From NCBI GenBank assembly GCA_019115305.1, contig DXDW01000028.1:1-35890 (forward strand): a stretch of DNA of 35,890 nucleotides, in the 5' to 3' direction. The notes beneath the pieces are model-generated. The model ran no database searches, was not told the origin of the DNA, and worked only from the letters and a program-made list of their open reading frames with translations. The DNA comes from Candidatus Anaerofilum excrementigallinarum (GTDB taxonomy: Bacteria; Bacillota; Clostridia; Oscillospirales; Ruminococcaceae). Of the stretch, positions 1 through 35,890 are shown one piece after another. Each line of letters begins with the position of its first letter. The stretch's first letter is position 1. The translations under genes and the position numbers were made by a program.

Positions 1-933
1 ATGATCTCTATTTATCAGTCCGACGATGGCCGTGTGACCGAAATCGACAGCATCCAGCCCGGCAGCTGGATTCATCTGTGTGAGCCCGAAGAGGCCGAGA
101 TCAACCGGGTGTGCGACGAGCTGGGCGTGGACCACGACTTTGTCCGGGCCGCCCTGGACGAAGAGGAACGCAGCCGCATCGAGGTGGAGGACGGCGTCAC
201 CTTGATCCTGGTGGATACCCCCACCGTGGAGGCCGAGGGCCGCAGCTTTGTCTATTCCACCATTCCTTTCGGCATTGTGCTGGCCAAGGACAACATCATC
301 ACCGTCTGCCTCAAGGAGACTTCGCTGCCCCGTGCCTTTTCCGAGGGTCTGGTCAAGGGCTTTTCCACCAAAAAGCGCAACCGCATGACTTTGCAGATGC
401 TCTACCGCAACGCCACTTTGTTCCTGTTCTACCTGCGCCAGGTGGACAAGGCCAGCAGCCGTGTGGAAAACGAGCTGCACATCTCCATGAAAAACAAGGA
501 GCTCATCCAGATGCTGGGCCTGGAAAAGAGTCTGGTTTACTTCTCCACCAGCCTGAAAGGCAACGAGCTGGTGCTGGAAAAGCTGCTGCGGATGGATTTC
601 GTCAAGGATTATCCCGACGACACCGAGCTGCTGGAGGACGTGATCGTGGAAAACAAGCAGGCCATCGAGATGAGCAACATCTACCGGGACATTCTCAGCG
701 GCACCATGGATGCCTTTGCCTCGGTGATCTCCAACAACCTGAACATCGTCATGAAGCTGCTGGCTTCCCTCACCATTATCCTCACGGTGCCCACCATTGT
801 GTTCGGCCTGTGGGGCACCAACGTGCCGGTTCCCTTCGAGAGCAACCCCTTCGGATTCTGGATCATTCTGGGTCTGGCAGCTCTGCTCACCGGTGCTTCG
901 GTACTGTTTATGCAGCGGAAAAAATGGCTTTGA
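1..933 (+). CDS. CorA-family divalent cation (Mg2+) transporter
   Basis: 310-residue CorA-like channel protein, expected to move Mg2+ or a related divalent ion across the cytoplasmic membrane. The first ~245 residues are a charged cytoplasmic domain. Two hydrophobic helices close the protein (about residues 248-270 and 281-304), the usual CorA arrangement. The loop after the first helix reads GLWGTNVPVP, where CorA proteins normally have a GMN signature, so Met is replaced by Thr. The protein ends with a basic RKKWL tail. The ATG lies on the first base of the window, so no ribosome site can be seen, but the MISIYQ opening is typical for this clostridial subgroup and the protein is probably complete. 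It is followed by its own strong terminator and looks monocistronic. Family call is firm; the transported ion is inferred. Confidence 0.88.
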   Translation: MISIYQSDDGRVTEIDSIQPGSWIHLCEPEEAEINRVCDELGVDHDFVRAALDEEERSRIEVEDGVTLILVDTPTVEAEGRSFVYSTIPFGIVLAKDNIITVCLKETSLPRAFSEGLVKGFSTKKRNRMTLQMLYRNATLFLFYLRQVDKASSRVENELHISMKNKELIQMLGLEKSLVYFSTSLKGNELVLEKLLRMDFVKDYPDDTELLEDVIVENKQAIEMSNIYRDILSGTMDAFASVISNNLNIVMKLLASLTIILTVPTIVFGLWGTNVPVPFESNPFGFWIILGLAALLTGASVLFMQRKKWL

Positions 934-939
934 TACCCC

Positions 940-988
940 AAGCGGGTCCTGTTCTGCGCCCTTGGCGCAGAAGGGACCCGCTTTTTTT
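940..988 (+). terminator. Rho-independent terminator of the CorA-like gene
   Basis: A long hairpin pairs AAGCGGGTCC with GGACCCGCTT, with an inner TTCTGCGCC/GGCGCAGAA stem, and runs into seven T residues. It starts 7 bases after the stop codon. Confidence 0.92.
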
Positions 989-1302
989 GCAGCCCAATAA
1001 AAAAAGCGGCTTTTTCCCATTCTATTGCGGAAAATACCCCGGCGGGCCTTTGTGCAAAATGCTGCCAAACCCTGTTTGTCAAGGGGGTGATTTCCAATTT
1101 TTATGTAAGAATATTGTCAAAAATGTCATAAAGATAAAATTAAGGCAAACATTTTTTGGGAGTTTATCACAGAAAAGCCTTGAAAAAATATGAAAAAATG
1201 GTAGTATATTATATAAGAATATCTTGAGGGGGTGCGGGGGGGAATCCGCCCGGTCCCGCGGGGCAGAGGGCTTTCCCGTCACCAGAAGGAGGAGTGCGCG
1301 CT
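989..1302. other. AT-rich intergenic region carrying the glg promoter
   Basis: No credible gene is seen in the stretch between the CorA-like terminator and glgB. Bases about 1095-1220 are strikingly AT-rich for this genome and hold the promoter called at 1180-1207. A second, weaker candidate upstream, TTGTCA with TAAAAT, has only a 15-base spacer and is not called. The last ~80 bases before glgB are G/C-rich and probably form leader structure, but I recognise no known RNA family there. Confidence 0.5.
1180..1207 (+). promoter_or_regulatory. Probable sigma-A promoter of the glgBCDA operon
   Basis: TTGAAA and TAGTAT are separated by 16 bases; an overlapping TATATT lies 3 bases later. The site sits in the AT-rich island about 95 bases before the glgB start and is the best promoter in this gap. 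Confidence 0.6.
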
Positions 1303-3372
1303 TTGGCTAACAAGAGTAATTTCGATCTGGATTTTCCCATATATTTGTTCAAGCAGGGCACCAACTACGAAATGTATCGTTTTTTGGGCTCGCATCTGGA
1401 GACCCGCGACGGGGAGGCCGGCGCGGTGTTCCGCGTGTGGGCGCCCCGCGCCAAGGCTATGTCGGTGGTAGGCGACTTCAACAACTGGGTCCCCGGCGTC
1501 ACCCCCATGAAGCAGTTCAAGGACAGCGGCATCTGGGAGTGCTTTGTGCCCGGCATGGCTGAGTACGACATCTACAAATACTGTGTCACCACTCCTCAGG
1601 ACGAGCTGATCTTCAAAACCGACCCCTACGCGCTGCACACCGAGACCCGCCCCTCCAACTGCGGCAAGGTGTACCAGCTGGAAGGCTACCAGTGGAAGGA
1701 CGCCGCCTGGCGGGAAAAGGTAGCCCAGACCGATGTGGTCAACAGTCCCATGAACATCTACGAGATGCATGCCGGCAGCTGGCGCACCTACCCCGACGGC
1801 AACCCCTTCGGCTATAAAGAGCTGGCGGACGAGCTGCTGCCCTACATCAAGGAGATGGGCTACACCCACATCGAGCTGATGCCCCTCACCGAGTATCCCT
1901 TTGACGGCAGCTGGGGCTATCAGGTAACCGGTTATTTCGCCCCCACCAGCCGCTACGGCTCCCCCAAGGATCTGATGTATTTCGTCGACCGCTGCCACCA
2001 GGCCGGCATCGGCGTTATCATGGACTGGGTCCCCGCCCATTTCCCCAAGGACCAGCACGGCCTGTACAAATTCGACGGCACCAACTGCTACGAGGACCAG
2101 AACCCCCTGCGGGCCGAGCACCGGGAATGGGGCACCATGGTCTTTGACTTCGGCCGTCCCGAGGTGCAGAGCTTTTTGATCTCCTCCGCCTTGTTCTGGC
2201 TGGAGGAATACCACATCGACGGTCTGCGGGTGGACGCTGTGGCCAGCATGCTCTATCTGGACTACAACCGCCAGGGAGGCGAGTGGCAGCCCAACATCCA
2301 CGGCGGCAACGAGAACCTGGAAGCCATCGATTTCCTGCGCAAGCTCAACACCGCTGTGTTTGCCCGGCATCCCCATGCTTTGATGATCGCCGAGGAATCC
2401 ACCGCCTGGCCCATGGTCACCCGGCCGGTGGATGACGGCGGCCTGGGCTTCAACTTCAAGTGGAATATGGGCTGGATGAACGATATGCTCAGCTATATGA
2501 GCACCGACCCCCTGTTCCGCGCCGGCAACCACAACAAGGTCACCTTCAGCTTCTTCTACGCTTTCAGCGAGAACTTCGTGCTGCCCATCAGCCACGACGA
2601 GGTGGTGCACGGCAAGTGCAGCCTCATCAACAAGATGCCCGGGGAGTACGACGATAAATTTGCCAATCTTCGCACCTTCTATGGATACATGATGGCCCAT
2701 CCGGGCAAAAAGCTGCTGTTCATGGGCCAGGAGTTCGCCCAGTTCAGCGAGTGGACCGAGGAGCACCAGCTGGACTGGCAGCTGCTCACCTACGACCGCC
2801 ATGCCCAGATGCAGCAGTATGTGCGAGATCTCAACCGCTTCTACCTGGACCACAACGAGTTCTGGCAGGTGGATTACAGCTGGGAGGGCTTCCAGTGGAT
2901 CGTCCCCGACGACAACCAGCAGAGCGTGGTCATCTTCCTGCGCAAAAACGCCCAGGGCAAGCAGATCCTGGTAGCCTGCAACTTCAACCCGGTGCTGCGG
3001 GAAAACTACAAGATCGGCGTGCCGGTGGCGGGCTGGTATAAGGAGGTCCTCTCCAGCGACGACGTCAAATACGGCGGCGGCGGTGTACATAACAAGACCC
3101 TGCGCAGCAAGAAGGGCCAGATGCACGGCTTTGAGCAGACCATCACTCTGACGCTGCCCCCCCTGAGCACCATCTACTTCGAGGTGCCCGAGGAAAAGCC
3201 CGTCAAAAAGCCCGCCGCAAAAGCGGACAAGGCGCCCAAGGCCACAAAGGCCGCCAAACCCCGGACCGCAAAGGCGGCCAAGACCGAAAAGACAGCCAAA
3301 ACCGAAAAGGCCCCCTCCAAGGCGGCCAAAAAGCCCGCCAAAGGGGCTTCTACCAAGGCAAAGGCGAAGTAA
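1303..3372 (+). CDS. glgB: 1,4-alpha-glucan (glycogen) branching enzyme with histone-like C-terminal tail
   Basis: Glycogen branching enzyme, GH13: cuts an alpha-1,4 glucan and re-attaches the piece as an alpha-1,6 branch. An N-terminal CBM48-type domain carries VGDFNNW. The catalytic barrel shows MDWVPAHF, the nucleophile in DGLRVDAVAS, the acid/base in LMIAEES and the HDE of ISHDEVVHGK. A typical all-beta C-domain follows, ending near IYFEVPE. After it come ~58 extra residues made almost only of Lys, Ala, Pro and Thr (for example KAAKPRTAKAAK), which branching enzymes do not normally have. The ORF track starts at GTG 1294, but AGGAGG (1287-1292) is then only 1 base away; TTG 1303 is 10 bases from it and gives MANKSN, so I use TTG. 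First gene of the glgB-C-D-A operon, 61 bases before glgC. Enzyme call is firm; the tail's role is unknown. Confidence 0.96.
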   Translation: MANKSNFDLDFPIYLFKQGTNYEMYRFLGSHLETRDGEAGAVFRVWAPRAKAMSVVGDFNNWVPGVTPMKQFKDSGIWECFVPGMAEYDIYKYCVTTPQDELIFKTDPYALHTETRPSNCGKVYQLEGYQWKDAAWREKVAQTDVVNSPMNIYEMHAGSWRTYPDGNPFGYKELADELLPYIKEMGYTHIELMPLTEYPFDGSWGYQVTGYFAPTSRYGSPKDLMYFVDRCHQAGIGVIMDWVPAHFPKDQHGLYKFDGTNCYEDQNPLRAEHREWGTMVFDFGRPEVQSFLISSALFWLEEYHIDGLRVDAVASMLYLDYNRQGGEWQPNIHGGNENLEAIDFLRKLNTAVFARHPHALMIAEESTAWPMVTRPVDDGGLGFNFKWNMGWMNDMLSYMSTDPLFRAGNHNKVTFSFFYAFSENFVLPISHDEVVHGKCSLINKMPGEYDDKFANLRTFYGYMMAHPGKKLLFMGQEFAQFSEWTEEHQLDWQLLTYDRHAQMQQYVRDLNRFYLDHNEFWQVDYSWEGFQWIVPDDNQQSVVIFLRKNAQGKQILVACNFNPVLRENYKIGVPVAGWYKEVLSSDDVKYGGGGVHNKTLRSKKGQMHGFEQTITLTLPPLSTIYFEVPEEKPVKKPAAKADKAPKATKAAKPRTAKAAKTEKTAKTEKAPSKAAKKPAKGASTKAKAK

Positions 3373-3391
3373 TCTTCGCTTGCAAGATACA

Positions 3392-3421
3392 TTATCATTT
3401 GCGCCCAAAAGGCGCTGATAA
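3392..3421 (+). promoter_or_regulatory. Intercistronic hairpin between glgB and glgC
   Basis: TTATCA and TGATAA flank an inner GCGCC/GGCGC stem with a CAAAA loop and a TTT bulge. The hairpin abuts the glgC ribosome site (AGGGGAG) and lacks a T-run, so it is more likely an mRNA stability or translation element than a terminator. Confidence 0.5.
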
Positions 3422-3433
3422 GGGGAGAAATTT

Positions 3434-4648
3434 ATGAAAGAATGTATTGCTATGCTGCTGGCCGGCGGTCAGGGCTCGCGTCTGTACGCACTGACCCAAC
3501 GGCTGGCAAAACCCGCGGTGCCTTTCGGCGGAAAGTATCGCATCATCGATTTCCCGCTGTCCAACTGCGTGAACTCCGGGATTGATACGGTGGGTATCCT
3601 CACCCAGTATCAGCCCCTGGTCCTCAACGAGTACATCGGCAACGGCCAGCCCTGGGACCTGGACCGGCTGTACGGCGGTGTACACGTGCTGCCCCCTTAT
3701 CAGACGGCCACCGGCTCGGACTGGTACAAGGGTACCGCCAACGCCATCTACCAGAACATCAACTTCATCGAGCGCTATGAGCCCGAGTATGTGGTGATCC
3801 TGTCCGGCGACCACATCTACAAGATGGATTACAGCAAGATGCTGGAGTTCCACAAGGCCCACAACGCCGACTGCACCATCGCTGTTATGGAAGTGCCCTG
3901 GGAGGAGGCCAGCCGCTTCGGCATCATGACCGCCGACGAGGAAGGCACCATCACCCGCTTCCAGGAGAAACCCAAGAATCCCGAGTCCAACCTGGCCTCC
4001 ATGGGTATCTACATCTTCACCTGGACCAAGCTGCGCAAATACCTGGCCGAGGACGAGGCCGATCCCGCCTCCGACAACGATTTCGGCAAAAACATCATCC
4101 CCAACATGCTGGCGGCCAACGAGCACATGGTGGCCTATCCCTTCGAGGGCTACTGGAAAGACGTGGGCACCATCGACAGCCTGTGGGAAGCCAACATGGA
4201 CCTGCTGGACCCCAACGTGGCCCTCAACGTGGGCGACGACGACTGGCGCATCTACAGCCGTAACTCCGGTATGCCCGGCCACTACATCGGCACCGACGCC
4301 GACGTGCAGAACAGCATGATCACCGAAGGCTGCCAGGTACACGGCAAGGTGGAAAAGAGCGTGCTGTTTGCCGGCGTTAAGGTAGGCGCAGGGGCCGTGG
4401 TGGAGGAATCCATCGTCATGCCCGGCGCGGTCATCGAGGAAGGGGCCCATGTGTCCTACGCCATCGTGGCCGAAAACGTGGTCGTGAAGAAGGACGCCGT
4501 GGTAGGCTGCACCAAGGAGCAGGCCGAAGAGCCCGACAAGTGGGGCATCGCGGTAATCGGCGAAGGCGTCACCATCGGCGTGGGCGCCAAGGTAGGCCCC
4601 AAGGCAATGGTGGTCAAAAATGTGGAGGATGGTGACAACCAATGGTAA
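3434..4648 (+). CDS. glgC: Glucose-1-phosphate adenylyltransferase, catalytic subunit
   Basis: 404-residue ADP-glucose pyrophosphorylase: makes ADP-glucose and pyrophosphate from ATP and glucose-1-phosphate, the committed step of bacterial glycogen synthesis. The N-terminal nucleotidyltransferase domain has the Gly-rich [11 protein letters not shown] loop, [24 protein letters not shown], the [12 protein letters not shown] metal site and FQEKPKNPE. The C-terminal part is a left-handed beta-helix with hexapeptide-like repeats. AGGGGAG lies 7 bases before the ATG. The stop overlaps the glgD start by 7 bases, pointing to translational coupling and a GlgC/GlgD heteromer as known in Bacillus and relatives. 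Length and motifs are normal. Confidence 0.97.
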
Positions 4649-5766
4649 ATGTGAATGCTAATGCGCTGGGGATTATCTTCCCCAACTCCTACGATAACCT
4701 GGTTCCCGAGCTGGTGCAGAAGCGCACCATGGCCAGCGTGCCCTTTGCCAGCCGCTACCGCATGATCGACTTCACCCTGTCGGCCATGGTCAACGCCGGC
4801 ATCGACAACGTGACCGTTGTCACCCGTGAGAACTACTACTCTCTGATGGACCATCTGGGCAGCGGCCGTGAGTGGGATCTGGCCCGCAAGCGCGGCGGCC
4901 TGACCATCATTCCTCCCTATGCCCAGGCCCGCAACAAGCTGTATCATGGCCGTGTGGAGGCCCTGAGCGGCATCGTGGGCATGCTGGAAAAGCAGAAGGA
5001 AAAATACGTTATCATCAGCGACTGCAACGTGGCCTGCAGCTTTGACTACGCCGCCTTCATCGACGCCCATGTGGCTTCCGGCGCCGATGTCAGCATGGTC
5101 TACGAGCGCACTGTGATCCCCGAGGCTGCCAAGGCCGACAACTACACCCTCACCGTGGACGAGGACGGCCGGGTCACCGAGATCCTCACCAACGACTACC
5201 GCAACGGCGTGCAGAACCTGTCCATGAACATCTACATCATGGAGCGGGAGACTCTGGTCACCATGGTCAAGGACGCCATGGTCCGCAACCTGGTCTACTT
5301 CGAGCGGGACATCCTGGCCCGCAACCTGCAGCTGCTGCATGTGCAGGGCTATGAGTACGAAGGCTACCGGGCCCGCATCAGCGACCTGAAGAGCTATTTC
5401 GACGAGAACATGCGTCTGCTGGACCCCGCCAACTTGGCCCAGCTGTTTGTGGAGAAGCGCCCCGTCTACACCAAGATCCGTGACGACGCCCCCACCTGCT
5501 ACATGGCCGGCAGCAGCGTGAAGAACTCTCTGGTTGCCGACGGCTGCGTGCTGGAAGGCGAAGTGGAAAACTGCGTGCTGTTCCGCGGCGTTAAGATCGC
5601 CGCCGGCGCCAAGGTGAAGAACTGCGTGCTCATGCAGGACACCGTGGTGGAAGCCGGCGCCGAGCTGGACCATGTGGTCACCGACAAGAACGTGACCATC
5701 ACCGAGGGCAAAAAACTCACCAGCGACAGCTTCCCGGTATACGTGGGCAAGGGCCACAAGGTATAA
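4642..5766 (+). CDS. glgD: Glucose-1-phosphate adenylyltransferase regulatory subunit GlgD
   Basis: 374-residue paralogue of GlgC. It keeps the fold-defining stretch [16 protein letters not shown] and the C-terminal beta-helix, but where GlgC has GGQGSRL it has [10 protein letters not shown], so the nucleotide-binding loop is lost. In studied Bacillota GlgD is not active alone and raises the activity of GlgC; the same role is inferred here. The ATG lies inside the last codons of glgC, so the subunits are probably made in a fixed ratio. A 75-base gap with a hairpin separates it from glgA. Confidence 0.95.
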
Positions 5767-5783
5767 CCAGGTCGTTTACCAAA

Positions 5784-5811
5784 GGGTGGGGGACCGCAAG
5801 GACCCCCGCCC
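5784..5811 (+). promoter_or_regulatory. Intercistronic hairpin between glgD and glgA
   Basis: A nine-pair stem, GGGTGGGGG with CCCCCGCCC (one G-T pair), without a T-run. It lies 30 bases before glgA and could protect or process the message. Confidence 0.45.
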
Positions 5812-5841
5812 TCTGCCCCCTTGGGGAATAAGGAGAAACAT

Positions 5842-7266
5842 ATGAAAGTTTTGTATTGCGCAAGCGAGGTTAAGCCCTTCGCCGCCTCGGGCGGTCTGGG
5901 CGACGTAGCTGGCAGCCTTCCCGTGGAACTGGTCAAGGCCGGGGTGGAGTGCCGGGTAGTGATGCCCCTGTACGGCGACATCAAGGAGGAACTGCGCAGT
6001 CAGTTCACCTACCTCACCAACTTCACCGTTCCCGTGGGCTGGCGCAACCAGTATTGCGGCCTGTTTGAGTACGAGTACAAGGGAGTGAAGTTCTACTTCC
6101 TGGACAACGAGTACTACTTCAAGCGGGGCGGCCTGTATGGCTTCTACGACGACGGCGAGCGCTTTGCCTTCTTCAGCCGCGCCATTCTGGAAATGCTGTT
6201 CTACACCGAGTTTGCCCCCAACGTCATCCATACCAACGACTGGCAGACCGCCCTGGTGCCGGTGTACCTCAACCTGTATTACCGGCATCTGGAGAAGTTC
6301 TCCAGCATCAAGACCATCTTTACCATCCACAACATCCAGTACCAGGGCAAATACGGCCTGGAGATCCTGGAGGACACCTGCGGCATCGGCGCCCGGGACG
6401 CCCACATTGTGGAGTACGACGGCTGCACCAACTTTATGAAGGGCGCCATCGAGATGGCCGACCGCATCTCCACCGTGAGCCCCAGCTATGCCGGCGAGAT
6501 CCTGGACCCCTGGTTCAGCCATGGTCTGGACGATCTGCTGCGGCAGAAACAGTACAAGCTGTGCGGCATCCTCAACGGCATCGACGTGGAGAGCTACAAC
6601 CCCGAAACCGACCCCAACATGGCCGCCCACTTCAACGCCGACACGGTGGAGCAGGGCAAAGCGGCCTGTAAAAAGGAACTGCAGGAGATCTTTGGCCTGG
6701 AGCAGGACGGCAGCCCCGTCATGGCCATGGTCACCCGTCTGGTAGCCCACAAGGGCGTGGACCTGGTCCGCGCCGTGGCCGAAAACATTCTGGCCGAGGG
6801 CATCCAGCTGGTGATTCTGGGCACCGGCGAGTACGCCTACGAGAGCTTCTTCAACGAGCTGGCGGCCCGGCATCCCGGCCGCTGCGGCGTGCGCATCGCC
6901 TTTGTGCCTTCGCTGGCCAGCAAGATCTACGCCGGCGCCGACATCTTCCTGATGCCCTCCAAGTCGGAGCCCTGCGGCCTGGCCCAGATGATCTCTCTGC
7001 GCTACGGCACCATTCCCATTGTGCGGGAGACCGGCGGTCTGCGGGATTCCATCCAGGATTCCGGCGACGGCAAGGGCAATGGCTTCACCTTCCGCAGCTA
7101 CAACGCCCACGACATGCTGCACACCTGCTGGCGTGCCAAGGAAGGTTACCAGAACCACGAGGGCTGGATGCAGCTGGTTCGCCGGGCCATGGCCTGCGAT
7201 TTCAGCTGGAAAGCCAGCGCTGCCAAGCATGTGGAGATGTACGACCAGGTTTGCCAGCTGTGGTAA
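5842..7266 (+). CDS. glgA: Glycogen synthase (ADP-glucose dependent, GT5)
   Basis: 474-residue starch/glycogen synthase, adding glucose from ADP-glucose to the non-reducing end of an alpha-1,4 glucan. The N-terminal GT5 domain begins KVLYCASEVKPF and has ASGGLGDVAGSLP; here the Lys of the classic KTGGL substrate loop is Ala. VIHTNDWQTAL and TIFTIHNIQYQG are typical, and the C-terminal GT-B half has SKSEPCGLAQM with the expected catalytic Glu. The ORF track opens at TTG 5821, but AAGGAG (5830-5835) lies 6 bases before ATG 5842, so that start is used. It closes the operon and is followed by a terminator. Confidence 0.96.
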   Translation: MKVLYCASEVKPFAASGGLGDVAGSLPVELVKAGVECRVVMPLYGDIKEELRSQFTYLTNFTVPVGWRNQYCGLFEYEYKGVKFYFLDNEYYFKRGGLYGFYDDGERFAFFSRAILEMLFYTEFAPNVIHTNDWQTALVPVYLNLYYRHLEKFSSIKTIFTIHNIQYQGKYGLEILEDTCGIGARDAHIVEYDGCTNFMKGAIEMADRISTVSPSYAGEILDPWFSHGLDDLLRQKQYKLCGILNGIDVESYNPETDPNMAAHFNADTVEQGKAACKKELQEIFGLEQDGSPVMAMVTRLVAHKGVDLVRAVAENILAEGIQLVILGTGEYAYESFFNELAARHPGRCGVRIAFVPSLASKIYAGADIFLMPSKSEPCGLAQMISLRYGTIPIVRETGGLRDSIQDSGDGKGNGFTFRSYNAHDMLHTCWRAKEGYQNHEGWMQLVRRAMACDFSWKASAAKHVEMYDQVCQLW

Positions 7267-7296
7267 GCAAAGGCCAGTCTTTTCAATGCCTGTCCG

Positions 7297-7335
7297 GGGC
7301 GGCGGAGCCAAAGGGCTTCGCCGCCCTGTTTTTTT
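7297..7335 (+). terminator. Terminator of the glgBCDA operon
   Basis: A 13-pair GC stem (GGGCGGCGGAGCC with GGCTTCGCCGCCC, one G-T pair), loop AAAG, then TG and seven T residues, 30 bases after the glgA stop. Confidence 0.9.
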
Positions 7336-7350
7336 CGGCTTTTTGCCGCC

Positions 7351-7379
7351 TTGACCTGGGGCCGGGGCGGGGGTATAAT
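7351..7379 (+). promoter_or_regulatory. Consensus sigma-A promoter of ilvD
   Basis: TTGACC and TATAAT with exactly 17 bases between. It implies a leader of about 170 bases before the ilvD start. Confidence 0.85.
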
Positions 7380-7481
7380 GGGAACAACATACCGCGGCCG
7401 TCCCCCTGTCCAGGGCGCCGGCTGCCAGGGCGGGTATGGCCCGCCGGGCGCCGCCGCGCGGAGGTCTGGTTCGGCGTTTGA

Positions 7482-7513
7482 GCCGGTGTGCAGCAGCATA
7501 CCGGCGCTTTTTT
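7482..7513 (+). promoter_or_regulatory. Terminator-like hairpin in the ilvD leader (candidate attenuator)
   Basis: GCCGGTGTGC pairs with GCATACCGGC around an AGCA loop, then GC and six T residues, 42 bases before the ilvD ATG. The sequence between promoter and hairpin is very GC-rich and can form other stems, for example GGCGGG with CCCGCC. No T-box motif and no Leu/Val/Ile-rich leader peptide was found, so the signal is unknown. Confidence 0.55.
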
Positions 7514-7554
7514 GTATCCGGGGGACATACGCGACAAAGAAAAGAGGGGTAATT

Positions 7555-9222
7555 ATGAATCTGAGAAGCGACATGGTGAAAAAGGGGCCGGAGCGCGCCC
7601 CCAACCGCAGCCTGTTTTACGCCCTGGGCTACACCAAAGAGGAGCTGGAGCGCCCGCTGATCGGTGTGGTGAGCGCATACAGCGAGATCGTGCCCGGTCA
7701 CCAGCATCTGAAACAGCTGGCCGAGGCCGTGATGGCCGGTGTCCGCATGGCCGGCGGCACCCCCATTCTGGTTCCCTCCATCGGTGTCTGCGACGGCATC
7801 GCCATGGGTCATCTGGGCATGAAATACTCTTTGCCCAGCCGGGAACTCATCTGCGACAGCGTAGAGACCATGGCTCTGGCCCACGGCTTTGACGGCCTGG
7901 TGCTGGTCCCCAACTGCGACAAGATCGTGCCCGGCATGGTCATGGCTGCCCTGCGGCTCAACATCCCCTCCATCGTCTGTTCCGGCGGCCCCATGCTGGC
8001 CGGCCGGGTAGGGGGCCAGAGCGCCACCCTGTCCAAGATGTTCGAGGCTGTGGGCAGCTACAAGGCCGGCATGATGGACGAGGAGCAGCTGCTGGAATTT
8101 GAGCAGAACACCTGCCCCGGCTGCGGCAGCTGCGCCGGCATGTACACCGCCAACAGCATGAACTGCCTGTGCGAGGCCGTGGGCATCGCCCTGCCCGGCA
8201 ACGGCACCATTCCCGCCGTCTACTCCGCCCGCACCCAGCTGGCCAAGCACGCCGGCATGCAGGTGATGGAGCTGGTGGAAAAGGACATCAAGCCCCGGGA
8301 CATCCTGACTTTGCCCGCCTTCCGCAACGCCCTGGCCACCGATATGGCCCTGGGCTGCAGCACCAACACCGTGCTGCATCTGCTGGCTCTGGCCAGCGAA
8401 GCCGGTGTGGAGATCGACCTGAACACCATCAACGAGATCAGCAGCAAGGTGCCCAACCTCTGCCACCTGGCCCCCGCCGGTCCCACCCATATGCAGGATC
8501 TCTACGCCGCCGGCGGCGTCCAGGCCGTTATGGCCCAGCTGGCCCAGGCGGGCTATCTGGACACCAGCCTGCCCACCGTCACCGGCAAGACCTTGGCCGA
8601 AAACCTGGCCGGCGCCGTCAACAAGAATCCCGAGGCCATCCGGCCCCTGGACAACCCCTACTCTGCCACCGGCGGTCTGGCGGTGCTGTTCGGCAACATC
8701 GCCCGCAACGGCTGCGTGGTCAAGCGCAGCGCCGTGGCTCCCGAAATGCTCACCCACACCGGCCCCGCCCGCTGCTTTGACAGCGAGGAGCAGGCCATCG
8801 ACGCCATCTACAACGGCCGCATCAACCCCGGCGACGTGGTGGTCATCCGCTACGAAGGCCCCAAGGGCGGCCCCGGCATGCGGGAGATGCTCAACCCCAC
8901 CAGCGCTCTGGCCGGCATGAAGCTGGACAAGACGGTGGCCCTCATCACCGACGGCCGGTTCTCGGGCGCTTCCCGGGGCGCTTCCATCGGCCATGTGAGC
9001 CCCGAAGCTGCCGCCGGCGGCGAGATCGCCCTGATCCAGGAGGGTGACTCCATCACCATCGACATCCCCAACTACTCCATCCACCTGAATGTGTCGGATG
9101 AGGAGCTGGAAGCCCGGCGCAAGACCTTCGTGCCTCCGGTGCGTCCCGCTGTGTCCGGCTGGCTGGCCCGGTACGCCCGGCTGGTCACCAGCGCCAACAC
9201 CGGCGCTGTGCTGGAAAAATAA
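7555..9222 (+). CDS. ilvD: Dihydroxy-acid dehydratase
   Basis: 555-residue Fe-S dehydratase of the IlvD/Edd family. It converts 2,3-dihydroxy-3-methylbutanoate or -pentanoate to the 2-oxo acid, the third common step of valine, leucine and isoleucine synthesis. Cluster cysteines are visible in [10 protein letters not shown] and [16 protein letters not shown], and the C-terminal part carries [19 protein letters not shown]. The track ORF starts far upstream, but GAGGGG five bases before ATG 7555 and the family-typical opening [16 protein letters not shown] set the start. No other ilv or leu genes are nearby, so it is an isolated transcription unit between its own promoter and a bidirectional terminator shared with the TetR gene. 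Confidence 0.96.
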
Positions 9223-9246
9223 AACTTCCGGCCTGCATAAACAAAG

Positions 9247-9278
9247 ACCGCCTTTGCACTGCGCAAAGGCGGTTTTTT
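9247..9278. terminator. Bidirectional terminator between ilvD and tetR-family gene
   Basis: ACCGCCTTTGC pairs with GCAAAGGCGGT and is followed by T residues on the plus strand; the minus strand reads into a weaker T-containing run. It serves the two convergent genes; the TetR stop codon lies inside the plus-strand T-run. Confidence 0.85.
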
Positions 9279-9897
9279 ATGGCTGTGCCTGTTGATTGGG
9301 CCCCTGGAGGAAATAGGAAGCCCCGGCAAAGATAAAGCTGTTGACCAGATGGGCCAGCTGGGCGGGGGACTGGCGCATGCCATCCTCCATCCACTGCTCC
9401 ACCACCCCCAGGCTGCCCGACAGCACAAAGGAGAGGAAATATTCCGCCCGGGCGTCCTGGCCCCGGTCCAGCAGCTGGGCCCACTGGTTCAGGCAGCGGC
9501 TGCGCACCACCGCCTTCACCTGGTCGATGAAGTCCGGGTCGCTGCGGCGGCTGAGGATCACCTGGCAGAACTCCGACCGGTCGGACAAAAACTGAAAGGC
9601 TTCGGCCAGGGCTGCGTCCCGGGGCACCGGGTCGGGGGACTGCATAAAGGCGGCGTCGAACTTGTCCAGCACCTCGTTGAGCCCCTCCAGGATCTCCTGC
9701 TCCATGGCTTCCAGCAGCTCCTGGACGCTGGCATAGTGGAGGTAAAAGGTGCTGCGGTTGAGATCGCACACCTGGCACAGCTCCTTCACGCTGATTTCGG
9801 CCACCGGTTTCTCCTCCAGCAGCTGGATCAGCCCGTGGTAGAGGGCCTGGCGGGTGCGCCGGGTGCGGCGGTCGGTTTTGGGTGTGTTTTTTTCCAT
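9277..9897 (-). CDS. TetR/AcrR-family transcriptional regulator
   Basis: 206-residue TetR-type repressor. The N-terminal HTH is clear (VKELCQVCDLNRSTFYLHY, about residues 33-51), and the helical C-terminal half resembles the TetR_C_8 ligand domain. The track ORF begins 12 residues earlier, but the ATG at 9897 has AAGGAG about 10 bases upstream and gives MEKNTPKTDRRTRRTR, the usual charged opening. It is divergent from an ABC transporter operon, and the 217-base gap between them holds both promoters and a clean inverted repeat, so control of the transporter and of itself is likely. The ligand cannot be read from the sequence. Confidence 0.9.
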   Translation of the reverse strand: MEKNTPKTDRRTRRTRQALYHGLIQLLEEKPVAEISVKELCQVCDLNRSTFYLHYASVQELLEAMEQEILEGLNEVLDKFDAAFMQSPDPVPRDAALAEAFQFLSDRSEFCQVILSRRSDPDFIDQVKAVVRSRCLNQWAQLLDRGQDARAEYFLSFVLSGSLGVVEQWMEDGMRQSPAQLAHLVNSFIFAGASYFLQGPNQQAQP

Positions 9898-9936
9898 AAC
9901 AAGGGCTCTCCTTCCGGCCAAGGCCAAGGGCAAAAA

Positions 9937-9966
9937 ATTTTACAAAACCTTCAAATCTTTAATCAA
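9937..9966 (-). promoter_or_regulatory. Probable promoter of the TetR-family gene
   Basis: On the minus strand TTGATT and TAAAAT lie 18 bases apart, about 40 bases before the start codon. Confidence 0.5.
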
Positions 9967-9981
9967 CACAACAGGCGGCCC

Positions 9982-9999
9982 ATGTCGATTTGGCGACAT
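9982..9999. promoter_or_regulatory. Inverted repeat, candidate TetR operator
   Basis: ATGTCG and CGACAT form a perfect repeat with a 6-base centre. It lies between the two divergent promoters, just upstream of both -35 boxes, where a repressor could act on either. A second short palindrome, AACACGGTGTT (10066-10076), lies after the ABC promoter, and the word AATCAACAC occurs at both 9961 and 10062. Confidence 0.5.
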
Positions 10000-10017
10000 T
10001 TGCCGGTATTCTGTACG

Positions 10018-10046
10018 TTGCAAAACCCTTCTGTATTGATTATAAT
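10018..10046 (+). promoter_or_regulatory. Consensus promoter of the ABC transporter operon
   Basis: TTGCAA and TATAAT with a 17-base spacer, about 70 bases before the ATPase start. Confidence 0.85.
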
Positions 10047-10114
10047 GAAACCAGCAAAGAAAATCAACACGGTGTTTATTAAACAGCTGTGTGTCGACTG
10101 AAGGGGAGATATAT

Positions 10115-10828
10115 ATGGAACAAAATCTGCATTTTGTGGATTTTGATGGGGTGTGCAAATACTACCAGACCGGCGATACCCGCATCGCCGCCGCCGATCA
10201 CATGACCTTCCACATCGAGAAGGGGGAGTTCTGCGTCATCGTGGGACCCTCGGGAGCCGGCAAAACCACCTTGCTGAATATGCTGGGGGGCATGGATACC
10301 TGCGACGAGGGCAAAATTCGGCTGGACGGCCAGGTCATCAGCGACTACAACGCCAAACAGCTCACCCAATACCGGCGCTACGACGTGGGATTTGTGTTCC
10401 AGTTTTACAATCTGGTGCAGAACCTCACGGCGCTGGAAAACGTGGAGCTGGCTATCGAGATCTGCAAGGACCCCCTGGACGCCCGCAAGGTGCTGGAGGA
10501 GGTGGGGCTGGGTCACCGGCTGCAGAACTTCCCGGCCCAGCTTTCGGGCGGCGAGCAGCAGCGGGTTTCCATCGCCCGGGCCCTGGCCAAAAATCCCAAG
10601 ATCCTGCTCTGCGACGAGCCCACCGGCGCTTTGGACTACAAGACCGGCAAGGCGGTGCTGCAGCTGCTCCAGGACACCTGCCGCAACACCGGCCGCACCG
10701 TCATCGTCATCACCCACAACCTGGCCATCACCCCCATGGCCGACCGGATCATCCGGGTGAACAGCGGCCGCATCCTCTCCAACGAGGTAAACCCCAACCC
10801 GGTGCCCATCGAGCAGATCGAATGGTAA
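10115..10828 (+). CDS. ABC transporter ATP-binding protein (MacB/LolD type)
   Basis: 237-residue ATPase that should power the large FtsX-type permease encoded next. Walker A is GPSGAGKTT, the Q-loop region is [10 protein letters not shown], the signature is LSGGEQQR and Walker B is [12 protein letters not shown], followed by the switch His in VIVITHN. This pattern is that of the MacB/LolD/FtsE group, whose members do mechanical work or export rather than classical import. ATG 10115 is used rather than the track's GTG 10091 because AAGGGGAG lies 6 bases before it. The gap to the permease is 21 bases. Confidence 0.94.
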
Positions 10829-10849
10829 GGGAGAAAGCGGGGAAGAGCC

Positions 10850-13800
10850 ATGAACAAGACATACCGTAAAAATATCCTGCGGGAGGTCGCCAGCACCAAA
10901 AACCGCTTTTTTGCCATCGCCATCATTGTGGCTTTGGGCGTTTCCATTCTGGTGGGCCTGCTCATCACCGCCCCCGATATGCGCCACAGCGCCGACAGCT
11001 TTTTTGACGAAAGCCAGCTGATGGACATTCGGGTGCTGTCCACTTTGGGCCTCACCGACGAGGATCTGGACGCCATTTCCGACACCGAAGGGGTGCACGG
11101 GGTGATGGGGGTGCACAGCGCCGAATGCCTGGTGAACGACGAAGCCGGGGACACTTTGGCGGTGCGCATCCAGTCCATTCCCGACGACCGCAGCACGGAA
11201 AATGTAAATTATCTCAACCAGCTGCAGCTGATAGACGGCCGTCTGCCCGAGCAGCCCGGGGAATGCGTGGTCCTCAACGTCAATCTGGACAGCGCCGCCG
11301 CCGTGGGGGATGTTCTCACTTTGGCCGAGGGCAACGAGGACCTCAGCGAAACTCTGGCCCAGCAAGGCTGGACCGTGGTGGGCACCGTCTATGCTCCCAC
11401 CAACTTCTCCATCGACAGCGAAACGGTGTCGGTGGGCGACGGCCAGGCCGATCTGCTGCTCTACGCGCCCGAAAGCGCCTTTGTCACCGACGTCTACACC
11501 ACCATCTACATAACCGTGGAGGGCGCCGCCGACACCTTTACCTACGGCGACGACTACCAGCCGGTGATCGACCCGGTGGTGGAGAAGCTGGAAGATCTGG
11601 GCGTAGAGCGCAGCGAGATCCGCCGCCAGCAGGTGGTGGATGAAGCCCAGGCCGAGCTGGACGACGCCCGGGCGGAATACGAGGACGCCAAAGCCGAGGC
11701 CGAGCTGAAACTGGCCGACGCCGAAGCCCAGCTGGCCGACGCCAAGGCCAAGCTGGAGGACGGCGAAGCCCAGTGGGAGGACGGCCAGGCCCAGTGGGAA
11801 AGCGGCACCCAGCAGCTGAAAACCGAAAAACAAAACCTGTCCACCACCCTCACCGAGCAGCAAAAGCAGCTCACCGAGGCCCGGCGGCAGCTGACTTTGG
11901 GCAAGCAGCAGCTCAGCGCCGCCAAAAAGCAGCTGCAAAGCTACCAGGACCAGTACGACCAGGCCCTGGCCGCCCAGACCCAGGTAGAGGAGGGCAGACA
12001 GCAGCTGGAACAGGCCAAGAGTCAGTTAGAGATGGCCCAGCAGGCCATCGACCTGGCCGAGCGGCTGCTGCCCCAGCTGGAGCAGGGGGTGACCACCGCC
12101 CAGAAGGCCGCCGATCTGGCCCGGCAGCAGGCCGACACCGCCGCCGCCGACCGGGACGCCCTGCTGGCCGACCCCACCATCCAGAGCCAGCTGGCCCTGA
12201 AAACCCAGCTGGACGCGGTGCTGGCGGAGTATCCCCAGTACGCCACCATCGAGGATCTGCTGGCCAATCCCCCCGCCGATATGGACCCGGCGCGGGTAGA
12301 GGAGATCCGCAGCCAGTATAACCAATATACCCAGGCCCAGAACCAGGTGGATGCCGCCAATCTCCGGGCCGACGCCGCCGAAGCCGCGGCCCAGTCTGCC
12401 GAGCTGGCTCTGCAGCAGGCCCAGGACGCCTACGACCAGAGCAAGACCGCCCTGGAGGAGGGCAAGCAGACATTGGCCGAGAGCCAGAAGCTGATCGAGG
12501 AAAACGAAAAGCAGCTGGCCGACGCCGAGGCCATGCTGGAGCAATACGCCGACCTGCTGGAGACCGCCCCGGCTCTCATTGCCGAGGGACAAAAGCAGAT
12601 CGAGGAAAACGAGGCAAAGCTGGAGCTGTCCGAAGCCGAACTGGAAAGCGGCGAGCTGGCTCTGAGCATGGCTCCCGGCCAGGCCCAGCTGGAATTTGAG
12701 CAGGCCCAGGACAAACTGGACGAAGCCAAGGCCCAGCTGGACGAATCCCGGGCCGAGCTGGACGCCGGCTGGGAGGACTATAACCAGGGGGAACAGGAAT
12801 ACCAGACCGAAAAGGAAAAGGCCGAGCAGGAACTGCTGGAAGCCGAGGATAAGCTCATCGACGCCCAGCGGGAGATCGACAAGATCAACTCCTGCGAGTG
12901 GTATGTGCTGGACCGCGGCACCGTGATGAGCTACGCCACCTTCGAGAGCAACGCCGACAAGCTGGCCTCCATCGCGGTGGTGTTCCCGGTGTTCTTCTTC
13001 CTGGTGGCGGCGCTGGTGGCCCTGACCACCATGACCCGCATGGTGGATGAAAACCGCACCCAGATCGGCACCCTCAAGGCTCTGGGGTATTCCGAATCGG
13101 CCATCACCTCCAAATATCTGCTCTACGCCCTGGCCGCCAGCCTGCTGGGCAGCGCCGTGGGCCTGGTGGTGGGCTATGTGTTCTTCCCCAGCGTGATCTG
13201 GAACGCCTATTCCACCATGTACCATCTGCCCAAGTTTGAGCTGCAGATGGACGCAAGCCTTACGGCCATTGCCGTGGCAGCTGCCTGCCTGAGCACCGCG
13301 GCGGCTACCATCAACGCCTGTCACAGCACCTTGGCCGAAAAGCCGGCGGCGCTGCTGATGCCCAAGGCACCCAAGGCCGGCAAACGCATTCTGCTGGAGC
13401 GGGTTGGCCCGGTGTGGCGGCGGATGAAGTTCACCCATAAGGTCACCGCCCGCAACCTGTTCCGGTATAAAAAGCGGTTCTTCATGACGGTGGTGGGCAT
13501 TGCGGGCTGTACCGCTCTGCTGCTGGTGGGCTTTGGCATCCAGGACTCCATCATGGACCTGATGAACACCCAGTATCAGCAGCTGTGGCATTACGATCTG
13601 GCCATCACTCTCAGCGACCCCGCCGCCCTGGAGGGCCGCCGTGGCATCGAGGATATTCTGGCCGACGGCGACCGCATCGAGGACAGCATGGTGCTCTACC
13701 AGAAAACCATGGACCTCTCGGCGGGAGACGAAACCGTGAGCGTCAGCGCCACAGTGCCCCAGACCGGCAGCCAGCTGGAAAACTTCGTCACTCTGCGCAG

Positions 13801-14566
13801 CCGCCGGGGCCACGAGGCCATCCCCTTTGACGGCAACTCCGTGGTGCTCACCGAAAAGGCCGCCGAGACTTTGGGGGTAAAGGCAGGGGATACCGTGGAG
13901 CTGGATGTGGACGGCACCAAGGTGACCTTCACTCTCACCGGCGTCACCGAGAACTACCTGGGCAGCAGCCTGTATGTGGGCATCGACGTCTGGGAGGAGG
14001 TCACCGGCCAGACTCCGGAATGGAACCAGGTGTTCGCCAAGACCCTCTGCACCGACGCCGACCAGCGCAGCCAGCTCTCGGAGGACCTGCTGGGCCGGGA
14101 TGACGTGCAGTCGGCCATCTTCACCGCCGACAGCTCCAAGGTGTTCAGCGACGCCATCAGCAACATCAACAACGTGGTGGTGGTCATCATCGTCTGCGCG
14201 GCTCTGCTGGCGGTGGTGGTGCTCTACAACCTCATCAACATCAACATCGGCGAGCGCAAAAAGGAGCTGGCCACCATCAAGGTGCTGGGCTTCTTCGACC
14301 GGGAAGTCAGCCGGTACATCTTCCGGGAGATCGATCTGCTCTGTGCCATCGGTTCTCTGGCGGGCCTTGCCTTGGGTGTGCCCCTGCACCAGTTTGTGAT
14401 CCAGACCGTGGAGATCGACGAGATGATGTTCATTCGCAGCATCGAGTGGAGCAGCTACATTTACGCCTTTGTGCTCACCTTGCTGTTCTCGCAGGCGGTG
14501 TGCCTGTATATGCGCCGCAACATCAAGGCCATCAGCATGGTGGAGAGCCTCAAGGCTCCCGAATAA
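10850..14566 (+). CDS. FtsX/MacB-type ABC permease with long extracytoplasmic coiled coil
   Basis: 1238-residue membrane protein with two FtsX-like modules. TM1 lies near residues 19-40 (FFAIAIIVALGVSILVG). A ~215-residue extracytoplasmic domain follows, then about 425 residues (258-682) of almost pure Ala/Glu/Gln/Leu/Asp heptad sequence. TM2-4 come at about 701-725, 752-776 and 801-822. The second module has TM5 near 873-893, another extracytoplasmic domain, and TM6-8 in the last 140 residues. The coiled coil is broken once near its middle, at LLANPPADMDPARV, which suggests a helical hairpin. It forms one operon with the ATPase and is probably controlled by the divergent TetR protein. Substrate unknown; lipid, peptide or drug export, or a mechanotransmission role at the wall, are all possible. 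Confidence 0.92.
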   Translation: MNKTYRKNILREVASTKNRFFAIAIIVALGVSILVGLLITAPDMRHSADSFFDESQLMDIRVLSTLGLTDEDLDAISDTEGVHGVMGVHSAECLVNDEAGDTLAVRIQSIPDDRSTENVNYLNQLQLIDGRLPEQPGECVVLNVNLDSAAAVGDVLTLAEGNEDLSETLAQQGWTVVGTVYAPTNFSIDSETVSVGDGQADLLLYAPESAFVTDVYTTIYITVEGAADTFTYGDDYQPVIDPVVEKLEDLGVERSEIRRQQVVDEAQAELDDARAEYEDAKAEAELKLADAEAQLADAKAKLEDGEAQWEDGQAQWESGTQQLKTEKQNLSTTLTEQQKQLTEARRQLTLGKQQLSAAKKQLQSYQDQYDQALAAQTQVEEGRQQLEQAKSQLEMAQQAIDLAERLLPQLEQGVTTAQKAADLARQQADTAAADRDALLADPTIQSQLALKTQLDAVLAEYPQYATIEDLLANPPADMDPARVEEIRSQYNQYTQAQNQVDAANLRADAAEAAAQSAELALQQAQDAYDQSKTALEEGKQTLAESQKLIEENEKQLADAEAMLEQYADLLETAPALIAEGQKQIEENEAKLELSEAELESGELALSMAPGQAQLEFEQAQDKLDEAKAQLDESRAELDAGWEDYNQGEQEYQTEKEKAEQELLEAEDKLIDAQREIDKINSCEWYVLDRGTVMSYATFESNADKLASIAVVFPVFFFLVAALVALTTMTRMVDENRTQIGTLKALGYSESAITSKYLLYALAASLLGSAVGLVVGYVFFPSVIWNAYSTMYHLPKFELQMDASLTAIAVAAACLSTAAATINACHSTLAEKPAALLMPKAPKAGKRILLERVGPVWRRMKFTHKVTARNLFRYKKRFFMTVVGIAGCTALLLVGFGIQDSIMDLMNTQYQQLWHYDLAITLSDPAALEGRRGIEDILADGDRIEDSMVLYQKTMDLSAGDETVSVSATVPQTGSQLENFVTLRSRRGHEAIPFDGNSVVLTEKAAETLGVKAGDTVELDVDGTKVTFTLTGVTENYLGSSLYVGIDVWEEVTGQTPEWNQVFAKTLCTDADQRSQLSEDLLGRDDVQSAIFTADSSKVFSDAISNINNVVVVIIVCAALLAVVVLYNLININIGERKKELATIKVLGFFDREVSRYIFREIDLLCAIGSLAGLALGVPLHQFVIQTVEIDEMMFIRSIEWSSYIYAFVLTLLFSQAVCLYMRRNIKAISMVESLKAPE

Positions 14567-14582
14567 TCCCTGTTTGGGGCGA

Positions 14583-14614
14583 GCCGTCCGGCCGGAAAGA
14601 CCGGGCGGCCCTTT
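14583..14614 (+). terminator. Probable terminator of the ABC transporter operon
   Basis: GCCGTCCGG pairs with CCGGGCGGC (one G-T pair) and is followed by CTTTT. The stem is strong, the T-run short. Confidence 0.65.
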
Positions 14615-14627
14615 TGCATTGTTTTGT

Positions 14628-14656
14628 TTGCGCAAAATGGAAAAACATAGTACAAT
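14628..14656 (+). promoter_or_regulatory. Probable promoter of cardiolipin synthase
   Basis: TTGCGC and TACAAT with a 17-base spacer, about 50 bases before the start codon. Confidence 0.65.
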
Positions 14657-14706
14657 AAGGCCGTGCCCTGCTGTGGATTCCAGACGGGGCAAACGGAGGA
14701 TTCAGT

Positions 14707-16266
14707 ATGAAAAAGCACAGAAATGTAAAGGGACTTTTTTCCTACCTGTACAACCGCACCGTCATTGTGGGCATCTCCATTCTGATGCAGGCGGCGGTAC
14801 TGGTGCTGATGCTGTGGCGGTTCAGCCAGTATTTTCCCGCGTTTTATGTGTTCAGCGTCATCGTCAGTGTGCTGGAGGTGCTGCGGCTGGTGAACAACAA
14901 CCGCTCCAATCCCGGCTACAAGATCGCCTGGATCATCCTCATCATGGGGCTGCCCATCTTCGGCGGCATCTTTTATCTGCTGTTCAGCAACAAGCGGCTG
15001 TCGGCCCGCCAGCGCCGCCGGATGCAGTCCATCAACGAAAAGGTGCGCCAGTATGGCACCTTTGAGTTCCAGGAGCAGCTGGACCGCCAGCTGGAGGACC
15101 AGTGCCCCGCCGCCGCCCGCCAGAGCCGGTATCTCTCCCGCACCGCCAACAGCCCTTTGTACCAGAACACCTCGGTGGAATATTTCCCTCTGGGGGAGTA
15201 CAAGTTCGCCCGGATGGTGGAGGAGCTGGAAAAGGCCGAGCATTTCATCTTTCTGGAGTATTTCATCATCCAGGAAGGCAAAATGTGGGACACCATCCTG
15301 GAGATCCTCAAGCGCAAGGCCGCCCAGGGGGTGGAGGTGCGGCTGCTCTACGACGACGTGGGCTGTCTGCTGACCTTGCCCTACCACTACGACCGCCAGC
15401 TGGAAAAGGCCGGCATCCAGTGCTGTGTCTTTAACCCCTTTGTGCCCTTGCTCAACGCCCGGATGAACAACCGGGACCACCGCAAGATCTGCGTCATCGA
15501 CGGCTGGGTGGGTTTTACAGGCGGTATAAATCTGGCCGATGAATACATAAACGAATATGAGAAGCACGGCCACTGGAAGGACACCGCCGTCATGCTCAAA
15601 GGGGATGCGGTGTGGAGCCTGACGGTGCTGTTCCTCTCCATGTGGAGCCATGTCCGGGGCGTGGAAGAGGATTTCAGCCGATTCAGCCCCGGGCGGTACC
15701 AGCCCCGGGCCATCCCGCCCAAGGGATATGTCCAGCCCTACGGCGATGACCCCCTGGACGGCGAGCCGGTGGGTGAGACGGTGTATATCGACCTCATCTA
15801 CAACGCGAAAAAGTATATCTATATCTGCACTCCTTACCTGATCGTGGACCACGAAATGGTGCTGGCCCTGACGGCAGCGGCCAAATCGGGGGTGGATGTG
15901 CGGATCATCACCCCCCATGTGCCGGACAAGTGGTATGTCCATGCGGTGACCCGGGCCTATTACCCGGTGCTGATCCAGGCCGGGGTGAAGGTGTACGAGT
16001 ATACCCCGGGCTTCATTCACGCCAAGAGCTTTGTGGTGGACGGAGAATACGCCACCGTGGGCACCATCAACATGGACTACCGCAGCCTCTACCTGCACTT
16101 TGAATGCGGTGTGTGGATGTACAAAACCCCCTGCATCCAGCAGATGGAGGAGGATTTCATGCGCACCCTGGAACAAAGCGGCGAGGTCTCCCTGGACAGC
16201 TATCGCATGACCTGGTGGAAACAGCTGGGCCGCGGCATCCTGCGGGTGTTCGCCCCTCTGATGTAA
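14707..16266 (+). CDS. cls: Cardiolipin synthase (phospholipase D family)
   Basis: 519-residue membrane enzyme that joins two phosphatidylglycerol molecules into cardiolipin and glycerol. Two N-terminal membrane helices (about residues 19-60) and a PLDc_N segment with GYKIAWIILIMGLPIFGG come first. Both HKD motifs are present: DHRKICVIDGWVGFTGGINL in the middle and HAKSFVVDGEYATVGTINMD near the end. The size is near the family norm. GGAGG sits a few bases before the ATG. It has its own promoter and ends at a bidirectional terminator, so it appears to be a single-gene unit. Confidence 0.95.
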   Translation: MKKHRNVKGLFSYLYNRTVIVGISILMQAAVLVLMLWRFSQYFPAFYVFSVIVSVLEVLRLVNNNRSNPGYKIAWIILIMGLPIFGGIFYLLFSNKRLSARQRRRMQSINEKVRQYGTFEFQEQLDRQLEDQCPAAARQSRYLSRTANSPLYQNTSVEYFPLGEYKFARMVEELEKAEHFIFLEYFIIQEGKMWDTILEILKRKAAQGVEVRLLYDDVGCLLTLPYHYDRQLEKAGIQCCVFNPFVPLLNARMNNRDHRKICVIDGWVGFTGGINLADEYINEYEKHGHWKDTAVMLKGDAVWSLTVLFLSMWSHVRGVEEDFSRFSPGRYQPRAIPPKGYVQPYGDDPLDGEPVGETVYIDLIYNAKKYIYICTPYLIVDHEMVLALTAAAKSGVDVRIITPHVPDKWYVHAVTRAYYPVLIQAGVKVYEYTPGFIHAKSFVVDGEYATVGTINMDYRSLYLHFECGVWMYKTPCIQQMEEDFMRTLEQSGEVSLDSYRMTWWKQLGRGILRVFAPLM

Positions 16267-16280
16267 AACTTTGTGAACCG

Positions 16281-16330
16281 AAAAGCGCCCTTTCCCTGGC
16301 TTTTGGCCGGAAAAGGGCGCTTTTGCTTTT
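16281..16330. terminator. Bidirectional terminator between cls and cca
   Basis: AAAAGCGCCCTTT pairs with AAAGGGCGCTTTT, and the A and T flanks allow termination on both strands for the two convergent genes. Confidence 0.88.
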
Positions 16331-16371
16331 GCGAAAAGTTTTCCACAAAACGGTGGAAAGACGTTGAAAAC

Positions 16372-17718
16372 TCAGTTCTCTTTTTGGTGCAGTTCCAAAG
16401 CGGCCCGGAGCAACGCTTCCTTCTGGTTGGGCAGCTGTTCCGCCAGCACCTGTTCCAGCAGCTTTTGCAGCAGCCGTCCCACCTGGGGCCCCTGGGGAAT
16501 ACCGGCGGTCAGCAGATCGCCGCCCTTTACCGCCAGATCCTTGAGGGAAAAGCAGGCGTCCCCGGCCAGAAGTTCGCCCAGGATTTCTTCCGCCTGGTCC
16601 AGAATGGCCAGCCGCTGGGCCAGCACATGGGCGGTTTTGGCCAGGGCGTCGGCCCGGTGGATGGCCAGCAGCCGCCGCAGCTGGACCTCTCCCAGCTTGT
16701 TCAGCCACCGGCGGATGGCCGGCCGGGTGGCCTGGATGGGGGTGTCGTGGAGTTCCACCAGACGGCAGACCTCTTTTGTCAGCCGGGCGGGAGCATGGAG
16801 CCGTTCCAGCAGGGGGCCGGCCATATCCCGGCTGCGGCTGGCGTGGCCGTAAAAGTGGCCTACCCCGTCCTCCATAAAAAAGCTGGCGGGCTTGCCCATG
16901 TCGTGGAGCAGCAAAGCAAGCCGCACCACCGGGTCGCCGCCGCCGTTTGCCACCGCCCGGGCGGTGTGCCGCCAGACGTCCAGACAGTGGTAGGGGTTGT
17001 GCTGCTCAAAGCCCGCCATGGGGGCCAGTTCCGGCAGAAGCACGAAAAATACGTCGGCGTACTCGTTGAGTACCTGTTCCACCTGATCCCCGGCCAGCAG
17101 CCGCCACAGTTCCGCAAAGCAGCGCTCCGCCGACACCCGGGCCAGCCGGTGTTTTTCGGCGTGGAGACCCCGGGCGCATTCCTCGTCGGGAACCAGACCC
17201 CGGCAGGAATAAAACCGCAGCCCCCGCAGAATCCGCAGCCCGTCCTCGGCAAACCGCACTTCCGGCTGGCCCACACACCGCAGCCGCCCGGCGGTCAGGT
17301 CTTCTTGGCCGCCGAAGGGGTCCTGCAGCCCCTGCCAGGGGTTCCAGGCCATGGCGTTGACGGTGAAATCCCGCCGTGCCAGGTCCTCTTCCAGCCGGGA
17401 CGTAAAGGACACCCCATCGGGACGGCGGCCGTCGGAATAGCCCTGTTCCACCCGGAAGGTGGTCACCTCGCAGGGGCCGCTTTCCAGCAGCAAGGTCACG
17501 GTGCCGTATTCGATGCCGGGCAGCGCCTGGGGAATGTCGGCAAATACCCGGCAGATCTCCTGGGGCGGGGCGCTGGTGCAGATGTCCCAGTCGTGGGGGA
17601 CAAGCCCCGCCAGGCTGTCCCGGACGCAGCCTCCCACCACAAAGGCATCGTGGCCGGCCCGGTGCAGCCGGTCCAGGGTAAAGGCGGGCCCGGCGGGCAG
17701 AGAGAGGAAAATAGACAT
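16372..17718 (-). CDS. cca: CCA tRNA nucleotidyltransferase with HD domain
   Basis: 448-residue class II tRNA nucleotidyltransferase, which adds or repairs the 3'-CCA end of tRNAs. The N-terminal head has GGCVRDSL and the metal-binding HDWDICTSA, then RRDFTVNAMAWNP and the RFAEDGLRILRGLRF motif of the neck. A C-terminal HD domain is present (NPYHCLDVWRHT, ALLLHDMGKP, GHFYGHA), as in many bacterial CCA enzymes; poly(A)-adding activity is less likely but not excluded. The 723-residue track ORF reads on into the upstream gene in the wrong frame. ATG 17718 has AAGGAG 6 bases upstream and gives MSIFLSLP. It lies 14 bases after a hydroxyacid dehydrogenase and is probably co-transcribed. Confidence 0.93.
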   Translation of the reverse strand: MSIFLSLPAGPAFTLDRLHRAGHDAFVVGGCVRDSLAGLVPHDWDICTSAPPQEICRVFADIPQALPGIEYGTVTLLLESGPCEVTTFRVEQGYSDGRRPDGVSFTSRLEEDLARRDFTVNAMAWNPWQGLQDPFGGQEDLTAGRLRCVGQPEVRFAEDGLRILRGLRFYSCRGLVPDEECARGLHAEKHRLARVSAERCFAELWRLLAGDQVEQVLNEYADVFFVLLPELAPMAGFEQHNPYHCLDVWRHTARAVANGGGDPVVRLALLLHDMGKPASFFMEDGVGHFYGHASRSRDMAGPLLERLHAPARLTKEVCRLVELHDTPIQATRPAIRRWLNKLGEVQLRRLLAIHRADALAKTAHVLAQRLAILDQAEEILGELLAGDACFSLKDLAVKGGDLLTAGIPQGPQVGRLLQKLLEQVLAEQLPNQKEALLRAALELHQKEN

Positions 17719-17732
17719 GGTTTTCTCCTTGC

Positions 17733-18701
17733 TTACAGGCACAAAGGACCGTTTACGAGATTTTCCGGCTTTCCGGCCAGAAAGCCCCGGAGATTGGCCT
17801 CCATAATGGCGGTGAGCCGGGCCAGGGATTCGGGGCTGGTCCAGCCCATGTGGGGGGTGAGCAGCACCGAGGGGTGGCGGCGCAGGGGAGAGTCGGCGGC
17901 GGGGGGCTCCACGTCGGCCACGTCGGAGCCGTAGAAGGCCACCCGGCCGCTGTCCAGAGCTTCCAGCAGGGCGGCGTGGTCCACCAGCGCGCCTCGGGCG
18001 GTGTTCACCAGCACCACCCCGGGCCGGCAGAGGGCCAGAGTTTCCCGGCGGATGATGTGGCGGGTGGCGTCGGTGGCGGGGCAGTGGAGGGAAATGGCGT
18101 GGCTTTCGGCCAGCAGGGTTTCCAGGGACACGAACCGCACTCCGTCGGCGTCGGGGCGGGTGGTGCGGGTGTGTACCAGCACCTGCATATCCAGAGCCGC
18201 GGCCACCCGGGCCACCTGGCGGCCGATGGCCCCATAGCCCACAATGCCCAAAGTCTTGCCCGCCAGCTCGATACCGGGCCGGGCGGAAAGCTCGGCGGGC
18301 AGGTCCAGCTGCCAGCGGCCGGCCCGTACCGACTGGTCGTAATCCCGCAGCCGCTGGCAGCCGGCCAGCAGCAAGGTCACGGCCAGCTGGGCCACGCTGG
18401 GGGTGGAGTAGCCGGGCACATTGCAGACGGCTACACCCCGGCGGCGGCAGGCTTCCACGTCCAGAGAGTCGGTGCCGGTGGCGGTGACTCCCACCCACCG
18501 CAGGTTGGGGCAGGCATCCAGCACCGGGCCGTCGATGCAGCATTTGTTCACGATCACCAGTTCCGCGTCCCCGATGCGGGCGGCGATCTGGTCATACGGG
18601 GTGCGGGGGTAGTAGTCCACCTCGTCGGCCAGTGCGGCCAGGCCGGACCAGTCCAGATCTCCTTCCCGCAGAGCGTAACTTTCCAGGATCACAAGCTTCA
18701 T
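17733..18701 (-). CDS. D-2-hydroxyacid dehydrogenase (glycerate/hydroxypyruvate type)
   Basis: 322-residue NAD(P)-dependent dehydrogenase of the D-isomer 2-hydroxyacid family. The Rossmann motif is TLGIVGYGAIGRQVA (about residues 145-160). The catalytic Arg is in VNTARGALVD, the Glu in DVADVEPP and the His in TPHMGWTS. The opening MKLVILESYALREGDLDW resembles glycerate/hydroxypyruvate reductases, so that substrate is my first guess; lactate or phosphoglycerate forms are less likely. The track ORF runs 121 residues further upstream, but ATG 18701 with AAAGGTG ahead gives the normal family start. It is the first gene of a two-gene unit with cca, with no obvious metabolic link. Confidence 0.92.
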   Translation of the reverse strand: MKLVILESYALREGDLDWSGLAALADEVDYYPRTPYDQIAARIGDAELVIVNKCCIDGPVLDACPNLRWVGVTATGTDSLDVEACRRRGVAVCNVPGYSTPSVAQLAVTLLLAGCQRLRDYDQSVRAGRWQLDLPAELSARPGIELAGKTLGIVGYGAIGRQVARVAAALDMQVLVHTRTTRPDADGVRFVSLETLLAESHAISLHCPATDATRHIIRRETLALCRPGVVLVNTARGALVDHAALLEALDSGRVAFYGSDVADVEPPAADSPLRRHPSVLLTPHMGWTSPESLARLTAIMEANLRGFLAGKPENLVNGPLCL

Positions 18702-18721
18702 GGCACAACACCTTTCTGATG

Positions 18722-18741
18722 AAAAGGGCCGCCGTGGGCCC
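18722..18741 (-). promoter_or_regulatory. Hairpin plus T-run in the dehydrogenase leader
   Basis: On the minus strand GGGCC and GGCCC enclose CACGGC and are followed by TTTTC, just before the ribosome site. It is a short terminator-like element and could be chance in GC-rich DNA. Confidence 0.35.
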
Positions 18742-18766
18742 AAGGATGGATTTTTTTGCGGGCAGA

Positions 18767-18775
18767 TGCTATAAT
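18767..18775 (+). promoter_or_regulatory. Extended -10 promoter for the small anchored protein
   Basis: TGCTATAAT is a perfect extended -10 element, about 60 bases before ATG 18835. The -35 position (TGGATT) is poor, as is usual for extended -10 promoters. Confidence 0.7.
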
Positions 18776-18834
18776 ATGGGCAGGCGGACGGCCCGCGGGA
18801 CGCCCGGCCATACGAAAAAATTGGGGATAAAGCT

Positions 18835-19338
18835 ATGAAAATGCCAAAAACATATCTTGCCAAAATTTTGCTGGGTGCGGTGCTGGTCTGCATCGCCGGA
18901 GGCATCAGCCTGCTGCTGAAGGACGCCCTGGACACCAAAAGTCCCACCTCGGCGGTTCCCATCCTGACGGTGGAAAGCAACGGCTCGCCCATCTCCCAGG
19001 ATTCCATCTGTACCGCCGAATACCAGTGGAATTTCTGGACCAGCGTGGAAAAGATGGTGAACAATTACAGCATCACCGATATAAAGGACGATATTCTCAC
19101 CACCAACGTGCTGCCCGGCATGGAGATGGAGCTGCATTTCAGCCGGGACCCGATCAGCGTTACCGTGAGCCGTGCAGTGTCCCTGAACAGCAACGAGTTC
19201 ACCGAGGTGGAGCCGGACAAAAACGGCTGCATTTACACGCCGCCGGTGGCCGGGACCTATATTTACCGGGTGGAGGCCAGCTTTGACCGGGGCTCGGTGA
19301 TGTATTATTTCGGCATTACAGTGATGGATATGTATTGA
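18835..19338 (+). CDS. Small membrane-anchored protein of unknown function
   Basis: 167 residues. A short basic start and one hydrophobic helix (about residues 8-28, AKILLGAVLVCIAGGISLLL) form an uncleaved signal anchor; no lipobox is seen. The remaining ~135 residues are polar, rich in predicted beta strands, and end with GTYIYRVEASFDRGSVMYYF, which resembles the last strands of an Ig-like or beta-sandwich domain. It therefore probably faces the cell exterior. I do not recognise a family. It has its own extended -10 promoter and its own terminator, so it is a single-gene unit. Confidence 0.75.
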   Translation: MKMPKTYLAKILLGAVLVCIAGGISLLLKDALDTKSPTSAVPILTVESNGSPISQDSICTAEYQWNFWTSVEKMVNNYSITDIKDDILTTNVLPGMEMELHFSRDPISVTVSRAVSLNSNEFTEVEPDKNGCIYTPPVAGTYIYRVEASFDRGSVMYYFGITVMDMY

Positions 19339-19346
19339 TCGGCCCG

Positions 19347-19386
19347 GCCGGCGCAGCGTTTTTTGGACGCGGCGCCGGCTGTTTTA
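19347..19386 (+). terminator. Terminator after the small anchored protein
   Basis: GCCGGCGC-A-GCGT pairs with ACGC-G-GCGCCGGC and runs into TGTTTTATT, 8 bases after the stop codon. Confidence 0.88.
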
Positions 19387-19401
19387 TTATAGCATACGCG
19401 G

Positions 19402-19430
19402 TTGAAAATCACAAAAGCCGGGGGTATAAT
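19402..19430 (+). promoter_or_regulatory. Consensus promoter of the aldo-keto reductase
   Basis: TTGAAA and TATAAT with a 17-base spacer, 43 bases before the start codon. Confidence 0.85.
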
Positions 19431-19473
19431 CAAAGGGAAAAAACACAAGCGTTGCAGAAGGAGAGCGAAGAAC

Positions 19474-20481
19474 ATGGAATACAGAATCCTGGGAAAAACC
19501 GGCCTGCGGGTCTCCCGCATCGGCTTTGGAGGAATCCCCATCCAGCGCATCGACGCCGAGGGGACCCGGGCCTTGATGCAGGCTCTGGTGGAAAAAGGAG
19601 TCAATTATATTGATACGGCCCGGGGCTACACCGTGAGCGAGGAGTATCTGGGCTATGGCCTGGAGGGTATCCGGGACAAGTTTGTGCTGGCCACCAAGTC
19701 CATGAGCCGGGACAAGGAATCCATGGCCCGGGACATCGAGATCAGTCTGGCCAATCTGCGCACCGATTACATCGATCTGTACCAGCTGCACAACCCCAAG
19801 CTGGAGGAGCTGGACGTCATCTTTTCGGAGAATGGTGCCATCCAGGCTTTGCGCCAGGCGAAAGCGGAAGGCAAGATCGGGCATATCGGCATCACGGCCC
19901 ACTCGGCGGCAGTGTTTGAAAAGGCCCTGGAATATGACGAGATCGAGACAGTGATGTTCCCCTACAACATTGTGGAGAGCCAGGGCGAGGAGCTGATTGC
20001 CCGGTGCCGGGAGAAGAATGTGGGATTCATCTGCATGAAGCCCCTGGCCGGCGGCGCCATCGAGGACGGCCGGCTGGCTCTGCGGTACATTCTGGCCAAC
20101 GACAATGTGACGGTGGCCATCCCCGGCATGGCGGAGGTGAAGGAGCTGGAGCAGAACCTGGCTGCGGCGGAGGATACCTCGTCTCTGACCGAGGAGGAGA
20201 AGGCGGCTTTTGAGAAGGTGCGGGCCGAGCTGGGGCAGAATTTCTGCCGCCGCTGCAACTACTGTGCCCCCTGTGCGGCGGGGATCAATATTCCCTCGGT
20301 ATTTTTGTTCCAGGGATATCTGCGCCGGTACGGTCTGGCGGGGTGGGCCCGGGAGCGGTACGCCACCTTGCCGGTGAAGGCTTCTGCCTGTGTGCAGTGC
20401 GGCGCCTGCGAGACCCGCTGCCCCTACCAGCTGCCCATCCGGCAGATGATGGCCGAAGCGGCCAAGGATTTCGGGGAATGA
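19474..20481 (+). CDS. Aldo-keto reductase with C-terminal 4Fe-4S ferredoxin-like domain
   Basis: 335-residue fusion enzyme. Residues 1-~250 are an aldo/keto reductase barrel: MEYRILGKTGLRVSRIGFGG at the start, NYIDTARGY with catalytic Asp and Tyr, the Lys of VLATKS, and the His of DLYQLHNP. Residues ~255-335 hold two cysteine groups, FCRRCNYCAPC and ACVQCGACETRCPYQLPI, typical of the iron-sulphur tail of anaerobe aldo-keto reductases. Electron input may come from ferredoxin as well as a nicotinamide cofactor (inference). The ATG follows AGAAGGAGAG; the track's earlier start lies between promoter and ribosome site and is rejected. Substrate unknown. Confidence 0.92.
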   Translation: MEYRILGKTGLRVSRIGFGGIPIQRIDAEGTRALMQALVEKGVNYIDTARGYTVSEEYLGYGLEGIRDKFVLATKSMSRDKESMARDIEISLANLRTDYIDLYQLHNPKLEELDVIFSENGAIQALRQAKAEGKIGHIGITAHSAAVFEKALEYDEIETVMFPYNIVESQGEELIARCREKNVGFICMKPLAGGAIEDGRLALRYILANDNVTVAIPGMAEVKELEQNLAAAEDTSSLTEEEKAAFEKVRAELGQNFCRRCNYCAPCAAGINIPSVFLFQGYLRRYGLAGWARERYATLPVKASACVQCGACETRCPYQLPIRQMMAEAAKDFGE

Positions 20482-20547
20482 GTTTTTGGGGCGCTGCCCC
20501 AAGCCCCGCCGCCTTTTGAAAAAGGCGGGCGAAAACTTTTGGACCCA

Positions 20548-20598
20548 ATAAAAACAGCCCCCGCCTGCGCATACCGCGCGGCGGGGGTTGTTTTTATT
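20548..20598. terminator. Bidirectional terminator between the reductase and SseB-like gene
   Basis: A long stem (ACAGCCCCCGCC with GGCGGGGGTTGT) has A-rich and T-rich flanks on opposite sides, so it can stop transcription from both convergent genes. The 60 bases before it hold a second GC hairpin (CCGCC...GGCGGG) without a good T-run. Confidence 0.9.
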
Positions 20599-20608
20599 GG
20601 GGTGGGGA

Positions 20609-21451
20609 TTAGCTGACCGGCAAAGTGAGGTCGGGCAGCTTATAGAACATTTTTTTGTAGAAGGGTTTGGCGTCCTTGGCGCCCTTTTTGCCCAGATCGG
20701 TGGTGATCAGGGACACGCCCATGGCCAGGCTGCCCAGATGGGGCTTGGCGGCCTCCTGCAGCTGCTGCAGGACTTGTTTGCGGCCTTCGTCCCCTTCCTT
20801 GAGATCCAGCACCAGCAGATAGTTCTTTTTGCCGTTGACGTACATCATCCGCAGAAAGGCTGCGTTGACCTCGGCGCTCTTTTTGCAGACGGCGGTGAGG
20901 GCGTTGATGAGATCATCGGGGGATTTGGTGGGGTCCTCGATCACCACCCGGTCGTTTTTGGTGATGGACCGGATATTCCGCAGCCGCTCCTTGCCCTGCT
21001 GCAGGTTAAGGACCAGGGATTTGGGAATGGTGACATTTTTGCTGAAAGGGTCGATGACCAGGCCCTCGGCGGGGCATTTTTCCTCACCCAGCAGCTTGGC
21101 GAACTGGTCGAAGGGGAGCATGACGATATCGCCCTTCTGGCGCTGGGGCCACTGGGCCAGACGCTCGGGGCTGGTGAAGCCCATAAAGTATTTCTGGCCC
21201 TCCTTATTGGTCAGCAGCTGAATGGCCATCTGGGTATCGGGCTGGGCGATGGGCCGGCCTGCTTCGTCCCGGGGCGGGGGAGGGGTCAAAGTGACGGGCA
21301 CGAGATACCGGGAAACCGCGGCAATGCCCAGCATTTTTTTGCGGTTTTCGGGGGTGTCCTCGGCCTGCAGGGTGTCGATGGCCTGCTGCAGCGGCAGATT
21401 GGCGTTGACCTTCTGCGGCTGGGCGGCCTGGGGCTGTTTGTTTTCTTCCAT
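20609..21451 (-). CDS. SseB-like protein
   Basis: 280-residue soluble protein. A flexible Gln/Pro/Ala-rich start (residues 1-18) leads into an SseB-like N-terminal domain: a helix, RYLVPVTL, a strand block with MAIQLLTNKEGQKYFMGFTSPERL, and FAKLLGEEKCPAEGLVIDPFSKNVTIPKSL. The C-terminal ~110 residues resemble the second SseB domain (MMYVNGKKNYLLVLDL). SseB proteins are linked with serine sensitivity in E. coli, but their biochemical role is not settled. It lies downstream of glyA, a serine enzyme gene, with est and rarA in between, which may or may not matter. GAGAGGA precedes ATG 21451. A 12-base tandem repeat lies just upstream. Confidence 0.78.
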   Translation of the reverse strand: MEENKQPQAAQPQKVNANLPLQQAIDTLQAEDTPENRKKMLGIAAVSRYLVPVTLTPPPPRDEAGRPIAQPDTQMAIQLLTNKEGQKYFMGFTSPERLAQWPQRQKGDIVMLPFDQFAKLLGEEKCPAEGLVIDPFSKNVTIPKSLVLNLQQGKERLRNIRSITKNDRVVIEDPTKSPDDLINALTAVCKKSAEVNAAFLRMMYVNGKKNYLLVLDLKEGDEGRKQVLQQLQEAAKPHLGSLAMGVSLITTDLGKKGAKDAKPFYKKMFYKLPDLTLPVS

Positions 21452-21480
21452 GGTTAAAGTCCTCTCTTTCCTTCCTCACG

Positions 21481-21528
21481 GTATTCCCCACGGGATTTTT
21501 CGCAGTATTTCCCGCGGTATTGGAAAAG
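21481..21528. repeat. Degenerate 12-base tandem repeat upstream of the SseB-like gene
   Basis: GTATT or GGATT recurs at 21481, 21493, 21505 and 21517, exactly 12 bases apart; units 1-3 resemble GTATTTCCCGCG and the fourth is only half kept. It fills the region where the promoter of the minus-strand gene should be. Confidence 0.6.
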
Positions 21529-21553
21529 GCGGCGGGGCTTTTTGTCAGCCGCC
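21524..21553 (-). terminator. Probable terminator of rarA
   Basis: On the minus strand GGCGGC (the last codons of rarA) pairs with GCCGCC and is followed by TTTT. The loop is 14 bases, so the call is moderate. Confidence 0.5.
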
Positions 21554-22813
21554 CTTTTTGATTTTTTCCCAGTAGGCCCGGGCGGCCTGCTCGGTTTTGT
21601 TGTCCCCGAAGCGGTAGTAGACCGCCCCGGCCAAAGAGTCGGGCAGGTATTGCTGGGCCACCCAGTGGTTGGGATAGTCGTGGGGGTATTTGTAGAACTG
21701 GCCTTTCACGGCGGCGTCCTCCCCGTCGAAGTGCTTGTTTTGCAGCCAGCGGGGGATGGGGCCGCCCCGGCCACGGCGCAGATCGGCGGTGGCGGCGTCG
21801 ATGGCCGCTTCGCCTCCGTTGGATTTGGGGGCGGTAGCCACCAGGATCACCGCGTCGGCCAGAGGAATGCGGGCTTCCGGCAGACCCAGCATATTGGCTG
21901 CGTCCACCGCCGCCTTGACGATGGGGATGATCTGGGGCCAGGCCAGACCCACGTCCTCACAGGCGCAGACCATCAGCCGCCGGCAGGCGCTGATCATGTC
22001 TCCGGCCTCCAGCAGCCGGGCCAGATAGTGCAGGGCGGCGTCGGGGTCGGAACCCCGCATGGATTTCTGAAAGCCCGACAGAATGTCGTAGTGGTCGTCT
22101 CCCTCCCGGTCATACCGGGGCCCCATGGCCTGGGTCACCTGCTGCACCATTTCCAAAGTGATGCGGCGGGCGCCGTTTTCCAGGGGCGCGGCGCTGGCCG
22201 CAAAGTCCAGACAGCCCAGGGCTTTGCGCATATCCCCGCCGCTGGTTTGGGCCAGCAGGTCCAGGCCGGCGGGGTCCATCTCCAGAGGGATGCCGTCCTC
22301 CTGGGCCAGCCGGGACAGGGCTTTTTCCAGTCCCTGGTGGATGTCCGCGGGCTGCAGCGCCTTGAATTCAAAGACGGTGCAGCGGCTGAGCAGGGCGTTG
22401 TAGATGTAAAAGGCGGGGTTTTCGGTGGTGGAGGCGATGAGGGTAACGCTGCCCTCCTCGATGCATTCCAGCAGGCTTTGCTGCTGTTTTTTGTTCAGAT
22501 ACTGGATCTCGTCCAGATAGAGCAGGACGCCCTTTTCAGTGCCGAAGGTGCCGATGTCGGCCAGTACTGTTTTGATGTCCCCGGTGGAGGCGGTGGTGCC
22601 GTTGAGCTTGTGCAGCCGCATACCGCTGTTTTCGGCGATGATGCGGGCCACCGTGGTTTTGCCCACCCCCGAGGGGCCGTAAAAGATCATGTTGGGAATG
22701 CGGCCCTGTTCAATGGCGGTGCGGAACACCTTGCCGGGGGCCAGCAGATGCTGCTGGCCGCACACCTCGGCCAGAGTGCGGGGGCGCAGGCGCTGGGCCA
22801 GTGGCTGGTTCAT
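21545..22813 (-). CDS. rarA: Replication-associated recombination protein A (AAA+ ATPase)
   Basis: 422-residue AAA+ clamp-loader-like ATPase of the RarA/MgsA/WRNIP1 family, which acts at stalled replication forks. The opening QPLAQRLRPRTLAEVCGQQH is diagnostic. Walker A is FYGPSGVGKTT, Walker B is LLYLDEIQYLNK, sensor 1 is IASTTENPAF, and the C-terminal tetramerisation part includes DPDAALHYLARLLEAGD and YPHDYPNHWVAQQYLP. ATG 22813 follows AAGGAG at good spacing. It is third in a run with glyA and an esterase gene (gaps 41 and 21 bases), probably one transcript. Confidence 0.95.
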   Translation of the reverse strand: MNQPLAQRLRPRTLAEVCGQQHLLAPGKVFRTAIEQGRIPNMIFYGPSGVGKTTVARIIAENSGMRLHKLNGTTASTGDIKTVLADIGTFGTEKGVLLYLDEIQYLNKKQQQSLLECIEEGSVTLIASTTENPAFYIYNALLSRCTVFEFKALQPADIHQGLEKALSRLAQEDGIPLEMDPAGLDLLAQTSGGDMRKALGCLDFAASAAPLENGARRITLEMVQQVTQAMGPRYDREGDDHYDILSGFQKSMRGSDPDAALHYLARLLEAGDMISACRRLMVCACEDVGLAWPQIIPIVKAAVDAANMLGLPEARIPLADAVILVATAPKSNGGEAAIDAATADLRRGRGGPIPRWLQNKHFDGEDAAVKGQFYKYPHDYPNHWVAQQYLPDSLAGAVYYRFGDNKTEQAARAYWEKIKKGG

Positions 22814-22834
22814 GGATATCTCCTTCCGGGGGGA

Positions 22835-23653
22835 TCAGGTGGCCGACCAGTCCCCCAGCTTTTTGGCCGCGTAGCCGGGATTGAAGAACAGGTCGATGGC
22901 GTGGACCAGGCTGCGGTCCCAGAAGTTCCACTCGTGGACGCCGTCCCATTCCATATAATGGTAGTCCAGGGGCAGGCTTTCGGCGTGGTGCTTGAACAGC
23001 AGGTTCTGGTTGTAGATGTAATAGGGTTCGATGTCCTGCCGACCGGCGGTGCAGAGGATGCGGGGCTGCTGCTCGGCGGGCAGCTGGCTCACCCTTTCGG
23101 CCAGGCGGTAAAGGTTGCGGTCCTCGGGCAGGACCAGGTCCGGGCCCAGCACCGGGCCAAAGGAAGCCCGGACCAGGGCGTTGTAGGGGGCGGCTTCCAG
23201 CATCATGGCCAGGTCCACCGCGCCGGAGAAGCTGGCGCAGGCGAAGTAGCGGTCGGGGTGGTTGAGCCCCAGCAGCAGTGCGCCGTAGCCCCCCATGGAC
23301 AGTCCGCAGATGGCGTTCTTTTCCCGCTCCTGGGGCAGCTTGACCATCTTGTTCAGCAAAGCGGGCATCTCCTGGGTCAGCCAGGTGTAGTAGGCGGGGC
23401 CGGCGGCCATGTCCATGTAAAAGGAGTTGGCCGCGTCGGGGATGATGAGCGCCAGGCCGTTGTCGGCGGCATACCGAAGGGCGGCCGACATATTCACCCA
23501 GTCGTCCCCGTCGTTGGTGTAGCCGTGGAGCAAAGTGATGACCCCTTTTACCTCATTGCCCACCTCGGCGGGCAGGTCGCAGGGGTAATACAGGCGCACG
23601 GTGGTGGTGGAGGCCAGAGCCTGGCTTTTGAGTTTCAGTGTAAAAAATGCCAT
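22835..23653 (-). CDS. Alpha/beta-hydrolase, tributyrin-esterase type
   Basis: 272-residue serine esterase of the EstA/tributyrin esterase and S-formylglutathione hydrolase group. The fold markers are LLHGYTNDGDDW (oxyanion region), the nucleophile elbow GLSMGGYGA, the Asp in TAGRQDIEP and the His in WDGVHEWNFW. There is no signal peptide, so it acts in the cytoplasm, most likely on short acyl esters. The track ORF begins 8 residues earlier; ATG 23653 has AGGAGG nine bases upstream and gives MAFFTLKLKS. It lies between glyA and rarA in a probable operon. Natural substrate unknown. Confidence 0.88.
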   Translation of the reverse strand: MAFFTLKLKSQALASTTTVRLYYPCDLPAEVGNEVKGVITLLHGYTNDGDDWVNMSAALRYAADNGLALIIPDAANSFYMDMAAGPAYYTWLTQEMPALLNKMVKLPQEREKNAICGLSMGGYGALLLGLNHPDRYFACASFSGAVDLAMMLEAAPYNALVRASFGPVLGPDLVLPEDRNLYRLAERVSQLPAEQQPRILCTAGRQDIEPYYIYNQNLLFKHHAESLPLDYHYMEWDGVHEWNFWDRSLVHAIDLFFNPGYAAKKLGDWSAT

Positions 23654-23694
23654 GACGGATTTCCTCCTAGCGCGCAAGGCGCAGACAGAAAAAA

Positions 23695-24948
23695 TTATTC
23701 GTACAGGGGGAACAGGGAGGTGAGGGTAGCCACACGCCGGGCCACGTCCTCCTTTTTGCCCTCAAAGTCAAAGATGCAGTCGGCGATGCAGTCGGCCACG
23801 ATCTTCATCTCGGCGGGACCAAAGCCCCGGGTGGTGACGGCAGGGGTGCCGATGCGCACGCCGCTGGTGATGAAGGGGCTGCGCTTTTCACCGGGAACGG
23901 TGTTTTTGTTGGCGGTGATGTGCACTTCGTCCAGATTGTGCTCCAGCTGCTTGCCGGTGACCTCCAGATCGGACAGGTCAATGAGCATCAGGTGATTGTC
24001 GGTGCCGCCGCTCACCAGTTTTACACCCCGCTCGGTGAGCCGGGCAGCCAGGGCCTGGGCGTTTTCCACCACAAGCCGGGCATACTGGGCGAAGTCGGGC
24101 CGCAGGGCCTCCCCGAAGCAGACGGCCTTGGCGGCGATGACGTGCTCCAGCGGGCCGCCCTGGGTGCCGGGGAAGATGGCCTTGTTGATCTTTTTGGCCA
24201 GTTCCTCGTCGTTGGTGAGGATCAGGCCGCCCCGGGGACCCCGGAGGGTCTTGTGGGTGGTGGTGGTCACCACGTCGGCGTAGGGCACGGGGTTCTGGTG
24301 GACGCCGCCGGCCACAAGACCGGCGATGTGGGCCATATCCACCATGAGCATGGCGCCCACCCCGTGGGCGATGGCGGCCAGACGTTCAAAGTCCAGCGCG
24401 CGGCAGTAGGCGGAAGCGCCGGCCACCAGCAGCTTGGGCTTTACTTCGGCGGCCTGTTTTTCCAGAGCGTCGTAGTCGAGAAAGCCCTGCTCGTTGACGC
24501 CGTAGGAAACAAAGTGGTAGTTTTTGCCGCTCATGTTCACCGGACTGCCGTGGGTGAGGTGGCCGCCCTGGGACAGATCCATGCCCATGACGGTGTCGCC
24601 CACTTCCAGCAGAGCAAAGTAGACGGCCAGATTGGCCTGGGCGCCGGAATGGGGCTGTACGTTGGCATATTTGGCGCCGAACAGCTTACAGGCCCGCTGG
24701 ATGGCCAGGTTTTCCACCTGATCCACATACTGGCAGCCGCCGTAGTAGCGCTTGCCGGGGTAGCCCTCGGCGTATTTGTTGGTGAGCACGCTGCCCATGG
24801 CGGCCATTACCGCGGGGCTGACGATGTTTTCCGAGGCGATCAGCTCGATGTTATCCCGCTGGCGCTGCAGCTCGCCCTGCATGGCGGCGGCCAGTTCGGG
24901 GTCCTGTCCGGCCACAAACCCGATGGTGTCCATCATATCCCGAAACAT
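23695..24948 (-). CDS. glyA: Serine hydroxymethyltransferase
   Basis: 417-residue PLP enzyme that interconverts serine and glycine with tetrahydrofolate, the main source of one-carbon units. Typical stretches are [62 protein letters not shown] and the PLP-lysine motif [16 protein letters not shown]. Length is normal. AAGGAG lies 10 bases before ATG 24948. It is the first gene of a likely glyA-esterase-rarA unit and has its own promoter, divergent from the endonuclease III gene. Confidence 0.97.
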
Positions 24949-25040
24949 AAATATCCCACTCCTTTTTTGTGCTGGTGTTTATGCAGCTTTTTTGTGCGGC
25001 GCTTTTTGGCGTCCTGACGCGGCCCGCAGAGATTGCTTTT

Positions 25041-25070
25041 ATTATACACCGCCGGCCGGTCTTTCCGCAA
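25041..25070 (-). promoter_or_regulatory. Promoter of glyA
   Basis: On the minus strand TTGCGG and a perfect TATAAT lie 18 bases apart, about 90 bases before the glyA start. Confidence 0.7.
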
Positions 25071-25110
25071 GGCGCGCCCCGCCTTAGGGCCGCTTTTTGC
25101 GAAAAAGGGC

Positions 25111-25139
25111 TTTTTCTTGTTATTGATATATGGTATCAT
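25111..25139 (+). promoter_or_regulatory. Probable extended -10 promoter of the endonuclease III gene
   Basis: TGGTATCAT is an extended -10 element with a weak TTTTTC -35 box 17 bases upstream, 55 bases before the gene. Confidence 0.5.
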
Positions 25140-25193
25140 AAAGAAAAGCCACAAGGACAAATACCCAAAACATGGAAGAAGGCAGGACAAGAT

Positions 25194-25823
25194 ATGACCA
25201 AAAAGCAGCGGGCGCTGGCCATTATCCAGCGGCTGAAAGAAATGTATCCTCTGGCAGAGTGCACTTTGGACTATGAAAAGGCCTGGCAGCTGCTGGTGGG
25301 GGTGCGGCTGGCGGCCCAGTGCACCGACGCCAGGGTGAATGTGGTCACCGAGGAACTGTTTGCCAAATATCCCAGTGTGCAGGCTTTGGCCGAGGCCACC
25401 CCCGAAGAGATCGAGGCCATCGTCAAGCCCTGCGGCCTGGGCCGCAGCAAGGCCCGGGACATCAGCGCCTGTATGCGGATTCTGCGGGATGAATACGACG
25501 GCAAGGTGCCCGACGATTTCGACGCCCTGCTGGCGCTGCCGGGAGTGGGCCGCAAGAGCGCCAATCTGATCATGGGAGATGTGTTCGGCAAGCCGGCCAT
25601 CGTCACCGACACCCACTGCATCCGGCTGGTCAACCGCATGGGCCTGGTGGACGGCATCAAGGACCCCCGCCGGGTGGAGATGGCCCTGTGGAAGATCGTT
25701 CCCCCCGAGGAGGGCAGCGACTTCTGCCACCGTCTGGTGATGCACGGCCGGGCGGTCTGCGACGCCCGCAAGCCCAACTGCGCCGGCTGCCAGATGGCCG
25801 ACCTGTGCAAGCAGGTGCTGTGA
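25194..25823 (+). CDS. nth: Endonuclease III
   Basis: 209-residue base-excision repair glycosylase/AP lyase for oxidised pyrimidines. The helix-hairpin-helix LPGVGRKSANLI contains the catalytic Lys, and the catalytic Asp lies in VTDTHCIRLVNR. The C-terminal 4Fe-4S cluster spacing is exact, C-x6-C-x2-C-x5-C in CDARKPNCAGCQMADLC. The track ORF begins 75 codons earlier inside the divergent promoter region; ATG 25194 (MTKKQRALAI) fits the family start, although the ribosome site AGGACA is weak. It is followed within 20 bases by the thiT promoter and no clear terminator. Confidence 0.95.
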   Translation: MTKKQRALAIIQRLKEMYPLAECTLDYEKAWQLLVGVRLAAQCTDARVNVVTEELFAKYPSVQALAEATPEEIEAIVKPCGLGRSKARDISACMRILRDEYDGKVPDDFDALLALPGVGRKSANLIMGDVFGKPAIVTDTHCIRLVNRMGLVDGIKDPRRVEMALWKIVPPEEGSDFCHRLVMHGRAVCDARKPNCAGCQMADLCKQVL

Positions 25824-25839
25824 CTGCCCCGGGCGGCTC

Positions 25840-25868
25840 TTGACAAAGCCGGGGGAGGGGCCTATAAT
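25840..25868 (+). promoter_or_regulatory. Perfect consensus promoter of thiT
   Basis: TTGACA and TATAAT are both perfect, with a 17-base spacer. Such a strong promoter fits a gene that is switched off later by a riboswitch. Confidence 0.93.
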
Positions 25869-25883
25869 AATCCACGGACATAA

Positions 25884-25982
25884 AAACAGGGGCGCTGGAA
25901 GCATTTCCGGCTGAGATTGGGGCGAATTGCAGCCCCAGGTCACCTTGAACCTGATCCGGGTAATGCCGGCGTAGGGAGTTTG
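25884..25982 (+). promoter_or_regulatory. TPP riboswitch aptamer (THI box)
   Basis: All hallmark THI-box segments are present in order: GGGGCGC, GGCTGAGATTG, a GGGGC/GCCCC stem, CACCTTGAACCTGATCCGGG, TAATGCCGGCGTAGGGAG. The ends AAAC and GTTT can close the P1 stem. Thiamine pyrophosphate binding should favour the terminator that follows and reduce thiT transcription. Confidence 0.97.
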
Positions 25983-26001
25983 AGGAATATGCGGAATTTC
26001 C

Positions 26002-26045
26002 GCGCCTGTGTTTGCGTTGCATCCACAGGCGCTTTCTTTGTTTTT
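26002..26045 (+). terminator. Expression-platform terminator of the TPP riboswitch
   Basis: GCGCCTGTG pairs with CACAGGCGC and is followed by TTTCTTTGTTTTT, 32 bases before thiT. A small GCGGAATTTCCGC hairpin overlaps its 5' edge and may belong to the switching structures. Confidence 0.88.
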
Positions 26046-26076
26046 ATGTACTAATCGCAAGCGAGGAGTTTTTTGT

Positions 26077-26658
26077 ATGACCACCCAGTTTTCCAAAACC
26101 CGTATCCTGGTAGAGGGCGCCATGATGATCGCCCTGTCCACCATCCTGAGCATGATCCCCCTGTTCAGCATGCCCTACGGCGGCACCGTCACTTTGCTGA
26201 GCATGCTGCCTCTGGTGCTGATGGCCTTCCGTCACGGCACCAAGTGGGGTGTGTTTACGGCTTTTGTACACAGCGTGCTGCAGCTGCTGCTGGGCCTGAG
26301 CAACCTGACCTACTGCGCCACCATCTGGAGCCAGATCGGCTGCATCCTGCTGGACTACCTGCTGGCCTTCACCGCTCTGGGTCTGGCCTACGCCTTTGCC
26401 AAGCCCTTCGGCAACCGGCTGGTGGGCGTGGCCGTGGGCACCTTCGGGGTGTGCTTTCTGCGGTTTATCTGCAGCTTTTTGTCCGGCTGGCTGCTGTGGG
26501 GCAGCTATAAGGACTCCTACGACTGGGCGGTGAACCTGCCTGTCTGGCTGTACAGCCTGATCTACAACGGCACCTACATGCTGCCCGAAACCATCCTCAC
26601 CGTGGTGGGCGCCGTGCTGCTGATGAAGGCCATGCCCAAGCAGTTTGCCCGCCAGTAA
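26077..26658 (+). CDS. thiT: Energy-coupled thiamine transporter S-component ThiT
   Basis: 193-residue membrane protein with about six hydrophobic helices. It is the substrate-binding S-component of a group II ECF transporter, which pairs with a shared EcfAA'T module encoded elsewhere. The THI-box leader alone points to thiamine, and family features agree: ILVEGAMMIALSTILSMIP near the start, HGTKWGVFTAFVHSVLQLLLG, and GWLLWGSY with conserved aromatic residues. The track start at 26008 lies in the terminator; ATG 26077 has GAGGAG 8 bases upstream. It is a single-gene unit ending at a strong terminator. Confidence 0.95.
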   Translation: MTTQFSKTRILVEGAMMIALSTILSMIPLFSMPYGGTVTLLSMLPLVLMAFRHGTKWGVFTAFVHSVLQLLLGLSNLTYCATIWSQIGCILLDYLLAFTALGLAYAFAKPFGNRLVGVAVGTFGVCFLRFICSFLSGWLLWGSYKDSYDWAVNLPVWLYSLIYNGTYMLPETILTVVGAVLLMKAMPKQFARQ

Positions 26659-26683
26659 ACCCTGTTTTCTCCCTCCATATAAG

Positions 26684-26717
26684 GGCCGCCGGACGCATTT
26701 TGCCGGCGGCCTTTTTT
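26684..26717 (+). terminator. Terminator of thiT
   Basis: GGCCGCCGG pairs with CCGGCGGCC and is followed by six T residues, 25 bases after the stop codon. Confidence 0.92.
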
Positions 26718-26772
26718 AGGGAATATTTATAAATAGAACCGGTTTTTTGCTTATAAAAAGTCCACAATTCTA

Positions 26773-26801
26773 TTGTTTTTTTGTAGGAATGATAGTATAA
26801 T
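26773..26801 (+). promoter_or_regulatory. Promoter of the cytidylate-kinase-like gene
   Basis: TTGTTT and a perfect TATAAT with a 17-base spacer, about 50 bases before the start codon. Confidence 0.8.
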
Positions 26802-26852
26802 GAAATCAGAAAGCGAAGGTTCGCTTCACCAAAGAGTAAAGGGGCGATGTAT

Positions 26853-27482
26853 ATGGCGAACAATCTGGTAATTTCCATCGGACGGCAGTTCGGTTCGGGC
26901 GGCCGGGAAATCGGAAAAGGCGTTGCAGAAAAGCTGGGCATCGCCTTCTACGACAAGGAGATCTTGGCACAGTCCGCCAAGGACAGCGGCATTGTGCAGG
27001 AAATCTTTGAAAGCATGGATGAAAAGCGAACTCCCAGCTTACTGTACAATCTGTCCATGGGCGCTGGCTATGCCAACCCGGTGTTCTACGCCGCCATGGA
27101 CGATGCGGTGCCCACCAGCGACAAGCTGTTCCGCTGGCAGGCGGCCACCATCGAAAAATTTGCTGCTGCGGGTCCCTGTGTGATCATCGGCCGCTGCGCC
27201 GACTACATCCTGCGGGATCATCCCGGCCTGGTTTCCATCTTTATCTATTCCGATATGGATAAGCGCTGCCAGCGTATTTCCCGCCTGTACAATCTGCGGG
27301 AGGACGCCGCCAATGTGCTGATCCGCAAAACCGACAAGAGCCGGGCCAGCTACTACAACTTCAGCACCGACCGGGAGTGGGGCAACATGGGCAACTATGA
27401 CCTGTGCCTGAACTCCGGCACCCTGGGCGTGGAGAAATCCATCGACCTGATCTGTGACTATATCGGCCGTCTGCGCGGCTGA
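26853..27482 (+). CDS. Cytidylate kinase-like family protein
   Basis: 209-residue P-loop nucleoside-monophosphate-kinase-like protein of the Cytidylate_kin2 type. The opening VISIGRQFGSGGREIGKGVA contains the phosphate loop, followed by FYDKEILAQSAKDSG, the central IIGRCADYIL and the lid-like DKSRASYYNFSTDREWG. Members are common in Clostridia, usually beside an ordinary cmk elsewhere in the genome, and their true substrate is not settled. Two ATGs are possible; AAAGGGG is only 2 bases from 26847 but 8 from 26853, so the second is used. It seems monocistronic, with a consensus promoter and a GC-rich hairpin after it. Confidence 0.85.
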   Translation: MANNLVISIGRQFGSGGREIGKGVAEKLGIAFYDKEILAQSAKDSGIVQEIFESMDEKRTPSLLYNLSMGAGYANPVFYAAMDDAVPTSDKLFRWQAATIEKFAAAGPCVIIGRCADYILRDHPGLVSIFIYSDMDKRCQRISRLYNLREDAANVLIRKTDKSRASYYNFSTDREWGNMGNYDLCLNSGTLGVEKSIDLICDYIGRLRG

Positions 27483-27510
27483 TTTCCCCCCTCTTTATCC
27501 CCCTCTTTTC

Positions 27511-27552
27511 CGCCGGGCCGCTTTTCCCAAAGCGGCCCGGCGGGCCCCTTTT
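27511..27552 (+). terminator. Probable terminator of the cytidylate-kinase-like gene
   Basis: A 14-pair stem CGCCGGGCCGCTTT/AAAGCGGCCCGGCG with a TCCC loop. The T-run only starts after GGCCCC, so termination may be partial, letting some transcription enter the next small gene. Confidence 0.65.
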
Positions 27553-27582
27553 ACGGGACAAAATGCAAAAGGAGAGATGCCT

Positions 27583-27846
27583 GTGATCACCATTTTCAAC
27601 CGCCGGGAGCTGCTCACCACCTACGACATGGCCCAGCAAGCCCAGGCACGGGCGGTGCTGGACGCCGCCGGTATCCCCTACAAGGTGCGGGTGGTGGACC
27701 GCAAAAACGGCCAAGCCATGCTGGCAGGCAGCCGGGCGCGCACCGGCAGCTTTGGGGAGAATATGGCCATGGCCTACGAGTACACCATCTATGTGGCCAA
27801 AGAGGATCTGGAGCGGGCGCAGCTGGCGCTGAACCCGGCGCGGTAA
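27583..27846 (+). CDS. Small DUF2007-like protein
   Basis: 87 residues, soluble. The pattern is that of the DUF2007 family: an N-terminal segment around YDMAQQAQARAVLDAAGIPY, a variable loop, and the closing strand-helix YTIYVAKEDLERAQLAL. Family members are called putative signal transducing proteins, with no proven activity. GGAGAG lies 8 bases before GTG 27583, while ATG 27577 is only 2 bases from it, so GTG is preferred; the ATG would add two residues. No separate promoter was found, so it may be read through from the upstream gene. Confidence 0.7.
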   Translation: MITIFNRRELLTTYDMAQQAQARAVLDAAGIPYKVRVVDRKNGQAMLAGSRARTGSFGENMAMAYEYTIYVAKEDLERAQLALNPAR

Positions 27847-27861
27847 ATACCTGAAAAAAGC

Positions 27862-27904
27862 AAAGGGCGCGGGAAACCGTCTTGGTTTCCCGCGCCCTTT
27901 TTTG
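27862..27904. terminator. Bidirectional terminator, perfect 17-pair stem
   Basis: AAAGGGCGCGGGAAACC pairs perfectly with GGTTTCCCGCGCCCTTT, with T-runs on both strands. It serves the DUF2007-like gene and the convergent metal exporter gene. Confidence 0.93.
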
Positions 27905-27917
27905 TTGTTGGGATGAT

Positions 27918-28781
27918 TTAAAAGCCCAGCAGAGTGAGAAGCAGGCCGGCGGCCACGCCGATGCAGTAGAGCAGGCCGGTGATAAAGAGGTTCTGCTTCC
28001 AGCTTTTGTTGGCCCGGAACAGCACCGCCAGACCCACGCCGGCGCCGGTACACAGACCGGCCACCACGGCCCCGAAACTCAGGCTGCCCGAGAGGTACAG
28101 CTGGGTCAGCAGCACACTGGCGGCGCAGTTGGGGATGAGCCCCACCAGACCGGCGGCGAAGGGCTGCAGCCAGCCCACCCCCACCACAAAGGCAGAGATG
28201 GCGTCCTCGCCCACCCATTCCACGGCGGCACCCATGACCAGGTTGAACAGGAAGATGAACAGGATGATGTGCAGCGAGTGCTTGAGGGTAGCCACCAGCA
28301 CCGAGTCCTCCTCCACATGTTCGTGGCAGTCGCAGTCGGCGGCCCGGCCGGTATAACCGCCGGCCAGGCTGGCGGGCAGCAGTCCCCGCAGCACAAAGTC
28401 GATGACGAAACCGGCCAGAATGCCGATGGCCAGCTTTACCCCCAGCAGGGCCAGCAGCTGGGGCCATTTGTCCGGCACAGCCAGCAGCAGGGGCACCGCC
28501 TCGTCGCTGGTGACCAGGAACACCGACAGCAAGGTGCCCAGAGTGATCACCCGGCTGGCGTAGAGGTTGGCGGCCATGGCCGAAAAGCCGCACTGGGGCA
28601 CACAGCCCAGCACCGCCGCCGGCACAAAGCCCCAGCGCCCGCCCTGGGACAGCGCACCCTCGATGCGCTCGCTGTGGTGGTGTTCGATCCATTCAATGGC
28701 CAGATAGGCCAGAAACAAAAAGGGTACCATGGTGAGGGTATCCTCGATGGCATGGGAAAAAATATGGATAAGATGCTCCAT
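27918..28781 (-). CDS. Putative heavy-metal/manganese exporter (ArsP_2-type permease)
   Basis: 287-residue polytopic membrane protein with about eight to ten hydrophobic segments. Two internal repeats are visible, each with a Pro-polar-Cys core: GCVPQCGFSAMAANLY in the first half and GLIPNCAASVLLTQLY in the second. A cytoplasmic or external loop between them has GRAADCDCHEHVEEDS, a Cys/His/Glu cluster suited to metal binding. The opening MEHLIHIFSHAIEDTLTMVPFL and the EHH motif match the putative manganese transporter family of Clostridia. ATG 28781 has AGGAGG at good spacing; the track start lies in the leader. It is a single-gene unit. The ion is inferred from family and loop, not proven. 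Confidence 0.82.
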   Translation of the reverse strand: MEHLIHIFSHAIEDTLTMVPFLFLAYLAIEWIEHHHSERIEGALSQGGRWGFVPAAVLGCVPQCGFSAMAANLYASRVITLGTLLSVFLVTSDEAVPLLLAVPDKWPQLLALLGVKLAIGILAGFVIDFVLRGLLPASLAGGYTGRAADCDCHEHVEEDSVLVATLKHSLHIILFIFLFNLVMGAAVEWVGEDAISAFVVGVGWLQPFAAGLVGLIPNCAASVLLTQLYLSGSLSFGAVVAGLCTGAGVGLAVLFRANKSWKQNLFITGLLYCIGVAAGLLLTLLGF

Positions 28782-28807
28782 CCGTGTCCTCCTGTTGACG
28801 ATTGGGG

Positions 28808-28830
28808 AAAAAAGCGGCAGACCCGGCCGC
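28808..28830 (-). promoter_or_regulatory. Hairpin plus six T in the exporter leader
   Basis: On the minus strand GCGGC and GCCGC enclose a 7-base loop and are followed by TTTTTT. It begins about 9 bases after the predicted transcript start and ends shortly before the ribosome site: a possible attenuator, though the stem is short. Confidence 0.4.
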
Positions 28831-28845
28831 AGAAATACAAGGATT

Positions 28846-28874
28846 AGTATACCGGTTCCGGCCCGGCGGCGCAA
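28846..28874 (-). promoter_or_regulatory. Promoter of the metal exporter gene
   Basis: On the minus strand TTGCGC and TATACT with a 17-base spacer, 65 bases before the start codon. Confidence 0.75.
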
Positions 28875-28898
28875 GTCCCCGGCCGGGCCAAAATACGG

Positions 28899-28922
28899 AA
28901 AAAAGCGGCCCCGAAGGGCCGC
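28899..28922 (-). terminator. Terminator of the perR-rubrerythrin operon
   Basis: GCGGCCC and GGGCCGC enclose a TTCG tetraloop and are followed by six T residues on the minus strand, 22 bases after the rubrerythrin stop. Confidence 0.93.
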
Positions 28923-28944
28923 CTGTGGCGATACAGAGAAAAAA

Positions 28945-29484
28945 TCAATAGTTCTGGGCCCGCAGCACGAAGTAACCCTGGGGATGAGCGCAGACGGGGC
29001 AGACCTCGGGAGCGGTTTTGCCGATGTGGATGTGGCCGCAGTTGGTGCAGATCCACACCTGCTCGGTCTGGCGGGCGAAAACGGTGCCCTGGGCGATGGA
29101 TTCGGCCAGAGTGCGGTAGCGCTCCTCGTGCTCCTTCTCGATGGCGCCTACCTTCTCGAACAGGAAGGCGATCTGATCAAAGCCCTCTTCCCGGGCAGTC
29201 TGGGCGAAACCGGCGTACATGTCGGTCCACTCGTAGTTCTCGCCGGCAGCGGCGTCGGCCAGGTTGGCCTCGGTCTTGGGGATGGAACCGCCATGGAGCA
29301 GCTTGAACCAGATCTTGGCGTGCTCCTTCTCGTTGTTGGCGGTCTCCTCAAAGATAGAGGCGATCTGGTTGTAGCCTTCCTTCTTGGCGGCGGAGGCGTA
29401 GTAGGTGTATTTGTTGCGGGCCTGGCTCTCGCCGGCAAAAGCGGTCCAGAGATTCTGTTCGGTCTTGCTGCCTTTCAGTTCCAT
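28945..29484 (-). CDS. rbr: Rubrerythrin
   Basis: 179-residue non-haem iron protein that reduces hydrogen peroxide in anaerobes. The ferritin-like domain has the di-iron ligands in [24 protein letters not shown] and [15 protein letters not shown]. The C-terminal rubredoxin domain has [12 protein letters not shown] and [15 protein letters not shown], two CxxC pairs for a one-iron site. ATG 29484 gives [12 protein letters not shown], the usual family start; an ATG 9 bases upstream (29493) is closer to AAGGA and would add three residues. The 335-residue track ORF reads on through perR in the wrong frame. It is the second gene after perR, so induction by peroxide through loss of PerR repression is likely. 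Confidence 0.96.
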
Positions 29485-29513
29485 AGTTTCCATTTTCCTT
29501 TCGCTGTATGATT

Positions 29514-29930
29514 TTAGTGTAAGTGCGGAATTTCCGCGTCTTCCGATTTGGTCTGGCAGGCGGGGCACCGCCCGTAAAATACCAGCTGGCAGCCCTCGAT
29601 GGCAAACTGGCTCTGACTCTGGGCCACCTGCTGCAAGTGCTGGGTGGGAAGCTCCATCCAGATATCTTCCAAAGCGCCGCATTCGCTGCACAGGATATGG
29701 TGATGATCCTCCAGGGTGTGGTCGTAGTGGTCGGCGCCTCCCGGTACGCCGATGCGCCGCAGCATGCCGCGTTCGGCCATGGAGGACAGGTTGCGGTACA
29801 CCGTGGCCCGGCTGATGTTGGGCAGCCGCTGGACGACCTGCTCGTATACCTGTTCGGCAGTGGGATGGTTTGCCAGTTGTTTTACTGCCTGCAGGATCGT
29901 TTGTTTCTGAATGGTATTGCGGGTTTCCAT
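29514..29930 (-). CDS. perR: Fur-family peroxide regulator PerR
   Basis: 138-residue Fur-family repressor. The winged-helix part contains [34 protein letters not shown]. The metal region [20 protein letters not shown] carries sensor-site His/Asp residues, and two CxxC pairs (CSECG and CPACQ) form the structural zinc site. The gene pairing with rubrerythrin and the [11 protein letters not shown] helix fit PerR better than Fur or Zur. AGGAG lies 8 bases before ATG 29930. It is the first gene of a perR-rbr unit, probably self-repressed: a PerR-box-like sequence lies in its own leader. Confidence 0.9.
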
Positions 29931-29963
29931 TGCAAATTCTCCTTTTTGGCAAAAACAGCTATT

Positions 29964-29978
29964 TGATACTAACTATCG
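29964..29978. promoter_or_regulatory. Candidate PerR box
   Basis: TGATACTAACTATCG has the 7-1-7 layout of the Bacillus PerR box TTATAATNATTATAA and matches it at 9 of 14 arm positions. It lies just downstream of the predicted perR transcript start, where bound repressor could block transcription. Confidence 0.45.
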
Positions 29979-29990
29979 TTTGACATAATC

Positions 29991-30019
29991 AGTATAGCGT
30001 ATCAGTAAGCATTCGTCAA
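29991..30019 (-). promoter_or_regulatory. Consensus promoter of perR-rbr
   Basis: On the minus strand TTGACG and TATACT with a 17-base spacer. Confidence 0.85.
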
Positions 30020-30048
30020 GGGCAGAGAAAAAATTTTGCCCCGGAAAT

Positions 30049-30113
30049 AAAAAAGGCCGCCCGGCGCACTGCTTCGCCCCACAGGGGGCAACAGCAGTAT
30101 ATGCGCCCGGCGG
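30049..30113 (-). terminator. Large terminator after the sugar acetyltransferase
   Basis: On the minus strand CCGCCGGGCGC, ACTGCT and GCCCC each find their partners (GGGGC, AGCAGT, GCGCCGGGCGG), giving one long hairpin with a single mismatch and small bulges, ending in TTTTTTATT. It begins just after the acetyltransferase stop codon. Confidence 0.85.
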
Positions 30114-30130
30114 TGAAAAAGACACCGAAT

Positions 30131-30706
30131 TTATTCCGGCTGGATGGGATGCAGTACCCGGCAGGGGCCCCCCACGGCCACCACATTGGCGGGGATATCC
30201 TTGGTCACCACGCTGCCGGCGCCGATCACCGAATTATCGCCCACCGATACACCCGGCAGCAAAATGACCCCTGCGCCGATCCAGCAGTTGCGGCCGATAT
30301 GTATGGGCTGGTTGTATTGCAGGCCCTTTTCCCGCATGGCGGGGGAGAGGGGATGGGCGGCCGAAGCCAGAGTGACGTTGGGGCCGATCATGGTGTGTTC
30401 CCCGATATAGATATGGGTGTCGTCCACGGCGGTGAGACCCGAGTTGATGTAGACCCAGTCCCCCAGATGGAGGTGCCGGCCGCCCCAGTTGGCGTGCATG
30501 GGGGGCTCCACCCAGCAGTTTTCTCCCGCTTCGGCCAGCATCTGTTCCAGCAGCTGCCGGCGCAGAGGGCCCTGGTCGGGGCGGGTGGCGTTGTATTGGT
30601 ACAAAAGCTGCTGGCATTCCAGCTGGGCCTGGATCATGGCCTCGTCACCGGGATCGTAGATCTCGCCGCCGTGCAGCTGGGGGAATAAAGCCTGTGTGTC
30701 GATCAT
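30131..30706 (-). CDS. Sugar O-acetyltransferase (maltose/galactoside acetyltransferase type)
   Basis: 191-residue left-handed beta-helix acetyltransferase of the LacA/Maa/NodL group, moving acetyl from acetyl-CoA to a sugar hydroxyl. The N-terminal helical part (about residues 1-60) is followed by hexapeptide repeats, the active-site region ASAAHPLSPAMREKGLQYNQ with catalytic His, IHIGRNCWIGAGVILLPGVS, and the closing SVVTKDIPANVVAVGGPCRV. GGAGG lies before ATG 30706; the track start is rejected. Its ATG overlaps the TGA of the small membrane protein gene upstream (ATGA), so the two are translationally coupled. Sugar unknown. Confidence 0.93.
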   Translation of the reverse strand: MIDTQALFPQLHGGEIYDPGDEAMIQAQLECQQLLYQYNATRPDQGPLRRQLLEQMLAEAGENCWVEPPMHANWGGRHLHLGDWVYINSGLTAVDDTHIYIGEHTMIGPNVTLASAAHPLSPAMREKGLQYNQPIHIGRNCWIGAGVILLPGVSVGDNSVIGAGSVVTKDIPANVVAVGGPCRVLHPIQPE

Positions 30707-30894
30707 TTTTCTTTCCTCCCGTATCGGTAATAGCGCAGGCAGAGATATCCCCAGCCTATGGTGCACACCGCAAACAGTGCCGCCCGCATATTTTCTCCGG
30801 AAAGTTTAAACACAATGGCCGCCGCGGCGCAGACCACCGCCAGCAGGCCCACCCCTGCCAGCTGCAGCTTGTCTTTCCAGGTGTTTTTAGACAT
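30703..30894 (-). CDS. Two-TM mini-membrane protein of unknown function
   Basis: 63 residues. Two hydrophobic helices (about residues 12-30, LAGVGLLAVVCAAAAIVFKL, and 36-54, MRAALFAVCTIGWGYLCLRY) are joined by a short SGEN turn, with a basic C-terminus YRYGRKEK. GGAGG lies a few bases before ATG 30894, and the stop overlaps the acetyltransferase start, so it is a real coding gene and the first of a two-gene unit. It resembles no family I know. Confidence 0.75.
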   Translation of the reverse strand: MSKNTWKDKLQLAGVGLLAVVCAAAAIVFKLSGENMRAALFAVCTIGWGYLCLRYYRYGRKEK

Positions 30895-30916
30895 GGTCTT
30901 CCTCCCCTTGTGCAGT

Positions 30917-30941
30917 AAAAACCGCCGCCCTGCCGGCGGCG
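30917..30941 (-). promoter_or_regulatory. Terminator-like hairpin in the leader of the mini-protein gene
   Basis: On the minus strand CGCCGCC and GGCGGCG enclose GGCAG and are followed by GTTTTTA. It lies about 6 bases after the predicted transcript start and about 20 bases before the start codon. Confidence 0.5.
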
Positions 30942-30953
30942 CTTGTTATAACC

Positions 30954-30982
30954 AGTATACCATATTTTTCCTGGCATAAAAA
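30954..30982 (-). promoter_or_regulatory. Extended -10 promoter of the mini-protein/acetyltransferase operon
   Basis: TGGTATACT on the minus strand is an extended -10 element, with a weak TTTTTA 17 bases upstream. Confidence 0.65.
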
Positions 30983-31090
30983 AGGGGCTGCGGGGTCTCC
31001 GGGGCAGGGAATGGCCGTTAAATTGCGGGCCAGGTTTGCAAATGGACCCTGTGTTTGTTACGGCAAAGGCTGCTTTTACCTCCGGACAAA

Positions 31091-31123
31091 GAAAAGCCCG
31101 CCTTGGGCAAGGCCAAAGCGGGC
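31091..31123 (-). terminator. Terminator downstream of the SPFH gene
   Basis: On the minus strand GCCCGCTTTGG and CCAAGGCGGGC form a stem followed by TTTTCTTT. It lies about 75 bases after the SPFH stop. Confidence 0.8.
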
Positions 31124-31131
31124 GGAAAGTT

Positions 31132-31150
31132 TTGTATATCGTATATACAA
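31132..31150. repeat. Perfect palindrome TTGTATA-TCGTA-TATACAA
   Basis: A 7-5-7 inverted repeat inside an AT-rich island between the SPFH stop codon and its terminator. On the minus strand a TATACT hexamer precedes it closely, so it could be an operator of a short transcript that ends at the terminator. Confidence 0.6.
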
Positions 31151-31196
31151 GAAGTATAGCTATTTAAAATGATTCTTGAAAATGTATACGACTGGT

Positions 31197-32090
31197 TTAC
31201 TTGGCGTCGCTGATAAGCTCCTTGATGGAGGCCACAGTGCCGGCCAGGTTCTGCATATCGCTGGGGATGATCAGCTTGGTAGCCTTGCCGTCGGCCACCT
31301 TGGCCAGGGCTTCCAGGCTCTTGAGGGCCAGCACCTGGTTGTTGGGGGCGGCCTCGTTCAGCAGCCGGATGGAGTCGGCCAGAGCCTGCTGCACCTCGCG
31401 GATAGCCTGGGCTTCACCCTGAGCTTCCCGGATGCGCTGCTCGCGCACGGCGTCGGCCCGCAGGATGGCGCTTTCCTTTTCGCCTTCGGCCACCAGAATG
31501 GAGCTGCGCTTTTCGCCTTCGGCCCGCAGGATGGCTTCCCGGCGCTGACGCTCGGCCTTCATCTGCTTCTCCATGGCGTCCTGGATCTCGGCCGGCGGGA
31601 TGATGTTCTTCACCTCAACCCGGTTGACCTTGATGCCCCACTTGTCGGTGGCTTCGTCCAGGATGGAGGTGATCTTGGTGTTGATCACGTCGCGGCTGGT
31701 GAGGGTGTGATCCAGCTCCAGCTCGCCGATGATGTTGCGCAGGGTGGTGGCGGTGAGGTTTTCAATGGCGGACAGGGGACGCTCCACGCCGTAGGTGTAC
31801 AGCTTGGCGTCGGTGATCTGGAAGAAGACCACGGTGTCAATCTGCATGGTGACGTTGTCGCGGGTGATCACAGGCTGGGGCTTGAAGTCCACCACCTGCT
31901 CCTTCAGGCTCACCTTTTTCACTACGCGGTCGATGAAGGGAACCTTCCAGTGGAAACCGGCGTCCCAGGTTTTGTAATAGATACCCAGCCGCTCCACCAC
32001 ATAAGACGTGGCCTGGGGTACGATGGCGATGTTGGCGATGACGATCACCAGGGCGACGATGAAGATGCCCAACAGGATATAACCGAACAT
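31197..32090 (-). CDS. SPFH/Band 7 (stomatin-like, QmcA) membrane protein
   Basis: 297-residue stomatin/prohibitin-type scaffold protein. One N-terminal membrane helix (residues ~3-25) is followed by the Band 7 domain: YVVERLGIYYKTWDAGFHWK, VVDFKPQPVITRDNVTMQID, LRNIIGELELDHTLTSRDVI. An Ala/Glu/Arg-rich coiled coil (about residues 175-250, with EGEKESAILRADAVREQRI) and the AIREVQQAL tail complete the usual layout. Such proteins form large ring-like assemblies in membrane microdomains. The gene lies 36 bases after an NfeD gene, and SPFH and NfeD proteins are a conserved pair. It is the last gene of the padR operon. Confidence 0.95.
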   Translation of the reverse strand: MFGYILLGIFIVALVIVIANIAIVPQATSYVVERLGIYYKTWDAGFHWKVPFIDRVVKKVSLKEQVVDFKPQPVITRDNVTMQIDTVVFFQITDAKLYTYGVERPLSAIENLTATTLRNIIGELELDHTLTSRDVINTKITSILDEATDKWGIKVNRVEVKNIIPPAEIQDAMEKQMKAERQRREAILRAEGEKRSSILVAEGEKESAILRADAVREQRIREAQGEAQAIREVQQALADSIRLLNEAAPNNQVLALKSLEALAKVADGKATKLIIPSDMQNLAGTVASIKELISDAK

Positions 32091-32126
32091 AAACGATACC
32101 TCCTCAAATTGGCTTTATAAGGATAT

Positions 32127-32951
32127 TTAAACCGGCACAGCGGTGTGTTCCGGCACGACCTCCAGAGTCGCGCTTTCCACAGCCGTCACGATGCACCAGC
32201 TTCCTTCCGCAATGGTTTCGGCAGACCGGGCTGCCCAGTCCACACCTTCCAGCCGCACCCGGCCGGGGGAATTGGGGGTAATGGTGCGGATCACCTGGGC
32301 CTTTTTGCCCACGTTCAGCTCCGAGTTGGTGGGCTGCTGGCGGGGGGTGACGTATTTGCTCACCAGCGGCCGGGTAAACAGCAAAGTGAGCAGCGAAACC
32401 GCCACAAACACCGCCATCTGCACCAGCACCGAGTCCATCACCACCGATACCAGCAGAGCAACCAGAGCGCCCGCTGCAAACCAGATGGATACCAGCCCCA
32501 CGGTGGCGATCTCCACCGCCACAAAGAGCACGCACAGAACAAGCCATACAATGGTACTCACTGACATATCAAACACCTCGCTCATTTCAATGGCGGTGCT
32601 GTCGGTGACCATTTCCACCACCCAGGGAAGAAACAGGGTAAACAGTCCCCAGCAGCACAGCGCCGTGATAAACAATAGTAAAATGGATTTCAGGGTATGC
32701 AGCCGCCGGACATACCGCCGCAGTTCGGCGGGGGAAAGATCGGCCAGGGCCTGGTCGGCGATTTCGGTGGGGGAACCGAACTGCTGGCACAGCTGCCCGA
32801 AGGTGGCATGGGGGTTCTGCTCCAGAAATTCCTCCACGCCTATCTCCAGGGCCTCCACAGCCCTGCGCCGCACCGAGGGGGAACACACCAGCCCCTGGCG
32901 CACCTGGCGGAAGTATTCCCGCGCCGCCGGGTTTTGCTCATAAGATTTCAT
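32127..32951 (-). CDS. HAAS (DUF1700)-like / NfeD fusion membrane protein
   Basis: 274 residues in one open frame. Residues 1-~85 are a soluble helical domain like HAAS/DUF1700 proteins, the usual partners of PadR regulators (VEEFLEQNPHATFGQLCQQFGSP, EIADQALADLSP). Hydrophobic helices follow (about 88-113), then an NfeD protein from about residue 129: VWLVLCVLFVAVEIATVGLVSIWFAAGALVAL, two more helices, and a C-terminal OB-fold-like domain (NVGKKAQVIRTITPNSPGRV). An internal ATG at 32567 has GAGGTG 6 bases upstream and would give a normal 146-residue NfeD. The gene start overlaps padR by 14 bases, so it is coupled to it. Domain calls come from pattern reading; a sequencing error joining two genes is less likely because no frame change is needed. 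Confidence 0.85.
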   Translation of the reverse strand: MKSYEQNPAAREYFRQVRQGLVCSPSVRRRAVEALEIGVEEFLEQNPHATFGQLCQQFGSPTEIADQALADLSPAELRRYVRRLHTLKSILLLFITALCCWGLFTLFLPWVVEMVTDSTAIEMSEVFDMSVSTIVWLVLCVLFVAVEIATVGLVSIWFAAGALVALLVSVVMDSVLVQMAVFVAVSLLTLLFTRPLVSKYVTPRQQPTNSELNVGKKAQVIRTITPNSPGRVRLEGVDWAARSAETIAEGSWCIVTAVESATLEVVPEHTAVPV

Positions 32952-33297
32952 CCTCTTTCAGCCCTCCTTCACTGCTCCGCAGCAGGTCCAGAATACCTCG
33001 GTTGATATCGAAATATTCCTTGCGGATCTGAGCCAGATACGCTTCGCCCTCCGGCTCCAGGTGATAGTACACCCTGGTCCGCCGCCGGTTGACCAGCTCC
33101 TTGCGCTCGGAAAGATAACCCTTGTCGGACAGGCGATACAGGATGGGATACAGAGACCCCTCCTGCAGGGTAAACCTGCCCTTGCTGCGCAGTGCCATTT
33201 CCTGCGAAAGCTGGTAGCCGTACATGTCCTGCCCCTGCAGCAGGCTGAGCAGCACCAGCTCCACCGTGCCGCGCTTGAGATTGTCGCACACGCTCAT
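32938..33297 (-). CDS. PadR-family transcriptional regulator
   Basis: 119-residue short PadR repressor: a winged HTH plus one C-terminal helix. Typical stretches are LKRGTVELVLLSLLQGQDMYGYQLSQEM, GRFTLQEGSLYPILYRLSDKGYL and the wing RRTRVYYHLEPEGEAYL. The 215-residue track ORF reads upstream through the promoter; ATG 33297 with GGGAGG about 10 bases ahead is used. It is first in padR-HAAS/NfeD-SPFH and overlaps the next gene by 14 bases. PadR/HAAS pairs are generally thought to form signal modules in which the HAAS protein influences the regulator. Confidence 0.93.
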   Translation of the reverse strand: MSVCDNLKRGTVELVLLSLLQGQDMYGYQLSQEMALRSKGRFTLQEGSLYPILYRLSDKGYLSERKELVNRRRTRVYYHLEPEGEAYLAQIRKEYFDINRGILDLLRSSEGGLKEDEIL

Positions 33298-33330
33298 GGA
33301 TGCAGCCCTCCCTTTGTGGTTTCTGCCTTC

Positions 33331-33359
33331 ATTGAAGCACAAAACAGTGCCGCGGTCAA
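33331..33359 (-). promoter_or_regulatory. Promoter of the padR operon
   Basis: On the minus strand TTGACC and TTCAAT with a 17-base spacer. It lies about 35 bases before the padR start. Confidence 0.6.
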
Positions 33360-33424
33360 TACTTTGCCAAAAAAAATATTGAAATGCACAAATCAACTGC
33401 AAAAAATCCGGCGAAATATCCAAT

Positions 33425-33463
33425 AAAAAAGGCGCCTGCCCGCCAAAAAGGGCGGACAAGCGC
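33425..33463 (-). terminator. Terminator of the GH13 gene
   Basis: On the minus strand GCGCTTGTCCGCC pairs with GGCGGGCAGGCGC (two G-T pairs), then CC and six T residues, about 20 bases after the stop codon. Confidence 0.88.
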
Positions 33464-33481
33464 ACAAAATTGGAAAAACGA

Positions 33482-35302
33482 TTACCAGTCGTTGGTGACG
33501 ATGGCAAAGCCCATGGGGTTGACCTCCAGGTATTTGCCCTGCACCTGGCACAGCCGGGAATGGGCCGACCGGTTGATGAACACATCGGCTACCTCGGTGG
33601 GGCCGGTGCGGCGGTAGTGCAGGAAATCCTGCTGCACCTCCAGCATTTCCAGGCTGCCCTCGGCAAAGGCGTCGCTGCTGCGGCGCAGCTGGGCCAGCTT
33701 GCGCAGAATGGAGCGCACCCGCTCCTCCTTGGAATCCCAGTCGAAATAGCCCCGGTTAAAGGGGTCGCGGTAGCCCTGCATGGCAACCTCGTCGCCGTAG
33801 TAGATGCAGGGAACCCCCGGCAAGGTGAAGATCATGGCGTAGGCCATGCGCAGCAGCACGATGCCGTATTCGTATTGCTGCATATTCAGCCGCCGGCCGC
33901 TCTGCCAGTAGCGGTCGTGGCCCTCGCTGCTCTCCCCGGCCAGGTAGGTGATGGCCCGCTCGGTGTCGTGGGTAGAGATGAAGTTCATCAGAGTGTGCAG
34001 AGCGGGGGCGGGGTAGTTTTCGCAGATGGACATGATCTGGGCGGCGGTTTCCTGGCCCGAGGCGCCCTTGACGAAATTCAGCACCGCGTTGCGGAAGGGG
34101 TAGTTCATCACCGCGTCCAGGCCCTGGCCCAGCAGATAGGTACGGCGCACGCCGTAGCTCCATTTGTTGGTGGCGTCCTCCCATACCTCGCCCAGCAGGT
34201 ATTTGTCCTGGCCGTGGCGCTTCACCGCCTTGCGGATGTCCTCGATGAAGTCGTCGGGCAGCTCGTCGGCCACGTCCAGCCGGAAGCCCGAAGCACCCAT
34301 GGACATCCAGTAGTCGATGACGCCCCCCTCGCCGCAGATGAATTCCCGGTAGGAGGGGTCGTTTTCGTTCACCTCGGGCAAAGTGTCAAAGCCCCACCAG
34401 CTGCGGTAGCCGCAGGCGTAGTTGGGGGAAAAGTCGTACCAGCTGCGGTAGGGGCTGTTGGGGTCGCGGTAGGCCCCGCCGCTGCCGTAGCGGCTTTCCT
34501 TGTTGAAATAGAGACTGTCGGAACCTGTATGGCTGAACACGCCGTCCAGAATAATGGCAATGCCCGCCTCCTTGGCCTCGGCGCAGAGCTTGGCGAAGTC
34601 CTCGTTGGTGCCCAAGAAGGGGTCGATCTTGCGGTAGTCGGCGGTGTTGTACCGGTGGTTGGCGTGGGCCTCAAAGATGGGGTTGAAGTAGATGCAGGTG
34701 ACGCCCAGTTCCTTGAGGTAGGGCAGCTTCTGGCGCACGCCCTCCAAATCGCCCCCGAAATAGTCCATGTTCAGGTAGCCTTCCTTGCTCTCGTTGGGCC
34801 AGAAGTAGGGCTCGTGGGTCTTGTTGGCCCGGTAGATGCGGTCGGCGTAGGGCAGGGGCTTGTTTTTCACGCCCTCGTAAAAGCGGTCGGGGAAGATCTG
34901 GTACAGCACACCGCCCCGGAGAAAAGCCGGGGTGGTAAAATCCTGGTCGTATACCGTCAGCTGCCAGGCGGGGCCGTCCTCCCGGGAGAGGTAGCCGTTG
35001 CCGTCGCTGTCCCGGAACACCTTGGCGTAGTCCTTCCACAGATCAAAATAGTAGAAGTAAAGCCCGGTGAAAGGCAGACTGAACTCCACCGTGAACCGAT
35101 CGGAGCCGTTGAGGGGCTCGATCTTCTCCATGGTGTAGTACCGGGGCTCGTGGGCATCCCGCCAAAGGCGCAGACGGGGCTCCTGCACCCCCATTTCCTG
35201 GGGGACAAACAGGTTGATGCGCACCGGCTGGCCCTGCCGCAGGGCGCCGAAGGGGGTTTTGCAGCCGGTAAACTGGCTGTTATAGAATTTGGGCTGTTCC
35301 AC
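33482..35302 (-). CDS. GH13 alpha-glucan hydrolase (neopullulanase/cyclomaltodextrinase-like)
   Basis: 606-residue cytoplasmic alpha-amylase-family enzyme without a signal peptide. An N-terminal beta-sandwich (about residues 1-125) precedes the barrel, as in neopullulanases and cyclomaltodextrinases. Catalytic regions are ILDGVFSHTG, GFRLDVADEL (nucleophile Asp), YLLGEVWED (acid/base Glu) and NFISTHDTERA (transition-state Asp). It probably trims maltodextrins or branches released by glycogen phosphorylase, whose gene lies just upstream on the same strand. The track uses TTG 35323, but that codon lies 5' of the AGGAGG site (35311-35316); GTG 35302 is 8 bases after it and gives MEQPKFYNS. It has a structured leader and its own terminator. 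Exact bond specificity is open. Confidence 0.9.
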   Translation of the reverse strand: MEQPKFYNSQFTGCKTPFGALRQGQPVRINLFVPQEMGVQEPRLRLWRDAHEPRYYTMEKIEPLNGSDRFTVEFSLPFTGLYFYYFDLWKDYAKVFRDSDGNGYLSREDGPAWQLTVYDQDFTTPAFLRGGVLYQIFPDRFYEGVKNKPLPYADRIYRANKTHEPYFWPNESKEGYLNMDYFGGDLEGVRQKLPYLKELGVTCIYFNPIFEAHANHRYNTADYRKIDPFLGTNEDFAKLCAEAKEAGIAIILDGVFSHTGSDSLYFNKESRYGSGGAYRDPNSPYRSWYDFSPNYACGYRSWWGFDTLPEVNENDPSYREFICGEGGVIDYWMSMGASGFRLDVADELPDDFIEDIRKAVKRHGQDKYLLGEVWEDATNKWSYGVRRTYLLGQGLDAVMNYPFRNAVLNFVKGASGQETAAQIMSICENYPAPALHTLMNFISTHDTERAITYLAGESSEGHDRYWQSGRRLNMQQYEYGIVLLRMAYAMIFTLPGVPCIYYGDEVAMQGYRDPFNRGYFDWDSKEERVRSILRKLAQLRRSSDAFAEGSLEMLEVQQDFLHYRRTGPTEVADVFINRSAHSRLCQVQGKYLEVNPMGFAIVTNDW

Positions 35303-35324
35303 CAGAGATTCCTCCTGTTCCAAA

Positions 35325-35408
35325 CCGGCTGAGGGTCAGCCGGCGCTTCGGGGCGGGCGGCACAGGGGAAAAGCCCCCGGGACAAGCTGCGCCCCGTCCT
35401 GCCGAAGC
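35325..35408 (-). promoter_or_regulatory. Structured 5' leader of the GH13 gene
   Basis: On the minus strand GCTTCGG (35408-35402) can pair with CCGAAGC (35351-35345), enclosing a GGGG/CCCC stem-loop and other GC pairs. Next comes a perfect CCGGCTGA-CCC-TCAGCCGG hairpin (35343-35325), then TTT, only 9 bases ahead of the AGGAGG site. It matches no riboswitch family I recognise. Confidence 0.45.
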
Positions 35409-35422
35409 CTTATAGTAAACCA

Positions 35423-35455
35423 GAAAAAACTGCGCAGGGAAAATTCCCTGCGCAG
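35423..35455 (-). terminator. Terminator of glycogen phosphorylase gene
   Basis: CTGCGCAGGGAA pairs perfectly with TTCCCTGCGCAG and is followed by seven T residues on the minus strand. Confidence 0.95.
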
Positions 35456-35477
35456 CAAAGACGAGCAAAAAACCGGA

Positions 35478-35890
35478 TCAGCGCACAGGGCTGGTATGCC
35501 AGATGTCCCGTGCATACTCCTGCACGGCGCGATCGGCAGAGAAGATGCCGCTGTTGGCGATGTTCATCAGGCTCATGCGGTTCCAGGTCTCGCGGTCCTG
35601 ATACAGGCTGCAGACCTTGGCCTGGGCCTCCCGGTAGGAGCGGAAATCGGCCATGACCATGTAGGGATCGCTGCCCCGCAGGTTGTTGACGATCTCGTGG
35701 AAGCTCTCGCCGCCGAAGCCCTTTTCCAGGAAGTTCAGCACTTCCTGGGCCACATTGTCGGTGTTGAGGAAGCTGGAGGGATGGTAGCCCAGCTGCTTGA
35801 GCCGGTTGACCTCCTCGGTGAGCATACCGAAGATGACCTCGTTCTCCATGCCGGCGGCCTGGGCGATCTCCACGTTGGCGCCGTCCAGGG
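35478..35890 (-). CDS. glgP: Glycogen/maltodextrin phosphorylase, C-terminal part (cut by window edge)
   Basis: The last ~137 residues of a GT35 phosphorylase, which releases glucose-1-phosphate from alpha-1,4 glucan ends. The frame stays open to the window edge and reads LDGANVEIAQAAGMENEVIF, the conserved active-site segment near the C-terminus. Also typical are DPYMVMADFRSYREAQ and WNRMSLMNIANSGIFSADR. The PLP-lysine motif lies outside the window. The track's Met at 35873 is internal. It ends at a strong terminator before the GH13 gene, so the two are separate units with related tasks. Maltodextrin phosphorylase (MalP) cannot be told from GlgP with this fragment. Confidence 0.94.
   Translation of the reverse strand, partial: LDGANVEIAQAAGMENEVIFGMLTEEVNRLKQLGYHPSSFLNTDNVAQEVLNFLEKGFGGESFHEIVNNLRGSDPYMVMADFRSYREAQAKVCSLYQDRETWNRMSLMNIANSGIFSADRAVQEYARDIWHTSPVR

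Follow-up and report, generated by a model that had tools for sequence, protein, structure and literature searches.

A HAAS-like domain joined to NfeD behind a padR gene in Candidatus Anaerofilum excrementigallinarum, with a putative internal start for free NfeD

Ravi et al. (2024, PMC11237479) described the HAAS-PadR dyad as an alternative to two-component systems, in which HAAS is located at the N-terminus of transmembrane (TM) sensors and is joined to a variety of TM or sensory domains; NfeD or SPFH occurred 0 times in the main text. In Listeria, PadR proteins repressed their own operons about 150-fold, and one of these repressors has a DUF1700 partner (PMC6624303). Operons of NfeD with SPFH are classical, and so are fusions of ClpP to NfeD (PMC2636767).

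Here we analysed a 35,890-nucleotide stretch of Candidatus Anaerofilum excrementigallinarum DNA (the window), in which one open reading frame (ORF) joined a HAAS-like domain to NfeD (Table 1).

Table 1. Coordinates of the features of the padR, fusion and SPFH locus in the window
Feature	Position	Strand	Remark
Intrinsic terminator after SPFH gene	31096..31123	-	
SPFH/Band_7 protein, 297 aa, NfeD partner	31197..32090	-	PF01145, E=1.6e-41
Fusion HAAS-TM-NfeD	32127..32951	-	Uninterrupted ORF, 274 aa
NfeD, 3 TM helices and OB domain, possible separate 146-aa product	32127..32567	-	PF01957, E=8.4e-12
Putative internal Shine-Dalgarno GAGGTG	32574..32579	-	Doubles as Glu-Val codons
TM helix of HAAS half, residues about 89-112	32616..32687	-	K/R before, none after until residue 194
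HAAS/DUF6120-like helical domain, residues 8-70, F-GSP (GxP) motif	32742..32930	-	
padR, winged-helix regulator, 119 aa	32938..33297	-	PF03551, E=5.6e-19
Putative promoter: -35 TTGACC (33359-33354), 17-nt spacer, extended -10 TGC-TTCAAT (33336-33331)	33331..33359	-	Read from sequence
Candidate PadR operator, inverted repeat AATATT-N11-AGTATT, overlaps -35 box	33358..33380	.	Sequence repeat
Intrinsic terminator of upstream amylase	33432..33463	-	Sets amylase apart from padR operon

The fused reading frame and its neighbours

The coordinates confirmed the earlier note in that padR overlaps the start of the fusion ORF (by 14 nt) and that an SPFH gene follows downstream. SPFH adjoined nfeD in all four Anaerofilum genus members, and no terminator-like site was found between the fusion and SPFH genes. 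Considering the terminators located beyond the amylase and after the SPFH gene, padR, the fusion and SPFH look like a single transcription unit. Elsewhere in the window (28945-29952, minus strand), a Fur/PerR-like ORF was found beside a rubrerythrin-like reading, both from translations read by eye, and this looks like an ordinary peroxide-stress pair.

Both halves had been proposed for HMM search, the N-terminal half as a HAAS/DUF1700-like domain. The whole fusion matched the Pfam NfeD model (PF01957) above its cut-off (E=2.7e-11). For the N-terminal half the best Pfam model was DUF6120 (PF19615; E=3.5e-5, 24.2 bits), just under the 27-bit cut-off, and the HAAS model (PF22564) scored 13.8 bits in the window copy, also under its cut-off of 27. 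Among the 14 aligned N-terminal halves (window and 13 relatives), DUF6120 matched 13 (best 5.1e-14) and HAAS matched ten (best 1.6e-7), both at E<=0.1. The assignment thus comes from the matches of the relatives, as the window copy alone is insufficient. Judged by these profiles the N-terminal half is HAAS-like, so this part of the proposal held; DUF1700 was given up, since it is not the nearest model and DUF6120 is closer.

The joint alignment of HAAS and NfeD split the HAAS rows, and the HAAS half was therefore modelled on its own. AlphaFold2 gave helices at residues 8-20, 25-45, 51-58 and 61-70 (pLDDT 83.0), with the motif G59-S-P61, of which G59 was invariant and P61 nearly invariant through the 14 sequences. 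A PDB fold search with this 128-aa model, which includes the long TM helix, revealed no match at E<=0.001. In most relatives a PadR gene was located upstream of the HAAS-type gene. One relative (G155, L046/L036) contained a tandem pair of HAAS-type genes behind a single PadR.

AlphaFold2 of the full fusion (mean pLDDT 88.1; pTM 0.51, so that the placement of the domains relative to each other is uncertain) predicted a helical HAAS bundle, a long helix running through the first TM segment, three NfeD TM helices (131-149, 155-171 and 175-200) and a beta OB domain, that is, 1+3 TM helices in the whole fusion. Through Foldseek, the best PDB match was YbbJ of the E. coli QmcA-YbbJ complex (8z5g, E=2.6e-7), an entry that holds 26 YbbJ chains; the NfeD part also matched 3cp0 and 3wwv. 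The NfeD half showed the traits of the NfeD1a type, with three hydrophobic N-terminal stretches and 146 aa from the internal start (expected 140-150 aa). Lys and Arg residues were found at positions 78-88 and again from 194 on, with zero in between. By the inside-positive rule, both soluble domains, HAAS and OB, are thus probably cytoplasmic, and a HAAS with one TM helix joined to NfeD would be topologically sound.

The fusion was sought in related genomes and found again in Anaerofilum sp. An201 (G135), whose full-length copy is 58% identical. An201 was isolated from chicken caecum, and its genome belongs to a set obtained from pure cultures (PMC6069880). Near the junction, the indels between the two sequences were one and two whole codons long, as coding constraint across the junction predicts. 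In the other two genus genomes (G018 and G199) nfeD stood alone in the gene order glgP, amylase, nfeD, SPFH, and neither padR nor HAAS was found at that locus. The earlier claim of a single-frame fusion therefore survived: we met no separate HAAS and nfeD genes divided by a stop or frameshift, and the relatives with a separate nfeD have no padR-HAAS, which argues for a lineage-specific fusion rather than a frameshift. One might suspect an assembly or sequencing error that merged two adjacent genes, considering how fragmented the assembly of the window genome is (2.47 Mb, 245 contigs, 84% complete). However, the independent isolate genome carries the same fusion, on which ground a sequencing error was rejected, and no relative has a separate HAAS followed by an adjacent nfeD for an indel to merge; such an error is extremely improbable. 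From these sequence comparisons we conclude that the fusion is genuine and that another species has conserved it.

Searching 394 genomes of the order with a fusion profile gave one full-length HAAS-NfeD among the matches listed, the window itself. DUF6120 was found in 6 of 391 class genomes, and the window held the only DUF6120-NfeD frame among them. A scan of the genome contigs with the single fusion sequence gave no match.

The putative internal start of NfeD and a second type of fusion

An internal start giving a normal-sized NfeD had also been proposed. Ahead of the in-frame ATG at 32567, which would yield an NfeD of 146 aa, lies GAGGTG (32579-32574) at 6-nt spacing. The anti-SD energy was -11.5 kcal/mol at this internal site and -11.2 at that of the An201 fusion, and the ordinary starts of the two fusion operons gave -10.3 to -12.9. 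As background we took 112 in-frame internal ATGs in long ORFs of the window, for which the mean was -4.1 kcal/mol and only 7% were at or below -9. The ribosome site AGCGAGGTGTT is common to the free-standing nfeD of G018 and G199 and the internal start of the fusion: the stand-alone starts are preceded by AAAGCGAGGTGTTTTTATG and AAAGCGAGGTGTTGTTTTATG, and the internal starts by GAGCGAGGTGTTTGATATG and AAGTGAGGTGTTTCAAATG. With this energy, and the same site in two congeners, the proposed start was borne out as a sequence feature beyond chance.

In the two fusion species taken alone, conservation of SEVF could also reflect a constraint on the protein. In G018, however, stop codons lie in frame upstream of nfeD, and the motif there is leader and not protein. 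Since the same site precedes the stand-alone nfeD, as leader in G018, the site inside the fusion appears to be nfeD's own; on this sequence evidence the internal ribosome site is the ancestral nfeD site, which now also serves as Ser-Glu-Val-Phe codons.

A second type of fusion was found among other members of the same order. We opened sixteen long NfeD frames in relatives and checked their N-terminal extensions; most of these extensions were non-coding overhang and were rejected as fusions. Among the sixteen, three frames encoded an XRE helix-turn-helix, a TM segment and NfeD in a single ORF (G544, L102; G516, L101; G034, L097), and a fourth came from the profile search (G267, L103). In G522, a member of the genus of G516, the profile match covered the NfeD part only. 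All four XRE-NfeD fusions contained AAAGGAGG, AGAGGAGG or AAAGGGGGA in frame, followed by an ATG in the same frame where NfeD starts. A literature search gave no relevant paper on a fusion of NfeD to a helix-turn-helix domain. By their sequences, the XRE-TM-NfeD frames are a second fusion type, independent of HAAS-NfeD.

Whether the internal site is used may be argued in both directions. Since it descends from nfeD's own ribosome site, its presence could be explained without any function today, and a stream of ribosomes from upstream can hinder internal initiation; the full-length fusion would then be the only product that matters, and the site a little-used leftover of the ancestral start. 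On the contrary, GAGGTGTTT-N3-ATG is intact in the two species, with 83% nucleotide identity over the SEVF-x-M codons, despite 43% over the TM/linker stretch (residues 85-123). The four XRE-NfeD fusions, which are of other origin, retain AAAGGAGG-type sites too, and every relative has free NfeD as the norm. We therefore hold the leftover reading to be quite improbable, and it is quite likely that both products, the full fusion and free NfeD, are made.

Promoter, candidate operator and origin of the cassette

The padR promoter of the window aligned with the nfeD promoters of G018 and G199 beyond all 500 shuffles; the An201 promoter exceeded 500 shuffles against G199, but not against G018. Considering this homology, the padR-HAAS cassette sits between nfeD's promoter and nfeD's ribosome site. 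A generic promoter scan missed the padR promoter, of which the -10 box TTCAAT has no A at position 2.

An inverted repeat, AATAYT-N11-AGTATT, overlapped the -35 box of the padR promoter in the window, An201, G138 and G025, and a weaker version was found in G020; this candidate operator was deduced from few related promoters. No such repeat was seen ahead of three padR genes that are more distant (L037, L039 and L043), and the nfeD promoters of G018 and G199, where padR is missing, do not have it either. In the whole 2.47-Mb genome of the window there was 1 exact match, located at the padR promoter. Binding of PadR to this repeat is likely, and through it PadR probably controls the padR, fusion and SPFH operon.

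The history of the cassette can be read in two ways. Outgroups without padR favour a gain of padR-HAAS in the fused pair, which was joined in the tree with an ultrafast bootstrap of only 58. A padR-like SD and a half operator in the G199 leader hint at a loss in G018 and G199. This nfeD leader (L050, about 2440-2550) retains the padR-like SD GAAGGGGAG together with the right half of the operator-like repeat, without padR, and a scar of cassette loss is possible.

Other linkages of regulators with nfeD were also revealed. A separate padR without HAAS was located directly upstream of nfeD-SPFH in other genera (G073, L093 963-1346; G148, L096 508-993). In the genus g25 a PadR-HAAS pair was convergent to SPFH-nfeD and not fused (G138, L051 4660-7675; G025, L052 4970-9469). 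Judged from gene order and fused frames, regulators and nfeD-SPFH are linked repeatedly.

The fusion might also be trivial: a mobile dyad of PadR and HAAS could have inserted ahead of nfeD with loss of its stop codon, HAAS then being a passive passenger and PadR answering a different (e.g. soluble) signal. Related genera such as that of G020 do carry PadR-HAAS dyads without linkage to nfeD, and the cassette is placed precisely between promoter and ribosome site of nfeD. But the codon-sized indels keep the frame across the junction, the operator-like repeat is on the promoter of the operon, and the separate PadR beside nfeD-SPFH, the convergent g25 pair and the XRE fusions suggest a recurrent regulatory link. 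We regard the trivial explanation as unlikely and prefer a regulatory role of the fusion.

Proposed function and comparison with known systems

To our knowledge, the stimuli of bacterial SPFH/NfeD rings are still poorly understood. We might speculate that the operon of padR, haas::nfeD and SPFH is autoregulated, with a HAAS-PadR switch wired to the NfeD/SPFH complex and dual translation of the fusion; the chance that this whole model is correct seems about even. PadR would repress its own promoter through the AATAYT-N11-AGTATT repeat. The fusion would place a cytoplasmic HAAS on a TM anchor, followed by an external loop, the three NfeD TM helices and the cytoplasmic OB domain, and the OB domain would pack against SPFH subunits. 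If NfeD packs as YbbJ does, an unmixed fusion would put HAAS on every position, and extra free NfeD from the retained nfeD ribosome site would dilute it; the SPFH ring would then be filled mostly by plain NfeD, with HAAS-tagged NfeD in the minority. Upon a change in ring assembly or membrane state, HAAS would capture or release PadR, and the SPFH/NfeD output of the operon would be adjusted as feedback. Contact between HAAS and PadR is quite likely, feedback on the SPFH/NfeD state is conceivable but somewhat doubtful, and membrane sensing by the fusion is what we infer from the arrangement.

As NfeD is fused to a regulator partner and its operon has a candidate operator, the state of the ring should be readable from the activity of the promoter. 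The two gut Anaerofilum species with the fusion can probably make both the sensor-bearing and the plain NfeD, and the scaffold operon may be adjusted to the membrane state. An operon's own ribosome site can turn into a dual-product switch once genes fuse. Because NfeD is also fused to another regulator (XRE), the arrangement seems to be a general wiring rather than an accident. Very tentatively, NfeD-SPFH complexes could be sensory inputs for regulators, recruited in at least two fusion events, with the nfeD ribosome site kept and with few regulator-bearing subunits among many plain ones in each ring, through which the state of the ring would reach gene expression.

Comparing with the HAAS-PadR dyad as described in PMC11237479, the locus likewise has a PadR gene and then a HAAS-type domain with the GxP motif N-terminal to TM segments; here the C-terminal partner is NfeD, which does not occur in the main text of that paper, and the N-terminal half is nearest to DUF6120 and not to DUF1700. 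The LltR-lmo0600-lmo0601 system of Listeria (PMC6624303) likewise consists of an autorepressing PadR and then a DUF1700/HAAS membrane protein, but its effector is a DUF1700 protein with a DUF4097 protein, without the NfeD or SPFH of the fusion operon.

With NfeD1a-SPFH1a and YbbJ-QmcA (PMC2636767; 8z5g) the window shares a short NfeD of 3 TM helices and an OB domain, and a paraslipin-like SPFH gene behind it; it differs in the extra cytoplasmic signalling domain and TM helix of NfeD, and in padR heading the operon. In ClpP-NfeD (NfeD1b; PMC2636767) NfeD also has an N-terminal fusion partner, which there is a protease and here the partner of a transcription regulator. The gene spaO (PMC13059759) gives a full-length protein and a C-terminal isoform through an in-frame internal start, as predicted here; the isoform in the window equals the ancestral stand-alone gene, and its dual production is a prediction. 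The locus thus combines a signalling dyad that is already known with a partner domain new to it, NfeD, and with a retained internal start.
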